Below, piece after piece: positions 1 through 64,000 of a stretch of 64,000 nucleotides of DNA. Location of the stretch: contig NZ_JABAGQ010000009.1 in NCBI RefSeq assembly GCF_012844225.1, forward strand, positions 124,001 to 188,000. The letters run 5' to 3'. This DNA comes from Rhodococcus sp. 105337 (GTDB taxonomy: Bacteria; Actinomycetota; Actinomycetes; Mycobacteriales; Mycobacteriaceae). Position 1 is the first letter of the stretch. Each line of letters opens with the position of its first letter. Below the pieces are notes generated by a model. That model searched no databases. It was given only the letters and a program-made list of their open reading frames with translations, and was not told the origin of the DNA. The position numbers and the translations under genes are program-made.

Positions 1-1033
1 AGTCGCGCAGTGCCAGCAGTGGCAGCGGAAGATCTTCTTCTCCCGCGGGTGTCCACGGCGGATCCTCGAACGATTCGGGGACACACTCGTGGTCGGGTTC
101 CTGTTCGCGCAACGGCATGCCGCCGACGTGCGACGCGAACGCGTTGTCGACGGTTTCGAGGAACTGTGCGAGCCCGTCGAGTGCGGACACCAGGTGCGCG
201 GGTACGAACGGTGACGCGGGCAGGTGGTTCACCACGGCGAGACGGTCGTCGACGAGGACGAATTTCTGGTGGGGCCAGCGCCGATTGAGATCGGACGCCA
301 CTTCCGCCGCCCGGGTGCGGCCGGTGATGGAATGGACGATCGGGGCGAACAGGTCGACCGACGCGCCACCCGGACCGACGCCGACGAACACCAGCACTCC
401 GTCGATCTTGAGAATCAGATCGCCGTCCTCGTCCCAGGCGGGGCACTCGCCGATGCGGTCGTGCACGGTGGATTCGATCAGCTCGCGGATGTGGTCCTCG
501 CTCACGGGTTCGACGGCCAGTTGGGAAAGCACCGCCGGGCGGCTCTCGGCCCGTGGCCCGGGCGGCTCGAACACCGGTGTGCGTCCCGCGCCGAACGTCT
601 CGGACCGCAGGAACAACGGATGCGGCACGCCCCAGACCTCGCGCAGCGCACGGACGGACAGTTCGGCGAGCTGATCGGCCCACGCCAGCGGCCGGTCGAT
701 CCAGAACGCGGGGGATCCACCGTCTTCCGGGTCGTCGGCGCCACGCGACGGCGCGTGCAGCCCGAGTTCGAGCAGCAACGCCTCGTCCTCCGGGCGCAAC
801 CTGCGGTTGTCCGCGAGATGGGTGTTGGACGGCACCTCGCACCGCACCTGGTCTTCGTCCCATGCGTAGAACTGCACGCACGGCCCGGCGGGCCCGGCCG
901 ACTCCTCTGCGAGAGGCTCGAGTACCAGGCCGTCGCCGTCCTGCATGGCGGCGACGTGGTCGGCCAGTCGCGCGCGGAATTCCCGCCACGCCAGATCGAC
1001 GTCGCGGTCGAAGCGGTTGTGCGCCTCGGACAT
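1..1033 (-). CDS. YbjN/TY-Chap-type chaperone-like protein, C-terminus cut by window edge
   Basis: The frame is open from an ATG at 1033 to the left edge (about 344 codons seen, no stop), so the C-terminus is missing. AAGGAAGGGGG lies about 7 nt before the ATG. The protein is acidic and soluble, with no signal peptide or membrane segment. The pattern of a DGDGLVLEP start, a CVQFYAWDED strand, an EVPSN turn, and REVWGVPHPLFL resembles the actinobacterial TY-Chap (YopN/CesT/YbjN-like) peptide-binding chaperone families. This assignment is from pattern memory only. A second YbjN-like half seems to follow (FVGVGPGGASVDLFAPIV, then RRWPHQKFVLVDDRLAVVNHLP). It is transcribed away from the ArsR gene. 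The partner protein, if any, is not in the window. Confidence 0.65.
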   Translation of the reverse strand, partial: MSEAHNRFDRDVDLAWREFRARLADHVAAMQDGDGLVLEPLAEESAGPAGPCVQFYAWDEDQVRCEVPSNTHLADNRRLRPEDEALLLELGLHAPSRGADDPEDGGSPAFWIDRPLAWADQLAELSVRALREVWGVPHPLFLRSETFGAGRTPVFEPPGPRAESRPAVLSQLAVEPVSEDHIRELIESTVHDRIGECPAWDEDGDLILKIDGVLVFVGVGPGGASVDLFAPIVHSITGRTRAAEVASDLNRRWPHQKFVLVDDRLAVVNHLPASPFVPAHLVSALDGLAQFLETVDNAFASHVGGMPLREQEPDHECVPESFEDPPWTPAGEEDLPLPLLALRD

Positions 1034-1189
1034 GTTCGGCCCCCTTCCTTGCTTCGGTCCCTTCTCAGGGCTTCGACCCGTGCCAAAAAACACTAGTCGC
1101 CCCTACCGACACCGCGCTCGGCACACCGCACCGACCGCACCGCTCCTGGCCGGACCGGCGGGAATGGGAGACAGGCAACCCGACCGGTG

Positions 1190-1251
1190 CGCAACCGATG
1201 GTTGCACTGTAGTGAGGGAAGGGCTAGCGTGATGTGCAACCACCAGTTGCA
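1190..1251 (+). promoter_or_regulatory. Promoter with two GCAAC-N5-GTTGC operators for the ArsR-SRPBCC operon
   Basis: Two perfect dyads are seen: GCAAC-CGATG-GTTGC at 1191-1205 and TGCAAC-CACCA-GTTGCA at 1235-1251, with centres 45 bp apart. A plausible promoter lies between them: TTGCAC at 1202-1207, 17 bp, TAGCGT at 1225-1230. The first operator overlaps the -35 box and the second covers the expected start site near 1237. This arrangement suits autorepression by the ArsR protein encoded just downstream. The remaining intergenic DNA from 1034 to 1189 shows nothing else I can name. Confidence 0.65.
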
Positions 1252-1334
1252 TATGGAGCATGTATGGACAGAAAACCGGTTGCCGTCGAACTCGCCCCGT
1301 TCGGGGCCGAGACAGGCTGGGGGACTGTCACTCC

Positions 1335-1688
1335 ATGAGCGTGTCGGTCGACGACGATCTGTGGTCGGCGATAGGGGATCCGACCCGTCGGCGGTTGCTC
1401 GACCTGCTCCTGACGGAGGGCGAGGGCACCGCAACAGGTCTCAGCGAACATCTCCCCGTGACCCGGCAGGCCGTCGCAAAACATCTCGGTGTGCTGGACC
1501 GGGTCGGCTTGGTGCACGTCGCGCCTGCCGGGCGGGAACGCAAGTACCGGGTTGACGAGGTGCAACTCGCTCGCGCAGTCGCGCAGCTGTCCTCGGTGGG
1601 GTCGGGGTGGGATGCCAGGCTCCGGCGCATCAAGCGGGTCGCCGAGGCTCTCGAGCGTGAGACGGACCGGAACGGCACATCGCCGTGA
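1335..1688 (+). CDS. ArsR-family winged-helix repressor
   Basis: This 117-residue protein has a compact ArsR-type winged helix: IGDPTRRRLLDLL near residues 12-24, then a recognition segment ATGLSEHLPVTRQAVAKHL. There is no cysteine metal site, which fits the PagR/SdpR-like subgroup that is paired with SRPBCC proteins rather than a metal sensor. I chose the ATG at 1335, where homology begins. A longer in-frame start at 1260 has no well-placed ribosome site. The SRPBCC gene follows after 41 nt, almost certainly in the same transcript. Two matching dyads upstream suggest autoregulation. The effector is unknown. Confidence 0.9.
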   Translation: MSVSVDDDLWSAIGDPTRRRLLDLLLTEGEGTATGLSEHLPVTRQAVAKHLGVLDRVGLVHVAPAGRERKYRVDEVQLARAVAQLSSVGSGWDARLRRIKRVAEALERETDRNGTSP

Positions 1689-1729
1689 CGTGACGGAGAC
1701 GCAACAACACCGGAAAGGAAGTACCCGAA

Positions 1730-2173
1730 ATGGTAGACATCCTGCACAGGGTCGGGATCGAGGCGCCGGTGGCGCAGGTCTATGCCGCCCTGACCACCGC
1801 CGAGCGGCTTGCCGGCTGGTGGACGACCGACACCCGAGGTGACGGCGACGACGTCGGCGGCACGCTGCGATTCCGGTTCGGGGCCGGAGGATTCGACATG
1901 AAGGTCCTCGAACTCGATCCGGATACGCGGGTGCTCTGGGAGGTGATCGACGGACCCGAGGAATGGATCGGCACACACGTGTCCTGGGACCTCGAGCAGG
2001 TCGGCGACTACACCATCGTGCTGTTCGGCCATCGGGGCTGGAAGGAACCGGTGGAATTCATGCACCACTGCAGCACCAAGTGGGCACTGTTCTTGATGAG
2101 CCTGAAGTCGTTGATCGAAACCGGCACGGGCACTCCGGATCCCCACGACGTCAAGATCGACAACTGGAACTGA
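1730..2173 (+). CDS. SRPBCC (AHSA1-like) domain protein
   Basis: The 147-residue protein is a single START-like domain. It starts with IEAPVAQVYAALTTAERLAGWW, typical of activator-of-Hsp90-homologue 1-like proteins, and continues with GGTLRFRF and the C-terminal helix KWALFLMSLKSLIETG. GGAAAGGAAG lies 8 nt before the ATG. Such domains bind hydrophobic ligands in a deep cavity, and the actual ligand cannot be read from the sequence. Its partner is the ArsR gene upstream, a common genomic pairing in actinobacteria in which the repressor controls the pair. Confidence 0.85.
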   Translation: MVDILHRVGIEAPVAQVYAALTTAERLAGWWTTDTRGDGDDVGGTLRFRFGAGGFDMKVLELDPDTRVLWEVIDGPEEWIGTHVSWDLEQVGDYTIVLFGHRGWKEPVEFMHHCSTKWALFLMSLKSLIETGTGTPDPHDVKIDNWN

Positions 2174-2236
2174 CGTCTCTCTCGTCCCGTACGGCGCGGG
2201 TTCCTCGTCACCCCACCCTGATCCCCGTGGGAATCG

Positions 2237-3241
2237 TCAACCCAGGGCGCGGACGAACCGCCCGACCTCCGAGAGTGCGCGCGTCCCCTCGGGGACCACT
2301 CCGGCGGCAGCCTGGAACACGTGGATCTGCTTCTCCCAGACCTGCACTTCCGCCGGCACTCCGGCCGCTTCGAGGCGCTCGCCCATCAATCGGGCATCGG
2401 TGTAGACCATCTCTTCCGAGCCGGTCTGGATGAGCGCGGGCGGCATGCCTGTGAGGTCGAGGTCCACGGGCGACACCACGGGCGCGTAGCCCTCGCCCCC
2501 GCGGCTCTCGGCGCGCCGGACGAGGCCGAGAAGGACGGGGACGGCACGTCGCGGAAACAGGGCGCACCGGTACGAGTTCGGGTGATCGAGTTTGGGGAAC
2601 GGGTCGAGGTCGGTGAGCGGCGACAACGCGACGGTGCCGGCCACCCGGCCGAGCCCGAGGCGCAGCGCCTCGTGTGCGACGGCGAATGTCAAGAAGCCGC
2701 CGGCAGAGTCGCCCGCGACGACGATCCGGTCGATGGGATATCCGCGGGAGAGCAACCACCGGAGGCCCGCGATCCCGTCCTCGACCGACCGGCGGATCGG
2801 ATGACGTGGCAGCATCCGGTAGCCCACCGACAGCACAGGGGCCTGCGTTGCCGACGAGATCCGCGAGACGAGATTGCGGTGGGTCGCGAGCCCGCAGCAC
2901 AGGAACGCTCCGCCGTGGAGGTAGAGAACGGCCTGCTGGTCGCCCACGTTGCCGGTGTACAGGAATTCCGCGCGGCAGTCGGGCAATCGCACCTCGTGTC
3001 GACGGGTGCCCTGGACCGGACGAACCGAGAACGCGGCCCGGTCGACCAGCGACGCGGGCCACGGAAGCGACGGCGTGAACGCCCATGCCTCGATGAACGG
3101 CCGGACAGTGCGCCGGACGGACATCGACAGTGCACGGGACTGCAGACTCACCCCGGCGAACTCTCTGACGAGCGGCGGCCGGTCGGGGGACGGGATCGCT
3201 GCCGTGTTCGGTACTGCTGCCTTCGTTACTGCACTGCGCAT
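2237..3241 (-). CDS. Alpha/beta hydrolase, hormone-sensitive-lipase (Lip) family esterase
   Basis: The 334-residue enzyme has the HSL-family oxyanion motif HGGA near residues 109-112 and the nucleophile motif GDSAGG with serine near 179. A late Asp/His pair is in the C-terminal part (the His probably in KQIHVFQ). The start is ATG 3241 because AAGGAGGT lies 11 nt upstream. An in-frame codon 30 nt earlier would put that site inside the gene. The N-terminal 80 residues form a cap-like region with no clear signal peptide. It resembles mycobacterial LipC/LipU-type carboxylesterases. It is divergent from a wax ester synthase, so a role in acyl ester turnover is reasonable but unproven. Confidence 0.85.
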   Translation of the reverse strand: MRSAVTKAAVPNTAAIPSPDRPPLVREFAGVSLQSRALSMSVRRTVRPFIEAWAFTPSLPWPASLVDRAAFSVRPVQGTRRHEVRLPDCRAEFLYTGNVGDQQAVLYLHGGAFLCCGLATHRNLVSRISSATQAPVLSVGYRMLPRHPIRRSVEDGIAGLRWLLSRGYPIDRIVVAGDSAGGFLTFAVAHEALRLGLGRVAGTVALSPLTDLDPFPKLDHPNSYRCALFPRRAVPVLLGLVRRAESRGGEGYAPVVSPVDLDLTGMPPALIQTGSEEMVYTDARLMGERLEAAGVPAEVQVWEKQIHVFQAAAGVVPEGTRALSEVGRFVRALG

Positions 3242-3315
3242 GGTCGCCGGCACCTCCTTGTACCGCTGCACCCGTGCGGCGGTACCCGTCGCTCGGCGCC
3301 CGGCGATGCGCGTCC

Positions 3316-3387
3316 GGTTCGGAAACGTGCGAACCCCGGATTTTCCAGAGTACCCCCGACGTACGATGCCGTGTGACGTGCGTTACA
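3316..3387. promoter_or_regulatory. Dyads and -10 box in the esterase/wax ester synthase intergenic region
   Basis: The 174-nt gap contains GGTTCG-N8-CGAACC at 3316-3335 and TGTGAC-GTGC-GTTACA (one mismatch) at 3372-3387. A TACGAT -10-like hexamer at 3362-3367 would put transcription start inside the second dyad. These are candidate operators for a regulator not encoded nearby. Confidence 0.4.
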
Positions 3388-3415
3388 TGAGGGACTGGCG
3401 AAGGGGGCAGAGCCC

Positions 3416-4813
3416 GTGGGGATCATGCCGGTGACCGATTCGATCTTCTTGCTCGCAGAATCGAGAGAGCATCCGATGCACGTGGGATCGCTCGAAGTGT
3501 TCACTCCACCGGAGGGTGCGGGTCCGGACTACGTGTCCGACCTGTACGCGCAGTTCCTCGCGACCGAGGTGGTGGACGAGGCGTTCCGCAAACGCCCCGG
3601 GCATCCCGTGTCCAGCCTCGGCTACCTGTGGTGGTCGGTCGACGAGGAGGTCGATCTCGAATACCACGTCCGGCACTCGGCGCTTCCCGCGTCGGGACGG
3701 TCCACGGACCTGTTCGCCCTCGTGTCCCGGCTTCACGGCACTCTGCTCGACCGGCATCGGCCACTGTGGGAGATGTACCTCGTCGAGGGGCTCGAAGGTG
3801 GGCGGTTCGCGGTGTACACGAAACTGCACCATTCGCTGATGGACGGTGTGACGGGCCTTCGTCTGCTGCACCGCACGCTCGATCCCGATCCGGATTCCTC
3901 CGAGACGAGGGTTCCGTGGAACCTGCCGCATCACGAGCGCCCCACCACCGCGGCGACCGGCGAACAGGGCAACGGGCTGCTGTCCACACCGACCGCACTT
4001 GTCGGGGCGGTGCGGGGACTGGCCGGTGACGCGGTCGAAGCCGCCGCGGGCGTCTGGCGGGTCGCAAGCACCCTCGTGGGGCAGCGCAGCGTCGCGTTAC
4101 CGTTCGAAGCCCCCCGGTCGATCTTCAACGTGCCGATCGGAGGCGCGCGGCGGTTCGCGTCGCGCTCGTGGCCGCTCGACCGCATCGCACGGGTGCACGA
4201 CGCGGCGGACGCGACCGTCAACGACGTCGTGCTGGCCGTGTGTTCGGGTGCCCTCCGCGCGTTCCTGCTCGAACTCGACGCACTGCCCGAGGATCCTCTC
4301 GTCGCGATGGTGCCGGTCTCGTTGCGCACAGCCGACAGGATCGATGCGGGCGGGAACTCGGTGGGGGTGACGCTGTGCAATCTCGGAACCGATTCCCCCG
4401 ACCCGGCCGAACGGCTTCGGGTGATTCGTGCCTCGATGAGCGAGGGAAAGGCGCTGTTCCACGGGCTGACGCCGGTCGAGGCTCTGGTCTGGTCGGCGGC
4501 CAACATCGCTCCGCTCGGTCTGACACCCGTACCCGGCGTCGTACGCTTCACGCCCCCGCCGTTCAACCTCATCATCTCCAATGTCCCCGGTCCGCGAGAA
4601 CCGCTGTACTGGAAGGGATCACGGCTGGACGGGGTGTACCCGACCTCCGTGGTGCTCGACGGGCAGGCCCTGAACATCACGGTCACCAACACCGACGGCT
4701 CGCTCGACGTGGGGATCGTCGGATGCCGCCGCACGCTTCCGAGTCTGCAACGGTTGCTCGGGCATATCGAGCAGTCGCTCACCGATCTCGAGGAAGCGTT
4801 CGGCGTGGTGTGA
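3416..4813 (+). CDS. Wax ester synthase/acyl-CoA:diacylglycerol acyltransferase (WS/DGAT)
   Basis: The 465-residue protein belongs to the bacterial WS/DGAT (Tgs) family, which joins acyl-CoA to a fatty alcohol or diacylglycerol to make storage wax esters or triacylglycerol at the membrane surface. The catalytic motif HHSLMDG is at residues 138-144, and the conserved NDVVLAVCSGALR segment of the second half and the PFNLIISNVPGPREPLYW motif are intact. Length is normal for the family. The GTG start at 3416 has GAAGGGGG about 7 nt upstream. An ATG three codons later is the alternative. The gene is convergent with thiZ and divergent from an esterase. Confidence 0.93.
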   Translation: MGIMPVTDSIFLLAESREHPMHVGSLEVFTPPEGAGPDYVSDLYAQFLATEVVDEAFRKRPGHPVSSLGYLWWSVDEEVDLEYHVRHSALPASGRSTDLFALVSRLHGTLLDRHRPLWEMYLVEGLEGGRFAVYTKLHHSLMDGVTGLRLLHRTLDPDPDSSETRVPWNLPHHERPTTAATGEQGNGLLSTPTALVGAVRGLAGDAVEAAAGVWRVASTLVGQRSVALPFEAPRSIFNVPIGGARRFASRSWPLDRIARVHDAADATVNDVVLAVCSGALRAFLLELDALPEDPLVAMVPVSLRTADRIDAGGNSVGVTLCNLGTDSPDPAERLRVIRASMSEGKALFHGLTPVEALVWSAANIAPLGLTPVPGVVRFTPPPFNLIISNVPGPREPLYWKGSRLDGVYPTSVVLDGQALNITVTNTDGSLDVGIVGCRRTLPSLQRLLGHIEQSLTDLEEAFGVV

Positions 4814-4832
4814 GACGCGTTCCGGCCGTGCG

Positions 4833-5573
4833 TCACCGGCCTTCGTGCAGCATCGACACCAGTTCGCGTTCGACGTCGACGAACGCAGGGTCGGTGAGGG
4901 TCCGTAGCGACCGAGGCCGCGGGAGCGGGACCCGGACCTGGTGACGGATGGTGGCCGGCCGGGCCGAGAGAACGAGGACGCGGTCGGAGAGCAGGATCGC
5001 CTCCCGGACGTCGTGGGTGATCATCAGCACCGTCCACCGGTCGCGGTCCCGGACGCCCTGTAGCCACAACTGCATGTCGGTGCGGGTGAGCGAGTCGAGG
5101 GCGCCGAACGGTTCGTCGAGCAGCAGTACATCGCGCCCCTGAAGGACGGTGCGGGCGAGTGCCGCTCGTTGCCGCATCCCGCCCGAGAGTTGACCCGGCC
5201 GCGCGTGTTCGAATCCGGAAAGTCCGAATGCGGGAAACAACGAGCGGGCCCGCTCCCGGGCCCGGCGTCGCGGGGTGCCCTGGACCTCGAGTCCGAGGGT
5301 GCAGTTGTCGAGGACGCTGCGCCAGGGAAACAGCAGATCCTTCTGTGGCATCAGCGCCACCCGGCCGGGTGCTGCGGGAGTTCCGCCGATGGAGACGGCG
5401 CCGGCGTCGGGCGTGTCGAGTCCGGCGATCACACCGAACAGCGTGGATTTGCCCGACCCGCTGGGTCCGATGACGGAGACGAACTCTCCGGCCGCCACGT
5501 CGAAGTCGATACCGTCGAGGACGGTGTTACCGCCGAACGACCGGCGTAGGCCGGTCACGGACACCGCGCTCAC
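4833..5573 (-). CDS. thiZ: ABC transporter ATPase of a thiamin-pyrimidine uptake system
   Basis: The 246-residue ATPase has Walker A GPSGSGKST near residues 35-43, a Q-loop at MPQKDLLFPWRSV, signature LSGGMRQRAALA, Walker B VLLLDEPFG and the H-loop THDVREA. It is of the nitrate/taurine/HMP importer subfamily. The GTG start overlaps the permease stop as GTGA. The operon context (TPP riboswitch, tenA, a ThiY-like binding protein and a permease) identifies its substrate as a thiamin pyrimidine precursor rather than sulfonate, which sequence alone could not decide. It is the last gene of the operon. Confidence 0.88.
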   Translation of the reverse strand: MSAVSVTGLRRSFGGNTVLDGIDFDVAAGEFVSVIGPSGSGKSTLFGVIAGLDTPDAGAVSIGGTPAAPGRVALMPQKDLLFPWRSVLDNCTLGLEVQGTPRRRARERARSLFPAFGLSGFEHARPGQLSGGMRQRAALARTVLQGRDVLLLDEPFGALDSLTRTDMQLWLQGVRDRDRWTVLMITHDVREAILLSDRVLVLSARPATIRHQVRVPLPRPRSLRTLTDPAFVDVERELVSMLHEGR

Positions 5574-6376
5574 GGCCGGGTCTCCGGCGTCGATGCCCAC
5601 GGCGCGACGAGTCGCTCCGCGGCGTAGGTGAGCAGATACAGGAGCAGAGAGACGGCCGCGGTGACGGCGACCGCCGCGAGCACCAGGTCGGTGCGGAAGG
5701 AGTTCTTCTGTGTCGCCATATAGATACCGAGTCCGGAAGTGGCACCGACATATTCGGCGAAGACTGCTCCGACCACCGCGTAGGTGATTCCGATACGCAA
5801 CGACGTGAAGAAACGGGGCAGTGCCGAGGGGAGTCGCACGTACCTGAACTCCTGCCGGCGACTGGCGCCCATGCTTCGCATCAGCGCGCCGGCTTCCCGG
5901 TCGGCTGCCGCGAAACCCTCGATCAAACCGATCGTCATCGGGAAGAACGTGGCCAGGGCAATGACCAGGATCTTGGGCAGCAGACCGAATCCGAACCAGA
6001 TGATCATCAACGGTGCGATCGCGATGATCGGGAGCGTCTGCGACACCACGAACAAGGGTACGAACGCGCGCCGCAGCCAGCCGGAGAAGTCCACCGCGAC
6101 CGCGAGTATCCACGAGATCACCAACGACACGGCGAACCCGGCGAGGGTGACCTGCAAGGTCGCCGCGGCGTGGCCGGCGAGATCGGCGCGATGCGCCCAT
6201 CCCTGCGTGAGAACCCGGCTGGGAGGGGGCAGGACCTGTGGCCGGATGCCGGTCGTCCGTACGTACCATTCCCACCCCGCGACCATCAGCACGGCCACGG
6301 TCGCGGCGGGCAGCAGGGCGTGCAGACGTCCGGCTGTGCCCCTCCGCCAAGTCTTTTCAGGGAGCAAGGTAGGCAT
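5570..6376 (-). CDS. thiX: ABC transporter permease of a thiamin-pyrimidine uptake system
   Basis: The 268-residue membrane protein has about six hydrophobic segments and the cytoplasmic EAA loop ADREAGALMRSMGASRRQE, which contacts the ATPase. It belongs to the BPD type-1 permeases of the SsuC/ThiX kind. The first 20 nt overlap the end of the binding-protein gene, and the stop overlaps the thiZ start, so translation is probably coupled. The predicted role is import of formylaminopyrimidine or HMP bound by ThiY. Confidence 0.87.
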   Translation of the reverse strand: MPTLLPEKTWRRGTAGRLHALLPAATVAVLMVAGWEWYVRTTGIRPQVLPPPSRVLTQGWAHRADLAGHAAATLQVTLAGFAVSLVISWILAVAVDFSGWLRRAFVPLFVVSQTLPIIAIAPLMIIWFGFGLLPKILVIALATFFPMTIGLIEGFAAADREAGALMRSMGASRRQEFRYVRLPSALPRFFTSLRIGITYAVVGAVFAEYVGATSGLGIYMATQKNSFRTDLVLAAVAVTAAVSLLLYLLTYAAERLVAPWASTPETRP

Positions 6377-7370
6377 CGGTGAAGTAGGCCGACCAGTCGG
6401 GCTCCTCGGTCAGTGTGGCGCCGTCCGCTCCGGCGAGCAGGCCCGCCTCGAACAGGAACCGGGAGTATCCCGACCAACGCTCGAGATCGAGTGTGCCGAC
6501 CTGCCCGCTGTCGTCGCGCATGTAATCCGCCGACAACATCTGCTGACTCTCGAAAACGAGCGATTCGTCGGTGAACAAGCCGGGATCGGCGTCGATGAGG
6601 TGTTGCGCTCCGCGCTGCGGATCGTCCGCGGCTATCCGGTACCCCTGCTGCAGGGCCTGGATGAACGCCCGGGCGCTGTCGGGATGCTCCGACATCCAGG
6701 TCTCGTTGCCGTCGACCACGATCGAGTAGGCGTCGGGGAACCCGTAGTCGCTGTGCGCGAAGTACCGCATGGGCAGGCCGCGGTGTTGCGCCTCGAGGCC
6801 TTCCCAGGCGACATACGACACGGTGAAGTCGGCGGTACCGGAATACACCGCCTCGTACGCGGAGGTGCCCAGCACGACCGAGGTGAATTCCCCTGTGCCA
6901 CCGTCGTTGCGGATCACCTGACTCAACGTTTCGTTGTCCCCGGGATCGCCGAACCCGGCATAGGTGAGACCGTCGAGGTCCCGGGGGGACTGCAGGTCGG
7001 CCCGGTCCGCCCGCACGCCGATCGCGGTCGCGCGGTGTTGTAGCGGGGCCAAGACGGTGACGGTGTCCGACCCCGCGGCGCGGGAGAACGTCGCCTGCGA
7101 GTGTGTCGAGATTCCGAACTCGGCGGCCCCGGCGTCGATCAGCAGATCCGGCGTGGTGTTGCTGTACGGCAGGATTTCGACGTCGAGTCCGGCCTGCTCG
7201 AACAGTCCTTCCCGAATGGCCACGTAGAGCCCGGTGTGGTTGGTGTTCGGAGTCCAGTCGAGGGCGAACCGGATGGTGCCGTCCGAGGCGGGATCGTTCG
7301 CGCACGCGGGCACGGTGGCCAGCGCGCCCAGAGCGACGAGCAAGACTCCGAGGCGGTGGCCGAGCCTCAC
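6357..7370 (-). CDS. thiY: ThiY/THI5-like pyrimidine-binding lipoprotein
   Basis: The 337-residue protein begins with a signal peptide ending in a lipobox-like VPAC, with the cysteine near residue 24, so it should be a lipid-anchored binding protein. The motif LDWTPNTNHTGLYVA is diagnostic of the ThiY/THI5 (NMT1) family, which binds N-formyl-4-amino-5-aminomethyl-2-methylpyrimidine or related HMP compounds. The GTG start overlaps the tenA stop as GTGA, with no separate ribosome site needed. It is co-transcribed with tenA, which can convert the imported aminopyrimidine to HMP. Confidence 0.9.
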   Translation of the reverse strand: MRLGHRLGVLLVALGALATVPACANDPASDGTIRFALDWTPNTNHTGLYVAIREGLFEQAGLDVEILPYSNTTPDLLIDAGAAEFGISTHSQATFSRAAGSDTVTVLAPLQHRATAIGVRADRADLQSPRDLDGLTYAGFGDPGDNETLSQVIRNDGGTGEFTSVVLGTSAYEAVYSGTADFTVSYVAWEGLEAQHRGLPMRYFAHSDYGFPDAYSIVVDGNETWMSEHPDSARAFIQALQQGYRIAADDPQRGAQHLIDADPGLFTDESLVFESQQMLSADYMRDDSGQVGTLDLERWSGYSRFLFEAGLLAGADGATLTEEPDWSAYFTDAYLAP

Positions 7371-8080
7371 GAACCGGGCCAGGGACGAGTGTCGAGGGCG
7401 TCGGCCCAGAACATGAGTTCGTACCGGGTGGCGATCGTGAACGCCTCGGCCATTGCCTCGCGGTCGCGGTCCGTGGCGGCTGCGCCCGCCGCGTCGACGA
7501 GTTCGCGGGCCGTCGTGGCCGATGCCCGGAACGCCTCGTCGTCGTATGCGGCCACCCACTGTGCGTACGGGTGTGCGGGATTCGCGGAGAGGACATCTGC
7601 CGCGTGAACTGCGAGGTCGCGGGCTACTTCGGCATAGATCCAGAAGCAGGGCAGCACGGCGGCGGCCCCCACCGGATACGGCGCGGTGGCGACAGTCGCC
7701 GTCAGATACGACACGTAGCCCAGGCACGCCGGGGAGTGTGTGATCGGCCCTGATGACGGGGGCAGCACGCCACCGGAGAGCAGGGTGTTGTGGAGAACGG
7801 ATTCCTCGGTGGCCGCGGTGGCGGCACTCGTCGCCCAGAACGCCCCGGTGCCGGCGTCCGGCGACTTCGCGGAGAGCAGCGCGAGGGCCTTCGAGTAACC
7901 CGCGAGGTACAACGCGTCCTGCTCGATGTAGGTGCGGAACGCGTCGAGTGGCAGGGTTCCGTCACCCAGGCGACGCAGGAACTCCAGGTCGTCGATCGCG
8001 GCCCGGAGGGGACGCGTGTGGTCGTGGAGAAAGTCGGTGAAACGGCCCGGGGCCGGGGAACTGTGTGCAGGCACGGTCAT
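7367..8080 (-). CDS. tenA: Thiaminase II / aminopyrimidine aminohydrolase (TenA)
   Basis: The 237-residue protein is a TenA/PQQC-fold enzyme. It hydrolyses 4-amino-5-aminomethyl-2-methylpyrimidine to HMP, salvaging degraded thiamin. The conserved YIEQDALYLAGYSKAL helix carries an active-site Asp, and the catalytic Cys is in LPCFWIY near residue 145. The C-terminal RYELMFWADAL provides the conserved Glu/Trp region. The ATG at 8080 follows GAAGGGA, which also forms the end of the TPP riboswitch, so ligand-dependent folding would hide or expose it. It is the first gene of tenA-thiYXZ. Confidence 0.92.
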   Translation of the reverse strand: MTVPAHSSPAPGRFTDFLHDHTRPLRAAIDDLEFLRRLGDGTLPLDAFRTYIEQDALYLAGYSKALALLSAKSPDAGTGAFWATSAATAATEESVLHNTLLSGGVLPPSSGPITHSPACLGYVSYLTATVATAPYPVGAAAVLPCFWIYAEVARDLAVHAADVLSANPAHPYAQWVAAYDDEAFRASATTARELVDAAGAAATDRDREAMAEAFTIATRYELMFWADALDTRPWPGS

Positions 8081-8090
8081 GCCGAAACAT

Positions 8091-8163
8091 CCCTTCGTCA
8101 GAATTACCTGATCAGGTTCGACGGGTGTGATCTCAGCCCCGCAAATGCGGAGCACCCCGTGTC
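8091..8163 (-). promoter_or_regulatory. TPP riboswitch (THI element) controlling tenA-thiYXZ
   Basis: Read on the minus strand, the conserved THI-box pieces appear in order: ACGGGGTGC, GGGGCTGAGAT, ACACCCG, GAACCTGATCAGG, TAATTCTGAC and GAAGGGA. These match the pyrimidine-sensing CTGAGA and the pyrophosphate-sensing GAACCTGATC helices. The element ends 10 nt before the tenA ATG and includes its ribosome site, so control is probably translational. No separate terminator hairpin with a T-run is visible. Confidence 0.95.
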
Positions 8164-8173
8164 GGTCTCCGCG

Positions 8174-8202
8174 ACCATAGCACCAGTTGCCGGCGGCACG
8201 AA
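8174..8202 (-). promoter_or_regulatory. Probable promoter of the thi salvage operon
   Basis: On the minus strand, TTCGTG (8202-8197), a 17-bp spacer and TATGGT (8179-8174) lie just before the riboswitch. The transcript would start about 7 nt later and enter the aptamer directly. The -35 match is weak. Confidence 0.5.
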
Positions 8203-8296
8203 GCCCCCTGCCCCTGCAGTCCCATTCTGCTCGATTCGGACCAAACTCTCTGTATGTTAGTGGGACCGAGAACGACCGTTCGACGAAGGCGGGGAT

Positions 8297-8617
8297 GTGC
8301 AGAAGTTCGAAACCAGTTGGCCCGCAATGTCGGAACTTCCCCGAATGCTCGCCGGCGCCGTCCGCTGCGAGCCGGAGGGGGTCGCGCTGACCCGGGGTTC
8401 GGTGGCAGTCACCTACCGCGAACTGCACCGTGAGGTCGAGGCACTGAATGCCGCGATGGGCGTTCTGCTCGGCCCGGCATCACTGGTCCCGATCGCGCTG
8501 GCCACCGTCCTACCCGAACTGTCCGAGACGCACACCGGAGAACTCCGTCGCGCTCTCGACGAACTCGTCTGCAGGCTCGTCGACCACGAGTCCTGCCCCC
8601 AGGCGTCCGCTTCCTGA
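8297..8617 (+). CDS. Small protein resembling the N-terminus of an adenylation domain
   Basis: The 106-residue protein starts at GTG 8297 behind GAAGGCGGGG. An in-frame ATG at 8327 is the alternative. Its first half (LPRMLAGAVRCEPEGVAL, then VAVTYRELHREVEALNAAM) matches the opening of NRPS/acyl-CoA ligase adenylation domains, with the ALTRGSVAVTYREL signature. The part after it (SLVPIALATVLPELSETHTGELRRALDELV) does not continue into the core A-domain motifs, and no phosphate-binding loop is present. It could be a degraded relic or a stand-alone protein conserved in the genus. It is divergent from the thi operon and lies upstream of a carboxylesterase. Confidence 0.6.
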   Translation: MQKFETSWPAMSELPRMLAGAVRCEPEGVALTRGSVAVTYRELHREVEALNAAMGVLLGPASLVPIALATVLPELSETHTGELRRALDELVCRLVDHESCPQASAS

Positions 8618-8707
8618 CCTCCCGTCCCACCCGGTCTCACCGGAGTCGGTCTGCCCGCGTAGCCGTGATTGGTACGTTGGCGAATGGTCGGGTCATCGGG
8701 AGGTCAC

Positions 8708-10249
8708 GTGGACACTGCAACGCTCACCGTCGACTGCAAGTACGGGCAGGTACGCGGATACCGCGACGGCCCGGTGTTCTCGTGGAAGGGCATCCCGTAC
8801 GCAGCGTCCACCGGGGGCGCCCGGCGTTTCCGCTCGTGCGAGCCACCCACACCGTGGGACGGCGTGCTCGACTGTGACAGATACGGGCCCATCGCTCCGC
8901 AGAGCCGCCAGAGCCCCATCCGCATCGAGCCGGGGATGACGATGGGGGAGGACTGCTTGTCCCTCAACATATGGGCGCCCGAACCCGACGGCCGAGCACG
9001 GCCCGTGATGGTGTGGATCCACGGCGGCGCGTACGTGCTGGGATATTCGGGGCAGAAGATCTACGACGGGCGCCTGCTGTGCGAGACCGGCGACGTGGTG
9101 GTGGTGACTCTCAACTACCGGCTCGGGCCTCTCGGGTTTCTCGACCTGTCGTCCTTTTCCACTGAGGAGACCACCTTCGAAAGCAACGTCGGACTGCGCG
9201 ACCAGATCGCAGCGCTCGAATGGGTGCGAGACTGTATCGCAGGATTCGGCGGAGATCCGGACGACGTCACCTTGTTCGGGGAGTCCTCCGGAGGCGGTTC
9301 CGTCACCACCCTGATGACCGTCCCTCGAGCGGAAGGCCTCTTCCACAAGGCCATTGCGCAATCGCCTCCCGCTACCTCCGTCTACGGGCGCGAACGCGCC
9401 GCCATGGCTGCCGAGCGTTTCCTCGAGATTCTCGAACTACCGCGATCCCGCGTCGGGGAGTTGCTCACCATGCCCACCGATACGCTCGTCGAGGCATCGG
9501 AAATCCTCGTCGGCGAAGTGCCGACGAAGGTGCCCGGCACCCTGGCGATGACGCCCGTCGTAGACCGCGATCTGGTGCCGAAGTATCCGGTCGCCGCGTT
9601 CCAGAAGGGTCTGTCGCACCGCATTCCGCTCATCATCGGCTCCAACAAGGACGAACCGTCCATCTTCAGATTCATGAAGTCGCCTCTGATGCCGGTGAAC
9701 GACACCGCGATCCAGGCAATGTTCAAGGCGCTCGCCGACGACCGGCCCGACCTCGAACCGGACCGCCTCGCCGATATCATCGCCGCATACCCGGACCTCA
9801 CGAAAACCAGTGGCGCGCTCGCACTCTCGGGCGACGCGGGTTTCCGGATGCCGGTGGTCTGGGTTGCCGAGGCGCACAGCGTGCACTCTCCGACATGGGT
9901 GTATCGCTTCGATCACGCCACCCCGATCCTGCGCGCCGCGCGGATCGGCGCGGGCCATGCCACCGAATTGCCGTATGTGTTCGGTAATTTCGGAACGCTC
10001 GGGCGGGACCCCACGTTCTGGCTGGGCGGCAGGAAAGCGGCGTCGGAGGTGGCGGAACGTATCCGGCGGCGGTGGCTGGCGTTCGCACACCACGGTGTGC
10101 CGGCGGCGCTGGACGGATCCGCGCACTGGCCGCCCTACGAGCCGGAGCACAGGCTGACGCTGCTGCTCGACGCGCAGGACTCCGTCGTCGCCGACCCGGA
10201 CGGTGCGTTGCGGCAGGCATGGGGCAGTCAGGTGATGGGCTTCAACTGA
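8708..10249 (+). CDS. Type B carboxylesterase (PnbA-like)
   Basis: The 513-residue serine hydrolase has the type B carboxylesterase landmarks: WKGIPYA near the start, EDCLSLNIW, the oxyanion HGGAYVLG, the nucleophile FGESSGGGSV with serine near residue 192, and a His in GHATELPYVFG near 416. The GTG start at 8708 follows GGGAGGT. An upstream in-frame codon exists but lacks a site. There is no signal peptide, so it is cytoplasmic. Substrates are probably aryl or alkyl esters, and the exact one is unknown. It stands alone, 90 nt after the small adenylation-like gene. Confidence 0.9.
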   Translation: MDTATLTVDCKYGQVRGYRDGPVFSWKGIPYAASTGGARRFRSCEPPTPWDGVLDCDRYGPIAPQSRQSPIRIEPGMTMGEDCLSLNIWAPEPDGRARPVMVWIHGGAYVLGYSGQKIYDGRLLCETGDVVVVTLNYRLGPLGFLDLSSFSTEETTFESNVGLRDQIAALEWVRDCIAGFGGDPDDVTLFGESSGGGSVTTLMTVPRAEGLFHKAIAQSPPATSVYGRERAAMAAERFLEILELPRSRVGELLTMPTDTLVEASEILVGEVPTKVPGTLAMTPVVDRDLVPKYPVAAFQKGLSHRIPLIIGSNKDEPSIFRFMKSPLMPVNDTAIQAMFKALADDRPDLEPDRLADIIAAYPDLTKTSGALALSGDAGFRMPVVWVAEAHSVHSPTWVYRFDHATPILRAARIGAGHATELPYVFGNFGTLGRDPTFWLGGRKAASEVAERIRRRWLAFAHHGVPAALDGSAHWPPYEPEHRLTLLLDAQDSVVADPDGALRQAWGSQVMGFN

Positions 10250-10281
10250 CGCCGGGCCGTCCGGGTGCGGCGCCCGGCCGG

Positions 10282-10578
10282 TCAGTTGCGATATTCGGGG
10301 TGCTCCGCGACGAACTTCTCGACGTACGAGCACGACGTCCCGATCTTCAGACCTTCCTTGCGGGTCTCGTCGAGGGCGAACCGCACGATTTCTGCGGCGA
10401 GCCCCCGGCCCCGGAAGTTCGGGTCGGTGACGGTGTGGTCGAAGTCGCGCAGGTCGCCGCGCTGCGAGTAGTCGGCGTAGGCGGCGAGGGAGTCGCCCAG
10501 GTAGAGCGCGAAGCGGGACTGTTCGGGCAGATGCTCGACACGGGTGTCGGTGCTGCCGGACTCGGTGTGCTGTGTCAT
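10282..10578 (-). CDS. GNAT-family N-acetyltransferase, short YjdJ-like type
   Basis: The 98-residue protein is the compact GNAT form found in YjdJ and plant At1g77540-like proteins. After the strand FALYLGDSLAAYADY come DFDHTVTDPNFRGRGLAAEIV, carrying the acetyl-CoA pyrophosphate loop RGRGLA, and a C-terminal CSYVEKFVAEHPEY that includes the conserved Cys. It lies 21 nt after the peptidase E gene and closes the minus-strand run that begins at 13861. The acetylated substrate is unknown. Confidence 0.85.
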   Translation of the reverse strand: MTQHTESGSTDTRVEHLPEQSRFALYLGDSLAAYADYSQRGDLRDFDHTVTDPNFRGRGLAAEIVRFALDETRKEGLKIGTSCSYVEKFVAEHPEYRN

Positions 10579-10599
10579 GTTCTCACCGTACCGCCGGAG

Positions 10600-11229
10600 T
10601 CACCGCGGGTCGGTCTCCACGACGAGCGCGTCGTCGTCCGTCAGTGCGACGAAGGGAATTGCGTTGTCGCGCATGTACCGCAGGCTTTTCTCGATGCCCT
10701 CGTCGCCCAGTGCGGACGCGCCGGCGTGCGGAACGACGGCATGATCGATCCATCCCAGACCATCCCAGACGACCTCCGTTCCGCACGCGGTGCGCACCTC
10801 CTCCGGATCGTCGGAGAACTCGATTCCCCGCAGCGACGGAGTCACCACGCAGGCACCGGCGCTGTACCCGGCGTACGCCAGTTCGTTGCTGCCGACGAGA
10901 TCGGTGAGCACTGCGTCTGCGCCGCTACGCGCCAACTGCGCGCGCAGCACGAACGTGTTCCCACCGCGCACCCACACCGCTGCGAACCCGCGCAGCCGGG
11001 CACGCAGCGAGTCGGGGTCGCCGAGGTGGTCGCGCAGATCGATCTCCTCGGGGACGAATCCCCGCGAGCGAAGCGGTTCCCTCTCGCTCGTGACCGCGGA
11101 GCGGCGAGCGGCCGGCGGCCACGCGTCGGCCGCGTTGGCGATCACAGCGATGCGGCCCGGGGGACCGACCACGCGCAGGAACTTCGACGGGTCGGACCCG
11201 AGCCGGTACGACGAGAGGAACAGTCGCAC
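10600..11229 (-). CDS. Peptidase E-like (S51) class I glutamine amidotransferase-fold protein
   Basis: The 209-residue protein has the S51 fold: MRLFLSSYRLG at the start, a VWVRGGNTFVLRAQL loop, and the nucleophile elbow AYAGYSAGACVV with the serine of GYSAGA, followed by a His in DHAVVPHA. S51 enzymes include aspartyl dipeptidase and cyanophycinase, and the length fits the dipeptidase. The start is a GTG 5 nt after the preceding stop, so it is probably coupled to the isomerase-like gene. Confidence 0.8.
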   Translation of the reverse strand: MRLFLSSYRLGSDPSKFLRVVGPPGRIAVIANAADAWPPAARRSAVTSEREPLRSRGFVPEEIDLRDHLGDPDSLRARLRGFAAVWVRGGNTFVLRAQLARSGADAVLTDLVGSNELAYAGYSAGACVVTPSLRGIEFSDDPEEVRTACGTEVVWDGLGWIDHAVVPHAGASALGDEGIEKSLRYMRDNAIPFVALTDDDALVVETDPR

Positions 11230-11234
11230 GGGAA

Positions 11235-12077
11235 TCAGATGGTGAAGGCGAGGTTCTCGACGAGGCGGCGCCCGACGGCGGTATCGCCACCGAGCGTGAT
11301 CTCGTCGAGTCGGTCGACTGCGCGCACCCGTCCCCCCGCCAGTCGCACGAACAGACTCGAGTCCATCGCGATCGTCGTCGTCGGGGGGCCGGACAATTCG
11401 GGTACGGCCGTGGCGCGCCCGTCCACCTCCACGTGGATGGTGCGAGCGAGCGGTCCGCTCAGCTCGAGGGTGATGCGCGCGCCGTCGGGTGCCTTACCGA
11501 GTTTGCCGAACACGAACGGCACCGCACCGAAGATCTCGGCAGAACCCAGTTCGCCCCGCGGGCCGCCTTCGTCGCCGGGCGCACCGATCGCATCCCGGAT
11601 GTCGAGTTCGTGGAGCCAGCAATCGAAGATGCGGATGCGCATGAAGCGCCCGTAGGTCGCCCGGCCCACCGGCGTGTCCGCGGGCGCCTCGAAATCCTCC
11701 TGCGTCATCGCCGACAGTTGCTCGGTGCGGTGCGCGACGATCTGCCGATACTGCGCGAGCACCTCCGAACCGGGCGTTCCACGCAGCGACTCGACCCAGT
11801 GTTCGTTGAAAGCACCGATCTCGTTGCGCACGTGGGCGAGCGCATGCACGTCGATGTTCACGTGCGGCGCCTTGATCCCGGCCAGCATCGACTCGGTGCC
11901 GATCAGGTGAGCGACGATGTCCTTGACCGTCCAGCCCGGAAGATTCGTCGGCGTGAACCACCCGTCGCTGTCCAGGGCGGCCAGCAGCGAGTCGATCACC
12001 GCGAATTCTTCGAGCAGGAGCGGCCGGATGGTGTCGACGGGAAAATCGACTGCGGTGCTGCCCGGTTGTGACGTCAT
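11235..12077 (-). CDS. Mycothiol-dependent maleylpyruvate isomerase-like (DinB-fold) protein
   Basis: The 280-residue protein starts with a four-helix DinB/MDMPI domain. NLPGWTVKDIVAHLIGTE gives the first conserved His, and RIFDCWLHELDIRDAIG gives the HELD motif, so the usual metal triad appears present. The C-terminal half is a smaller SCP-2-like domain ending near GGDTAVGRRLVENLAFTI. Family members use mycothiol, a cofactor of actinobacteria, for isomerase or transferase reactions, and the substrate here is unknown. It overlaps the HIT gene stop by an ATGA. Confidence 0.87.
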   Translation of the reverse strand: MTSQPGSTAVDFPVDTIRPLLLEEFAVIDSLLAALDSDGWFTPTNLPGWTVKDIVAHLIGTESMLAGIKAPHVNIDVHALAHVRNEIGAFNEHWVESLRGTPGSEVLAQYRQIVAHRTEQLSAMTQEDFEAPADTPVGRATYGRFMRIRIFDCWLHELDIRDAIGAPGDEGGPRGELGSAEIFGAVPFVFGKLGKAPDGARITLELSGPLARTIHVEVDGRATAVPELSGPPTTTIAMDSSLFVRLAGGRVRAVDRLDEITLGGDTAVGRRLVENLAFTI

Positions 12078-12514
12078 GAGTTCTCCTCGGAGGCGAGACG
12101 GTCGAGTCCTGCGCGAATTGCCGCCGCGGTGGCGTCCGGATTCTGGGCTCGCCGGCGGACCAGGCCGACGCCGAGGCGAATACGGTCACCCTTCCTGCGG
12201 GGAATCACGTGCAGGTGCGTGTGGAAAACGGCCTGGAACGCGGCGCGGCCGTCGTTGAGTACCAGGTTGGTGCCGTCGGTGGTGAGATCCGAGCGGCTGA
12301 GTGCGCGCGAGAGACGATGTCCGGCGCGGAACATCGAGGCACCGAGTTCGGGTTCGAGGTTCTCGAGCCGGGAGACGTGCTCACGCGGCACGACGAGTAC
12401 GTGTCCCCGCGCAACCGGGCGGGCGTCGAGGAAGGCGACCACATCGTCGTCCTCGTAGACCCGCGCGGCCCGTGCGGACCCTGCCACTATGTCGCAGAAC
12501 ACACAGGAACCCAT
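12074..12514 (-). CDS. HIT-family nucleotide hydrolase/transferase
   Basis: The 146-residue protein carries the histidine triad HTHLHVIPR in its C-terminal half and the typical opening CVFCDIVAGSA. HIT proteins hydrolyse or transfer AMP from dinucleoside polyphosphates or AMP-lysine-type substrates. The first Cys pair (CVFC) could hold a metal, as in some HIT proteins. It is 4 nt beyond the sirtuin stop and its own stop overlaps the next start, so it is part of the same operon. Confidence 0.9.
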   Translation of the reverse strand: MGSCVFCDIVAGSARAARVYEDDDVVAFLDARPVARGHVLVVPREHVSRLENLEPELGASMFRAGHRLSRALSRSDLTTDGTNLVLNDGRAAFQAVFHTHLHVIPRRKGDRIRLGVGLVRRRAQNPDATAAAIRAGLDRLASEENS

Positions 12515-12518
12515 CGCG

Positions 12519-13271
12519 TCACTCTAGCGTCCCCGCAGCAGCCACCAGACCGGGCAGCCCCACCGCTGCCGTGGTCCGCCAGACCGCCTCGACCCGGGAC
12601 GACAACTCGGTGTCCTGGGGGTTGATCTCGACGACCGGAACGCCGTGGCGGTCGGCCAACTCGGGCAGCTCCGCCGCCGGGTACACGATCCCCGAGGTGC
12701 CGACGACGAGCAGCACATCCGCGACGCGCAGGGCGGCGACTGCCGCGTCCCAGGGTTGCCGGGGCAGCATCTCGCCGAACCAGACGACCCCCGGGCGGCC
12801 GGCTCCTCCGCACGTGTCACACGTGGGGGGCGCGATGCGCTCGAGGGGTTCGCCGGGCGGTGCGGGCAGGTCCATCGGGCGCTCGCACTCGCTGCACCGG
12901 GGTTCGAAGAGGCTGCCGTGGAGGTGCGCGAGAACGGTGCTGCCGGCGCGCTCGTGCAGGTCGTCGACGTTCTGGGTCACGATCGCGACCTTTGTGGTGC
13001 GTCCCCATTCGGCGAGCGCGTGATGACCGGCGTTGGGAGCGACGTTGCGTACGAGCGCGACCCGCCACTGGTACCACGCCCACACCGCGTCCGGATCGGC
13101 TTTCCAGGCCTCGGGGGTTGCGAGGGCAGCAGCGTCGAAGTTCTCCCACAACCCCGTCTGCGCGTCACGGAAGGTGGGCACGCCGCTCTCGGCGGACATT
13201 CCGGCGCCCGAGAGCACCGCTACGCGGCGCGCGCCGCGGGTGAGATCGAGGACCGCGGCAGGAACATGCAT
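12519..13271 (-). CDS. cobB: Sirtuin (SIR2) NAD-dependent protein deacylase, CobB-like
   Basis: The 250-residue enzyme has the NAD-binding GAGMSAESGVPTFRD, TQNVDDLHERAG and the catalytic His in HLHGS near residue 118. It has four zinc cysteines (CSEC near 126-129 and CDTC near 151-154). Tyr67 and Arg70 form the Y-x-x-R signature of class III sirtuins, which prefer succinyl or malonyl lysine, so desuccinylation is more likely than plain deacetylation. The ATG at 13271 lies 4 nt after the stop of a zinc-ribbon gene. Neighbouring HIT and isomerase-like genes are coupled downstream. Confidence 0.9.
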   Translation of the reverse strand: MHVPAAVLDLTRGARRVAVLSGAGMSAESGVPTFRDAQTGLWENFDAAALATPEAWKADPDAVWAWYQWRVALVRNVAPNAGHHALAEWGRTTKVAIVTQNVDDLHERAGSTVLAHLHGSLFEPRCSECERPMDLPAPPGEPLERIAPPTCDTCGGAGRPGVVWFGEMLPRQPWDAAVAALRVADVLLVVGTSGIVYPAAELPELADRHGVPVVEINPQDTELSSRVEAVWRTTAAVGLPGLVAAAGTLE

Positions 13272-13275
13272 GGAG

Positions 13276-13458
13276 TCAGGGTAGAAGAGTGCCCGGGCCT
13301 CCGGACGGATTCCCGGCACTGCCTGGATCGGTGGGAGCGCGGACGCAGCGGGAACACGGCGACTCCGGGTCGTCGAGGACCAGGCCGCAGTCGGGGCAGA
13401 CGAGGTGCAGCAGGCAGGCCGGCTCGCCCCCGTCGTCCTCCCTCGGTACACCGGTCAT
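13276..13458 (-). CDS. Small zinc-ribbon protein
   Basis: The 60-residue protein contains CLLHLVCPDCG and CSRC, a two-knuckle zinc ribbon, followed by a proline/glycine-rich tail. It starts at ATG 13458 with a distant GGAAAGAG. Its stop is 4 nt before the sirtuin ATG and it follows the DUF488 gene by 40 nt, so translation is probably coupled within the operon. Function is unknown. It could be an accessory or targeting partner of the sirtuin. Confidence 0.7.
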   Translation of the reverse strand: MTGVPREDDGGEPACLLHLVCPDCGLVLDDPESPCSRCVRAPTDPGSAGNPSGGPGTLLP

Positions 13459-13498
13459 TGCAGGGCGTCTCTTTCCTGTCAGTGCTTCCTCTGATGCG

Positions 13499-13861
13499 TC
13501 AGTGTTCTCTCAGATAATCGGCGAGTACCCGCGCGCCGCTGTGCTCGACGTCGCGTGTGGCGGTGAGCAGCACGAGTGCCCGTCCGTCCGCCTGCTCGTC
13601 GAGACGGGCGATGGCGTCGCCGGCCGCAGGAGATGCCAACTCCGTGCGGTAGCGGTCGCGGAATTCCGTGAACAGAGAGGTGTCGTGGGAATACCACTTG
13701 CGAAGATCTGTCGAGGGAGCGAGGTTCTGGGCCCATTCGTCGTAGTGGAAGGCGTCCCGTCGGAGGCCCCGTGGCCAGAGACGGTCCACGAGAACCCGGA
13801 ACGGCTCCTCGTCGGCGGGGTGGTCGTAGACCCGTTCGACGGTGACCGTGCGGTGTGGCAT
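13499..13861 (-). CDS. DUF488 family protein (YeaO-like)
   Basis: The 120-residue protein has the family signature ERVYDHP, RVLVDRLWPRGLRRD, APSTDLRKWYSHD and the late ALVLLTATRDVEHSGARVLADYL. YeaO-like proteins are small cytosolic proteins of unproven function that show Arg/Lys-rich conserved surfaces. The ATG at 13861 has GGAAAGGAAA upstream. It is the first gene of the seven-gene minus-strand run and is divergent from pntAA. Confidence 0.88.
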   Translation of the reverse strand: MPHRTVTVERVYDHPADEEPFRVLVDRLWPRGLRRDAFHYDEWAQNLAPSTDLRKWYSHDTSLFTEFRDRYRTELASPAAGDAIARLDEQADGRALVLLTATRDVEHSGARVLADYLREH

Positions 13862-14111
13862 GGCGTTTCCTTTCCGCGTCGTGCGCTCACAGAATGTGCG
13901 GCAACCTTGTGAAGTGAGGTGTGTCACATTCTTGCATCATCTTGCTGTTCGGACTCGATTCAGACGATTCGTGCAAGTTGCAGGTCGCGTGCCGTCCCGG
14001 TAGGCCTGCATAGAGTCACCACGAGTGCAGGCCGTCACATGGCCCGATCGCACGCACATCTCGCCGCCGATCGCGGCGCCGCGCACTTCATCGACGCAGG
14101 AGTCAGAGAAA

Positions 14112-15239
14112 TTGAGTACCGAAGGATCGAATACGGGGAGCGGAGCGCACCGCCGTCCGACCGTCGGCGTGGTTCGTGAAACCCACGGCGGTGAGCGGCG
14201 TGTCGCGCTTGTTCCGAAGATCGTGCCGTCGCTGATCGCCAAGGGCCTCGACGTGATCGTCGAAGCCGGTGCGGGTCTCGGCGCCCTCATACCCGACGCC
14301 GCTTACAAGGAAGCGGGCGCTCAGATCGGCGACGCCTGGTCGTCCGACGTGGTCGTCAAGGTCGCACCACCCACCGACGCGGAGATCGCCCGGCTCGGCT
14401 CGGGACGCCGGCTCATCGGTTTCCTCGCGCCGCGCAACGCCGACAACCAGATCGGTGCGCTCGCTGCTGCCGGTGTCGAGGCGTACGCCGTCGAGGCCAT
14501 CCCGCGCATCTCCCGCGCCCAGGTCATGGACGCACTGTCGTCCCAGGCCAATGTGGCCGGCTACAAGGCTGTCCTGGTCGCCGCGAACGAATCCACGCGG
14601 TTCTTCCCGATGCTCACCACCGCGGCGGGCACCGTCAAGCCCGCCACGGTGCTGGTGCTCGGCGTGGGCGTCGCCGGCCTGCAGGCACTCGCGACCGCCA
14701 AACGGCTCGGCGGCCGGACCACCGGCTACGACGTCCGCCCCGAGGTCGCAGATCAGGTGCGCTCGGTCGGTTCCCAGTGGCTCGACCTCGGCATCGACGC
14801 CGCGGGCGAGGGCGGATACGCCCGTGAACTCAGCGACGACGAGCGTGCCCAGCAGCAGCAGGCGCTCGAGGATGCCATCAAGGGCTTCGATGTCGTCATC
14901 ACCACCGCGCTGGTGCCCGGCCGTCCCGCTCCGCGCCTGGTGACCGCCGCGGCCGTGGAGGGAATGCGGCCGGGCTCGGTCATCGTCGACCTCGCCGGCG
15001 AAACCGGCGGCAACTGCGAGCTCACCGAACCGGGGCAGACCGTCGTCAAGCACGGAGTGACCATCTGCTCGCCGCTGAATCTTCCCGCGACGATGCCGGA
15101 GCACGCGTCAGAGCTGTACTCGAAGAACGTTGCGGCCTTGCTCGAGCTCATGCTCGACGAGAACGGCACGCCGGCCCCGGACTTCTCGGACGAGATTCTC
15201 GCCGAGGCGTGCGTGACCCGCTCGAAGGAGACCCCCTAG
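14112..15239 (+). CDS. pntAA: NAD(P) transhydrogenase subunit alpha part 1 (NAD-binding dI)
   Basis: The 375-residue soluble subunit has the alanine dehydrogenase/PNT N-domain (GVVRETHGGERRVALVPK) and NAD-binding domain (VLVLGVGVAGLQALATAKRLG, with the later RPEVADQVRS). The start is taken as TTG 14112 because AGGAG lies 8-9 nt before it, while earlier in-frame codons have no site. It binds NADH and passes hydride to the NADP-binding PntB subunit, coupled to proton flow. Alpha is split into two genes, as in Mycobacterium and Rhodospirillum. The stop abuts the pntAB start. Confidence 0.93.
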   Translation: MSTEGSNTGSGAHRRPTVGVVRETHGGERRVALVPKIVPSLIAKGLDVIVEAGAGLGALIPDAAYKEAGAQIGDAWSSDVVVKVAPPTDAEIARLGSGRRLIGFLAPRNADNQIGALAAAGVEAYAVEAIPRISRAQVMDALSSQANVAGYKAVLVAANESTRFFPMLTTAAGTVKPATVLVLGVGVAGLQALATAKRLGGRTTGYDVRPEVADQVRSVGSQWLDLGIDAAGEGGYARELSDDERAQQQQALEDAIKGFDVVITTALVPGRPAPRLVTAAAVEGMRPGSVIVDLAGETGGNCELTEPGQTVVKHGVTICSPLNLPATMPEHASELYSKNVAALLELMLDENGTPAPDFSDEILAEACVTRSKETP

Positions 15240-15575
15240 ATGTACAACGAACTGTTGGCGAACATCGCGATCCTGGTTCTGTCCGGGTTCGTCGGTTTCG
15301 CAGTGATTTCCAAAGTCCCGAACACCCTGCACACCCCATTGATGTCCGGCACCAACGCCATTCACGGCATCGTCGTGCTCGGCGCCCTCGTGGTGCTCGG
15401 TCACCTCCCGGCCGACGCGCCGTGGAGCATCAAGGTCATCTTGTTCGTGGCGCTCGTGTTCGGCACGCTCAACGTGGTCGGCGGCTTCGTCGTGACCGAC
15501 CGCATGCTCGCAATGTTCAAGCCCAAGAAGGACTCCGGCAAGGCTGCCGCGACCAAGGGAGCCGACGCCCGATGA
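15240..15575 (+). CDS. pntAB: NAD(P) transhydrogenase subunit alpha part 2 (membrane dII)
   Basis: The 111-residue membrane protein has three to four hydrophobic helices (LLANIAILVLSGFVGFAVI, GIVVLGALVVLGHL, VILFVALVFGTLNVVGGF) and the signature SGTNAIHGIVV with the conserved His. It forms part of the proton channel. Its ATG directly follows the pntAA TAG, and its TGA overlaps the pntB ATG. Confidence 0.93.
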   Translation: MYNELLANIAILVLSGFVGFAVISKVPNTLHTPLMSGTNAIHGIVVLGALVVLGHLPADAPWSIKVILFVALVFGTLNVVGGFVVTDRMLAMFKPKKDSGKAAATKGADAR

Positions 15576-17002
15576 GCTACCTCGTGTCAATCCTCTACAT
15601 CATCGCCTTCGGCATGTTCATCTACGGTCTGATGGGCCTGACCGGCCCGAAGACCGCGGTGCGCGGCAACTACATCGCCGCAGTGGGCATGCTGCTCGCC
15701 ATCGTCGCCACCCTCATCGACATTCGTGACACCGGCAACTGGATCATCATCGCCGCCGGCCTGATCGTCGGTGTCGTGCTGGGTGTCCCGCCGGCGTTGC
15801 GTACCAAGATGACTGCGATGCCGCAGTTGGTCGCCATGTTCAACGGCGTCGGCGGCGGCACCGTCGCGCTCATCGCCTGGGCGGAGTTCCTCGACACCGA
15901 CGGCTTCACCCGGATCGACGGCTCGCCCACCGTTCACATCGTCATCGGTTCGCTCTTCGCCGCGATCGTGGGCTCGATCTCCTTCTGGGGGTCGATCGTC
16001 GCGTACGTCAAGCTTCAAGAACTCCTGAACAAGAGCGTCGAGAAGAAGCTCGTCGGAGGCGCGAAGCTGTTCCAGGTCGCCAACGTTCTTCTCGCCGTGG
16101 CGTCGCTGGCGATTGCCGTCTACATCGGAATCAACGCCGATCCCGCGAACGATCCCATCGCGGGCATCTGGATTCTCGGATTGCTGGTCGTCGCCGGCCT
16201 GATGGGTCTGTTCGTCGTGCTGCCGATCGGCGGCGCCGACATGCCGGTCGTCATCTCGCTGCTCAACGCCCTGACCGGTCTGTCCGCCGCGGCTGCGGGC
16301 CTCGCACTGAACAACACCGCGATGATCGTCGCGGGCATGATCGTCGGCGCCTCCGGCACGATCCTCACCAACCTCATGGCCAAGGCCATGAACCGCTCGA
16401 TCCCCGCGATCGTGTTCGGGTCGTTCGGCGGTGACGGCGGAGCGGCGGGCGTCGCCGGTGCAACCGGCGGCACCGTCAAGGCGACCTCCTCGTCCGACGC
16501 GGCGATCCAGATGGCCTACGCCAACCAGGTCATCGTGGTGCCCGGCTACGGCCTCGCCGTGGCGCAGGCACAGCACGCGGTCAAGGAGATGGCATCGCTG
16601 CTCGAAGAACGCGGTGTCGAGGTCAAGTACGCGATCCATCCCGTCGCGGGACGGATGCCGGGTCACATGAACGTCCTGCTCGCCGAAGCCGAGGTGTCCT
16701 ACGACGCGCTCAAGGAGATGGACGACATCAACGGTGAGTTCAACCGCACCGATGTCACCATCGTCATCGGCGCGAACGACGTCACCAACCCGGCCGCGCG
16801 GCACGACTCGTCCAGCCCGATCTACGGAATGCCGATCCTGAACGTGGATCAGTCGAAGTCCGTCATCGTGCTCAAGCGGTCGATGAGTTCCGGCTACGCG
16901 GGTATCGACAACCCGCTGTTCACGGCGGACAACACCTCGATGTTGTTCGGCGACGCGAAGAAGATGGTCGCCGAGGTCACCGAAGAGCTGAAGGCTCTCT
17001 GA
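15572..17002 (+). CDS. pntB: NAD(P) transhydrogenase subunit beta
   Basis: The 476-residue subunit has about nine N-terminal membrane helices forming the rest of the proton path. A C-terminal NADP-binding domain carries VVPGYGLAVAQAQHAVKEM, HPVAGRMPGHMNVLLAEA and VIGANDVTNPAARHD. Residue length matches the family. It is the last gene of the operon and is followed by a perfect hairpin shared with the opposing MFS gene. The complex makes NADPH from NADH using the proton gradient. Confidence 0.95.
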   Translation: MSYLVSILYIIAFGMFIYGLMGLTGPKTAVRGNYIAAVGMLLAIVATLIDIRDTGNWIIIAAGLIVGVVLGVPPALRTKMTAMPQLVAMFNGVGGGTVALIAWAEFLDTDGFTRIDGSPTVHIVIGSLFAAIVGSISFWGSIVAYVKLQELLNKSVEKKLVGGAKLFQVANVLLAVASLAIAVYIGINADPANDPIAGIWILGLLVVAGLMGLFVVLPIGGADMPVVISLLNALTGLSAAAAGLALNNTAMIVAGMIVGASGTILTNLMAKAMNRSIPAIVFGSFGGDGGAAGVAGATGGTVKATSSSDAAIQMAYANQVIVVPGYGLAVAQAQHAVKEMASLLEERGVEVKYAIHPVAGRMPGHMNVLLAEAEVSYDALKEMDDINGEFNRTDVTIVIGANDVTNPAARHDSSSPIYGMPILNVDQSKSVIVLKRSMSSGYAGIDNPLFTADNTSMLFGDAKKMVAEVTEELKAL

Positions 17003-17016
17003 CCCCTCGCTTCCAC

Positions 17017-17050
17017 CCGGCGCCCACGCGGATCACCGCGTGGGCGCCGG
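17017..17050. terminator. Perfect 15-bp hairpin between convergent pntB and MFS gene
   Basis: CCGGCGCCCACGCGG, loop ATCA, then its exact complement. No T-run follows on either strand, so it may act as a bidirectional pause or terminator in the actinobacterial style. It covers the last codons and stop of the MFS gene on the minus strand. Confidence 0.7.
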
Positions 17051-18211
17051 TGTCGTCGGGGCCGTGAGCACCGGGGCGAGCAGCGCCGCGACGAGTACGC
17101 AGACGAGCGGCACCGCCATCGCCGTGGTGAGAGACGTCGCCTCGGACACCCACCCGATACAGGCCGGTCCCGCCAGGAACCCGAGATAGCCCAGACCCAC
17201 GACGCGGGACATGTCGGCACCGGGGGACCCGGAGTCGAGATTGCCTGCCGCGGTGAACAGCTGGGGTACGGCACCGGACAGTCCGAGACCGAAGAGCGCC
17301 CACCCGGCGAGCGTCAGGGGGAGAACCGGCGACGCCATCACCGTGCCCATGCCGACGGCCGCCATCAGCGTTCCGTACCGGATCACGCCGGCGCTGCCGA
17401 TACGCGCGCTCACCCGGTCGGCGACGAACCTGCCGAGCGTCATCGTCGCGGAGAACGCCCCGAACGCGAGCGCGGCCACCGACGCCGGACTGTCGAGTCG
17501 CTCCTGGACCTGGAGGGCACTCCAGTCGTTGGCGACCCCTTCGCAGAGCATCAGCGCGAACGCGACACCACCGAGCAGCACCACCCGCCGGGAATAGCCG
17601 CCGCGTCGCCCGGACGGCGACCGGCGGGGAACGGGCGTGGTGCGCACGAGATGCCGCCCGGCCCATGCGACCAGGCATACCGCCACTCCTCCCGCCGCCG
17701 CAAGCGTGACGGGAGGACTCACCTCCATCGCGAGGGTGGCCGCACCCACCAGCGACCCGGCGATGCCCCCGGCGGAGAACACTCCGTGAAACGCCGACAT
17801 GATCGGCCGTTCGTACCGTTGCTCGAGCACCACGGCCTGCGAGTTCATCGAGACGTCGAGTGCGCCGTTCGCCAGCCCGAAGATCGCGAGGGCCAGGCCG
17901 AGTTGCCACGGCGCGGTCGCGAGTCCCGGCCCGACGGCCACGACCGCCAGCGCGAGCGCCGACACGATCGTCGTGCGGTGGCTGCCGAATCGGTCGGCGA
18001 GCCGTCCCGTCACCTGCATTCCGCACAGCGCACCCGCCGCGAGCAGCAGCAACAGCGATCCGAGAGTCGCGTACCCCGTCCCGACCCGCTCCAGGATCAC
18101 CGGGATGTGCACCACCCACATGGCGAGCAGGAACCCGTTCACGCCGAACACCGTGAACACCGCGACGCGCGCGCAGGCGAGCCGGGCGTTCTTCCGCACA
18201 GAATCGGTCAC
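17033..18211 (-). CDS. MFS transporter
   Basis: The 392-residue membrane protein has about twelve hydrophobic segments and the MFS loop motif GRLADRFGSHRT between helices 2 and 3. GANGALDVSMNSQAV-like helix 5 features and a weaker second-half RFVADRVSARIG loop resemble the FucP/YbjJ-like branch. The GTG start at 18211 has no strong ribosome site. The substrate is unknown. It follows no other gene in operon with it and ends inside a shared hairpin with pntB. Confidence 0.85.
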   Translation of the reverse strand: MTDSVRKNARLACARVAVFTVFGVNGFLLAMWVVHIPVILERVGTGYATLGSLLLLLAAGALCGMQVTGRLADRFGSHRTTIVSALALAVVAVGPGLATAPWQLGLALAIFGLANGALDVSMNSQAVVLEQRYERPIMSAFHGVFSAGGIAGSLVGAATLAMEVSPPVTLAAAGGVAVCLVAWAGRHLVRTTPVPRRSPSGRRGGYSRRVVLLGGVAFALMLCEGVANDWSALQVQERLDSPASVAALAFGAFSATMTLGRFVADRVSARIGSAGVIRYGTLMAAVGMGTVMASPVLPLTLAGWALFGLGLSGAVPQLFTAAGNLDSGSPGADMSRVVGLGYLGFLAGPACIGWVSEATSLTTAMAVPLVCVLVAALLAPVLTAPTTPAPTR

Positions 18212-18257
18212 GCGGGCACGGTACCGATTTCGGCTCCCGAAGCCGGGCACCGGCTCG

Positions 18258-19550
18258 TTACGCGCCGCCGAGCAGCGCGGGCACCGGGTCTCCGAGGAAG
18301 CGGCCGATCGCGGCGAGCGCGCGGCCGCCCTGCTCACCGTCGACGAGGCGATGGTCGAACGAGAGCGACAGGCTCGCGACCTTGCGGACGGCGAGTGCAC
18401 CGTCGATCACCCACGGACGATCCGCGATGGCGCCGACCGCGAGGATCGCCGCTTCGTCCGGGTTGAGGATCGGTGTGCCCGCCTCGATGCCGAAGACACC
18501 GATGTTGGTGACGGACACGGTGGAACCGGTCAGCTCGGTGGGCGTCGATCGGCCGGTCCGGGCGCGATCGGCGGCCTCGGCGATCGCACCCGCGAGGTCC
18601 GGGAGCGCTAGATGCCGGGCGTCGCGCACGACCGGGACCTTCAGCCCGTCCGGCGTGGCGGCGGCGATCCCGAGATGGACGTCGTGGTGGACGACGATCT
18701 CCTGGGCGTCGTCGTCCCACCGTGAGTTGAGCGACGGTTCCTCGGCGACCGCGCGCATCAATGCCCGGGCAACGACGGTCAGCGCGGTGAGGTGACGGCC
18801 GTCGAACGCAGGTTCGCGGCGCAATCGCGTCACGAGGTCGACTGTGGCCGTCACATCGCAGGTGAGGAACACCGTCGCGTGCGGTGCGGTGAACGCGCTG
18901 CGGGTCACAGCGTCGGCCGTGCGTTTGCGGACACCGCGGATCGGCACCCGGCTGGTGGCCGACGCGGGTCGCATTGTGCCCGTCTCGGTGTGCCCGGCAT
19001 CGGGTCCTGCCGCGCGCCGGACATCGTCCCGGGTGATCGCCCCTCCCTGCCCGGAGCCCTCGACCTCCGCGAGATCCACCCCGAGCAGGGCCGCCTCCCG
19101 GCGCGCGCCCGGTTTCGCGTCCGGGCGGTGCGCGGGCGCGCCGGTGGTGCTCGACGAGGTCCCGGCAGAGTTGGTCCGTGTCGCGCGCCGGCTGACGGGT
19201 GCGGCGCCCGGGCCGTAGCCGACCAGCATCGCCGGACGCGCTTCGGCGGGCGCCTCGTCGGACGCCGGGGACGCCGCGGGTTGTGCGCCGTCCGACGGCT
19301 CCGCGCCGACCGCGATCCGCAACAGCGGGCTGCCCACGGGGATCGTCTGGCCCGGTGCGACGAGGAGTTCGGCGACCGTGCCGGCATGTGGCGACGGCAA
19401 CTCGACGGTCGCCTTCGCCGTCTCCACCTCGCCGATGACCTGATTGAGCTCGAGGCGGTCGCCGATCTGCACCGACCACGACACCCACTCGGCCTCGGTG
19501 AGTCCCTCCCCGAGATCGGGCAGGCGGAACTCCTCGACGGACTGTGACAT
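18258..19550 (-). CDS. bkdC: Branched-chain 2-oxoacid dehydrogenase E2 (dihydrolipoyl acyltransferase)
   Basis: The 430-residue E2 has one lipoyl domain (residues 1-80; lipoylated Lys in VETAKAT), a long Pro/Ala linker, the peripheral-subunit-binding domain (REAALLGVDLAEVEGSGQGGAITRDDV cut across a linker) and the catalytic domain ending with DHRLVDG. ATG 19550 is preferred because AAGGGAG precedes it by 6 nt. ATG 19568, overlapping the E1-beta stop, is the alternative. M. tuberculosis has the same single-lipoyl form (Rv2495c). It works with bkdA/bkdB in valine, leucine and isoleucine breakdown. Confidence 0.92.
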   Translation of the reverse strand: MSQSVEEFRLPDLGEGLTEAEWVSWSVQIGDRLELNQVIGEVETAKATVELPSPHAGTVAELLVAPGQTIPVGSPLLRIAVGAEPSDGAQPAASPASDEAPAEARPAMLVGYGPGAAPVSRRATRTNSAGTSSSTTGAPAHRPDAKPGARREAALLGVDLAEVEGSGQGGAITRDDVRRAAGPDAGHTETGTMRPASATSRVPIRGVRKRTADAVTRSAFTAPHATVFLTCDVTATVDLVTRLRREPAFDGRHLTALTVVARALMRAVAEEPSLNSRWDDDAQEIVVHHDVHLGIAAATPDGLKVPVVRDARHLALPDLAGAIAEAADRARTGRSTPTELTGSTVSVTNIGVFGIEAGTPILNPDEAAILAVGAIADRPWVIDGALAVRKVASLSLSFDHRLVDGEQGGRALAAIGRFLGDPVPALLGGA

Positions 19551-19564
19551 CGCCACTCCCTTCG

Positions 19565-20548
19565 TCATGCCGCGAGTGCGCGATCCACCGCATCGAGGAT
19601 GCGGTCCGGGTCCGGCCGGTGGTGGGATTCGAGTTTTGCCGGCGGGTACGGAATGTCGAATCCGCCGACGCGGAGGACCGGCGCTTCGAGTTGGTAGAAG
19701 CAACGCTCGGCGGTCCGGGCGGCGATCTCGGCGCCGATCCCGCAGAACACCGGCGCCTCCTGCAGCACCACGAGGCGTCCGGTGCGGCGCACCGACGCTT
19801 CGACGGTGTCGAAATCGATGGGCGAGAGCGACCGCAGATCGATCACCTCGAGTGACCGGCCCTCAGCCGCAGCGATGTCCGCAGCCTGCAGGGCGGTGGG
19901 CACCATCGCGCCGAAAGTGACCACGGTGACGTCGCTTCCGGCTCGCAGGATGCGCGCACGGTCGAGGGGAAGATCGGGTCCGGTGTCCACATCGACCTCG
20001 CCGCGTTCCCAGTACCGGTGTTTCGGTTCGAGGAAGACCACGGGGTCGTCGAGCGCGACAGCCTGCTGAATCATCCAGTACGCGTCGGACGGGCTGCCCG
20101 GACTGACCACCCGGAGACCGGCGGTGTGGGCGAAATATGCCTCGGGCGATTCCGAATGGTGCTCGACCGCGCCGATGCCGCCGCCGTAGGGGATGCGGAT
20201 GGTCAGTGGCGCGGTGACCGCTCCCGCGGTGCGGTAACGGATTTTCGCCACCTGCGAGACGATCTGGTCGAACGCGGGGTAGACGAATCCGTCGAACTGG
20301 ATTTCGCACACCGGGCGGTAGCCGCGCAGGGCCATCCCGAATGCCGTTCCCACGATGCCGGATTCGGCCAGAGGAGTGTCCATCACTCGCGCTTCACCGA
20401 AATCCTTCTGCAAGGTGTCGGTGACCCGGAAGACGCCGCCGAGCCTGCCCACGTCCTCGCCCATCAGAATTACTTTCCGGTCCTGTTCGAGTGCGCGGCG
20501 CAAGCCGGCGTTGAGTGCCGCGCCGAGCGCCATCGTCGTGGTGGTCAT
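19565..20548 (-). CDS. bkdB: Branched-chain 2-oxoacid dehydrogenase E1 beta subunit
   Basis: The 327-residue protein has the transketolase-like GEDVGRLGGVFRVTDTLQKDFG, the PLAESGIVGTAFGMALRGYRPV region, the VEHHSESPEAYF loop, and the C-terminal domain with VIDLRSLSPIDFDTV. It forms an alpha2beta2 tetramer with BkdA. The ATG overlaps the bkdA stop as ATGA, which suggests strict co-expression. Confidence 0.94.
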   Translation of the reverse strand: MTTTTMALGAALNAGLRRALEQDRKVILMGEDVGRLGGVFRVTDTLQKDFGEARVMDTPLAESGIVGTAFGMALRGYRPVCEIQFDGFVYPAFDQIVSQVAKIRYRTAGAVTAPLTIRIPYGGGIGAVEHHSESPEAYFAHTAGLRVVSPGSPSDAYWMIQQAVALDDPVVFLEPKHRYWERGEVDVDTGPDLPLDRARILRAGSDVTVVTFGAMVPTALQAADIAAAEGRSLEVIDLRSLSPIDFDTVEASVRRTGRLVVLQEAPVFCGIGAEIAARTAERCFYQLEAPVLRVGGFDIPYPPAKLESHHRPDPDRILDAVDRALAA

Positions 20549-21645
20549 CGCACTGCCTCCTCGTCGGCGCCGGTGAAACTCGCGAGATAGTCGGTGTAAC
20601 CGGCACGTTCGTCCGCGAGCAGCGCATGGTCGGTGGCGTAGACATGGTCGAACATCGTCAGCGGATGCGGGTCGGGCAGTTCGAGCGTGCCGCGCCGCAA
20701 CCGCGTCGCCGCGTCCTGCGCGGTCGTGTCCACGTCGTCGAAGAATGCCCGATCGGCAAGGTTTTCGCGTTCGAGGAGACGTCGCATGCGGTCCAGCGGA
20801 TCGCGTACCTTCCACGCTTCGAGGTCTGCGGGTGTGCGGTACCTGCTCGGATCGTCCGATGTGGTGTGCGGTCCCATCCGGTAGGTGAGCGCTTCGACGA
20901 AGAACGGTCCGGAGCCTTCGCGCGCGTGCCGGGCGGCTTGCCGGGTGACCGCGAGAACGGCGAGGACGTCGTTGCCGTCGACCTGCACGGCGGGCATTCC
21001 GAAGCCCGCGGCGCGCTGTGCGAGCGGCACCGGGCTCTGCATCTGCGTGGGGGCACTGATCGCCCAGTGGTTGTTCTGGCAGAAGAAGACGACGCCGGCG
21101 CCCCAGCCGACCGCGAATCCGAGCGCCTCCGACAGGTCGCCCTGGCTCGTCGCGCCGTCGCCGAAATACACGATCGTGGCGATGTCGGCGCCGTCGAGCT
21201 TGGCTCCCATGGCGTAGCCCGTCGCGTGCAAGCCCTGTGCCCCGACGACGATGGCGGGATTGGTCGTGTTGACGGTGGCCGGGTCCCATCCCGAGTGGGC
21301 ACAGCCGCGCCACAGGGCGGTCATGTCGGCGGGATCGACACCACGACACCAGGCGACGGCGTGCTCGCGGTAGCTCGTGAAGACGTAGTCGTCGGTTTCC
21401 AGTGCCCGGGCCGACCCGACTTGTGCGGCCTCCTGGCCCGTCATCGGCGCCCAGAGGCCGAGTTCGCCCTGGCGCTGCAGCGCGATCGCCTCGTTGTCGA
21501 GCCGGCGGACGACGACCAGGTCGCGGTAGAGGTCGCGGAGTCGGGCGGGTCCGATATCGGCGACCAGTCCGCTGTAAGCGGGGTTGTGGACGCGTTGCCC
21601 GTCGGGCTGGATCAACTGGACCGGGTGGGTCGTGGGTGCAACCAT
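20545..21645 (-). CDS. bkdA: Branched-chain 2-oxoacid dehydrogenase E1 alpha subunit
   Basis: The 366-residue subunit carries the thiamin diphosphate motif GDGATSQGDLSEALGFA to QNNHWA and the phosphorylation-loop-like RMGPHTTSDDPSRYR. It decarboxylates branched-chain 2-oxoacids and transfers the acyl group to E2. GAGGTGA lies 4 nt before the ATG. It heads the bkdABC operon and is divergent from an Lrp regulator, with a 22-bp dyad between them. The products feed the valine degradation genes seen 15 kb away. Confidence 0.94.
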   Translation of the reverse strand: MVAPTTHPVQLIQPDGQRVHNPAYSGLVADIGPARLRDLYRDLVVVRRLDNEAIALQRQGELGLWAPMTGQEAAQVGSARALETDDYVFTSYREHAVAWCRGVDPADMTALWRGCAHSGWDPATVNTTNPAIVVGAQGLHATGYAMGAKLDGADIATIVYFGDGATSQGDLSEALGFAVGWGAGVVFFCQNNHWAISAPTQMQSPVPLAQRAAGFGMPAVQVDGNDVLAVLAVTRQAARHAREGSGPFFVEALTYRMGPHTTSDDPSRYRTPADLEAWKVRDPLDRMRRLLERENLADRAFFDDVDTTAQDAATRLRRGTLELPDPHPLTMFDHVYATDHALLADERAGYTDYLASFTGADEEAVR

Positions 21646-21695
21646 CGGGTCACCTCGTGGGTGCTGTCCGGGTGAGCCGGGTGGGCCGCGCCGGA

Positions 21696-21717
21696 ATGTG
21701 AGTGGTGTACCTCACAT
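21696..21717. promoter_or_regulatory. Dyad ATGTGAG-N8-CTCACAT between bkdA and the Lrp gene
   Basis: Seven-base arms match perfectly around an 8-bp spacer in the 164-bp divergent gap, 51 bp from the bkdA ATG and 93 bp from the Lrp ATG. It is the best candidate operator for the Lrp protein. No clear -35/-10 pair was assigned. Confidence 0.55.
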
Positions 21718-21809
21718 GATCCACTTCTGGGACGAGTGCGCAATCGATGCGTCGCGCAGTGTGCAGGAAGCACGGTCGCCGGGCGGTTCGGAGTGGCACA
21801 CTGCGAAGA

Positions 21810-22283
21810 ATGACCAGTCTGGACGGGACGGACGCACGTTTGCTGCTCGAACTCGCTCGTACGCCGAGAGCAACCGGGGTGGAGTTGTCGCAGCGACTCG
21901 GACTCTCGCGCAACACGGTTCAGGCGCGGCTGAGCCGGTGGGAGTCGGAAGGGGTCCTCGCCTCGTTCGATCGCCGCGTCGACCCCGTCGCGCTCGGGTA
22001 CCCGCTCGCGGCCTATGTCGCCACCCAGGTCGATCAGCACCGGCTCGACGCGGTCGTCGAGGAGTTGGCACAGATCCCCGAGGTCACCGAGGTGTACGGG
22101 GTGACCGGTCCGATCGACCTGTCGGTGAAGATCGTGGCGCGCGACGCCGACGATCTCTATCGGCTGGCGGAGCGGATTCTCGGGATTCCGGGCGTCGAGC
22201 GCACCGACATGTCGCTCGTGATGCGCGAACTCGTCCCGCAGCGCACCGAGCCGCTCCTTCGGCGTGCGGCCGGAGCCCGATAG
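21810..22283 (+). CDS. bkdR: Lrp/AsnC-family regulator, probably of bkdABC
   Basis: The 157-residue protein has an N-terminal winged helix (DARLLLELARTPRATGVELSQRLGLSRNTVQARLSRW) and a C-terminal RAM ligand-binding domain (YVATQVDQHRL, EVTEVYGVTGPIDLSVKI, GVERTDMSLVM). The ATG at 21810 follows GCGAAG. The position next to and divergent from bkdABC mirrors BkdR of Pseudomonas, where an Lrp protein activates branched-chain oxoacid dehydrogenase in response to branched-chain amino acids. The gene name is inferred from this context. Confidence 0.88.
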   Translation: MTSLDGTDARLLLELARTPRATGVELSQRLGLSRNTVQARLSRWESEGVLASFDRRVDPVALGYPLAAYVATQVDQHRLDAVVEELAQIPEVTEVYGVTGPIDLSVKIVARDADDLYRLAERILGIPGVERTDMSLVMRELVPQRTEPLLRRAAGAR

Positions 22284-22312
22284 CGTCGGCGGTGCGCTGC
22301 GCGCCGGTGACC

Positions 22313-22783
22313 CTACGTGGCGGTCGAGGTGACCAGTTGCATGACCGCTTTGCGGATCTGTTCGGGAATCGGCACCGGCCGCCGCGTCTGCATGTCGATG
22401 TACACGTGCACGAAACGGCCTGTCGCGGCGGGCTGCAACGAGCCTTCCGACTCGCGGAAGATGGCGAGCGAATAGGTGACCGACTGCGTACCGAGGCGCT
22501 CCACCGCGAGACCGACCTGGAGCCGGTCGGGGAACGACAGCTCGGCGAGGTAGCGGCACGAGGTCTCCGCAACCACACCGATCGCGTCGAGTTCCCGGAT
22601 GTCGACCCCGGTCGTGGCCATGAGCCAGCCGTTCACCGCGGAGTCGAAGTACGAGTAGTAGGTGACGTTGTTGACGTGGCCGTAGTGGTCGTTGTCGGCC
22701 CACCGTGTCTGCATGGGCCAGAGCACCGGGAAGTGCTCCGGATCAGGTTGTGCGGCGGGTCTCGTCGGCTGACTGTTGCTCAC
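22313..22783 (-). CDS. Acyl-CoA thioesterase of the 4HBT (hotdog) family
   Basis: The 156-residue protein has the hotdog signature TRWADNDHYGHVNNVTYYSYFD with the active-site Asp, followed by GVVAETSCRYLAELSFPDRLQVGL. It is related to 4-hydroxybenzoyl-CoA thioesterase and FcbC/YbgC. The start is uncertain: GTG 22783 gives a normal N-terminus but overlaps the BenE gene by 41 nt and has GAGGA directly against it, while GTG 22726 has CCGGAG at 9 nt. The overlap implies coupling to BenE. Confidence 0.82.
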   Translation of the reverse strand: MSNSQPTRPAAQPDPEHFPVLWPMQTRWADNDHYGHVNNVTYYSYFDSAVNGWLMATTGVDIRELDAIGVVAETSCRYLAELSFPDRLQVGLAVERLGTQSVTYSLAIFRESEGSLQPAATGRFVHVYIDMQTRRPVPIPEQIRKAVMQLVTSTAT

Positions 22784-23984
22784 TCCTCGACGATAGTGCT
22801 CCCCGGACGGCAAGTCCGATCAACAGCGCCCAGAATGCAGAACCGACGCCGAATATCGACAATCCGGATGCCGCGACCAGGAACGTGACGACCGCGGCCT
22901 CGCGATCGTGCAGGTCTCGGAGGGCGGCGGATAGTGCGCCGCCGAGGGTGGCCAGCAGCGCCAGCCCCGCCACGGTTTCGACGACTCCTGCGGGTGCGAG
23001 CGCCACCAGAGCGGCAAGGCCGGCCGAGCACAGGGCGAGCACCAGGTACGACCAGCCCGCGGACCACGCGGCCACCCAGCGGCGCTGCGGGTCGGGATCC
23101 GCGTCGGGTGCGGCGGCGAGTGCGGCACTGATGGCTGCCAGGTTGACGGCGTGGCCACCCGCGGGAGCACCGATCACCGTGCCGAGGCCGGTCACCGTCA
23201 TCACCGCGCGCCACGGCGTCCGGTACCCGAACGAGTTCAGCACCGCGGTGCCGGGAATGTTCTGCGAGGCCATCGTCACGATGTAGAGCGGCAGCGCGAT
23301 TCCCAGCAGTGCCTGCCACGTCCAGGCCGGTGCCGTGAAGTCGAGACGGGGAGCGAGGTCGGTGGGCGCGACGGCGGTCCCGGTACGGACGAGGTGCACG
23401 ACGATCACCACCGTCGCCGCTGCGAACGCGCCCGGCACCGCCCATCGGGGCCGCACGCGTTGCAGGATCAGCCAGACCAGCGCTACCGGTGCGATGACCG
23501 CGGGGGAGTCGGCCAGTGCGGTGACCGGCGCCAGGCACAGCGGGACGAGGATGCCCGCGAGCATCGCCTGCGCGAGGGACGTGGGAATGGACGAGATCAG
23601 TCGTCCGAGCGTCGGCCAGAGTCCGGTCAGCACGACCGCCACGCCGACGACGACGAACGCGCCCACCGCCGCGGGCCAGCCTCCCACCACGACACCGGTA
23701 CCCGCGAGCAGTGCCGCGCCGGGCGTCGACCACGCCAGCGTGATCGGAGTGCGATACCGGCGCGACAGCCAGAGGATGCCGGCACCCTGGGTCAGGCACA
23801 GTGCGGCCAGGCCCGAGGCGGCCTCTGCAGGGGAGGCGCCGACCGCGCGCAGGCCGGTGAGCACGACGGCGAACGAACTGGTGAAACCGACGAGTGCGGT
23901 CACGATTCCCGCTGTGACGGGCCGCGATATCGGTGACGTGCCGCCGGTCGGCGTCGCTGCGGCGTTCGGCGGGGATTCGGTCAC
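22743..23984 (-). CDS. benE: BenE-family benzoate/proton symporter-like transporter
   Basis: The 413-residue membrane protein has about twelve hydrophobic helices and the BenE features GFTSSFAVVLTGLRAVGASPAEA and SLAQAMLAGILVPLC plus the conserved PGTAVLNSFGY and GAPAGGHAVNLAAI segments. The family imports benzoate with protons, though many relatives have no proven substrate. No benzoate catabolic genes lie in this window. The GTG start at 23984 is the longest plausible one. Confidence 0.85.
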   Translation of the reverse strand: MTESPPNAAATPTGGTSPISRPVTAGIVTALVGFTSSFAVVLTGLRAVGASPAEAASGLAALCLTQGAGILWLSRRYRTPITLAWSTPGAALLAGTGVVVGGWPAAVGAFVVVGVAVVLTGLWPTLGRLISSIPTSLAQAMLAGILVPLCLAPVTALADSPAVIAPVALVWLILQRVRPRWAVPGAFAAATVVIVVHLVRTGTAVAPTDLAPRLDFTAPAWTWQALLGIALPLYIVTMASQNIPGTAVLNSFGYRTPWRAVMTVTGLGTVIGAPAGGHAVNLAAISAALAAAPDADPDPQRRWVAAWSAGWSYLVLALCSAGLAALVALAPAGVVETVAGLALLATLGGALSAALRDLHDREAAVVTFLVAASGLSIFGVGSAFWALLIGLAVRGALSSRSEQQSADETRRTT

Positions 23985-24052
23985 GGAGCGGCATTCTGCC
24001 GGATCGCGCGTGGGTGATGCGGAGCGCTCGTGTTCCGTGCCAGGATCGAGAC

Positions 24053-24889
24053 ATGCCCGACACCAACGTGCTCATCTCGGCGTCCGACCTGGCGCACCTG
24101 ATCGACATCGGGAAGCCTCCGGTGCTGCTCGATGTGAGGTGGGCACTCGGGGACTCCCACGGCATCGACCGGTACCACCGGGGGCACATCCCCGGAGCGG
24201 TCTACGTCGACCTCGATTCGGAGCTGGCGGATCCGCCCTCCCTGGAACGCGGCCGCCATCCGCTCCCCGATATCGGTCGCCTGCAGGACGCGGCACGACG
24301 CTGGGGCATCTCCGACGGTGATCCGGTGGTCGCCTACGACGCGTCCGGAGGACTCGCGGCCGCTCGCGCGTGGTGGTTGCTTCGCTGGGCGGGGCTCACG
24401 GACGTCCGTCTGCTCGACGGTGGGTTGTCGGCGTGGACCGCGGGCGGCCACGAGGTGGCCGCGGGTCCCGGGGAACGCCCTCATCCGGGGACGGTGTCGT
24501 TGAGTCCGGGGCACCTGCCGACTGTCGGCCCGGACGAAGTTGCGCGTTTCCCTTCGCACGGAGTTCTGCTCGACGCGCGGTCGTCGGCCCGGTTCCGTGG
24601 CGACGAAGAACCCGTCGATCGCCGGGCGGGACACGTTCCGGGCGCGGTCAGTGCGCCCACCACGGAGAATCTTCGCGACGACGGGTCGTTCCGCCCGCCG
24701 GATCAGCTCGCGGCGCGTTTCGAAAGGCTCGGTGTCACCGGCGGCGACGTCGCCGTCTACTGCGGTTCGGGCATCAACGCGGCCCACGAGATCGCGGCAC
24801 TGGCGATCGTCGGGATCGACGCGGCCCTGTATCCGGGTTCGTGGTCGCAGTGGGCGGCCGATCCTCGGCGGCCCGTGGCGACCGGCTAG
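24053..24889 (+). CDS. Two-domain rhodanese / 3-mercaptopyruvate sulfurtransferase
   Basis: The 278-residue protein has two rhodanese domains. In the N-terminal one the active-site loop reads YDASGGLAAARA, without Cys, so that domain is structural. The C-terminal loop AVYCGSGINAAHE carries the catalytic Cys in the CGSG form typical of mercaptopyruvate sulfurtransferase. It should transfer a sulfane sulfur to a thiol acceptor in the cytoplasm. The ATG at 24053 follows AGGATCGAG. It stands alone and is divergent from benE. Confidence 0.9.
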   Translation: MPDTNVLISASDLAHLIDIGKPPVLLDVRWALGDSHGIDRYHRGHIPGAVYVDLDSELADPPSLERGRHPLPDIGRLQDAARRWGISDGDPVVAYDASGGLAAARAWWLLRWAGLTDVRLLDGGLSAWTAGGHEVAAGPGERPHPGTVSLSPGHLPTVGPDEVARFPSHGVLLDARSSARFRGDEEPVDRRAGHVPGAVSAPTTENLRDDGSFRPPDQLAARFERLGVTGGDVAVYCGSGINAAHEIAALAIVGIDAALYPGSWSQWAADPRRPVATG

Positions 24890-24933
24890 ATCCCGGGCGT
24901 AGGGGGCGGCACGACGGATCCGCACGCACGTTC

Positions 24934-24968
24934 CATTGTTCCAACTTCTGTGTAAATTCGGAACAATG
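24934..24968 (+). promoter_or_regulatory. Operator-like dyad around -10 box and start codon of the DUF5995 gene
   Basis: CATTGTTCC at 24934-24942 and its exact complement GGAACAATG at 24960-24968 flank a 17-bp AT-rich spacer. The spacer contains TAAATT (24953-24958), an actinobacterial -10, and 7 nt later comes the ATG, so the mRNA should be leaderless. A repressor bound here would cover the promoter. Confidence 0.6.
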
Positions 24969-25814
24969 ACGCATTTCGTACGGAGAAGTGTTGCCTTGTC
25001 CCTGAGTGCGGCAGCCGTCGCGGCTGCGGTCGCCGGAGCGCCGGCCGTGTCGGCAGCGCCCGCGGCACCCGCGCCGTCGGCCTGTGTGTCCACGGTCCCC
25101 ACCGCCGACATCGCTGCGCTTACGGACCCCGCCGGGATCGAGACCTTCGACGACGCCAGGTCCCGTATCGCCGCGTTGCGGGAGGTGCTCACTCGTAGCG
25201 ACGACTACCGCGGCACCTTCGTCCTCGCATTCGACGAGATTCTCGCGCTCACGGAGCCGACTCTGGACTCCGGCATCTACGACGACCCGGCGTGGGCGAA
25301 TGCGCTGGCGGTCGAGGTGGTGCGGCTGTATCTGGCGAATCTGCACGAGCACGTCACCGGCGGTACCCCGGCGGCGCATTGGGCGGAGGCACTCGCCGAG
25401 ACCGAGCGGTGTGACCGCAGCCCGGGCCGCGTCCTGGTCGGCGCCGTCGTCGCGCACCTGGTGATCGATTTCCCCGAGGCGCTCGTGACCATCGGATCCA
25501 CGCCCGAGCACACCCGGGACTTCTACACCTTCGGTGGTGCCCTTGTCGATGCCGCGCCCGTCATCGCCGACGAGTTCGAGGTCACCTACGGCACCGATCT
25601 GCGTCCGTTCTTCACCGGGTGGTTCGTCGGTGATCTGCTGGGCGAGACGGAGACGACCACCTTCATGTTCCAGTCGGCGCGAACAGGGGCGTGGGTCAAC
25701 AACTTCGGACTCCAGAACCCCGACACCCACCACCTCACCCGGCAAGGGATGAACGTGGCCTTCGAGGCGGCGAACGTCGTGCTCGACGGGCTCGAAGCAG
25801 TCGGCACCATCTGA
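24966..25814 (+). CDS. Secreted DUF5995-family protein
   Basis: The 282-residue protein begins with a clear Sec signal peptide (basic MTHFVRRSVALSLS, a hydrophobic Ala/Val stretch, then AVSAAPA near residue 31 as the probable cleavage site). The mature part has YLANLHEHVTGGTPAAHW and HLVIDFPEALVTIGSTPEHTRDFYTFG, matching the DUF5995 family as I remember it. The family has several conserved His/Asp residues but no assigned reaction. The gene stands alone, with its own operator-flanked leaderless promoter. Its translation start is inside the dyad. Confidence 0.75.
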   Translation: MTHFVRRSVALSLSAAAVAAAVAGAPAVSAAPAAPAPSACVSTVPTADIAALTDPAGIETFDDARSRIAALREVLTRSDDYRGTFVLAFDEILALTEPTLDSGIYDDPAWANALAVEVVRLYLANLHEHVTGGTPAAHWAEALAETERCDRSPGRVLVGAVVAHLVIDFPEALVTIGSTPEHTRDFYTFGGALVDAAPVIADEFEVTYGTDLRPFFTGWFVGDLLGETETTTFMFQSARTGAWVNNFGLQNPDTHHLTRQGMNVAFEAANVVLDGLEAVGTI

Positions 25815-25858
25815 GCGACCGCGCCCGGGTCACGGCCGCCGAGGGTGGGCGGTGGTGG

Positions 25859-26677
25859 TCAGGACCGTGAGTACTCGGACGCGCGCCTCACCTGATCCGG
25901 TGTCGGTGTGACACCCGTATAGAGGGCGAACTGCAGGGCTGCCTGGAGGGCGATCACCTCGTCGCCGGTGATCACCGGGATCCCCTGCTCGCGGGCGAAC
26001 CGGACGAGGGGCGTCTCGGGCGGCACCGCGACCACGTCGAAGACGACGGTGGCAGCGGCGACGACCTCCTCCGGGACGGGGAGACGGTCGGCTTCCGGCG
26101 CACCGGCCATGCCGACCGGCGTGGCGTTGACGAGCAGGCCCGGCGGTGTCGCGGAGGCGTCCGCACGCCAGTCGTATCCGTACTTGCGGGCGAGAGGGCG
26201 GCCGGTGCGTTCGTTGCGCGCCACCACGACGCCCTCGGCGAAACCGCTGTGCCGCAGCGCCGCCGTGACCGCTTTCGCCATACCGCCGCTGCCGGTGATC
26301 GTCACCGGCAGTGAGGAATCCACGGCGTGGGCCGCCAGAAGATCGGTCACCGCTTGGTAGTCGGTGTTGTAGGCATGGAGGATGCCGTCGTCGTTGACGA
26401 TCGTGTTGACCGACTCGATCGCGCGTGCGGAATCGTGCAGGACGTCGACGAGCGGCAGGACCGCTTCCTTGAACGGCATCGATACCCCCGCGCCGCGGAT
26501 ACCGAGTCCTCGGATTCCGGCGACCGCGTCCTCGATATTCGTGGGCGCGAACGCCTTGTAGACGAAATCGAGTCCGAGTTCGTCGTACAGGTAGTTGTGG
26601 AATCTGGTTCCGATGTTGCTGGGGCGGCCCGACAGGGAGATGCACAGGCGGGTGTCCTTGGTGATGCGCGAGAGCAT
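25859..26677 (-). CDS. Shikimate 5-dehydrogenase-like oxidoreductase
   Basis: The 272-residue protein has the AroE layout. SLSGRPSNIGTRFHN is at the start, the catalytic Lys sits in VSMPFKEAVLP, and the substrate Asn and Asp sit in SVNTIVNDDG and AYNTDYQA. The NADP site TITGSGGMAKAV follows. The set is complete, so it is an active dehydrogenase, but it is distant from biosynthetic AroE and sits with an enoyl-CoA hydratase rather than chorismate genes. It may act on quinate or another cyclic hydroxy acid. A TACGGT -10 six nt before the ATG suggests a leaderless mRNA. Confidence 0.82.
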   Translation of the reverse strand: MLSRITKDTRLCISLSGRPSNIGTRFHNYLYDELGLDFVYKAFAPTNIEDAVAGIRGLGIRGAGVSMPFKEAVLPLVDVLHDSARAIESVNTIVNDDGILHAYNTDYQAVTDLLAAHAVDSSLPVTITGSGGMAKAVTAALRHSGFAEGVVVARNERTGRPLARKYGYDWRADASATPPGLLVNATPVGMAGAPEADRLPVPEEVVAAATVVFDVVAVPPETPLVRFAREQGIPVITGDEVIALQAALQFALYTGVTPTPDQVRRASEYSRS

Positions 26678-26732
26678 CCCTCCACCGTAGTGGTGGTGTT
26701 CGGCGCCGCTACGACAACCACATGAACACGCC

Positions 26733-26761
26733 ATTCTCTTTTGGCGAGAATCGTATATGCT
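26733..26761 (+). promoter_or_regulatory. Dyad and leaderless promoter of the enoyl-CoA hydratase gene
   Basis: ATTCTC-N7-GAGAAT (26733-26751) is a perfect 6-bp-arm dyad. It is followed by overlapping TATATG/TATGCT hexamers (26754-26761). With TATGCT as -10, transcription would start exactly at the A of the ATG at 26768. The dyad would cover the spacer region, so it is a candidate repressor site for this divergent gap. Confidence 0.5.
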
Positions 26762-26767
26762 GCGGCC

Positions 26768-27550
26768 ATGGGAGACGACCTCGGTGCCGGTGGTTTGAGA
26801 TTCGAGCGGGAAGGCGCGATCGGCTGGTGCATCATCGACCGTCCCGCGGCCCGGAACGCGTTCACCCCCGCGATGTACTACGGCCTCAAACGGGCGGTTC
26901 GGCTGGTCAACAGCGACCCCGACCTCGCGGCCCTGATCATCACGGGCGTCGACGACGTCTTCGCGCCCGGCGGTGACCTCGGCGGCCGGTCCGAACCCGG
27001 CGACGATCTGCCCGAAGGGCTCGCCGGCAACGATGTGGTGCCGTTCCTGACCATCCGGGACAGCCGCGCGCCGGTGATCTCGGCGGTCAACGGCATCTGC
27101 CAGGCCGGGGGACTGCTCGTCGCGATGATGTCGGACATCGCCGTGGCGAGCGAACGGGCCACCTTCCGCGTCCCCGAACTGCTGCGCGGCATCCCCGACG
27201 CGACGTTCGCGGCGGCGCTGCCCGCCCACGTCGGAATCGCGGCGGCGCGTGACCTGCTCCTGTCCGCGCGTCGCTTCGACGCCGCAGAGGCACTGCGGCT
27301 CGGTGTGATCTCACGCGTCGTGCCGCACGACCAACTGCGAGAGGCCGCGCTGACCGCGGCACGCGAGGTGCTGCAGACCGCGCCGCTCGCGCGCGCCCAG
27401 GTCAAACGCATGCTCAACGAGCGGTACGGGCAGTTCGACTATCAGACGATGTTCGGGTCGCTCGAGACGTCCCCCGAACCGCGAGAAGGCATGCGCGCCT
27501 TCATGGAAAAGCGTGACCCCGAATGGATTCCGCAGAATCTCCCCGTATGA
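26768..27550 (+). CDS. Enoyl-CoA hydratase/isomerase family protein
   Basis: The 260-residue crotonase has the IIDRPAARNAFTPAMYYGL opening, the oxyanion GVDDVFAPGGDLGG loop and the second oxyanion strand GICQAGGLLVAMMSDIAVAS. The position usually holding the catalytic Glu is in RGIPDATFAAALP, so the canonical hydratase acid/base is not obvious and an isomerase or other crotonase reaction is possible. The start at 26768 matches the leaderless promoter. It is divergent from the AroE-like gene, and the two may share a pathway. Confidence 0.85.
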   Translation: MGDDLGAGGLRFEREGAIGWCIIDRPAARNAFTPAMYYGLKRAVRLVNSDPDLAALIITGVDDVFAPGGDLGGRSEPGDDLPEGLAGNDVVPFLTIRDSRAPVISAVNGICQAGGLLVAMMSDIAVASERATFRVPELLRGIPDATFAAALPAHVGIAAARDLLLSARRFDAAEALRLGVISRVVPHDQLREAALTAAREVLQTAPLARAQVKRMLNERYGQFDYQTMFGSLETSPEPREGMRAFMEKRDPEWIPQNLPV

Positions 27551-27603
27551 CCCGAGCGGTGCCCTCCCGGCGTCGTCGCTGCGGCCGGCGGAACATGTCG
27601 CTG

Positions 27604-28323
27604 TCACGGGTCGGGGCACGACCCGGCGGCGTCCGCCAACGCGCGATGGTCGCCGGAGGTGATCGGTAGTCCGTATCGCACTGCGACAGTGAGGTATCGG
27701 CCTGCGAACCAACACCGATATCCCGCGGCCGGTGGCATCCAGTGCGCGGGGGTGTGGTCGCTCTTGTCCTCGTTGGCCGGTCCGTCCACCGCGACGAGGT
27801 TGTACGCGATGTCGTTGGCGAACTGTCGCCGCAGATCGGCCGGCCACCGTGCCGCGCCGAAATCCCATGCGGCCGCCAGCGGGTAGATGTGGTCGACGTG
27901 GACGGCGCGCGCCTCGGAACGGCGAAAATCCACGCGCGCACCGGTGTACGGATCGTGGAGAGTTCCGGAGACGACGACGCACGCGTCGGTGCCCGGACGG
28001 AACGCCGGTTCACGGAGGTCGCGTGCGAGCACGTTGTTCCGCGTGTCGCACCCGTCGTGACCGCCCTCACCGGCGTGGTCGTCCGACCACGCCGGGCCGA
28101 ACACGCATCCTTCGCCCGGCCCGCAGCCGCGCTCGTATCCGCTTTCCCGCGGCCGGTCCGGCCACACGGTCACCTGCCCGAGCAGTGCCGCCAGTTGCTC
28201 TCGCGGCGGGCTACCGGGCACCGGGTCGTCGGCCGGATCGGAGACGCTCCGGAACCAGGACGTCCCGATAGCCGCCACCACGACCCATATCCACCACTTC
28301 GTTGCGCGTCCCCCCGGCACCAC
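27604..28323 (-). CDS. Secreted HNH/DUF1524-type nuclease-like protein
   Basis: The 239-residue protein has an N-terminal hydrophobic segment (WWIWVVVAAIGTSWF) acting as signal or anchor. The C-terminal half holds the GmrSD/DUF1524-like HNH motif HVDHIYPLAAAWDFGA, an RRQFANDIAYNLVAVDG helix with the conserved Asn, and NEDKSDHTPAHW. Cysteines in the middle part could form disulfides. Such exported HNH proteins are common in actinobacteria and may degrade external DNA. The GTG start at 28323 has a weak ribosome site. Confidence 0.82.
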   Translation of the reverse strand: MVPGGRATKWWIWVVVAAIGTSWFRSVSDPADDPVPGSPPREQLAALLGQVTVWPDRPRESGYERGCGPGEGCVFGPAWSDDHAGEGGHDGCDTRNNVLARDLREPAFRPGTDACVVVSGTLHDPYTGARVDFRRSEARAVHVDHIYPLAAAWDFGAARWPADLRRQFANDIAYNLVAVDGPANEDKSDHTPAHWMPPAAGYRCWFAGRYLTVAVRYGLPITSGDHRALADAAGSCPDP

Positions 28324-28353
28324 GGCATGGTGACAGCGCGCACCGACAGGGGG

Positions 28354-29127
28354 CTACCGGTCGGCCGGTGCGGTGAGAACCTGTGGACCGTCGTCGGTGA
28401 TCGCCACGGTGTGTTCGCTGTGCGCGGTGCGGGAGCCGTCGGCGGAACGGATGGTCCAGCCGTCCGGGTCGAAGACGATCTCGTCCGTGGTCGGTGTCCA
28501 CCACGGTTCGAGTGCCAGGGTGAGGCCCGAGCGCAGCACGAGGCCGCGTCCGGCGCGGCCGGTGTTGGAGACGTGCGGGTCTTCGTGCATGGTGCGGCCG
28601 AGGCCGTGGCCACCGAACTGGGTGTTGACGGGATAGCCGTATTCGGCGGCAACCGCGCCGATGGCGGCCGAGATGTCGCCGAGCCGGTTGCCCGGCTGCG
28701 CGGCGGCGATACCCGCCGCGAGTGCGCGTTCGGTGGACTCGATGAGGCGGCGATCCTCGGGCCTCTCGGTTCCGACGACAACGGTGCGTGCGGAATCGGC
28801 GACCCATCCGTCGATCGAGACGGCGATGTCCATGCTGAGCACGTCCCCGTCCTGCAGCACGTAGTCGTGCGGCAGTCCGTGCAGCACCGCGTCGTTGACC
28901 GACAGGCAGATGACGTTGCGGAACGGACCACTCCCGAACGACGGCGCGTAATCCCAGTAACACGACACGGCGCCGCGCTCGGCGATCAGATCACGCGCCC
29001 GGTGCTCGAGGTCGAGGAGGTTGACGCCGGGTGCGGCTCGCTGCGCGAGGTCGTCCAGGAGGCCGGCGATGAACGCGCCGGTGGTGCGCATCGCGTCGAT
29101 CTCCCGCGGGGTTTTCAGTTCGAGCAC
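28354..29127 (-). CDS. map: Methionine aminopeptidase, type I
   Basis: The 257-residue enzyme removes N-terminal Met from new proteins. All five metal ligands are visible: Asp in SMDIAVSIDGW, Asp in VADSARTVVVG, His in GHGLGRTMHEDPH, Glu in ALEPWW and Glu in HSEHTVAI. The substrate His in LHGLPHDY is also seen. It lacks the N-terminal extension of MapB-type enzymes. The GTG start at 29127 follows GGAAGGA. It is divergent from an XRE regulator, with two GGTAT-N4-ATACC operators between them, an unusual setting for a housekeeping enzyme and a hint that this is a secondary copy. Confidence 0.93.
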   Translation of the reverse strand: MLELKTPREIDAMRTTGAFIAGLLDDLAQRAAPGVNLLDLEHRARDLIAERGAVSCYWDYAPSFGSGPFRNVICLSVNDAVLHGLPHDYVLQDGDVLSMDIAVSIDGWVADSARTVVVGTERPEDRRLIESTERALAAGIAAAQPGNRLGDISAAIGAVAAEYGYPVNTQFGGHGLGRTMHEDPHVSNTGRAGRGLVLRSGLTLALEPWWTPTTDEIVFDPDGWTIRSADGSRTAHSEHTVAITDDGPQVLTAPADR

Positions 29128-29160
29128 TGCACGTGTCCTTCCGGAAGGGCTTGTCAATCT

Positions 29161-29208
29161 TGGTATAAAAATACCAGACCCGGATCGTTGTTCGGTATTT
29201 TCATACCG
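29161..29208. promoter_or_regulatory. Paired GGTAT-N4-ATACC operators between map and the XRE gene
   Basis: TGGTAT-AAAA-ATACCA (29161-29176) and CGGTAT-TTTC-ATACCG (29193-29208) are perfect dyads with centres 32 bp apart, three helical turns, in the AT-rich divergent gap. They are the probable binding sites of the XRE protein. Confidence 0.75.
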
Positions 29209-29246
29209 GACCCGTCGTCCGACGCGACTCCGATACGCTGGCATCC

Positions 29247-29513
29247 ATGGTGCGTCTCCCGTTGTCACCGCAACAACTCGCCGCCGGTAAACGGCTCGGC
29301 GGGCTCCTCCGTGAGGCACGACGCGACCGCACGCTCGCCGACGTCGCCGCATCCGCGGGGATCTCTCCGGAAACGCTGCGGAAGATCGAGACCGGCAGGC
29401 TGGCGACACCCGGGTTCGTGACCGTCGCGGCACTGGCGCGCGCACTCGCGCTCCCACTCGACGACCTGGCGCGGGTCTGCCTCGACGCCGAGGAATTCGA
29501 GGATGCCGGCTAG
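29247..29513 (+). CDS. XRE-family helix-turn-helix regulator
   Basis: The 88-residue protein is a single HTH_3 domain: LREARRDRTLADVAASAGISPETLRKIETGRLATPGFVTVAALARAL. A TACGCT -10 seven nt before the ATG indicates a leaderless or nearly leaderless mRNA. It probably binds the two dyads at 29161-29208 and controls itself and the divergent methionine aminopeptidase gene. Its TAG stop lies in a CTAG that is also the stop of the gene on the other strand. Confidence 0.88.
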   Translation: MVRLPLSPQQLAAGKRLGGLLREARRDRTLADVAASAGISPETLRKIETGRLATPGFVTVAALARALALPLDDLARVCLDAEEFEDAG

Positions 29514-29848
29514 ATCGAGCGCCGGTCGCCGCCCGACGCGGGGAAACGCGCGGCGCTGATCGATCCCACGGTGGCCCCGTCGTGTCCCACGATCCACGAC
29601 CCGCCCGCCTCCGAGCACTCCGCGATCTTGTCGAACACATTGAGAAGGAAGAAGATCGCCTCCTGCGACGACGCCGTGGTCGCGAGCCGGTGCGACTCGC
29701 CGGTCCTGGTGCCGTCCAGCCACACCCCGCAACGTCCGTCGAGGCGAAGCGTGGTCACGTGATCCCAATCGACGAACCCGTACTTCACCTGTTCCCACGG
29801 CGTGCGAGTGCTGGGCGTCTGTTCGAGAACCTGCACCAGAATGGACAT
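29510..29848 (-). CDS. Conserved hypothetical protein
   Basis: The 112-residue protein starts at ATG 29848 behind GAGGAG at 7 nt, a strong site. It contains VKYGFVDWDHVTTLRLDGRCGVWLDG, then SSQEAIFFLLNVFDKIAECSEAGGSWIVGHDGATVG. No signal peptide, membrane helix or known motif is visible. It converges on the XRE gene and the two share four bases (CTAG), each using the TAG. I do not recognise a family. Codon use looks native. Confidence 0.75.
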   Translation of the reverse strand: MSILVQVLEQTPSTRTPWEQVKYGFVDWDHVTTLRLDGRCGVWLDGTRTGESHRLATTASSQEAIFFLLNVFDKIAECSEAGGSWIVGHDGATVGSISAARFPASGGDRRSI

Positions 29849-29970
29849 CGCGGCTCCTCGGGGGTTCGGATGTGTACCGACCAGTGTGCTCCACGTGTTC
29901 GGTGCCCGACCGGCAGTTGCGGTGCGAAAGCGAGAACCCTGCCATGAGCCGCCCGGGCGCGGCTGGCACC

Positions 29971-32793
29971 ATGGAGGGCATGTTGCACGGGCTGTGGTCA
30001 CCGGGATCAGGCCTGATGCTGTGGCGAGATCCCGCGGTCGACGCCGACGACGAGGCATTGCCGTCGGCGCTGCGGCGATGGATCGACCGGCCGTTCCGGC
30101 ACCGCGTGGAATTGACGCTCCCGGGTGACGCCGCGCCGCGAGTCGTTCCCGCCGTGGCTGTGGCGCCACCCGACGCCGCCGCACTCCTCCTCGATCTCCC
30201 GCGACGCCCGAGTGGCGTCGCGGGTGACCTGCGGTACCTCGCGCACGTGGCTCGCGGCATCGAACGCTGGGCGCAGGCAGGTCGCGTGGCCCCCGAACTC
30301 GTCCGCGCCGAAAAGCAGTGGTGGGCGCGATGGCAACTGCTCGGCGGGGAGAAGAATCGCGCGTGGTCTGCCGAACTCGCCGCCGCGATGCCTCCCGTGC
30401 AGCGTCAGCTCGGTCGCCCGTCGGCATTGCTCGACAACATGTGCGAGGAGCTGACGGACCCGATCGTCCGCGCCCTGCACGGCTCGTCGACGTCGCTGCA
30501 TCCGCTGGTCGCGGCGCTCGCGGAGGGCCGTCCGCACCCCCGTGGCACCCAGCGCATGGCGGACGCGCTCGACGAATGGCGCGCCAGCCTCGCCGGGTAC
30601 GAACCCGACCTCGTGCTGCGTCTGGCCGAACCCGAGGACACCGATGACGACACCGACATCGGTGTGGCCGCGTTGTGGCGGCTGGAAGTCTGCCTGCGCT
30701 CGGAGGGGCAGGCGCCCGTGCCGGTGACCGTCGACGGCACCGATCCGCATCTTCTGCAGATCGCGATCCGCAAGCTCGGCGCCGCGATCACCGCCTACCC
30801 GAGGCTTCAGGACGTGCCGCGCGACGTCGATACCCTCGACCTGCTGCTGCCCACCCCGGTCGTGATCGACCTCGTCGAACACGGCGCGCGTGCGTTGCAG
30901 GCGGCGGGCGTCGCCCTTCTGCTGCCGCGGGCCTGGGCGACGGTCGATCCGTCGTTGCGGCTGCAGGTCGACTCGCCGGTCGCGCCCGTGAGCGCCGACG
31001 ACAGCGTCGTGGGGATGAGCGCGATCGTGTCGTACGAGTGGCAACTCGCGGTCGGCGACATGCTGCTCACCCGCACCGAGATGGAGGAACTGGTCGCCGC
31101 GAACAGCGACCTGGTCAAGCTGCGTGGCAAGTGGGTGCGGGCCGACGCCGAGGCACTCGCGCAGGCCGCGCGCTACGTCACGGCGCATTCCGAACGCGAC
31201 GCCACGCTGGGATCGCTGTTCGCACAGTTCACCGGGGAGGACGCCCCACCGGTCGAGGTCACCGACATCGCCGCGTCCGGCTGGGTCGAGACGTTGCTCG
31301 ACGGCCAGGCTCAGCCCGAGGAGATCGCACCGCCGGCCGGACTGGTGGCAGAACTGCGCCCGTACCAGCAGCGCGGTCTCGAGTGGCTCGCGTTCATGAG
31401 CCGGCTGGGACTCGGCGCGGTCCTCGCCGACGACATGGGGCTCGGCAAGACCGTGCAGGTGCTCGCTCTGCTCGCGCACGAACGCGAGGCCGGAACCGCG
31501 GGTGCTCCGACACTGCTCGTGTGCCCGATGTCGGTGGTGGGAAACTGGCAGCGCGAGGCCGAGCGATTCGTCCCGGACCTGCGTGTCTACGTTCACCACG
31601 GCGCACAGCGACTGCGGGGAGAAGCCCTCGCGACGGCTGTGGCCGACGCCGAACTGGTCGTGACCACCTATGCTATCGCCGCCCGCGATGTCGCGCAGCT
31701 TGCCGAACTTCCTTGGCGCCGTGTCGTTCTCGACGAGGCGCAGCACGTGAAGAATACGGCGACCGCGCAGTCCCGGGCCACCCGCGCCATCCCGGCGGCG
31801 CATCGCATCGCCCTCACCGGCACCCCCGTGGAGAATCGCCTCGAAGAACTCCGCTCGATTCTCGATTTCGCGAACCCGAGGTTGCTCGGCAGCGCCGCCT
31901 CGTTCCGCGCGAGATTCGCGGTACCCATCGAACGCGACCACGACCCGGTGGCGGCCGCGCGACTGCGCGCGTTGTCTGCGCCGTTCGTGTTGCGGCGCGT
32001 CAAGACGGACCCCGACGTGATCTCCGATCTTCCCGAGAAGTTCGAGCAAACGGTCCGGGCCAATCTCACGGCCGAGCAGGCTGCTCTCTACCGCGCGGTG
32101 GTCGACGACATGATGCGCAAGATTCGCGACAAGGAAGGCATGGCGCGCAAGGGCGCCGTCCTCGCGGCGCTGACCAGACTCAAGCAGGTGTGCAACCATC
32201 CGGCGCACTACCTCGGTGACGGGTCGCCCGTGCTGCGCCGCGGCCGGCACCGCTCCGGCAAACTCGGACTGGTCGAGGACATCGTGGAATCGGTGCTGGC
32301 CGAAGGCGAGAAAGTCCTGCTGTTCACGCAGTTCCGCGAGTTCGGTGAACTCGTGGCACCGTACCTCGCCGAACGGTTCGCGACGACGGTGCCGTTCCTG
32401 CACGGGGGCGTGACCAAGTCGAAGCGCGACGACATGGTCGCCCGGTTCCAAGGGGACGACGGTCCGCCGATCATGTTGCTCTCCCTCAAGGCGGGCGGCA
32501 CCGGGCTGAACCTGACGGCCGCCAATCACGTCGTGCATCTGGACCGGTGGTGGAACCCGGCGGTGGAGAACCAGGCCACCGACCGCGCATTTCGCATCGG
32601 CCAGCAGCGGAACGTGCAGGTGCGCAAACTCGTGTGCGTCGGCACCGTGGAGGAACGAATCGACGAAATGCTCACCGGGAAGCAGGAACTGGCCGATCTC
32701 GCGATCGGGGTGGGAGAGAACTGGATCACCGAGCTGTCCACCGACCAGTTGCAGTCCCTGCTGTCCCTCGGCGATGAAGCGGTGGGTGACTGA
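29971..32793 (+). CDS. helZ: SNF2-family DEAD/DEAH helicase, HelZ type
   Basis: This 940-residue protein resembles mycobacterial HelZ (Rv2101). Residues 1 to about 440 form the actinobacterial N-terminal region (MLHGLWSPGSGLMLW start), followed by a SNF2 motor. The motor has Walker A DDMGLGKT, motif Ia LLVCPMSVVGNW, DEAQ box VVLDEAQHVKN, motif III ALTGTPVENRL, and motifs V and VI in SLKAGGTGLNL and ATDRAFRIGQQRNVQV. ATG 29971 is used. ATG 29980, where homology begins, is three codons later. The next gene, a SWIM-domain protein, overlaps by 1 nt. The pair may act on DNA or nucleoprotein, and function is unproven. Confidence 0.9.
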   Translation: MEGMLHGLWSPGSGLMLWRDPAVDADDEALPSALRRWIDRPFRHRVELTLPGDAAPRVVPAVAVAPPDAAALLLDLPRRPSGVAGDLRYLAHVARGIERWAQAGRVAPELVRAEKQWWARWQLLGGEKNRAWSAELAAAMPPVQRQLGRPSALLDNMCEELTDPIVRALHGSSTSLHPLVAALAEGRPHPRGTQRMADALDEWRASLAGYEPDLVLRLAEPEDTDDDTDIGVAALWRLEVCLRSEGQAPVPVTVDGTDPHLLQIAIRKLGAAITAYPRLQDVPRDVDTLDLLLPTPVVIDLVEHGARALQAAGVALLLPRAWATVDPSLRLQVDSPVAPVSADDSVVGMSAIVSYEWQLAVGDMLLTRTEMEELVAANSDLVKLRGKWVRADAEALAQAARYVTAHSERDATLGSLFAQFTGEDAPPVEVTDIAASGWVETLLDGQAQPEEIAPPAGLVAELRPYQQRGLEWLAFMSRLGLGAVLADDMGLGKTVQVLALLAHEREAGTAGAPTLLVCPMSVVGNWQREAERFVPDLRVYVHHGAQRLRGEALATAVADAELVVTTYAIAARDVAQLAELPWRRVVLDEAQHVKNTATAQSRATRAIPAAHRIALTGTPVENRLEELRSILDFANPRLLGSAASFRARFAVPIERDHDPVAAARLRALSAPFVLRRVKTDPDVISDLPEKFEQTVRANLTAEQAALYRAVVDDMMRKIRDKEGMARKGAVLAALTRLKQVCNHPAHYLGDGSPVLRRGRHRSGKLGLVEDIVESVLAEGEKVLLFTQFREFGELVAPYLAERFATTVPFLHGGVTKSKRDDMVARFQGDDGPPIMLLSLKAGGTGLNLTAANHVVHLDRWWNPAVENQATDRAFRIGQQRNVQVRKLVCVGTVEERIDEMLTGKQELADLAIGVGENWITELSTDQLQSLLSLGDEAVGD

Positions 32794-33515
32794 TGGCGCT
32801 CGGCAACAGGGTCGAGACCCGCACCAAACGCGGTGCGATCGGCCGTAGCTGGTGGTCGAAGGAACTGATCTCGACCATGGAACAGGTGGCCGACAAGGCC
32901 CGGCTGACGCGGGGTCGCGCGTACGCGCGTTCCGGTCAGGTGGTCTCGATGCGCATCGAGCCCGGTGCAGCGGTAGGAGAGGTCCAGGGCAGTCAGTTGC
33001 GCCCGTTCACCTCGACGGTGACCGTGCGCCGGCTCGACGACGACGCGATCGACGAACTGATCCGGGAGGTCCGGGCTTCCCCGGGCATGCTGGCGCGACT
33101 GGCCGGAGGAGTGCTCCCCGAAGAGCTGGGTTCCCTCCTGCTTCCGCGGCGCGCGGGGGAGTTGGACTTCGATTGCACCTGCCCCGACGACGGCTGGCCC
33201 TGTAAGCACGCCGCGGCGGTCGCGTACCTGCTTGCCGAACACGTCGACGAGAAGCCGCTGGACGTACTCACCCTGCGCGGAGTGGATCTGACGACGCTGA
33301 TCGGAGGCGTCGACGCCGCCATCGCCACCGACACCGCTGACTTCTACGGCGAAGACACCGAACTCCCCGATCTGCCCACGGAACGGTTCCGGCCCGCGAT
33401 CGAAGACCTCGACCCGATGCTGCTGCGCCGCGCGTTGCGGGCGGGGGGCACCGACGAAGCCGTCGTCATCCGTGCGATGACCGACCTCGAGGACCTGTAC
33501 CGCAGATTGCGCTGA
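32793..33515 (+). CDS. SWIM zinc-finger protein, partner of HelZ
   Basis: The 240-residue protein has the SWIM motif C-x-C-x6-C-x-H in DCTCPDDGWPCKHAAAVAYLLAEH (split across residues near 126-149) and a conserved N-terminal RGAIGRSWWSKELI. SWIM domains bind nucleic acid or protein. The ATG shares one base with the helZ TGA, so translation is coupled. SNF2-SWIM pairs occur widely in bacteria and the two proteins may form a complex, but no reaction is known. Confidence 0.88.
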   Translation: MALGNRVETRTKRGAIGRSWWSKELISTMEQVADKARLTRGRAYARSGQVVSMRIEPGAAVGEVQGSQLRPFTSTVTVRRLDDDAIDELIREVRASPGMLARLAGGVLPEELGSLLLPRRAGELDFDCTCPDDGWPCKHAAAVAYLLAEHVDEKPLDVLTLRGVDLTTLIGGVDAAIATDTADFYGEDTELPDLPTERFRPAIEDLDPMLLRRALRAGGTDEAVVIRAMTDLEDLYRRLR

Positions 33516-33543
33516 AGACGGTACCGGGATCGTCGGCGCGTAC

Positions 33544-34935
33544 TCAAAGAATCAGTGCCAGAAGAAGTCCCGCAGCGACAAGACCGTCCGGCCCACGCAT
33601 CCACTGCCGGATCAGGTCGACGGGTACCTGGCCGACGGCGGTCTCCAGCACGAGTCCGTCGTATGCGGTGGCGGGGCGGGTCCGCAGCCGGTAGACCGCG
33701 ACGCAGGCTCCCGCAGCGACGATCGCGGACACGGACGGCGACCACCCCGTCGCCGCCGCCGTCATCGCCGTCACCGCAGCGGCGGCGCACGCCGGAACCA
33801 CCATCAGCGGCCGGTACAGGGCACGATCGGCATCGCCGAGCATCGCTCGCAGGTCCGGCTTGCTCGCCAGGTCGCGTAATCCGGTGCTGAACACCAGAGT
33901 CGCGGCGTACACGGCCGACAGTTGCACCCAGCCCGCCACGACCGGCTGTGTCGTCGTGCCCAGCGCCCAGGTAGCGCAGACGGCGACGGCGGTCGCCGCG
34001 AACGGTGACGGACGGCGCAGATTCCGGAGCAGGTCGGCGCGGACGAGTGCGCGAGTCCGGCCGGGCGGCAACGCCCGTGAGCGCCGGGCGGCGACACGTT
34101 TCCAGGCGGCTGCGTCGTGGACGCCGACGACGAGCGTCGGGTCCAGGCCGACCAGGGAGGTTCGGGCTGCCGCGGCGATCGCGGCGCGTTCGTTCAACTC
34201 CGCCGCCGTGATGCGGCCGCAGCGGAGCAAGGCGGCGCAACACATCACCAGGGCGGGCACCGCGAGGACTGCCGCCGGAGGCCAGTTCGCGAACACCGGT
34301 ACCACTGTTCCGGTCGCGCACACCGCCGCGACTGCTCCTCCCAGTGCGGCGGTGAGGATCTGCACCGCCGGCAGCGTGCGAGTCGGCAGGACCCGCGCTT
34401 GGACGAGGAGCGCGAGGGCGGCGATGCCGAGCCCGATCACCGCCCCGCACGCGGTCAGGGGTAGCCACTGCTCGACCGTTCCGGCGAACGCAGCCAGCCG
34501 TCCACCGGCTGCCCCCGCGCCTGCTCCGGCGGCGAACACCGCTACGACTCCGGGACGGAGCATCGCCGCCCGGTCCACCGGGGTGGACAACAACCAGAAG
34601 GCGCGTTCGGCGCTCGCGGTCAGAGGTCCGAGCGCGCGTGCGACCGCGATGCCCGCGACGAGCACGGCTGCGCCCACCACCCAGGCCCAGCCCGGGTTCC
34701 AGGACGCTGCATCCCAGTTACGACCGGCCGTGGTGTGGAGCGACCCGATCAGGGAGGTCGGCGGACGAGTGGCACACCACCACGCGAGCCCCGAGGCGAC
34801 ATAGGCACCCAGCGCCGACAGCACCACGATGCCGGCCCGATCGGTCCGGGGCGCATGAACACGGCCGAACCCCCGCCTTGCTCTCCGAAGCGCACGGGCG
34901 CCGGCGATCGCCGGAGCCCGTGCGGTCAGCGCCAC
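33544..34935 (-). CDS. Large membrane protein, ABC partner (DUF6297-like)
   Basis: The 463-residue protein has about ten hydrophobic segments, for example GIVVLSALGAYVASGLAWW, WVVGAAVLVAGIAVA and FAATAVAVCATWALG. A soluble loop in the middle contains ADLLRNLRRPSPF. The GTG start at 34935 lies inside the end of the ATPase gene (10-nt overlap), so it is the membrane part of that ABC system. I recall the name DUF6297 for this group, to be checked. Whether it imports, exports or handles lipids is not visible. Confidence 0.72.
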   Translation of the reverse strand: MALTARAPAIAGARALRRARRGFGRVHAPRTDRAGIVVLSALGAYVASGLAWWCATRPPTSLIGSLHTTAGRNWDAASWNPGWAWVVGAAVLVAGIAVARALGPLTASAERAFWLLSTPVDRAAMLRPGVVAVFAAGAGAGAAGGRLAAFAGTVEQWLPLTACGAVIGLGIAALALLVQARVLPTRTLPAVQILTAALGGAVAAVCATGTVVPVFANWPPAAVLAVPALVMCCAALLRCGRITAAELNERAAIAAAARTSLVGLDPTLVVGVHDAAAWKRVAARRSRALPPGRTRALVRADLLRNLRRPSPFAATAVAVCATWALGTTTQPVVAGWVQLSAVYAATLVFSTGLRDLASKPDLRAMLGDADRALYRPLMVVPACAAAAVTAMTAAATGWSPSVSAIVAAGACVAVYRLRTRPATAYDGLVLETAVGQVPVDLIRQWMRGPDGLVAAGLLLALIL

Positions 34936-35594
34936 GAGTCGGCGTCCACGGTGTCGTCGGCGACGGCTGCCACCAGGTCCGGGTCGTGCGAGGCAAGGAC
35001 GACCGCGCAACCGCGATTCTTCTCGTCGGCGATCCGCCCGGCGAGCCATGCCCGTCCGGAAGCATCGAGATGGTGTTCGGGTTCGTCGAGCACGAGCAAC
35101 CGCCGAGGACGGACGAAGGCCGATGCCAGCGCCAACCGGTGGCGCTGACCGCTGGACAACGTGACCGGCAGTTGATCGGACGCGTCCGCAAGGCCGACGT
35201 CGCACAGCGTTCGGCTCGCCACACCTGCAGGGTCGGGCATTCCGTGCGCGAGGGCGACGAGTTGCAGATGCTCGTGGGCCGTCAGATGCGCGAACGTGGC
35301 GACGTCGCCCAGGACGGATGCGACCGCTGCGCGCTGGGCGGGTGAGGATTCGTCGGCCGCGGAACCGTCGATCGTGACAGTGCCTCGATCGAGACGGTCG
35401 GCGCCCACCAGGCACCGCAGCAGAGTGGATTTCCCGGCGCCGTTCGAGCCGGTGACTGCGCAGCATGTCCCCGCGGCCACGTCGACATCGACGGCGGTGA
35501 ACACGAGCAGGTCGCCGAACCGGCGTTCCGCGTCGCGGACGGAGAGAACGTGGCTGTCGCGCCGTGCCGAGGCGCGTTGGGATGATCTGGGCAC
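34926..35594 (-). CDS. ABC transporter ATP-binding protein
   Basis: The 222-residue ATPase has Walker A GSNGAGKSTLLRCL, signature-like LSSGQRHRLALA (an SSGQ rather than SGGQ form), Walker B RRLLVLDEPEHHLD and the H-loop ASHDPD. It resembles the CcmA/antibiotic-export type. The GTG start at 35594 follows GGGAG. It overlaps the membrane partner gene by 10 nt. Confidence 0.87.
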   Translation of the reverse strand: MPRSSQRASARRDSHVLSVRDAERRFGDLLVFTAVDVDVAAGTCCAVTGSNGAGKSTLLRCLVGADRLDRGTVTIDGSAADESSPAQRAAVASVLGDVATFAHLTAHEHLQLVALAHGMPDPAGVASRTLCDVGLADASDQLPVTLSSGQRHRLALASAFVRPRRLLVLDEPEHHLDASGRAWLAGRIADEKNRGCAVVLASHDPDLVAAVADDTVDADSWR

Positions 35595-35648
35595 AGGGAC
35601 TCCCGGTTTTCCTCGTGAGGGGTGTGGTCGCGAGGAAGCAGGGACCGG

Positions 35649-35984
35649 TCAGGCGAAACGAGACGTCGCGGCCCCTGCACCGGGGCCGGGCGCTCGCGGA
35701 CGCGGGCGCCCAGGGGCATCGGGACGTGATTGCCGCCGGAACGCGCCGCGCAGCCGTTGTTCCGCCACGGTGGGCCCGCGAGGTGTGCGGGACAGTCCGA
35801 ACAACAGATCGTCGGTGCGCCGGACGGTGAGTGCGGCGACCACGACGAGGGTGACGAGAACACCGGCCAGTAGCGAGCCGAGCGTGTCGCCCGGGACGGC
35901 GGGAGAGAACGCGAGTAGCGAGACCAGCGCCCACAGCAGCAGGAACCCGAGCACATCGGTGCTGTTCCTCCGCGTGCGGGTCAT
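35649..35984 (-). CDS. Small membrane protein, DUF6412-like
   Basis: The 111-residue protein has two hydrophobic helices (DVLGFLLLWALVSLLAF and LGSLLAGVLVTLVVVAALTV), then an Arg/Pro-rich tail (SRPDAPGRPRPRAPGPGAG). I associate this with DUF6412 from memory. ATG 35984 is preceded by TACGCT with 7 nt between, so the mRNA is probably leaderless. It lies upstream of the ABC genes and may belong with them. Confidence 0.65.
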   Translation of the reverse strand: MTRTRRNSTDVLGFLLLWALVSLLAFSPAVPGDTLGSLLAGVLVTLVVVAALTVRRTDDLLFGLSRTPRGPTVAEQRLRGAFRRQSRPDAPGRPRPRAPGPGAGAATSRFA

Positions 35985-36014
35985 GATGCGGAGCGTAGCA
36001 GACGGGGTGTGACC

Positions 36015-36043
36015 CTGGACATACATGGACTTCCAACTATAGG
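36015..36043 (+). promoter_or_regulatory. Probable promoter of the valine degradation operon
   Basis: CTGGAC (36015-36020), 17 bp, TATAGG (36038-36043), about 75 nt before the mmsA ATG. A -10-like AT-rich segment stands out in the gap. No convincing operator was found. Confidence 0.5.
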
Positions 36044-36117
36044 ATGAGCGAAGACTTCGGGTTCTTCACGGCTGCCACGACGCAGCCACCACTATCGAGC
36101 AAAGGACGGGTTCGCGC

Positions 36118-37650
36118 ATGAGCATTCGAGAACTGACCCACTTCGTCGGCGGCAAGCACGTCTCCGGCACATCCGGCCGTTTCGCCGACGTCTTCGACCC
36201 CAACACCGGCGAAGTCCAGGCGCGTGTTCCGCTCGCCACGCGCGCCGAAGTCGAGAACGTGATCGCCGACGCCGAAATCGCACAGAAGGAATGGGCGGCG
36301 TGGAACCCGCAGAAGCGGGCTCGCGTACTGATGCGCTTCCTGCAACTCGCCCAGGACAACATGGACGACCTCGCCCGGCTGCTGTCGAGCGAGCACGGCA
36401 AGACGATCCCCGACGCGAAGGGCGACATCCAGCGCGGCCTCGAGGTCGTGGAAGTGGCGCTCGGCGCTCCGCACCTGCTCAAGGGTGAGTTCACCGAATC
36501 CGCCGGTACCGGCATCGACGTATACTCGATGCGCCAGCCGCTCGGTGTGGTCGCGGGCATCACCCCGTTCAACTTCCCGGCCATGATTCCGCTGTGGAAA
36601 GCCGCTCCGGCGCTCGTGTCCGGCAACGCCTTCGTCCTCAAGCCCTCCGAGCGCGATCCCTCGGTGCCGCTGCGCCTGGCCGAACTCTTCCTCGAAGCCG
36701 GACTGCCCGCCGGCGTGTTCAACGTCGTCAACGGCGACAAGGAAGCCGTCGACGTACTGCTCGAGGATCCCCGGGTCAAGGCCCTCGGATTCGTCGGGTC
36801 GACCCCGATCGCCCAGTACATCTACGAGACCGCCGCGAAGAACGGCAAGCGCGCCCAGTGCTTCGGCGGCGCGAAGAACCACGCGGTGATCATGCCCGAC
36901 GCCGACCTCGACCAGGTCGCGGACGCGCTCGTCGGTGCCGCATTCGGCTCGGCCGGCGAGCGCTGCATGGCACTGTCGGTTGCCGTCCCCGTCGGTGAGG
37001 AGACCGCCGACCGGCTCGTGGCCAAGCTCCAGGAGCGCATCGCCGAACTGCGTATCGGGACGAGCTTCGACGAGAAAGCCGACTTCGGTCCGCTCGTGAC
37101 GGCCGCCGCCCGCGACCGTGTCCACAACTACATCGCCCAGGGCGTCGAGGAAGGCGCCGAACTCGTCGTCGACGGCCGCGGTTTCGTGCTCGAGGGCAAC
37201 GAGGGTGGCTTCTTCTCCGGCGCGACCCTCTTCGACCGGGTCACCACCGACATGTCGATCTACAAGGAAGAGATCTTCGGTCCCGTGCTCACCGTCGTGC
37301 GCGCACGCGACTACGAGGAGGCACTGCGACTGCCGTCCGAGCACGAGTACGGCAACGGCGTCGCGATCTTCACCCGGGACGGTGACACAGCCCGCGACTT
37401 CACGACCCGCGTCCAGGTCGGCATGGTGGGCGTGAACGTTCCCATCCCGGTTCCGATCGCGTACTACACCTTCGGTGGCTGGAAGGCGTCGGGCTTCGGC
37501 GACCTCAACCAGCACGGGGCGGACGCATTCCGCTTCTACACCAAGACCAAGACCGTCACGCAGCGCTGGCCGTCCGGTGTCAAGGAAGGCGATATCGAGG
37601 GCGCTCACGTCGCGGACACCGATCACTTCGTCATCCCGACGATGAACTAG
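36118..37650 (+). CDS. mmsA: Methylmalonate-semialdehyde dehydrogenase (CoA-acylating)
   Basis: The 510-residue aldehyde dehydrogenase has the MmsA hallmarks: PFNFPAMIPLWKAAPALVSGN, the NAD site GFVGSTPIAQYIYETA, the catalytic Cys in GSAGERCMALSVAV and the late KEEIFGPVLTVVRA. It converts methylmalonate semialdehyde to propionyl-CoA, the last step of valine breakdown. It heads a five-gene operon, with the next gene starting 11 nt later. ATG 36118 follows AAGGACGGG. Confidence 0.95.
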   Translation: MSIRELTHFVGGKHVSGTSGRFADVFDPNTGEVQARVPLATRAEVENVIADAEIAQKEWAAWNPQKRARVLMRFLQLAQDNMDDLARLLSSEHGKTIPDAKGDIQRGLEVVEVALGAPHLLKGEFTESAGTGIDVYSMRQPLGVVAGITPFNFPAMIPLWKAAPALVSGNAFVLKPSERDPSVPLRLAELFLEAGLPAGVFNVVNGDKEAVDVLLEDPRVKALGFVGSTPIAQYIYETAAKNGKRAQCFGGAKNHAVIMPDADLDQVADALVGAAFGSAGERCMALSVAVPVGEETADRLVAKLQERIAELRIGTSFDEKADFGPLVTAAARDRVHNYIAQGVEEGAELVVDGRGFVLEGNEGGFFSGATLFDRVTTDMSIYKEEIFGPVLTVVRARDYEEALRLPSEHEYGNGVAIFTRDGDTARDFTTRVQVGMVGVNVPIPVPIAYYTFGGWKASGFGDLNQHGADAFRFYTKTKTVTQRWPSGVKEGDIEGAHVADTDHFVIPTMN

Positions 37651-37661
37651 GCGGTACGCCG

Positions 37662-38816
37662 ATGTTCACCCTCTCCGACGACGACAAGGCGATTCGCGAC
37701 ACCGCCCGCGACTTCGCCTCCGAGTATCTGGCACCCCACGCGGTGGAATGGGACCAGAACAAGCATTTCCCGGTCGACGTGCTCCGCAAAGCCGCAGCGC
37801 TCGGCATGGGCGGAATCTACGTCCGCGAGGACGTGGGCGGATCGGGGCTTCGCCGCCTCGACTCCGTCCGCATCTTCGAGGAACTCGCCACGGGGTGCCC
37901 GTCCATCGCCGCGTACATCTCGATCCACAACATGGTGACGTGGATGATCGACAAGTTCGGCGACGACGACCAGCGCCACCGCTGGGTGCCGAAGCTGACC
38001 TCGATGGAACATCTCGGTAGCTACTGCCTCACCGAGCCGGGCGCCGGCTCGGACGCCGCCGCGCTCAGCACCAAAGCGGTGCGCGACGGTGACGACTACG
38101 TGCTCACCGGAGTCAAGCAGTTCATCTCCGGCGCAGGAACATCCGACGTGTACGTGGTGATGGCCCGCACCGGCGACACCGGTGCGCGCGGCATCTCGGC
38201 GTTCATCGTCCCCAAGGACACGCCGGGCCTGTCGTTCGGTGCCAACGAGAAGAAGATGGGCTGGAACGCGCAACCCACCCGCCAGGTCATCCTGGACGGC
38301 GTGCGCGTGCCGGCCGCGAATCTCCTCGGCACGGAGGGCGGCGGATTCCGTATCGCCATGCACGGCCTCAACGGCGGCCGCCTCAACATCGCCGCGTGTT
38401 CCGTGGGCGGCGGCCAGGCCGCGCTGGACCGGACGGTCGCCTACCTCGCCGAACGCAAGGCGTTCGGTGACCGGTTGCTCGACTCGCAGGCGCTGCAGTT
38501 CCGGCTCGCGGACATGCGTACCGAACTCGAAGCGGCACGAACACTGCTGTGGCGGGCCGCCGACGCCCTCGACACCGGTGCCCCGGATGTCGTGGAGCTG
38601 TGCGCGATGGCCAAGCGCTTCGCCACCGACGCCGGGTTCGAGGTTGCGAACGATGCGCTGCAACTCCACGGTGGATACGGTTACCTGGCCGAGTACGGGA
38701 TCGAGAAGATCGTGCGCGACCTGCGCGTGCATCAGATCCTCGAAGGAACGAACGAGATCATGCGGGTGGTCGTCGCGCGCAGCGTGGTGGCCGCGGCGCA
38801 GAACGGAGCGCAATGA
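37662..38816 (+). CDS. Acyl-CoA dehydrogenase, probably isobutyryl-CoA dehydrogenase
   Basis: The 384-residue flavoprotein has the signatures CLTEPGAGSDAAAL, QFISGAGTSDVYVVMART and the C-terminal HGGYGYLAEYGIEKIVRDLR followed by the catalytic Glu of ILEGTNEIM. In this operon it should oxidise isobutyryl-CoA to methacrylyl-CoA, like mycobacterial FadE9. Its TGA overlaps the next ATG. Confidence 0.92.
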   Translation: MFTLSDDDKAIRDTARDFASEYLAPHAVEWDQNKHFPVDVLRKAAALGMGGIYVREDVGGSGLRRLDSVRIFEELATGCPSIAAYISIHNMVTWMIDKFGDDDQRHRWVPKLTSMEHLGSYCLTEPGAGSDAAALSTKAVRDGDDYVLTGVKQFISGAGTSDVYVVMARTGDTGARGISAFIVPKDTPGLSFGANEKKMGWNAQPTRQVILDGVRVPAANLLGTEGGGFRIAMHGLNGGRLNIAACSVGGGQAALDRTVAYLAERKAFGDRLLDSQALQFRLADMRTELEAARTLLWRAADALDTGAPDVVELCAMAKRFATDAGFEVANDALQLHGGYGYLAEYGIEKIVRDLRVHQILEGTNEIMRVVVARSVVAAAQNGAQ

Positions 38817-39877
38817 CCGGGCACGAACCCGAGGTCCTCGTCGAGGCGAAGAACGGACTGGGACGCATCACCCTCAACCGACCCAAGGCGATCAACGCGC
38901 TCAACCACGACATGGTGCGTGCGATGGCGGAGACGCTCTCGGCGTGGGAATCCGACGACTCGGTCCGCGCCGTTGTCCTTCGTGGCGCGGGGGAGCGAGG
39001 ACTGTGCGCCGGCGGCGACATCGTGTCGATCTATCACGACGCACGTGACGGCGGCACCGGCTCCCAGGAGTTCTGGCGCGACGAGTACATCCTCAACGCC
39101 GCCATCGGCCGTTACGCCAAGCCGTACGTGGCGATCATGGACGGCATCGTGATGGGTGGCGGCGTCGGGGTGTCCGCACACGGCAACGTCCGGATCGTCA
39201 CCGAACGCTCGACGATCGCGATGCCGGAGACCGGTATCGGGTTCATTCCCGACGTGGGAGGGACCTACCTGCTCTCTCGGACACCCGGCGAGATCGGCAC
39301 CCACATCGCGCTGACGACGGGCCGGATGAAGGCAGGCGACGCCATCGCGCTCGGCTTCGCGGACCACTACGTGCCATCCGACGCCCTCGACAAGTTCGTC
39401 GCAGCACTCGAGACGGGTTCGGTCGACGACGCGCTCGCCGAATACTCCCAGCCGGCACCGGATTCGGCGCTGCTCGCGCAACGCGACTGGATCGACGCCG
39501 CATATTCCGCGGACACCGTCGAGGAGATCGTCGAACGCCTGCGCAGCAGTGATGTTCCCGAGGCTCGCACCGCCGCCGAGCAGATCCTCGGAAAATCCCC
39601 GGTTGCTCTGAAGATCACGCTGCGTTCGCTTCGTCACGCACGGCAGCTCGGCAGCCTCGAAGAGGTACTGAACGAGGAATTCCGGGTGTCGTCCGCGTCC
39701 CTGACGTCGCACGACCTCGTCGAAGGCATCCGTGCCCAGGTGGTCGACAAGGACCGCACTCCGCACTGGTCGCCCGCGACCCTCGCCGACGTCACCGCTT
39801 CCGACGTCGACGCATACTTCCAGCCGCTCGGCGACCTCGAACTCGGGCTCGCCGCTCCGAAGGAGAACGACCGATGA
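38813..39877 (+). CDS. 3-hydroxyisobutyryl-CoA hydrolase
   Basis: The 354-residue crotonase-fold enzyme is longer than hydratases and has RGAGERGLCAGGDIVSIY, DGIVMGGGVGVSAHG and the HIBCH signature ETGIGFIPDVGGTYLLSR, with a C-terminal extension to residue 354. It hydrolyses 3-hydroxyisobutyryl-CoA in valine breakdown. It overlaps its neighbours by ATGA on both sides. Confidence 0.92.
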   Translation: MTGHEPEVLVEAKNGLGRITLNRPKAINALNHDMVRAMAETLSAWESDDSVRAVVLRGAGERGLCAGGDIVSIYHDARDGGTGSQEFWRDEYILNAAIGRYAKPYVAIMDGIVMGGGVGVSAHGNVRIVTERSTIAMPETGIGFIPDVGGTYLLSRTPGEIGTHIALTTGRMKAGDAIALGFADHYVPSDALDKFVAALETGSVDDALAEYSQPAPDSALLAQRDWIDAAYSADTVEEIVERLRSSDVPEARTAAEQILGKSPVALKITLRSLRHARQLGSLEEVLNEEFRVSSASLTSHDLVEGIRAQVVDKDRTPHWSPATLADVTASDVDAYFQPLGDLELGLAAPKENDR

Positions 39878-40782
39878 GTGAACTCCCCAACGTCGCCTTC
39901 CTCGGTCTCGGCCACATGGGTGGGCCGATGGCCGCGAACCTCGCGAAGGCGGGGTACTCGGTGACCGGGTACGACCCGGTGCCCGCCGCGCAGGAGGAAG
40001 CAGCGAAGAACGGCATCACCGTCGTCGGGTCCGCACTCGAAGCCGTCCCCGCCGCCGATGTCGTGATCACCATGCTGCCCAACGGCACGCTCGTCCTCGA
40101 TCTGTACGACGAAATCCTCGGAGCCGCAAAGCCCGACACGCTCTTCGTCGACAGCTCCACGATCGACGTGGCCGATGCACGCGACGCCGCCGGTCGTGCA
40201 CAGGCCGCCGGTCATCGTGCGATCGACGCCCCGGTGTCGGGCGGTGTGGCCGGTGCCGCCGCGGGCACGCTGGCCTTCATGGTCGGAGGAACCGAGGAGG
40301 ACTTCGCAGCCGCGCAGCCGCTCCTCGACGTGATGGGCCGCAAGGTGGTGCACTGCGGCGGTTCGGGCAACGGCCAGGCTGCAAAGATCTGCAACAACAT
40401 GATTCTCGGCGTCTCGATGATCGCGATCAGTGAGGCGTTCGTGCTCGGCGAGAAACTGGGACTCGAGAATCAGGCGCTGTTCGACGTGGCGTCCAACGCC
40501 TCGGGCCAGTGCTGGGCGCTGACGAGCAACTGTCCGGTTCCCGGCCCGGTGCCCACGACCCCGGCCAACAACGACTACCAGCCGGGCTTCGCCGCCGCCC
40601 TGATGGACAAGGATCTCGGTCTGGCGTCGAACGCGGTGCGCTCCAACGGGGTCGAGGCCGAACTCGGCCTCCGTGCTGCCGAGCTCTATCATCGGTTCAA
40701 CACCGGTGGTGGTGGCGGGCTCGATTTCTCCGCCATCATCAACGACATTCGTGACCGCTCGAACGCAGAGGACAGCAAGTGA
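39874..40782 (+). CDS. mmsB: 3-hydroxyisobutyrate dehydrogenase
   Basis: The 302-residue enzyme starts with [20 protein letters not shown] (the NAD site), has [19 protein letters not shown] and the substrate loop [16 protein letters not shown], and the catalytic Lys in [14 protein letters not shown]. It oxidises 3-hydroxyisobutyrate to methylmalonate semialdehyde, the substrate of MmsA at the head of the operon. Confidence 0.95.
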
Positions 40783-41555
40783 CCGATTTCGAGACCATCC
40801 TGCTCGAGCGCAAAGGCCGCGTCGGCGTCATCACGCTCAACCGGCCCAAGGCGCTCAACGCACTCAACAGCCAGTTGATGCGCGAAGTGGTCGCGGCGGT
40901 CGAAGAACTCGACGCCGACCGTGAGATCGGGGCGATTCTGCTCACCGGGTCGGAGCGGGCCTTCGCGGCCGGCGCCGACATCAAGGAGATGGCGCCCAAG
41001 ACCTTCTCCGAGGTGTACGCCGAGGACTTCTTCTCGGAGTGGGACCGGCTGTCGTCCGCTCGCACCCCGATCATCGCGGCCGTGTCGGGTTACGCACTCG
41101 GCGGCGGTTGCGAGCTGGCGATGTTGTGCGACTTCATCATTGCCTCCGACACCGCCAAGTTCGGCCAGCCCGAGATCAAGCTCGGTGTCATTCCCGGCAT
41201 CGGCGGCTCGCAGCGTCTGACGCGCGCGGTGGGCAAGGCCAAGGCGATGGACATGTGCCTGACCGGACGCAACATGGACGCGGAGGAAGCCGAGCGCGCC
41301 GGGCTCGTCTCGCGGGTCGTCCCTGCCGACGAACTGCTCGACGTCGCTCTCGACGCTGCCACGACCATCGCGTCGATGTCGCTGCCGGCCGCGATCATGG
41401 CGAAGGAGGCGGTGAACCGGTCGTTCGAGACGACCCTCGCCGAGGGGGTGAGATTCGAACGGCGCGTGTTCCATTCGACGTTCGCCACCGCAGACCAGAA
41501 GGAAGGCATGGCGGCTTTCGTGGAAAAGCGCACGCCCGATTTCAAGCACGCCTAG
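40779..41555 (+). CDS. Enoyl-CoA hydratase (EchA8-like)
   Basis: The 258-residue crotonase has [29 protein letters not shown], and the catalytic Glu pair in CELAML and [18 protein letters not shown], so it is a fully equipped hydratase. In this operon it probably hydrates methacrylyl-CoA to 3-hydroxyisobutyryl-CoA. The GTG start overlaps the mmsB stop as GTGA. It closes the operon before an intrinsic terminator. Confidence 0.92.
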
Positions 41556-41573
41556 ATCGCAGCGAGAACGACG

Positions 41574-41610
41574 ACGCCGCCCCTTCCCCGAGGAAGAGGC
41601 GGCGTTTTCT
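41574..41610 (+). terminator. Intrinsic terminator of the valine degradation operon
   Basis: ACGCCGCC-C-CTTCC, loop CCGA, GGAAG-A-GGCGGCGT, then TTTCT. It is a strong stem with one C/A mismatch and a T-run, 18 nt after the last stop. It separates the operon from the convergent MarR gene. Confidence 0.85.
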
Positions 41611-41634
41611 TGTGTAGCGGCGGCCGTCCGGTGC

Positions 41635-42162
41635 TCACCACTTCGAGGGCGTGCCCCCGGTGTCGAAATCTCCTGCGTCGTGACGCATCGTCGCGAGGAT
41701 GCTCAGCAGCGTGTCGATCTGCTCGGACGGGATCCCGGGACGCGCGAACACTTCGGTGTTGAGTTTTTCCGTGGCCTCTATCGCGAGCGCGCGACCGTGG
41801 TCGGTGAGTTCGATGAGCGTTGCGCGCCGGTCGCTCGGGTGCGGGGTGCGTCGCACGAGACTCGCGGCCTCGAGTCGGTCGACCGCGTTGGTCACGCTCG
41901 TCGGGTGCACCTGCAGACGCGCACTGGCCTTCGCCATGGGGAGAGCCCCGGCCTTCGTGAAATGCAGCAGCGTCAGCAGTTCGTACCGGGCGAAGGTCAG
42001 ACCGAACGGTTTGAGGACCTCTTCGACACGGGCCATCATGATCTGCTGCGCACGCATCACCGAGGTCACCGCGGCCATGCCGTCCGCGACTTCGCCCCAG
42101 CCGTGGGCCACCCATTGACGGTGGGCTTCGGCGATGGGGTCGAGGGGAAGCGGTGCGGGCAT
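41635..42162 (-). CDS. MarR-family transcriptional regulator
   Basis: The 175-residue winged-helix protein has FGLTFARYELLTLLHFTKAGALPMAKASARLQVHPTSVTNAVDRLEAASLVRRTPHPSDRRATLIELT in the usual MarR arrangement (helix-turn-helix then the DRR wing). It lies 74 nt after the sulfotransferase gene on the same strand and is convergent with the valine operon. Its target and ligand are unknown. It could respond to an aromatic or acyl-CoA compound. Confidence 0.88.
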   Translation of the reverse strand: MPAPLPLDPIAEAHRQWVAHGWGEVADGMAAVTSVMRAQQIMMARVEEVLKPFGLTFARYELLTLLHFTKAGALPMAKASARLQVHPTSVTNAVDRLEAASLVRRTPHPSDRRATLIELTDHGRALAIEATEKLNTEVFARPGIPSEQIDTLLSILATMRHDAGDFDTGGTPSKW

Positions 42163-42236
42163 GTGTCCATCATCCCATGCGGGAACGCGCAGGTAGATCG
42201 GGCACACCGGGGGCCGCTCGGCTTTGTGCAACAGGC

Positions 42237-43385
42237 TCAGCGGTACGCATACGAGGGGAATCGCTCGTCGACGTCGCGCACCGACAACCCGAACTCCTCG
42301 AGTGTGTACTGATGGGCGGGTTTCCGGGCCCCGTTGCGACTCTCGTCGTGCAGCGATGTCATCGCGCGTTCGGCGCCGGCGGTGAACGGGATGCCGAACC
42401 GGTCGTACAGGGCGCCCACGCTGCCCAACGGGTCCGCCACGAAATCCCGGTAGTCGACATCGACGAATCGGGCGGGATCGTGACGGGCGCGTGCCCGGGT
42501 GAAGTCGTCGAAACCGCGTGCCCACAGGTCGAGCTGACTGCGGCCGATCGTCTCACCGGTGAAGGCCTCGGACCATCCCTCGGTGGCGTGCGCCGCGAGG
42601 CTGCACACGGAAGGAATCACCGTCCGGGGGTCGCGGTGTGTCACCACGATCAGTGCGTCCGGGTAGACGGTGAGGAGTTCGTCGAGCGCGAACAGGTGAC
42701 TCGGATTCTTGAGGACCCAGCGCTTGTCCGCGTCGGGAAGCCCGATGAGCTGGAGGTTCTTGCGGTGCCGGGCGTAGGCGCCGGTCCAGTCCTGCCCGGC
42801 GAGCCAGCGCGAGTACGTCGGCAGATTCGCGAGGCATTCGTACGAGATCGACCGGAACGACTGACGGAGCAGCTGCCAGCATTCCTCCACCTCCCCGGCC
42901 GACATGTAGTGCACACCCATGAACTCGGGATGCTCCACGTGGTGCTGGGCGAAGCCGGCCTCGATCCCCGCGAATACCGGGTTCTGTTCCCAGGTCTCAC
43001 GAGGCGGCCGGGGCTGGGGCATCTCGGTGAGCCACATCTCGAGGCCCTGATGCGCCGGGTCGGCCGCCAGGAGGCGGTGCAATGCGGTGGTGCCGGTGCG
43101 AGGCAGACCGGTGACGAAGATGGGTCGGGTGACCGGAACGTCCCGGTGCTCGGGATGCTGCGCCCAGGCGGCTTCCGAGAGCAGACGCGCGACCAGCGCA
43201 CCACGAAGGAACACCCGCGACATCTTGCTGCCGAGCGGGGTGAGTGTTTCGTCCCGCGCGTACGACTCGAGCAGTATCTCGAGTGCCTCGAGGTACTCGT
43301 CCTCGCCGAAATCCGTCAGGCCCGTCATGCGCGTCGCCGAGGCATGCAGGTCGTCGGTGGTGCCCACGGTGGTGCGTTCGCTCAT
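42237..43385 (-). CDS. PAPS-dependent sulfotransferase family protein (Rv3529c-like)
   Basis: The 382-residue protein has the Sulfotransfer_3-type PAPS 5'-phosphosulfate loop VTGLPRTGTTALHRLLAADP, with the strand-loop-helix near residues 90-110, and the 3'-phosphate-binding region in LIVVTHRDPRTVIPSVCSLA. It should move a sulfo group from PAPS to a hydroxyl, and the acceptor is unknown. It follows the SDR gene by 12 nt. The sulfotransferase, SDR and DUF1214 order matches what I recall for Rv3529c-Rv3530c-Rv3531c in M. tuberculosis, which lie beside cholesterol genes. Confidence 0.85.
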   Translation of the reverse strand: MSERTTVGTTDDLHASATRMTGLTDFGEDEYLEALEILLESYARDETLTPLGSKMSRVFLRGALVARLLSEAAWAQHPEHRDVPVTRPIFVTGLPRTGTTALHRLLAADPAHQGLEMWLTEMPQPRPPRETWEQNPVFAGIEAGFAQHHVEHPEFMGVHYMSAGEVEECWQLLRQSFRSISYECLANLPTYSRWLAGQDWTGAYARHRKNLQLIGLPDADKRWVLKNPSHLFALDELLTVYPDALIVVTHRDPRTVIPSVCSLAAHATEGWSEAFTGETIGRSQLDLWARGFDDFTRARARHDPARFVDVDYRDFVADPLGSVGALYDRFGIPFTAGAERAMTSLHDESRNGARKPAHQYTLEEFGLSVRDVDERFPSYAYR

Positions 43386-43397
43386 CTCGTATCCCGT

Positions 43398-44186
43398 TCA
43401 GTGGTGGTATTCGCCGCAGTTGACGTCGATGCACTGCCCGGTGATCGCCGACGCCATCGGTGACGCCAGGAAGATCACCGTGTCCGCGATCTCCTCGGTG
43501 GTCGGCAGGCGCCGCAGGTCGGAGGCCGCGGCGGTGTGCTCGTAGATCTGCTCGACGGTGGTGCCGTACTTCCCGGCCTGGTGCTCGAAGTACCCTCGAA
43601 GGGTTGGTCCCCAAATGTATCCCGGGGCAACAGAGTTGACCCGTACGCCGTGCGGCCCGAGTTCGGTGGCGAGGGACTGCGACATCGCCAGCAGCGCCGA
43701 CTTCGCGAGTTTGTAACTGCCGTAACGCTCTTGGGAATGACGCAGGACCATCGAGTTGATGTTGACGACCGAACCGTCCGATTCGGTGAGCGCGGGCGTG
43801 AACGAGCGGGTCAGCCGCAGCGCAGCGAGCACCGTCAGCTCCACGCTGTCACGGATCTGCTGGAAATCGGTGTTCGCCAACGGCTTCATCGACGGAACGG
43901 AGAATGCGTTGTTGACGAGAGTATCGACGCGACCGAACTCGCCCTCCGCCGCGTCGACCAGTTCCGAGACGGAATCGTCGTCGGTGATGTCGGTCGGTAC
44001 CGGCAGCGCGCGACGTCCCAGCGCCTCGACTTCCGCAGCCACCTTCTCGAGCCGTTCCCGGGTGCGGGCGGCAAGGACGACGTCGGCACCGTGCGACGCA
44101 CATCGCAGGGCGAGGGTGCTTCCCAGGCCGGGCCCCACACCGGAGATGACGACGACGCGATCCTCCAACAAGCCGGCGGCGCTCAT
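43398..44186 (-). CDS. Short-chain dehydrogenase/reductase (Rv3530c-like)
   Basis: The 262-residue SDR has the NAD(P) motif SGVGPGLGSTLALRCA, LVNNAFSVPS, the catalytic Ser in NINSMVLRHS and YGSYKLAK (Y-x-x-x-K). The cofactor loop has an Arg-rich VLAARTRERLEK, which suggests NADP. The steroid-type substrate is only inferred from context. ATG 44186 overlaps the stop of the DUF1214-like gene as ATGA. Confidence 0.9.
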   Translation of the reverse strand: MSAAGLLEDRVVVISGVGPGLGSTLALRCASHGADVVLAARTRERLEKVAAEVEALGRRALPVPTDITDDDSVSELVDAAEGEFGRVDTLVNNAFSVPSMKPLANTDFQQIRDSVELTVLAALRLTRSFTPALTESDGSVVNINSMVLRHSQERYGSYKLAKSALLAMSQSLATELGPHGVRVNSVAPGYIWGPTLRGYFEHQAGKYGTTVEQIYEHTAAASDLRRLPTTEEIADTVIFLASPMASAITGQCIDVNCGEYHH

Positions 44187-45349
44187 CCGAGCATCCGATC
44201 GGCGACGGCAGCCTGGCGTGCCCCGATGCGCGCGGCCCAGTCCTCGGGGGTGATGCGGTTCGACTCGTGGAACGGCAGCGCGCCGGGCAGTTCGTCGAAC
44301 GGGACGACCTGTGCCACCGGTCCGTCGGCAGGAGAAAGCTCGCGATCGAGCCGTTGCCAGCGGAACTGCAGGATGCCGCGGCTGCGCCCGAGGGTTTCCA
44401 CCCAGTTGGTGAGACCGGGATTGCGGGCCGACACCACGATCCGGACCATCCCGTCCGGATCGACCTGTGCCTGAGTGTTGTTCAGCGATGTCTGGTGATG
44501 GATGTACTCCAGCGAGATGTACCAGAGGCTTCCGATCTGGAAGCCCAGATACGGTGCGTCGGTCGCGGGCAGGGTCAACACCATCGCTTCGTCGTCGGCC
44601 AGGTCGAAATGACCCACCGACGAGTACTGGGTGTCGAGCCCGCCCGGTGTCCGCCGCGGTTCGGTGACGGTGTTGACCGGAAGCTTCAGGTAGAACCACT
44701 CGGGGAACTGCAGCCACGTCTTCACTCGCGAGACGAGGGCGCGACCGGCACGCTCGTACCGTGTCACCGCGTCCTGGCGGGTGAGCTCGGGAGGTGCCGT
44801 GCCGAGGGTGTCGAGGCGGTCGATGCGCAGGGTGCCGCGTCGCTGCGTCCAGTCGCTGTAGACCTCCCGGACAACGAGCTGGGACGATCCCGGCGCGAGC
44901 GTGAAGTAGTTGCGGTCGGGATCGCGTGGCCCGGGCCCGAACCGGACTTCGAAACTGCCGTCGTCCTCGATGCGCAGGGCGCGGTCGTCGAAGGCGGTGA
45001 CGTTGCCGGGTACCGCGGCGTCGGTGTAGTTGCCGGCGAGAACCTGGAAACTGAGGTCGCACGTGGTGCCGCGACGTCCGGTGACGACGTATTCGGCGTT
45101 GTCGCGCACCACCGCACCCCAGTACAGGGTGTCCGGGTTGTCGAGGCCCATCTTCGCGTACGGGCCGGTGCCGGTGACGAACACGGGATGGGTGCTGCTG
45201 TACGCCCACGTGGCGTGGACACACGCGGCGATCCCTCCGGCCAGGTAGCCGTAGCCCTCGGTGAGGTCGGCCTCGGTACGGATGTGCGGGGCGGTGGCGA
45301 CGATTTTTTCGGCCTCGGCTATCGCCGCGGTGAGTGGATCGGTGAGCAC
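44183..45349 (-). CDS. DUF1214-like protein (Rv3531c-like)
   Basis: The 388-residue protein has no signal peptide or membrane segment. It has PVFVTGTGPYAKMGLDNPD, RGTTCDLSFQVLAGNYTD and FTLAPGSSQLVVREVYSDW, then VGHFDLADDEAMVLTLPATDAPYLGFQIG, matching the DUF1214 family by memory. The GTG start at 45349 has AGGAG at 6-7 nt. It heads the minus-strand operon DUF1214-SDR-sulfotransferase. The reaction is unknown, and the neighbours suggest lipid or steroid modification. Confidence 0.78.
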   Translation of the reverse strand: MLTDPLTAAIAEAEKIVATAPHIRTEADLTEGYGYLAGGIAACVHATWAYSSTHPVFVTGTGPYAKMGLDNPDTLYWGAVVRDNAEYVVTGRRGTTCDLSFQVLAGNYTDAAVPGNVTAFDDRALRIEDDGSFEVRFGPGPRDPDRNYFTLAPGSSQLVVREVYSDWTQRRGTLRIDRLDTLGTAPPELTRQDAVTRYERAGRALVSRVKTWLQFPEWFYLKLPVNTVTEPRRTPGGLDTQYSSVGHFDLADDEAMVLTLPATDAPYLGFQIGSLWYISLEYIHHQTSLNNTQAQVDPDGMVRIVVSARNPGLTNWVETLGRSRGILQFRWQRLDRELSPADGPVAQVVPFDELPGALPFHESNRITPEDWAARIGARQAAVADRMLG

Positions 45350-45374
45350 GTCGATCTCCTGTGGTCCATATATG

Positions 45375-45387
45375 TACCGCTGCGGTA
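45375..45387. promoter_or_regulatory. Perfect palindrome TACCGC-T-GCGGTA, candidate IclR operator
   Basis: A 13-bp perfect palindrome lies in the 82-bp divergent gap between the DUF1214-like and IclR genes, next to an AT-rich TACATATATG block on the minus strand that could be the -10 of the minus operon. It is the best candidate for binding by the IclR protein. Confidence 0.55.
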
Positions 45388-45406
45388 GTCTCCGGTGCGC
45401 CGACGA

Positions 45407-45420
45407 TAGAACGTGTTCCA
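45407..45420. promoter_or_regulatory. KstR-like operator TAGAACGTGTTCCA
   Basis: The 14-mer fits the published KstR pattern T-N2-AAC-N2-GTT-N2-A at every fixed base. It sits 12 nt before the IclR ATG and 58 bp from the DUF1214-like start, so it could control both. KstR represses cholesterol catabolism genes in mycobacteria and rhodococci. Confidence 0.6.
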
Positions 45421-45431
45421 GGGAGGGGTCA

Positions 45432-46370
45432 ATGGTTCGTCGCAGTGACAGCGGCGAAGCGGGGATCGGAGTGCCCCTGCCGGGTGCCGCTCGACGTTCG
45501 CCGCCCACCGAGCGTGTCGTCCAGGTCCTCGATCATCTCGTCGCCCGGCCGGGTCTCAGGTTCGGACTCTCGGAGCTGGCGCGCGAACTCGGGCTGAGCA
45601 AGCCGACCTGCCTGGGCATACTCACCGCACTCACCGACGCGGGCTACCTCATCCGTGACCCGGCCGACAAGTCCTACGGCCTCGGCCCGGCGCTGATCGT
45701 CGCGGGCCGGGCCGCGCAGCGGGGGTTCGCGTCGGGACCGGTCGCACACCGCCACTTGGCTGCCCTGAGCTCCGAGTTCGGTGTGATGTGTACAGCGTCG
45801 GCGGTGGTCGGCGACCGGATCGCGATCCTCGACGTGGTCGGGGGAGCCGGCGCCGCCGCGGCCGCCCGCGTGGGGGAGGTCTACCCCTTCGCGCCGCCGG
45901 TCGGGCTCATGTACGTGCTGTGGGATACCGACGAACGTATCGAGCGGTGGCTGCGTCGCGAACCGACCCTGCCGGTGTCCGTCGATCGCGCACACCTGCG
46001 GCGCGTGATCGAGGAGTGCCGCCGCACCGGCTATCTCGTCGAGTCGCTCACCCGCGGCGGCCGGCGCCTCTACGCGCTGATGGCCGGTGTGGTGTCACAC
46101 GACCTGGCCCCCGATCTCCGGGAGATGCTCGCAGAACTGGTGTCGAGTCCGGGCGAACGAGTGCTGCTGCCCGCCGATCTGGACACGGAACGCACACATC
46201 CCGTCAACCTGATCGCCGCGCCCGCCTTCGACCCGGACGGTCATCAGTCGCTCGTGCTGGCACTTCATCTCGAACGGGAGGTCGACCGCGCGGAGGTCGA
46301 GCGATGCGGATCGGCATTGCTGAGAGCCGCCGAGGCCGTCACGGTGGACCTCGGGGGCCGGCGTCCGTAG
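45432..46370 (+). CDS. IclR-family transcriptional regulator
   Basis: The 312-residue protein has an N-terminal winged helix (RVVQVLDHLVARPGLRFGLSELARELGLSKPTCLGILTALTDAGYLIRDP) and a C-terminal GAF-like effector domain with AGRAAQRGFASGPVAHRHLAAL and the RRVIEECRRTGYLVESLTRGG helix. It starts at ATG 45432 behind GGGAGGGG. It is placed between the sulfotransferase operon and the PAPS genes, flanked on both sides by KstR-like sites. The effector is unknown. Confidence 0.9.
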   Translation: MVRRSDSGEAGIGVPLPGAARRSPPTERVVQVLDHLVARPGLRFGLSELARELGLSKPTCLGILTALTDAGYLIRDPADKSYGLGPALIVAGRAAQRGFASGPVAHRHLAALSSEFGVMCTASAVVGDRIAILDVVGGAGAAAAARVGEVYPFAPPVGLMYVLWDTDERIERWLRREPTLPVSVDRAHLRRVIEECRRTGYLVESLTRGGRRLYALMAGVVSHDLAPDLREMLAELVSSPGERVLLPADLDTERTHPVNLIAAPAFDPDGHQSLVLALHLEREVDRAEVERCGSALLRAAEAVTVDLGGRRP

Positions 46371-46402
46371 CGAGATCGGGCGTCGACAGCGAGATCGGGG
46401 CG

Positions 46403-46432
46403 TTGACCCGGAATTGAAACTCGTTCTATTCT
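46403..46432 (+). promoter_or_regulatory. Promoter of cysD with a KstR-like site between -35 and -10
   Basis: TTGACC (46403-46408), 18 bp, TATTCT (46427-46432) is a strong pair. The spacer contains TGAAACTCGTTCTA (46415-46428), again fitting T-N2-AAC-N2-GTT-N2-A at every fixed base. Just upstream is an imperfect 20-bp tandem duplication (46369-46387 and 46388-46407), both copies beginning AGCGAGATCGGG. Confidence 0.65.
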
Positions 46433-46497
46433 GTGGCAGTCCTTTTCGACCGACTCGGTACAAATATGGACCGAGAACTCCGGGCTGGGAGCGCACG

Positions 46498-47454
46498 ATG
46501 ACGACGGTGCCGCCACGACGACCATCTCGGGACGGTGCACGTCGGGATCCCTCCTACGAGCTCAGCCTGCTCGGCGCCCTCGAAGCCGAGTCCGTGCACA
46601 TCTTCCGCGAGGTCGCCGCGACCTTCGCGAGACCCGTGCTGTTGTTCTCCGGCGGCAAGGACTCGGCGGTGATGCTCCACCTCGCGACGAAGGCGTTCTG
46701 GCCGGCGCCGCCGCCGTTCCCCGTCCTGCACATCGACACCGGACACAACTTCGACGAGGTGATCGAGTTCCGCGACCGGACGGTCGCGCACCGGGGAGTT
46801 CGCCTGGTGACCGCCTCGGTCCAGGATGATCTCGATGCCGGACGGGCCGTGGAGGACGCCGGGCCCCGCGCGAGTCGTAACCGGCTGCAGACCGGAACCC
46901 TTCTGCGGGCGTTGAGGGACGGAGGATTCGACGCCGTGTTCGGCGGCGCCCGCCGCGACGAGGAGAAGGCGCGCGCCAAAGAACGCGTCTTCAGCCTGCG
47001 CGACGAGTTCGGGCAGTGGGACCCGAAGGCCCAGCGCCCCGAACTGTGGCACCTCTACAACGGCCGGCACCGCGTGGGCGAGCATGTCCGGGTCTTCCCG
47101 CTGTCGAACTGGACCGAACTCGACATCTGGCGATACATCCGGGACGAGCGCGTCGACCTGCCGTCCCTGTACTACGCCCACCGGCGTCCGGTGGTCGAGC
47201 GAGACGGAATGCTGCTCGCGCACACCCGTTTCCTCACCCTGCTGCCCGGCGAAACCCCCCGCGACACCCTGGTGCGATTCCGGACGGTGGGCGATGCCAC
47301 CTGCACCGGATGCGTCGAATCCGCGGCCACCACGGCCGACGAGGTGGTCACCGAAGTCGCGGCGAGCCGCGTCACCGAGCGAGGCGCGACCCGCGCCGAC
47401 GACCGCATCTCCGAAGCCGGAATGGAAGACCGGAAGAAAGAGGGTTACTTCTGA
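46498..47454 (+). CDS. cysD: Sulfate adenylyltransferase subunit 2
   Basis: The 318-residue protein belongs to the PP-loop ATPases, with [16 protein letters not shown] near residues 45-60, [16 protein letters not shown], and [18 protein letters not shown]. The long C-terminal part ends with [15 protein letters not shown], the typical CysD end. It makes APS from ATP and sulfate together with the CysN GTPase, which overlaps by 1 nt. No cysH (PAPS reductase) is nearby, so the APS/PAPS here may serve sulfation rather than cysteine synthesis. Confidence 0.95.
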
Positions 47455-49292
47455 TGCCGGGTCCGCTGCGCATCGCCACCGCCGGCAGCGTCGACGACGG
47501 CAAATCCACCCTGATCGGACGGCTCCTGTTCGACTCGAAGGCGGTGTTCGAAGACCAGCTCGACGCGGTGACCCGCACCAGTCACGACCGCGGTGCCGAC
47601 CGCGCCGACCTGTCGCTGCTCACCGACGGCCTGCGGGCGGAACGGGAGCAGGGCATCACGATCGACGTGGCCTACCGATACTTCGCCACGGCGAACCGGA
47701 CGTTCGTCATCGCCGACACTCCGGGCCACGAGCAGTACACCCGGAACATGGTCACCGGCGCGTCCACCGCGGATCTCGCGCTCGTCCTCGTCGACGCCCG
47801 CAACGGCATCGTCCGCCAGACGCGCCGCCATGCCTTCCTCGCCGGTCTGCTCGGCGTGCGCCACGTGGTCCTGTGCATCAACAAGATGGACCTGGTGGAC
47901 TGGTCGCAGCAGCGGTACGACGAACTGTGCGACGAATTCCGGCAGTTCGCGACAAAACTCGACATTCCCGATCTCACGTTCGTTCCCGTCTCCGCGCTGC
48001 ACGGCGACAACGTCGTGTCCCGGACGGCGAACATGCCGTGGTACGAGGGGACTTCGCTGTTGCACCACCTCGAACAGGTGCACGTCGCGTCCGACACCAA
48101 TCTCATCGATGCGCGCCTGCCCGTGCAGTACGTGATCCGGCCGGCACACAGCGGCGATCGCCCCGGCTTCCGCGGATACGCCGGGACCGTCGCGGGCGGC
48201 GGATTCGCGCCCGGAGACGAAGTCGTGGTGCTTCCCTCCGGCTTCGGCACGCACGTGCGCAACATCTGGGGACCGGGCGGCACCGCGCTCGATCACGCGT
48301 ATGCGGGCGCCGCGGTGTGCATCGACCTCGAGGACGACCTCGATGTGGGCCGCGGAGACATGCTGTGCAGGCCCAACAACCGGCCACTCGCCGGACACGA
48401 GATAGACGCGATGGTGTGCTGGCTCGACGACCGCGCCGCGCTTGACCCGGACGCCCGCTACGTCCTGCTGCACACCACCCGGTCCGTCACCGCGCGGGTG
48501 GTGCGTCTGGACTACCGGCTCGACGTCGATACCCTGCACCGCGACGAGACAGCCACTTCCCTGGCTCTCAACGACATCGGGCGGGTGCAACTGCGAACGC
48601 AGCAACCGTTGTTGTTCGACCCGTACCGGCGCAACCGGACCACCGGCAGTTTCGTACTCGTCGACGACAGGACCGGCAACACCGTCGCAGCCGGGATGAT
48701 CACCGGCCCGACTCTCGGTGAGGCCGGGGTGGTGTGGCACTCGGCGGAAGTCGCGCGCGCCGACCGGGGACGATCGGGTGCGACCGTGTGGCTCACCGGG
48801 CTGTCCGCGTCGGGCAAGTCCACGGTGGCCGTCGAACTCGAGCGCCGCCTGATCGCGGAGGGCATCCCCGCCTACCGCCTCGACGGTGACAACCTGCGGC
48901 ACGGACTCAATTCCGATCTCGGGTTCGGCCCGGCCGACCGGGCGGAGAACGTCCGCCGCGTAGGAGCGGTCGCCCAGATGATGGCCGACGCCGGCCTGGT
49001 CGCGATCTGCGCGCTCATCAGTCCGTACCGCGCCGACCGCGAACGCATCCGGCAGCAGCACGAGGACGCCGGCATTCCGTTCGTCGAGGTGTTCGTCGAT
49101 ACACCGCTGGCGGAATGCGAAGCCCGCGACCCGAAAGGCATGTACGCGCGCGCCCGGGCGGGGGAGCTGACCGGGTTCACCGGAATCGACGACCCGTACG
49201 AACCGCCCCGTGCCCCGGAGCTGGTCCTGCGCCCCGATGACGGCACCGCGACAGCCCAGGCAGCGCTCGTCGTGCAATTGTTGACGGCATGA
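47454..49292 (+). CDS. cysNC: Sulfate adenylyltransferase subunit 1 fused to APS kinase
   Basis: The 612-residue bifunctional protein has a CysN GTPase (GSVDDGKST at 11-19, [20 protein letters not shown]) with EF-Tu-like domains to about residue 430. An APS kinase domain follows, with its P-loop [10 protein letters not shown] near 449-457, the [10 protein letters not shown] motif, [12 protein letters not shown] and the [12 protein letters not shown] lid. It drives sulfate adenylation with GTP and phosphorylates APS to PAPS, as in mycobacteria. The start shares one base with the cysD stop. Confidence 0.95.
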
Positions 49293-50419
49293 CCGACGAC
49301 GCCCACCACGAAGACGCCCGACTCGCTGCCGAGATAGCCTCAGGCGCAGGAGAATTGTTGTTGACCGTGCGAGCGATCGAGGGTGATGCCCTCGGTGGTC
49401 GTGAGCTGGGCCGTCGCGGCGACCACGCGGCCGACACCTACATCCTCGAGAGGCTCGCCGCGGCGCGTCCGGGGGATGCGGTGCTCTCCGAGGAATCCGC
49501 CGACGATCCGTCCCGGGTGGACGCGGACCGCGTCTGGATCGTCGACCCCCTGGACGGCTCGAAGGAATACGGTATGCCCGGCCATAGCGACTGGGCGGTG
49601 CACGTCGCACTGTGGGAAGCCGGTAAGGGGCTCACCGCGGGAGCGGTCGCACAACCGGCCATCGGCGTCGTACACAGCACCGACGATGCGGCGCCGGCAC
49701 CGCGACCGATGCGCCGGCGCCCCCGCATCGTCATCAGCGGAAGCAGGCCACCCGCGTTCGTGTTCGACCTCGCACGCGACCTCGGTGCGGACCTGATCCG
49801 GATGGGGTCGGCCGGCGCGAAGGCGATGGCGGTGGTCCGTGGAGAGGCCGACGCCTATATCCACGCGGGCGGCCAGTGGGAATGGGACTCGGCGGCACCG
49901 GTCGCGGTCGCACAGGCCGCGGGCCTGCACTGTGCCCGGATCGACGGGAGCGCACTGGAATACAACCGCCCGCACCCATACCTGCCCGACCTGGTGATCT
50001 GTCGCGCCGACTGGGCGCCGGCCGTGATGGCTGCTCTCGCCGAGCATGCCACCGCGCCCGGGGAGAGCCCGCGGGTGGCGATGGCCCGTGCGTACATCCG
50101 GTCCCTCATCCGGCACGACGCCACCGACGTGCGTCTCGCGGCAGATGCGTGGCGGGTGGAGAACGGGCAGCGCACCGGCGACAGCGGCGCGGAGATCCGT
50201 CACCGACTCGAACACGGCGCCGAGTACCTGCCCATTCGGAGGGTGCGCGACCTGCAGTTCCACGAGTGGCACCACAGCGTCGTCGCACGCTTCGTGCTCG
50301 ATGTCGCAGCGGGTCCGACGTCCGAGACGTCCGTGTCGGTCACCGAGCACTTCGAGATTCCGGCGGGGGAGATCCGCTCGATCGTGGCGATCATCGAACC
50401 CCTTCCTCAAAATAGTTGA
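49289..50419 (+). CDS. cysQ: CysQ phosphatase fused to a C-terminal NTF2/SnoaL-like domain
   Basis: The 376-residue protein has an inositol monophosphatase-fold CysQ domain (about 1-255): the metal motifs LSEES and [14 protein letters not shown], and [19 protein letters not shown]. This removes the 3'-phosphate from PAP or PAPS and so relieves PAP inhibition of sulfotransferase. From about residue 262 a new domain begins ([20 protein letters not shown], then [16 protein letters not shown] and RFVLDV), which looks NTF2/SnoaL-like. CysQ proteins usually lack it. The reading frame is continuous and base composition is uniform. ATG 49289 overlaps the cysNC stop. Confidence 0.88.
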
Positions 50420-50441
50420 ACCTTTTGTGTAGCTTCGATCG

Positions 50442-50454
50442 GAAGTCACACTTC
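50442..50454. promoter_or_regulatory. Palindrome GAAGT-CAC-ACTTC upstream of the MBL gene
   Basis: Perfect 5-bp arms with a 3-bp centre, 17 nt before the start of the metallo-beta-lactamase-fold gene. It could be an operator or be part of the leader. No -35/-10 pair was convincing in the 52-nt gap. Confidence 0.35.
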
Positions 50455-50471
50455 TTTGGGAGGAATCACGG

Positions 50472-51461
50472 ATGACCGAAGCGCGCGATATCGGAGACGG
50501 CATACATGTCGTACCGGTCCCGGTGGCAGACCTGCCCGTCGGAGACACCCAGGTCTACGTGATGGAATCGCCTGGCGGAGTGGTCCTCGTGGACGTCGGA
50601 TGGGACGACGACAGGTCCTGGGCGGCCCTGCAGGCCGGGCTGGCGGTCGCCGGGTTGTCGGTGACCGACGTCGAAGGCGTGGTGGTCACCCACTTCCACC
50701 CCGATCACGTGGGCCTCACCGGCAGAATCCGTGAGGCGTCGGGGTGTTGGGTCGCCATGAACGAGGCCGATTTCGCGCACCTCGAGGCGATGACCTCCGG
50801 AGCCGACCGGAGCGCGGAGGAGGCGGAATTGCTGCGCCGCGCCGGGGCGCCCGAACCCGAGATCGAACGGCACAGGGAAACGGCGGTCTACCCGCCCGGC
50901 CGTCCGGACATCCTTCCCGACCGCAAACTCGCGGCGGACGAGGTGATCCCCCTGGCGGGCCGCTCGTTGCGCACCGTCCTGACTCCGGGGCACACGGCCG
51001 GCCACGCGTGTTTCCTTCTCGAGGACCACGGAGTGCTGTTCAGCGGAGACCATGTGCTGGCCACCACCACCCCGCACGTCGGTGAATTCGACTTCCCGCT
51101 CCCGGAGCGCGACGCGCTCGGCGAGTATCTGGACTCGCTGCGGGCCGTGTCGACACTGCCCGTCCGGCGGACCCTGCCCGCGCACCGTCAGGAGATCGAC
51201 GATCTGCCCCGCCGGGCCGGGGAACTCATCGCGCACCACGACCAGCGCCTCGACGACCTCTACGACGCGTTCGGCGACGAAGAACTCACGCTCTGGGAGG
51301 CCACGTCGAGGATGCGCTGGTACCGCCCGTGGGACGAGACGCCCATGCAGGGCAAGAAGATGGCACTCGCGGAAGGGTCCGCACACGTGCGGCAGCTCAT
51401 CGAGCGAGGCCGGGTCCGCCGACTGCCCGGCACCGAACCGGCCCGGTTCGCGCGCGCCTGA
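50472..51461 (+). CDS. Metallo-beta-lactamase-fold hydrolase
   Basis: The 329-residue protein has the MBL metal motif THFHPDHVG near residue 76, the later His in LTPGHTAGHACFLLEDHGVLFSGDHV and an Asp in the same region. The C-terminal 60 residues (SRMRWYRPWDETPMQGKKMALAEGSAHVRQL) form a helical extension seen in glyoxalase II-like thioesterase relatives. GGGAGGAATCACGG precedes the ATG. The substrate could be a thioester. It is close to cysQ but has its own gap and palindrome. Confidence 0.88.
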   Translation: MTEARDIGDGIHVVPVPVADLPVGDTQVYVMESPGGVVLVDVGWDDDRSWAALQAGLAVAGLSVTDVEGVVVTHFHPDHVGLTGRIREASGCWVAMNEADFAHLEAMTSGADRSAEEAELLRRAGAPEPEIERHRETAVYPPGRPDILPDRKLAADEVIPLAGRSLRTVLTPGHTAGHACFLLEDHGVLFSGDHVLATTTPHVGEFDFPLPERDALGEYLDSLRAVSTLPVRRTLPAHRQEIDDLPRRAGELIAHHDQRLDDLYDAFGDEELTLWEATSRMRWYRPWDETPMQGKKMALAEGSAHVRQLIERGRVRRLPGTEPARFARA

Positions 51462-51490
51462 CGAACACGCCGCCACCCGGCAGCAGAACG

Positions 51491-51528
51491 ACGACGGCCC
51501 CGCTTCGAAAACGAAGCGGGGCCGTCGT
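51491..51528. terminator. Perfect 17-bp hairpin between the MBL gene and tRNA-Arg
   Basis: Left arm 51491-51507, loop AAAA, right arm 51512-51528, with no mismatch. It lies 29 nt after the MBL stop and 2 nt beyond the tRNA 3' end, so it can end transcription from both sides. No T-run follows. Confidence 0.75.
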
Positions 51529-51530
51529 GG

Positions 51531-51606
51531 TGGTGCCCTCGGCAGGATTCGAACCTGCGACTTCTTGCTCCGGAGGCAAGCGCTCTATCCCCTGAGCTAC
51601 GAGGGC
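51531..51606 (-). tRNA. tRNA-Arg (anticodon CCG)
   Basis: The 76-nt minus-strand sequence folds as a cloverleaf: acceptor stem GCCCTCG with CGAGGGC, D-arm AGCTCAGGGGATAGAGC, anticodon arm CTTGC-CTCCGGA-GCAAG with anticodon CCG (reads CGG), and T-arm GCAGGTTCGAATCCTGC. The CCA end is encoded. A TAGGCT -10 box lies at 51648-51643. The gene sits near argS, as in Mycobacterium. Confidence 0.97.
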
Positions 51607-51717
51607 AATCCGGGCCCACCGGCTGACCGGCGGTGCGGAGCTAGCCTAGCGCATTGCGCGCTCAACTCCACATCCGCAGGTCAGCGCGATAATCCGGGCC
51701 CGAGGTGTCCGCGATGA

Positions 51718-52422
51718 TCAGTTCATCGGCAACGGTTGACCGCCGCGCTCGGTGAGCATGGACGTGATCAACTCGGATTCACCCGTCTGGGTGTCGACCA
51801 TCTTCTGGGCGATGTTGCGCACCACATCCGTGCTCGCGTACTGAGCTCCGTACTCCATCATGGGCAGGCCGCCCTGGTGGTGGCGCAGCATCAGCTGGAG
51901 GAAGAGCACATCGAGTTCGGGGCCGCGTGCCGCGCGCAGTGCGGTGAGCTCCTCGGACGATGCCATGCCCGGCATCCTGCTCGCCCCGCCCGCCGCGTGC
52001 GCGGCGTCGTCCGACCCGTGGCTGTGTCCGTCACTCTCGGCCATCCACGTCATGTAGTCGCCGACCGGGAGCAGCGGGCGACCCCACAAGCTGAGCCAGC
52101 CCTGCATCTGACCGACCTGATTCTGCTGGGTGGTCAGGATGTCGTACGCGAGGCTGCGCACCCGGTCGTCCTCGGACTGCGTCACCGCGACCGCAGCCAT
52201 CTCGATCGCCTGGTTGTGGTGCACCGACATGTCCTGCAAGAACCCCGCGTCGACCGAATCCGCTGCCGGTGTCGCAGGTGCCCGGTCCTCGAGCGGGATC
52301 CGTGCGAGGAACCCGGCGAGAAATCCCACGGCGACGGCAGCCACGGTCAGAAGCGCCAGAAACAAGCGCCCGTGCCCGCGGTCGGTGCTCTGCTCGGTCC
52401 GGTCGGCAGTGACGTCGCTCAT
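51718..52422 (-). CDS. DUF305-family membrane-anchored protein
   Basis: The 234-residue protein has one N-terminal membrane helix (LFLALLTVAAVAVGFLAGFLA) and an exported part with the DUF305 repeats DMSVHHNQAIEMAAVAV and LMLRHHQGGLPMMEYGAQYA, each carrying a His pair, plus a His-rich linker GHSHGSDDAAH. The His clusters suggest metal, perhaps copper, binding. It starts 2 nt after the DUF3105 stop and is co-transcribed with it. Confidence 0.85.
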   Translation of the reverse strand: MSDVTADRTEQSTDRGHGRLFLALLTVAAVAVGFLAGFLARIPLEDRAPATPAADSVDAGFLQDMSVHHNQAIEMAAVAVTQSEDDRVRSLAYDILTTQQNQVGQMQGWLSLWGRPLLPVGDYMTWMAESDGHSHGSDDAAHAAGGASRMPGMASSEELTALRAARGPELDVLFLQLMLRHHQGGLPMMEYGAQYASTDVVRNIAQKMVDTQTGESELITSMLTERGGQPLPMN

Positions 52423-52424
52423 GG

Positions 52425-53288
52425 TCAGCTCCCGGCCGGTACCTGCATGTCGGTGGGGAACTGTCCGGCACCACCGGCAGGGATCTGCTCGGTGCCGTCG
52501 ACGGTGCCGCCATCCATCGGGACCGCATCCGGGCCGGGCTCGGACGCATCGAACGGCGGCGGGTTCGCGGGATCGAACGACGCGGGAAGCGTCGAGCAGC
52601 TGGCGCCGACCTCGGGGTAGGCGTACTGGTTCAAACGAAGCGACGCGATGAACTGGTCGATGCGCTCGTCGTCGGCGCTGTCGACCTTGAGCTGGTGACC
52701 CCACGACTGCAACGAGATCGGGGAATCGAGACCGGGGTACGGCGACATCATCGTGTAGGTGCGGCCGTCGACCTTGCCGGCGAGTGCGTCGCGCGCGGCG
52801 TCGTCGACCAGATCCGGGTTGTAGGCGATCCACACGGCGCCGTGCTCGAGCGAGTGCACCATGTTCTCGGTCCGGACGGGCTGGTCGTACACGGTGCCGG
52901 TGCAGGTTGCCCACACCGAGTCGTGCGGCCCACCGAACGGCGGCGAGTAGTCGTACGCCACCCGCTGCGCGGGATCGACGTGCTGGCCCGCCTCGTAGTC
53001 GACCGTGACGACACCGTCGATCGCCGAGGAAGGATCCTGATTGGACTCGGACGGCGACCACGCCGCCATCTCCTGCTGATTCTGGTATTTCGGCACGATG
53101 CTCACCGCGATGACCGCGATCAGGAGGACGACGAGAGCGACGCCTCCGATCATCACCCACGGGATCTGGCGTTGGGAAGGCACGCCGCGCGAACCGCGGC
53201 TCTGCTTCTTGGCGGCCTGGATGGCCTTCGACGACTTGGCTCCGGTTTTCTTGTTACCGGACCCACCACTGACAGAACCGCTGGGCAT
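52425..53288 (-). CDS. DUF3105-family membrane-anchored protein
   Basis: The 287-residue protein has a lysine-rich cytoplasmic N-terminus, one helix (WVMIGGVALVVLLIAVIAVS near 45-65), and an exported domain with YDYSPPFGGPHDSVWATCTGTVYDQP and VHSLEHGAVWIAYNP, the DUF3105 core, followed by a Pro/Asp-rich tail. Conserved His and Cys residues suggest metal binding. The gene is followed by DUF305 and is divergent from argS. The function of the pair is unknown. Confidence 0.85.
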   Translation of the reverse strand: MPSGSVSGGSGNKKTGAKSSKAIQAAKKQSRGSRGVPSQRQIPWVMIGGVALVVLLIAVIAVSIVPKYQNQQEMAAWSPSESNQDPSSAIDGVVTVDYEAGQHVDPAQRVAYDYSPPFGGPHDSVWATCTGTVYDQPVRTENMVHSLEHGAVWIAYNPDLVDDAARDALAGKVDGRTYTMMSPYPGLDSPISLQSWGHQLKVDSADDERIDQFIASLRLNQYAYPEVGASCSTLPASFDPANPPPFDASEPGPDAVPMDGGTVDGTEQIPAGGAGQFPTDMQVPAGS

Positions 53289-53444
53289 CGCTGGTTGCTC
53301 TTTCGACGGGCGGACAAAGAAGATGCGAGCCGCCGAAGCGCGCACGCAACGACAACTCTACGGGCGTCGCGGTGACAGCGGCCCCGGCGTCGGCTATGGG
53401 GGAGCGTCGGCGGCCCTTCGGACGAGCCAATAGGATGAATACCT

Positions 53445-55097
53445 GTGACTCCTTCCGACCTTGCCGAATTGCTCCACGGAACCGCCGCGACCGTCCTCGC
53501 CGATCGTGGTCTCGACGTGTCCGTCCTCCCCGAGACCCTTACCGTCGAACGCCCGCGCAACCCTGAGCACGGCGACTACGCGACCAATGTCGCCATGCAG
53601 GTCGCGAAGAAGGCCGGAGTCAACCCCCGTGAGCTCGCGACGTGGCTCGCCGAGGCGCTCACCGCCGCCGACGGCATCGACTCGGCCGAGGTCGCCGGTC
53701 CCGGCTTCCTCAATATCCGCCTCGCTGCCGACGCGCAGGGAGCGATCGTCGCGAAGGTCCTCGACGAGAACGACGCGTACGGCGCCGGGGACGACCTCGC
53801 CGGTAAGAAGATCAATCTCGAGTTCGTCTCGGCGAACCCCACCGGACCGATCCACCTCGGTGGCACCCGCTGGGCAGCCGTCGGTGACGCGCTCGGCCGG
53901 ATCCTCACCGCACAGGGCGCGGAGGTCACGCGGGAGTACTACTTCAACGACCACGGCACCCAGATCGACCGCTTCACGCGGTCTCTGGTCGCATCGGCGC
54001 TCGGCGAGCCCGCCCCGGAGGACGGATACGCCGGTGCATACATCGTCGACATCGCCGACGAGGTGCTGAAGCAGCGCCCGGACGTGCTGGATCTGCCCGA
54101 CGCGGAGCGCGACGAGGTCTTCCGCTCGATCGGGGTCGAGCTGATTTTCGCCCACATCAAGCAGACCCTCCACGAATTCGGTGTCGACTTCGACGTCTAC
54201 TTCCACGAGAACTCGCTGTTCGAATCCGGAGCGGTCGAGAAGGCGGTCGAGACACTCAAGGCGTCCGGCAACCTGTACTTCTCGGACGGCGCGTGGTGGC
54301 TCAAGAGCACCGATTTCGGAGACGACAAGGATCGCGTCGTCATCAAGTCCGACGGCAACGCCGCCTACATCGCCGGCGACATCGCCTACTTCCAGGACAA
54401 GCGGTCGCGAGGCTTCGACCTGTGCATCTACATGCTCGGCGCCGACCATCACGGCTACATCGCGAGACTGAAGGCAGCCGCCGCCGCGTTCGGTGACGAT
54501 CCCGACACCGTCGAGGTCCTCATCGGTCAGATGGTCAACCTGGTGCGCGGCGGCGAGACCGTCAAGATGAGCAAGCGGGCAGGCACCGTGATCAGCCTGG
54601 ACGACCTCGTCGAGGCGATCGGTGTCGACGCTGCCCGCTACGCGCTCGTGCGTTCCTCGGTCGATCAGAGCATCGACATCGATCTCGAACTGTGGACGAG
54701 CACCACCAGCGAGAACCCGGTGTACTACGTGCAGTACGCGCACGCCCGGCTGTCGTCGATCGCACGCAACGCCGCCGACCTCGGGCTCGGCACCGAAGGC
54801 GCCGACCTGTCGCTGCTCACCCACGAGCGCGAGGGCGACCTCATCCGCACTATCGGCGAGTACCCCCGCGTCCTCGCCAAGGCCGCCGAACTGCGCGAAC
54901 CGCACCGCGTGGCCCGCTACCTCGAGGAACTCGCCGGCACCTACCACCGGTTCTACGACGCCTGCCGCATCCTGCCCCAGGGCGACGAAGAACCCGGCGC
55001 CCTGCACACCGCGCGCCTGGCACTGTGTGCCGCCGCCCGCCAGGTGCTCGGCAACGGCCTCGGACTGCTCGGCGTCTCCGCTCCGGAGCGGATGTGA
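53445..55097 (+). CDS. argS: Arginyl-tRNA synthetase
   Basis: The 550-residue class I synthetase has the N-terminal Add1 domain, [22 protein letters not shown] (the HIGH site reads HLGG, as in actinobacterial ArgRS), [15 protein letters not shown], and the KMSKR loop in [16 protein letters not shown]. The DALR domain follows to the end. The GTG start at 53445 lies 8 nt after TAGGAT, a -10 hexamer, which suggests a leaderless or near-leaderless mRNA. It heads argS-lysA-hom-thrC-thrB, with the lysA start inside its stop. Confidence 0.96.
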
Positions 55098-56515
55098 ACG
55101 CGCACCCGGCCGGGCCCCGGCACGCAGAGATTCCCCACGCCCCGACCATCGCGGAACGCCCCCGCGACGCGGGTGAACTCAACAATCTCCATGCGCACGT
55201 GTGGCCCCGCAACGCGAGTCGCGGCGACGACGGTGTCCTGCAGATCGCGGGAGTGCCGGTCACCGACCTCGCCGAGAAGTACGGCACGCCGCTGTTCGTC
55301 GTCGACGAAGACGACTTCCGGTCGCGGTGCCGCGAGATAGCCGAGGCGTTCGGCCCGACTGCACGGGTGCATTACGCGTCGAAGGCATTCCTGTGCACCG
55401 AGATCGCGCGGTGGGTCCACCAGGAGGGGTTGTCGCTCGACGTGGCGTCCGGCGGCGAACTCGCGGTCGCGCTGCACGCCGGCTTCCCCGCCGACAAGAT
55501 CGCCATGCACGGCAACAACAAGTCCGTGCACGAACTGCGCAGCGCCGTGGGCGCCGGTGTCGGGCACATCGTGCTCGACTCGATGGCCGAGATCGACCGC
55601 CTCGACGAGATCGCCGGTGAGCTGGGTGTCGTGCAGGACGTCCTCATCCGGGTCACCGTCGGTGTCGAGGCACACACCCACGAATTCATCTCCACGGCGC
55701 ACGAAGACCAGAAGTTCGGTCTGTCGCTCGCCGGTGGCGCGGCCATGGCCGCCATCCGCCGCGTGTTCGCCACCGGCAACCTCCGGCTCGTCGGGCTGCA
55801 CAGCCACATCGGCTCGCAGATCTTCGACGTCGACGGATTCGAACTGGCCGCGCATCGCGTGATCGGACTGCTGCGCGACGCCGTCGCCGAGTTCGGACTC
55901 GACCGGACGGCGCAGATGAGCATCATCGATCTCGGCGGTGGCCTCGGCATCTCGTACATCCCGAGCGACGACCCGCCGCCGGTCGCGGACCTCGCCGCGA
56001 AGCTCACCGACATCGTGCGCAACGAGTCGGCCCTCGTCGGCCTTCCCGAACCCACGATCGCCGTCGAACCCGGACGCGCGATCGCCGGACCGGGCACCGT
56101 GACCCTGTACGAGGTGGGCACCGTCAAGGACGTCGGAGTGGGGACGGGCCACACCCGCCGCTACATCAGCGTCGACGGTGGAATGAGCGACAACATCCGC
56201 ACCTCGCTCTACCAGGCCGAGTACGAGTCGCGGCTCGTCTCGCGGGTCAGCGACGCGGAACCCGTCGTCGCCCGCGTCGTGGGCAAGCACTGTGAGAGCG
56301 GTGACATCGTGATTCGCGACGCGTGGATGCCGTCGGACGTGGGCGCCGGTGATTTACTGGCGGTAGCGGCGACGGGTGCATACTGCTACTCGATGTCCAG
56401 CAGGTACAACCTGCTGCCTCGTCCCGCCGTCGTGGCTGTCAAGGACGGCGTCTCGCGTGTCCTGCTACGTCGGGAAACCGTCGAAGATCTGCTCAGCTTG
56501 GAGGTTACGGAGTGA
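55094..56515 (+). CDS. lysA: Diaminopimelate decarboxylase
   Basis: The 473-residue PLP enzyme has the PLP Lys in [24 protein letters not shown], the phosphate loop [11 protein letters not shown], and [14 protein letters not shown] supplied to the partner active site in the dimer. It makes L-lysine from meso-diaminopimelate. GTG 55094 overlaps the argS stop (GTGA), and its own stop overlaps the hom start. Confidence 0.96.
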
Positions 56516-57836
56516 CCAACTCAACGGTGACCGATGCACCGGGGCAGCGCCCCGTCGGTGTAGCGGTGCTCGGCCACGGCACGGTAGGAGCCGAGGTCGT
56601 GCGGATCATCCGTGATGATGCTTCGGATCTCCGTGAGCGCATCGGCGCCCCGCTCGAACTGCGCGGGATCGCGGTGCGGGACCTCTCCTACGACCGGGGC
56701 GTGCCGGCGGAACTTCTCACCACCGACGCCGAGGCGTTGATCACCCGCGACGACGTCGACATCGTCGTCGAACTGATCGGCGGAATCGAACTGCCCCGCA
56801 CTCTGGTGCGTGCGGCACTCGACGCCGGCAAGTCGGTCGTCACCGCCAACAAGGCGCTGCTCGCCGCGTACACCGGTGAACTCGCCGAGGCTGCCGAGTC
56901 ACACAACGTCGATCTCTACTTCGAGGCCGCGGTGGCCGGTGCGATCCCCGTCATCCGTCCTCTGACCCAGTCGCTCGCGGGTGACCGGGTCGACCGTGTC
57001 GTCGGCATCGTCAACGGCACCACCAACTTCATCCTCTCCGCGATGGACGACACGGGCGCCGACTACGCCGAGACACTCGCCGAGGCCGGCCGCCTCGGGT
57101 ATGCCGAAGCGGACCCCACCGCCGACGTCGAGGGCTACGACGCCGCGGCCAAGGCCGCGATTCTCGCGTCGATCGCCTTCCACACGAGGGTGACCGCCAG
57201 CGACGTGTACCGCGAAGGCATCTCGAACATCACGGCGGCGGACCTCACCTCTGCCCGCGCCCTGAACTGCACCATCAAACTGCTCGCACTCTGCGAACGG
57301 GTCTCCGATCCCGACGGCAAGGACCGCGTCTCGGCCCGGGTGTACCCCGCCCTCGTGCCGCGCGAGCATCCCCTGTCGACGGTGAGCGGTGCGTTCAACG
57401 CGGTCGTGGTCGAAGCCCAGTCCGCGGGACGGCTCATGTTCTACGGCCAGGGCGCGGGCGGCGCCCCGACCGCGTCCGCGGTGATGGGCGACGTCGTGAT
57501 GGCGGCCCGGAACCGTGTGCACGGTGGCCGCGGACCGCGCGAGTCCCGATACGCGAAGCTCGATATTGCCCCGATGAGCGACATCGTGACTCGGTATTAC
57601 GTGAATCTGCAGGTCGCCGATCGTGCCGGTGTGCTCTCGGCCGTCGCTGCCGAGTTCGCGAACCGCGGCGTCAGCATCTCCGCTGTGCGACAGGAGGGTG
57701 CCGCAGAAAGCGCCCGCCTGGTGGTGCTCACGCATCGCGCCACCGATCGGGCGTTGGCGGACACCATCGCCGCGCTCGACAAACTCGAATCCGTTATTGC
57801 TGTGACCAGCGTCCTGAGACTGGAGGGATCCGCCGA

Positions 57837-57840
<4 letters not shown>
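56512..57840 (+). CDS. hom: Homoserine dehydrogenase
   Basis: The 442-residue enzyme has the NAD(P) loop [15 protein letters not shown], the substrate region [15 protein letters not shown] and [21 protein letters not shown], and a C-terminal ACT domain ([26 protein letters not shown]) for threonine feedback. M. tuberculosis calls it thrA. It reduces aspartate semialdehyde. Starts and stops overlap the neighbours by 4 nt. Confidence 0.96.
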
Positions 57841-59895
<2,055 letters not shown>

Positions 59896-59941
59896 CGCGG
59901 TTCGTGTCACATCGCACACCGCTGTGCGTGCGCGTCGATTC

Positions 59942-59970
59942 TTGCCCTGCGTCCAGTTCGTCGCTATCCT
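59942..59970 (+). promoter_or_regulatory. Promoter of rho
   Basis: TTGCCC (59942-59947), 17 bp, TATCCT (59965-59970). Transcription would start near 59977, giving a leader of about 260 nt before the rho GTG. Confidence 0.7.
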
Positions 59971-59976
59971 GTGGGA

Positions 59977-60238
59977 AGTCCGCACGTCGTGCGTCCGAAG
60001 TCGCCGGATTCTCCAGGACACTCACTCCAGCTCCATGGGGCGTCGATCCCGGGTCCATCCTCACCTGCTCCCGATTCAGGGGGAGGGCCAGGCCGCACCC
60101 ACCGGATCGGTGTGGTGGCGGACGTGCCGACCGTTCGATTCATGAACTCGTACGGCAATCCCAGCTCAGTGCCAGGAACTGATCTGCGGAACGAACCCTC
60201 GGCTCTGTGTAGAGCAACGAGGGAAGGAAAGGATCTCC
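59977..60238 (+). promoter_or_regulatory. Long rho leader with C-rich stretch and SD-sequestering hairpin
   Basis: The leader has C-rich, G-poor stretches around 60010-60080 that resemble Rho-utilization sequence. A hairpin CCCTCG-GCTCT-GTGT-AGAGC-AA-CGAGGG (60196-60223) has a right arm that runs into GAGGGAAGGAAAGGA, the ribosome site. A short open frame at 60035-60145 has no visible ribosome site. Both features fit autogenous control of rho. No other gene is seen here. Confidence 0.55.
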
Positions 60239-62371
60239 GTGACAGATACGGACCTGATCGCCACATCCGCTCCCGACACCACCGAGTCTGCCGGAGATTC
60301 CGCACAGTCTCCGGTTCGCGCCGGTCGGCGCGGCACCGGCCTGTCGGGCATGGTGCTCGCCGAGTTGCGGACTCTCGCCGCCGAACTCGGCATCAAGGGA
60401 ACCTCGGGTATGCGCAAGGGCGATCTCATCGCTGCGATCAAGGAGCGGCAGGGCGCAGGCGCCAAGCCCGCCCCCGCTGCAGCACAGCCCGCGACCGAGA
60501 CGCCCGACGAAGCCTCGGCTCGCCCCGCGCGTGCTCGCCGTGCCCGCGCCGCCGCGCAGGATGATGCTGCCGTGACTCCGGTCGCCGGCACCGAGCCTGC
60601 GAGCGACAAGCCTGCCGAGACCGGCGCTGTCGCCACCGACACGAAGCCGGAGCGCAACGCCGAGACCGGCGCAGATTCCGAAGGCGAGTCCGACGGACCC
60701 CGGCGTGGACGCGGCCGACGCGGCCGTCGTGGCGCGGACCAGACCGACCAGGGTCAGACCGATGCCGGCGCACCGGCGTCCGAGGGCCACGACCGCGACT
60801 CTCAGGAGCGCGGCGACGGTCATTCTCGTGAGAAGTCGCAGGACCGCTCCGAGGGTGACGGTGGTAACCGGCGCGACCGCAACCAGGGTGACCGCAACCA
60901 GGGTGACCGCAACCAGGGTGACCGCAACCAGGGTGATCGCAACCAGGGTGATCGCAACCAGGGTGACCGCAACCAGGGCGACCGCAACCAAGGCGACCGC
61001 AACCGGAACGACCGCCATCAGGACCGTGACCGGAACGATCGTGACCAGGGTGATCGCAGCCAGGGCGACGGCAACAACGGTCCGCGCCAGGACAACCGGG
61101 CGGGCGACGACGAGGAAGGCGGCCGCGGCCGTCGTGGGCGTCGCTTCCGCGAGCGCCGTCGCGGACGCGAGCGCGGCGAGGGCGGCGGCAGTGCCGATCG
61201 TGAGCCCGAGATCCGCGAGGACGACGTGCTCCAGCCGGTCGCGGGCATCCTCGACGTGCTCGACAACTACGCGTTCGTCCGGACCTCCGGCTACCTGGCC
61301 GGCCCCAACGACGTCTACGTGTCGATGAACATGGTGCGGAAGAACGGCCTGCGCCGCGGCGACGCCATCACCGGTGCCGTGCGTGTGCCCCGCGAGGGTG
61401 AGCAGGCCGGCAGCCAGCGCCAGAAGTTCAATCCGCTCGTGCGTCTGGACACGGTCAACGGTGGGGACGTCGAGGCGGCCAAGCGCCGTCCCGAGTTCAA
61501 CAAGCTCACACCGCTGTACCCGAACGAGCGACTGCGACTCGAAACGCAGCAGAACATCCTGACCACTCGTGTGATCGACCTGGTCATGCCGATCGGCAAG
61601 GGACAGCGCGCGCTTATCGTCTCGCCGCCCAAGGCAGGTAAGACGACGGTCCTGCAGGACATCGCGAACGCGATCGCCGTCAACAACCCCGAGTGCTACC
61701 TCATGGTGGTGCTGGTCGACGAGCGTCCCGAAGAGGTCACCGACATGCAGCGTTCGGTGAAGGGCGAGGTCATCTCCTCGACCTTCGACCGTCCGCCGTC
61801 AGACCACACGTCCGTGGCCGAACTCGCGATCGAGCGCGCCAAGCGCCTCGTCGAAATGGGACGCGACGTCGTCGTGCTGCTCGACTCGATCACTCGCCTC
61901 GGCCGCGCGTACAACAACTCGTCGCCGGCGTCGGGACGCATCCTGTCGGGTGGTGTCGACTCGACCGCGCTGTACCCGCCGAAGCGGTTCCTGGGCGCGG
62001 CACGCAACATCGAGAACGGTGGATCGCTCACCATCATCGCCACCGCGATGGTGGAGACCGGCTCCACGGGCGACACTGTGATCTTCGAGGAGTTCAAGGG
62101 CACGGGTAACGCCGAGCTCAAGCTCGATCGCAAGATCGCCGAGCGTCGCGTGTTCCCGGCGGTGGACGTCAATCCGTCGGGCACTCGTAAGGACGAGCTC
62201 CTCATGAGCCCCGACGAGTTCGCGGTCGTGCACAAGCTGCGCCGCGTGCTCTCCGGTCTGGATTCTCATCAGGCGATCGATGTGCTCATCGATCGGCTCA
62301 AGAAGTCCAAGACGAACATCGAGTTCCTGATGACGGTCGCGAAGACCGCCCCGGGAGCTCTGGAAGACTGA
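60239..62371 (+). CDS. rho: Transcription termination factor Rho
   Basis: The 710-residue Rho has an N-terminal helical domain ([25 protein letters not shown], residues 35-60), a disordered Arg/Asp/Gly-rich insertion of about 250 residues, the cold-shock-like RNA site from about 327 ([19 protein letters not shown]), and the hexameric ATPase with SPPKAGKTT at 462-470, then the later [16 protein letters not shown]. The insertion has eight RNQGD repeats (residues 214-253). Large insertions are typical of actinobacterial Rho and increase RNA binding. GTG 60239 follows AAGGAAAGGA. Confidence 0.96.
60878..60997 (+). repeat. Eight 15-bp tandem repeats inside rho
   Basis: CGC AAC CAG GGT GAC is repeated eight times with only GAC/GAT, GGT/GGC and CAG/CAA changes (all synonymous), coding RNQGD. 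A ninth, divergent unit (RNRND) follows. The frame is kept, so it is a coding repeat that can change length by slippage. Confidence 0.95.
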
Positions 62372-62379
62372 CATCGGGG

Positions 62380-62398
62380 CCCGGGAATTTTTCCCGGG
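62380..62398 (+). terminator. Hairpin after rho
   Basis: CCCGGGAA, loop TTT, TTCCCGGG: a perfect 8-bp stem 8 nt after the rho stop, without a following T-run. It may be a weak terminator. A CATAAT hexamer (62412-62417) after it could be the -10 for rpmE. Confidence 0.45.
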
Positions 62399-62490
62399 GC
62401 CAGGTGTTTGGCATAATCGAACGGCTCAGTCCGGCTCCGGTTCACGTCTTCGATCCGCGAAGGCGACCCGGCGGCCACGAAAGGGACACC

Positions 62491-62724
62491 ATGAAGGCAG
62501 GAATCCACCCCAACTACGTGGCGACAACCGTCGTCTGCGGTTGCGGCAACACGTTCGAAACGCACAGCACCAAGGAGTCGGGACGGATCACCGTCGAAGT
62601 CTGCTCCAAGTGCCACCCGTTCTACACCGGCAAGCAGAAGATCCTCGACACCGGCGGCCGCGTCGCCCGCTTCGAGGCTCGCTACGGCAAGCGTCCTTCC
62701 AAGAAGGCCGACGCCGACAGCTAG
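62491..62724 (+). CDS. rpmE: 50S ribosomal protein L31, zinc-binding form
   Basis: The 77-residue protein has MKAGIHPNY and the zinc ribbon CGCG (first Cys pair) with [13 protein letters not shown] (second pair), so it is the zinc-containing C+ form. ATG 62491 follows GAAAGGGACACC. It lies between rho and prfA exactly as in M. tuberculosis. An intrinsic terminator follows. Confidence 0.96.
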
Positions 62725-62731
62725 CTGTCAC

Positions 62732-62779
62732 GCCGACGCCCGGTTCTGTCTTCGTCACAGGCCGGGCGTCGGCTTTTTT
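62732..62779 (+). terminator. Intrinsic terminator of rpmE
   Basis: GCCGACGCCCGG (62732-62743), an 18-nt loop that can pair internally, CCGGGCGTCGGC (62762-62773), then six T residues. Rho-independent and strong. Confidence 0.9.
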
Positions 62780-62895
62780 GTTCCACCGGTGTACCGGCGC
62801 GGCCGGGCACCCCTCGATACACACTCGTCGAGCGCCGCAGCACCCAAGCAGGCGCACGGCATCGAAGCACACAGCATCACAGAGCGGAGCGACCC

Positions 62896-63975
62896 ATGGC
62901 GGGGCAGACCAAGCCGTCGGCCATCGACGACATCCTGGCCGAATACGCGGGTCTGGAACAGCAATTGTCCGACCCGGCGCTGCACAACGATCCGTCGATT
63001 GCGCGCAGGGTAGGGAAGCGGTTCGCCGAGCTCGCCCCGGTCATGGCCACGTACACCAAGCTGACGGCCGCGCGCGACGACCTCGGAGCCGCCCGTGAAC
63101 TGGCCGCCGACGACTCCGCCTTCGCCGACGAGGTGAACAAGCTCGAAGAGCAGGTCGCCGAACTCGACCGCACGCTCACCGATCTCCTCGCGCCCCGCGA
63201 TCCGCACGACGGGGACGACGTGGTGCTCGAAGTGAAGTCCGGGGAGGGCGGCGAGGAGTCCGCCCTGTTCGCGGCCGATCTCGCGCGCATGTACACCCGC
63301 AACGCCGAGAACTCCGGCTGGCGTGTGGAAGTCCTCGGCGCGACCTATTCGGATCTCGGCGGCTACAAGGACGTCACCCTGTCCATCAAGTCGAAGACCG
63401 ACGTCCGGGACGGCGTATGGTCGCGGCTCAAGTTCGAGGGTGGGGTGCACCGGGTGCAGCGCGTCCCGGTGACCGAATCGCAGGGCCGCGTGCACACCTC
63501 CGCGGCCGGCGTCTTCGTCTATCCCGAACCCGACGAGGTGGAAGAGGTGCAGATCGACGAGGGCGATCTGCGCATCGACGTGTACCGCTCGTCCGGCAAG
63601 GGTGGGCAGGGCGTCAATACGACCGACTCCGCCGTCCGGATCACCCACCTGCCGACGGGGATCGTCGTCACGTGTCAGAACGAGCGGTCGCAGTTGCAGA
63701 ACAAGGCCCGTGCGATGCAGGTTCTCGCCGCGCGTCTGCAGGCCGCAGCCGAAGAAGCAGCGGACGCGGAGGCCTCGGCGGGCCGTGCGAGCCAGGTGCG
63801 CACCGTCGACCGCTCCGAGCGCATCCGGACCTACAACTACCCCGAGAACCGCATCACCGACCACCGCATCGGCTACAAGGCGCACAATCTCGACGCTGTG
63901 CTCGACGGAGACATGGATGCGCTTCTCGACGCGCTCGCGGCCGCCGACCGGCAGGCCCGGCTCGCCGCCGAATAA
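62896..63975 (+). CDS. prfA: Peptide chain release factor 1
   Basis: The 359-residue protein has the GGQ motif in [10 protein letters not shown] at residues 236-238 and the RF1 stop-codon reading region with [15 protein letters not shown]. It reads UAA and UAG. The start ATG 62896 follows GGAGCGACCC. It ends 25 nt before the window edge. A GTG at 63980 could open the next gene, which in relatives is the prmC/hemK methyltransferase that modifies this GGQ, but too little is visible to call it. Confidence 0.96.
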
Positions 63976-64000
63976 GCGCGTGCCCCGCCGCGTCGGTGGC

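Follow-up and report, generated by a model that had tools for sequence, protein, structure and literature searches.

Paired KstR-type motifs and probable IclR operators at divergent sulfotransferase and PAPS-synthesis operons of Rhodococcus sp. 105337

The repressor KstR is released by sterol catabolites, which act as its inducers. The closest described relative of the locus discussed here is the Rv3531c/Rv3532 unit of M. tuberculosis where, in the passages available from Kendall 2007 (PMC1995591), KstR binding was positive in EMSA, and expression of the M. smegmatis gene MSMEG_5932 was about 6-fold derepressed in a kstR mutant. The same passages report binding for 12 of the 13 M. tuberculosis motifs assayed, while a matching site at Rv0223c gave no KstR binding in vitro; cysD does not figure in the published motif table. 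In excerpts of two other sources Rv3530c is listed as a possible oxidoreductase (PMC6429209) and Rv3529c is named sulfotransferase Stf1 (PMC8882603). A sulfotransferase operon is part of the mycobacterial sterol regulon; these passages give no metabolic role for it. A second point of comparison comes from R. qingshengii IGTS8, for which the accessible text of PMC8557817 assigns CysD1N1 to assimilation and CysN2C-D2, located beside the sulfotransferase Stf0, to the formation of PAPS.

The window, i.e. the whole 64-kb stretch of Rhodococcus sp. 105337 DNA analysed here, contains two divergent operons around a gene for an IclR-family regulator (45432..46370, plus strand; 34.1 bits with Pfam HTH_IclR, cut-off 22). 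To its left, on the minus strand, lie the genes for a DUF1214-like protein (44183..45349), a short-chain dehydrogenase (43398..44186; PRK07890, 419 bits, cut-off 258) and a sulfotransferase (42237..43385) that reaches 213 bits on Pfam Sulfotransfer_3 (PF13469, cut-off 27). The latter also aligns at 542 bits with PDB 2zq5, which we take to be Stf1 of M. tuberculosis. An earlier note on this DNA had called the group a DUF1214-SDR-sulfotransferase operon, a label that is appropriate for its second and third members; the first remains just below the Pfam DUF1214 (PF06742) cut-off with 23.2 bits versus 25 while giving 116.5 bits with PDB 6ans, hence our use of "DUF1214-like". On the plus strand the IclR gene is followed by those for CysD, the small subunit of sulfate adenylyltransferase (46498..47454; TIGR02039, 453.6 bits, cut-off 396.6), and CysNC, the large subunit fused to APS kinase (47454..49292; PRK05506, 926.6 bits, cut-off 715; apsK, 220.3 bits, cut-off 138.7), so that both components of a PAPS-forming complex score above their curated cut-offs. 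The operon continues with a CysQ-like protein of the inositol-monophosphatase family (49289..50419, plus strand; Pfam Inositol_P, 100 bits), which obtains 92.5 bits on the CysQ model TIGR01331, below the cut-off of 228.8, and which is probably a PAP phosphatase. A MarR-family regulator gene (41635-42162) downstream of the sulfotransferase gene is kept next to the cluster in several Rhodococcus loci, and a metallo-beta-lactamase-fold protein is encoded immediately after the CysQ-like gene (50472-51461).

Given the annotations of Rv3530c and Rv3529c in the portions of PMC6429209 and PMC8882603 available, the left operon corresponds to the known KstR-bound unit, Rv3531c-Rv3529c, an equation made by gene order and gene names and not by sequence. 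The two have in common, as far as the excerpts of PMC1995591 describe it, the same 14-bp palindrome over the promoter of what is apparently the same three-gene operon. The window differs in having an IclR gene across the divergent gap, a second KstR-type site at the PAPS operon and an additional palindrome at each promoter. Control of the mycobacterial sulfotransferase unit by KstR is known from that work; KstR at a PAPS operon and the pairing of operators would be new. Neither KstR control of a PAPS operon nor paired KstR-IclR operators turned up in the literature searched by title or abstract start. The terms KstR and cysD do occur together in PMC7846781, PMC2151136, PMC9283954 and PMC3916317, by their titles studies of M. 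tuberculosis. Sterol expression data for cysD or the sulfotransferase were looked for in PMC6593523 and PMC4881515, where the terms in question do not occur, and the main text of PMC3388012, a comparative paper that includes KstR sites, mentions neither cysD, cysN, a sulfotransferase nor Rv3531c.

It had been suggested in the earlier note that sulfate activation as such might be switched on by sterols. A CysD-CysN locus is indeed present, but it constitutes a second, PAPS-forming copy, judged by the gene content of the two sets. The genome encodes another CysD, 63% identical to that of the window, in a run together with open reading frames carrying APS-reductase signatures (CCRLRK, SIGCAPCTS, KTECGLH; compare PMC8557817), after which this cysD lies, and a sulfite-reductase-like open reading frame. 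The CysN of this set ends after 444 residues and has no kinase domain. By these features this other cysD/cysN set is likely the assimilatory one. Of the 18 genomes of the genus with an assimilatory cysD, the 16 whose locus was read all lack an exact KstR motif at this gene. That growth on sterols would turn on sulfate activation for ordinary assimilation, i.e. cysteine supply, instead of sulfation might be argued from the fact that APS, the CysD-CysN product, is a precursor shared by both pathways. However, the CysN of the window is fused to an APS kinase and a separate assimilatory run free of KstR sites exists, which makes such a role in general sulfur assimilation highly improbable. The authors of the IGTS8 study divided the two sets in the same way, according to the accessible part of PMC8557817. 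Their CysN2C-D2 resembles the present CysD-CysNC pair as a PAPS-forming copy beside a sulfotransferase and apart from the assimilatory CysD1N1; it differs in being described as induced on dibenzothiophene and in the family name of its sulfotransferase, and the excerpt makes no link to KstR or sterols. A third class of cysD, about 50% identical to that of the window, occurs in five genomes of the genus (G004, G010, G011, G012, G016), most of them without a linked cysD.

The KstR-type consensus TNNAACNNGTTNNA is matched exactly by operator 1, TAGAACGTGTTCCA (45407..45420), which lies 11 bp ahead of the start codon of the IclR gene, and by operator 2, TGAAACTCGTTCTA (46415..46428), in front of cysD, both without an assigned strand. 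The earlier note had claimed an exact fit for the two, and this is borne out: no other matches occur in the window, compared to an average of 0.14 expected from shuffled windows. On a position matrix, the kind of check it had proposed for the genome, operators 1 and 2 rank as the best two positions of the window (scores of 24.6 and 16.6), with the third position at 10.4. The matrix derives from 47 published mycobacterial instances, 43 of them distinct in sequence and used for training, which was done on both strands with no sites left out; on this scale operator 1 equals or exceeds 36 of the 43 training sites while operator 2 does so for only two, which is low among known sites. The arm and the centre of operator 2 are unusual for mycobacterial KstR sites. 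In the whole genome (4.46 Mb) there are 33 matches to TNNAACNNGTTNNA versus 13 to the reversed pattern. Several of the 33 fall inside predicted genes, and several of those score low on the matrix; others are located in the intergenic region that separates kstR from an acyl-CoA dehydrogenase gene, upstream of a KshA gene and in the gap between a P450 gene and a steroid 3-ketoacyl-CoA thiolase gene. The 13 reversed matches and the two of 100 shuffled windows that also reach two matches would be what speaks for pure chance, an explanation to which we give practically no weight, as conservation, promoter position and spacing speak strongly against it.

As to promoter position, a consensus scan of 45330-46520 yields two promoter-like sites and no others, where 0.1 would be expected; each belongs to one of the divergent operons. 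P1 (TTGACC-18-TATCGT; 45403..45432, minus strand) precedes the operon of the DUF1214-like protein, dehydrogenase and sulfotransferase; it is conserved in the alignment and its −35 hexamer touches the IclR start codon. P2 (TTGACC-18-TATTCT; 46403..46432, plus strand) precedes cysD-cysNC-cysQ-like. At both, the KstR-type motif sits in the 18-bp spacer and runs two bases into the −10 hexamer, a promoter overlap suited to repression. Operator 2 had been described as lying exactly between −35 and −10, which is correct for the spacer except for these two overlapping bases. In the 14 species of the genus with a linked cysD, operator 2 is kept together with −35 and −10. A comparison of their cysD promoters shows all 6 columns of the −35 hexamer to be invariant, and likewise 13 of the 14 columns of the KstR motif, versus 1 of 28 columns in the upstream DNA.

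A KstR orthologue that could bind these sites is encoded at L011:802-1458. It obtains 333 bits (curated cut-off 280), aligns with structures of KstR from M. tuberculosis at 282-286 bits and has a nearly identical helix-turn-helix. The genome also encodes a KstR-like paralogue (L020:3318-3974), 44% identical to KstR, which gets 197 bits on the KstR model, below the cut-off, and whose recognition helix is almost identical to that of KstR. It has a TNNAACNNGTTNNA site of its own (L020:4089-4102) 114 bp before the gene; the next gene downstream of this site codes for a FAD-binding protein of the PRK07121 group. The paralogue is found (189-201 bits) in 17 of the 18 genomes of the genus, the exception being G010, an assembly that is 75% complete. 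It may control another set of steroid genes and could also use operators 1 and 2. Were it the main user of both, sensing another class of steroid, the near-identical helix, its own site, its wide occurrence and the unusual arm and centre of operator 2 would fit. We regard this as unlikely, because operator 1 is near-ideal for KstR, KstR binding to the M. tuberculosis counterpart of this operator is described in PMC1995591, and Mycobacterium loci carry ideal KstR sites. The KstR reading of the earlier note is supported in part, by the presence of the orthologue, the published counterpart of operator 1 and the conservation of operator 2, with three amendments: the separate PAPS copy, the paralogue and a second palindrome at each promoter which it had missed.

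This palindrome, GGTNCANATNTGNACC, was revealed on the downstream side of each promoter by aligning P1 with P2. The first copy, GGTCCATATATGTACC (45363..45378), lies between P1 and the start of the DUF1214-like gene, the second, GGTACAAATATGGACC (46457..46472), between P2 and the start of cysD, again with no strand assigned. These are the only two matches to GGTNCANATNTGNACC in the 4.46-Mb genome, and the reversed pattern has none. The gap to the KstR motif is 28 bp at both promoters, or 43 bp between the two centres, some four helical turns. The 18 genomes of the genus together contain 30 matches (two for the reversed pattern), 28 of which are at this locus, with both palindromes in 13 genomes and one each in G015 and G016; the two stray matches away from the locus are in G003 and G011.

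A wider set of DUF1214-like loci, from named organisms, consists of the best 80 among 574 relatives of a single query; these loci are not independent, and some come from species that are also represented in the genus genomes. Here a palindrome precedes the DUF1214-like gene in 53 of the 55 loci with an adjacent IclR gene versus 1 of the 25 lacking one (Fisher P 5e-17, calculated on loci that are not independent). For this count an IclR gene was taken as adjacent from 45% identity upwards, and a palindrome was accepted with one mismatch or none inside the 160 bp next to the DUF1214-like start. Exceptions to the rule are L109 and L113, whose palindromes are of a related, GTTCCATATNTGGAAC-like form and which lack a KstR site, and L119, whose contig stops 38 bp short of the gene. 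At P2, the palindrome is present in 27 of 33 loci with at most one mismatch and in 31 of 33 with at most two, counting those among the best 80 in which IclR and cysD are at least 60 bp apart. Since its presence tracks the adjacent IclR gene, the palindrome is probably the operator of the IclR protein. The clusters of L109 and L113 are paralogous, and their GTTCCATATNTGGAAC-type palindromes look as if the operator had changed along with the IclR paralogue.

The best NCBIfam relatives of the window IclR protein are BhcR and PcaR/PcaU, with which it shares the HTH_IclR domain; its 26 and 22 bits, where 350 and 285 would be required, place it outside both groups. SRTF2, as described in the part of PMC7062782 available, is similar in being a predicted IclR-family regulator that is sterol-induced and located beside a ketosteroid dehydrogenase gene, and differs in its gene context. 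Orthologues of the window protein are present in 15 of the 18 genomes of the genus (71-100% identity). Operator 1 is kept in all 15 of these loci; in 14 of them cysD follows, and each of these carries an exact KstR motif at the positions of operators 1 and 2. In G016 the first motif is present and no cysD lies within 1.5 kb after the IclR gene.

In our view the data are best summarized by a sulfation module controlled by KstR and the IclR protein, in which CysD-CysNC would make PAPS for the divergent sulfotransferase operon, a reading that we consider likely from the arrangement of genes and sites. In the absence of sterol, KstR would block access of RNA polymerase to P1 and P2; sterol catabolites would load KstR, and both promoters would open. 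The IclR protein, predicted to bind just downstream of the start point, would probably exert a second, local check by repressing until a substrate or product of the module is sensed, though proteins of the IclR family can also activate. Once expressed, the right operon would supply PAPS through CysD and CysNC and probably remove PAP through the CysQ-like protein, while the left operon would consume PAPS. PAPS synthesis being encoded in one operon and the sulfotransferase in the other, the module is expected to make a sulfated compound. The cell thus probably sulfates something while feeding on sterols. This product, presumably steroid-derived, would be made during growth on sterols from a PAPS supply of its own, apart from assimilation. 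That the sulfotransferase is tied to its own PAPS source in Rhodococcus and Nocardia relatives, with matching operators at the two promoters in Rhodococcus, suggests its use as a sulfation enzyme in sterol metabolism. The IclR protein would be a co-regulator with a very specific operator, and its ligand would point to the substrate. More tentatively, with somewhat less than an even chance, the scheme may extend to a steroid sulfation branch in sterol-degrading Mycobacteriales in which KstR, joined in most lineages with linked PAPS genes by a local IclR protein that senses a substrate or product of sulfation, would jointly switch on PAPS synthesis and the sulfotransferase. If this is true, Stf1 (Rv3529c) of the mycobacterial sterol regulon would get a steroid or steroid-derived substrate.

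The KstR sites vary among the best 80 of 574 relatives. One is present at P1 in 67 of the 80 DUF1214-like loci. At P2, it is found in 24 of the 33 loci with IclR and cysD at least 60 bp apart and in none of the 15 where the two genes are closer and look co-transcribed. In this set the arrangement with two promoters, each having both operators, is usual in Rhodococcus and Prescottella. In Nocardia and some others IclR and cysD are less than 60 bp apart, and the divergent gap has one KstR site and one palindrome that might act on both sides. Loci of the Mycobacteroides type, namely L095, L096, L098 and L100, have palindromes at both promoters and a one-mismatch KstR site of the same build at P2, while that at P1 is absent. 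The exact site is gone at P2 in L070, L078 and L084 though the locus is kept, and at P1 in L081. These losses, together with the Mycobacteroides-type loci, indicate that double KstR control is not indispensable. The low matrix score of operator 2 and the unbound matching site at Rv0223c (PMC1995591) also weigh against the proposed scheme.

In L070 and L078 (R. xishaensis and R. spongiicola) the cysD promoter and the IclR palindrome are kept whereas the KstR motif in the spacer is lost; the two species offer a natural test of KstR-free control. One might conclude from this persisting palindrome, and from the low matrix score of operator 2, that cysD is really under IclR only, with operator 2 as a relic or an incidental promoter overlap. 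The invariance of operator 2 over the 14 species, and full palindromes such as TAGAACGCGTTCTA at the orthologous P2 of other Rhodococcus species (L069, L075, L082), speak against it, and we think it quite unlikely. Joint control by KstR and the IclR protein remains the preferred reading for the window.

In Mycobacterium loci such as L116 the three genes are present along with the KstR site, and no cysDNC is linked to them. Conversely, seven clusters (L109, L113, L114, L117, L120, L125 and L135) combine these three genes with cysDNC and have no KstR site, so the module exists outside sterol control too; they support the functional pairing of cysDNC with the three genes. In the five Nocardia clusters, L114, L117, L120, L125 and L135, the genes for CysD, CysNC, the DUF1214-like protein, the dehydrogenase and the sulfotransferase are co-directional.
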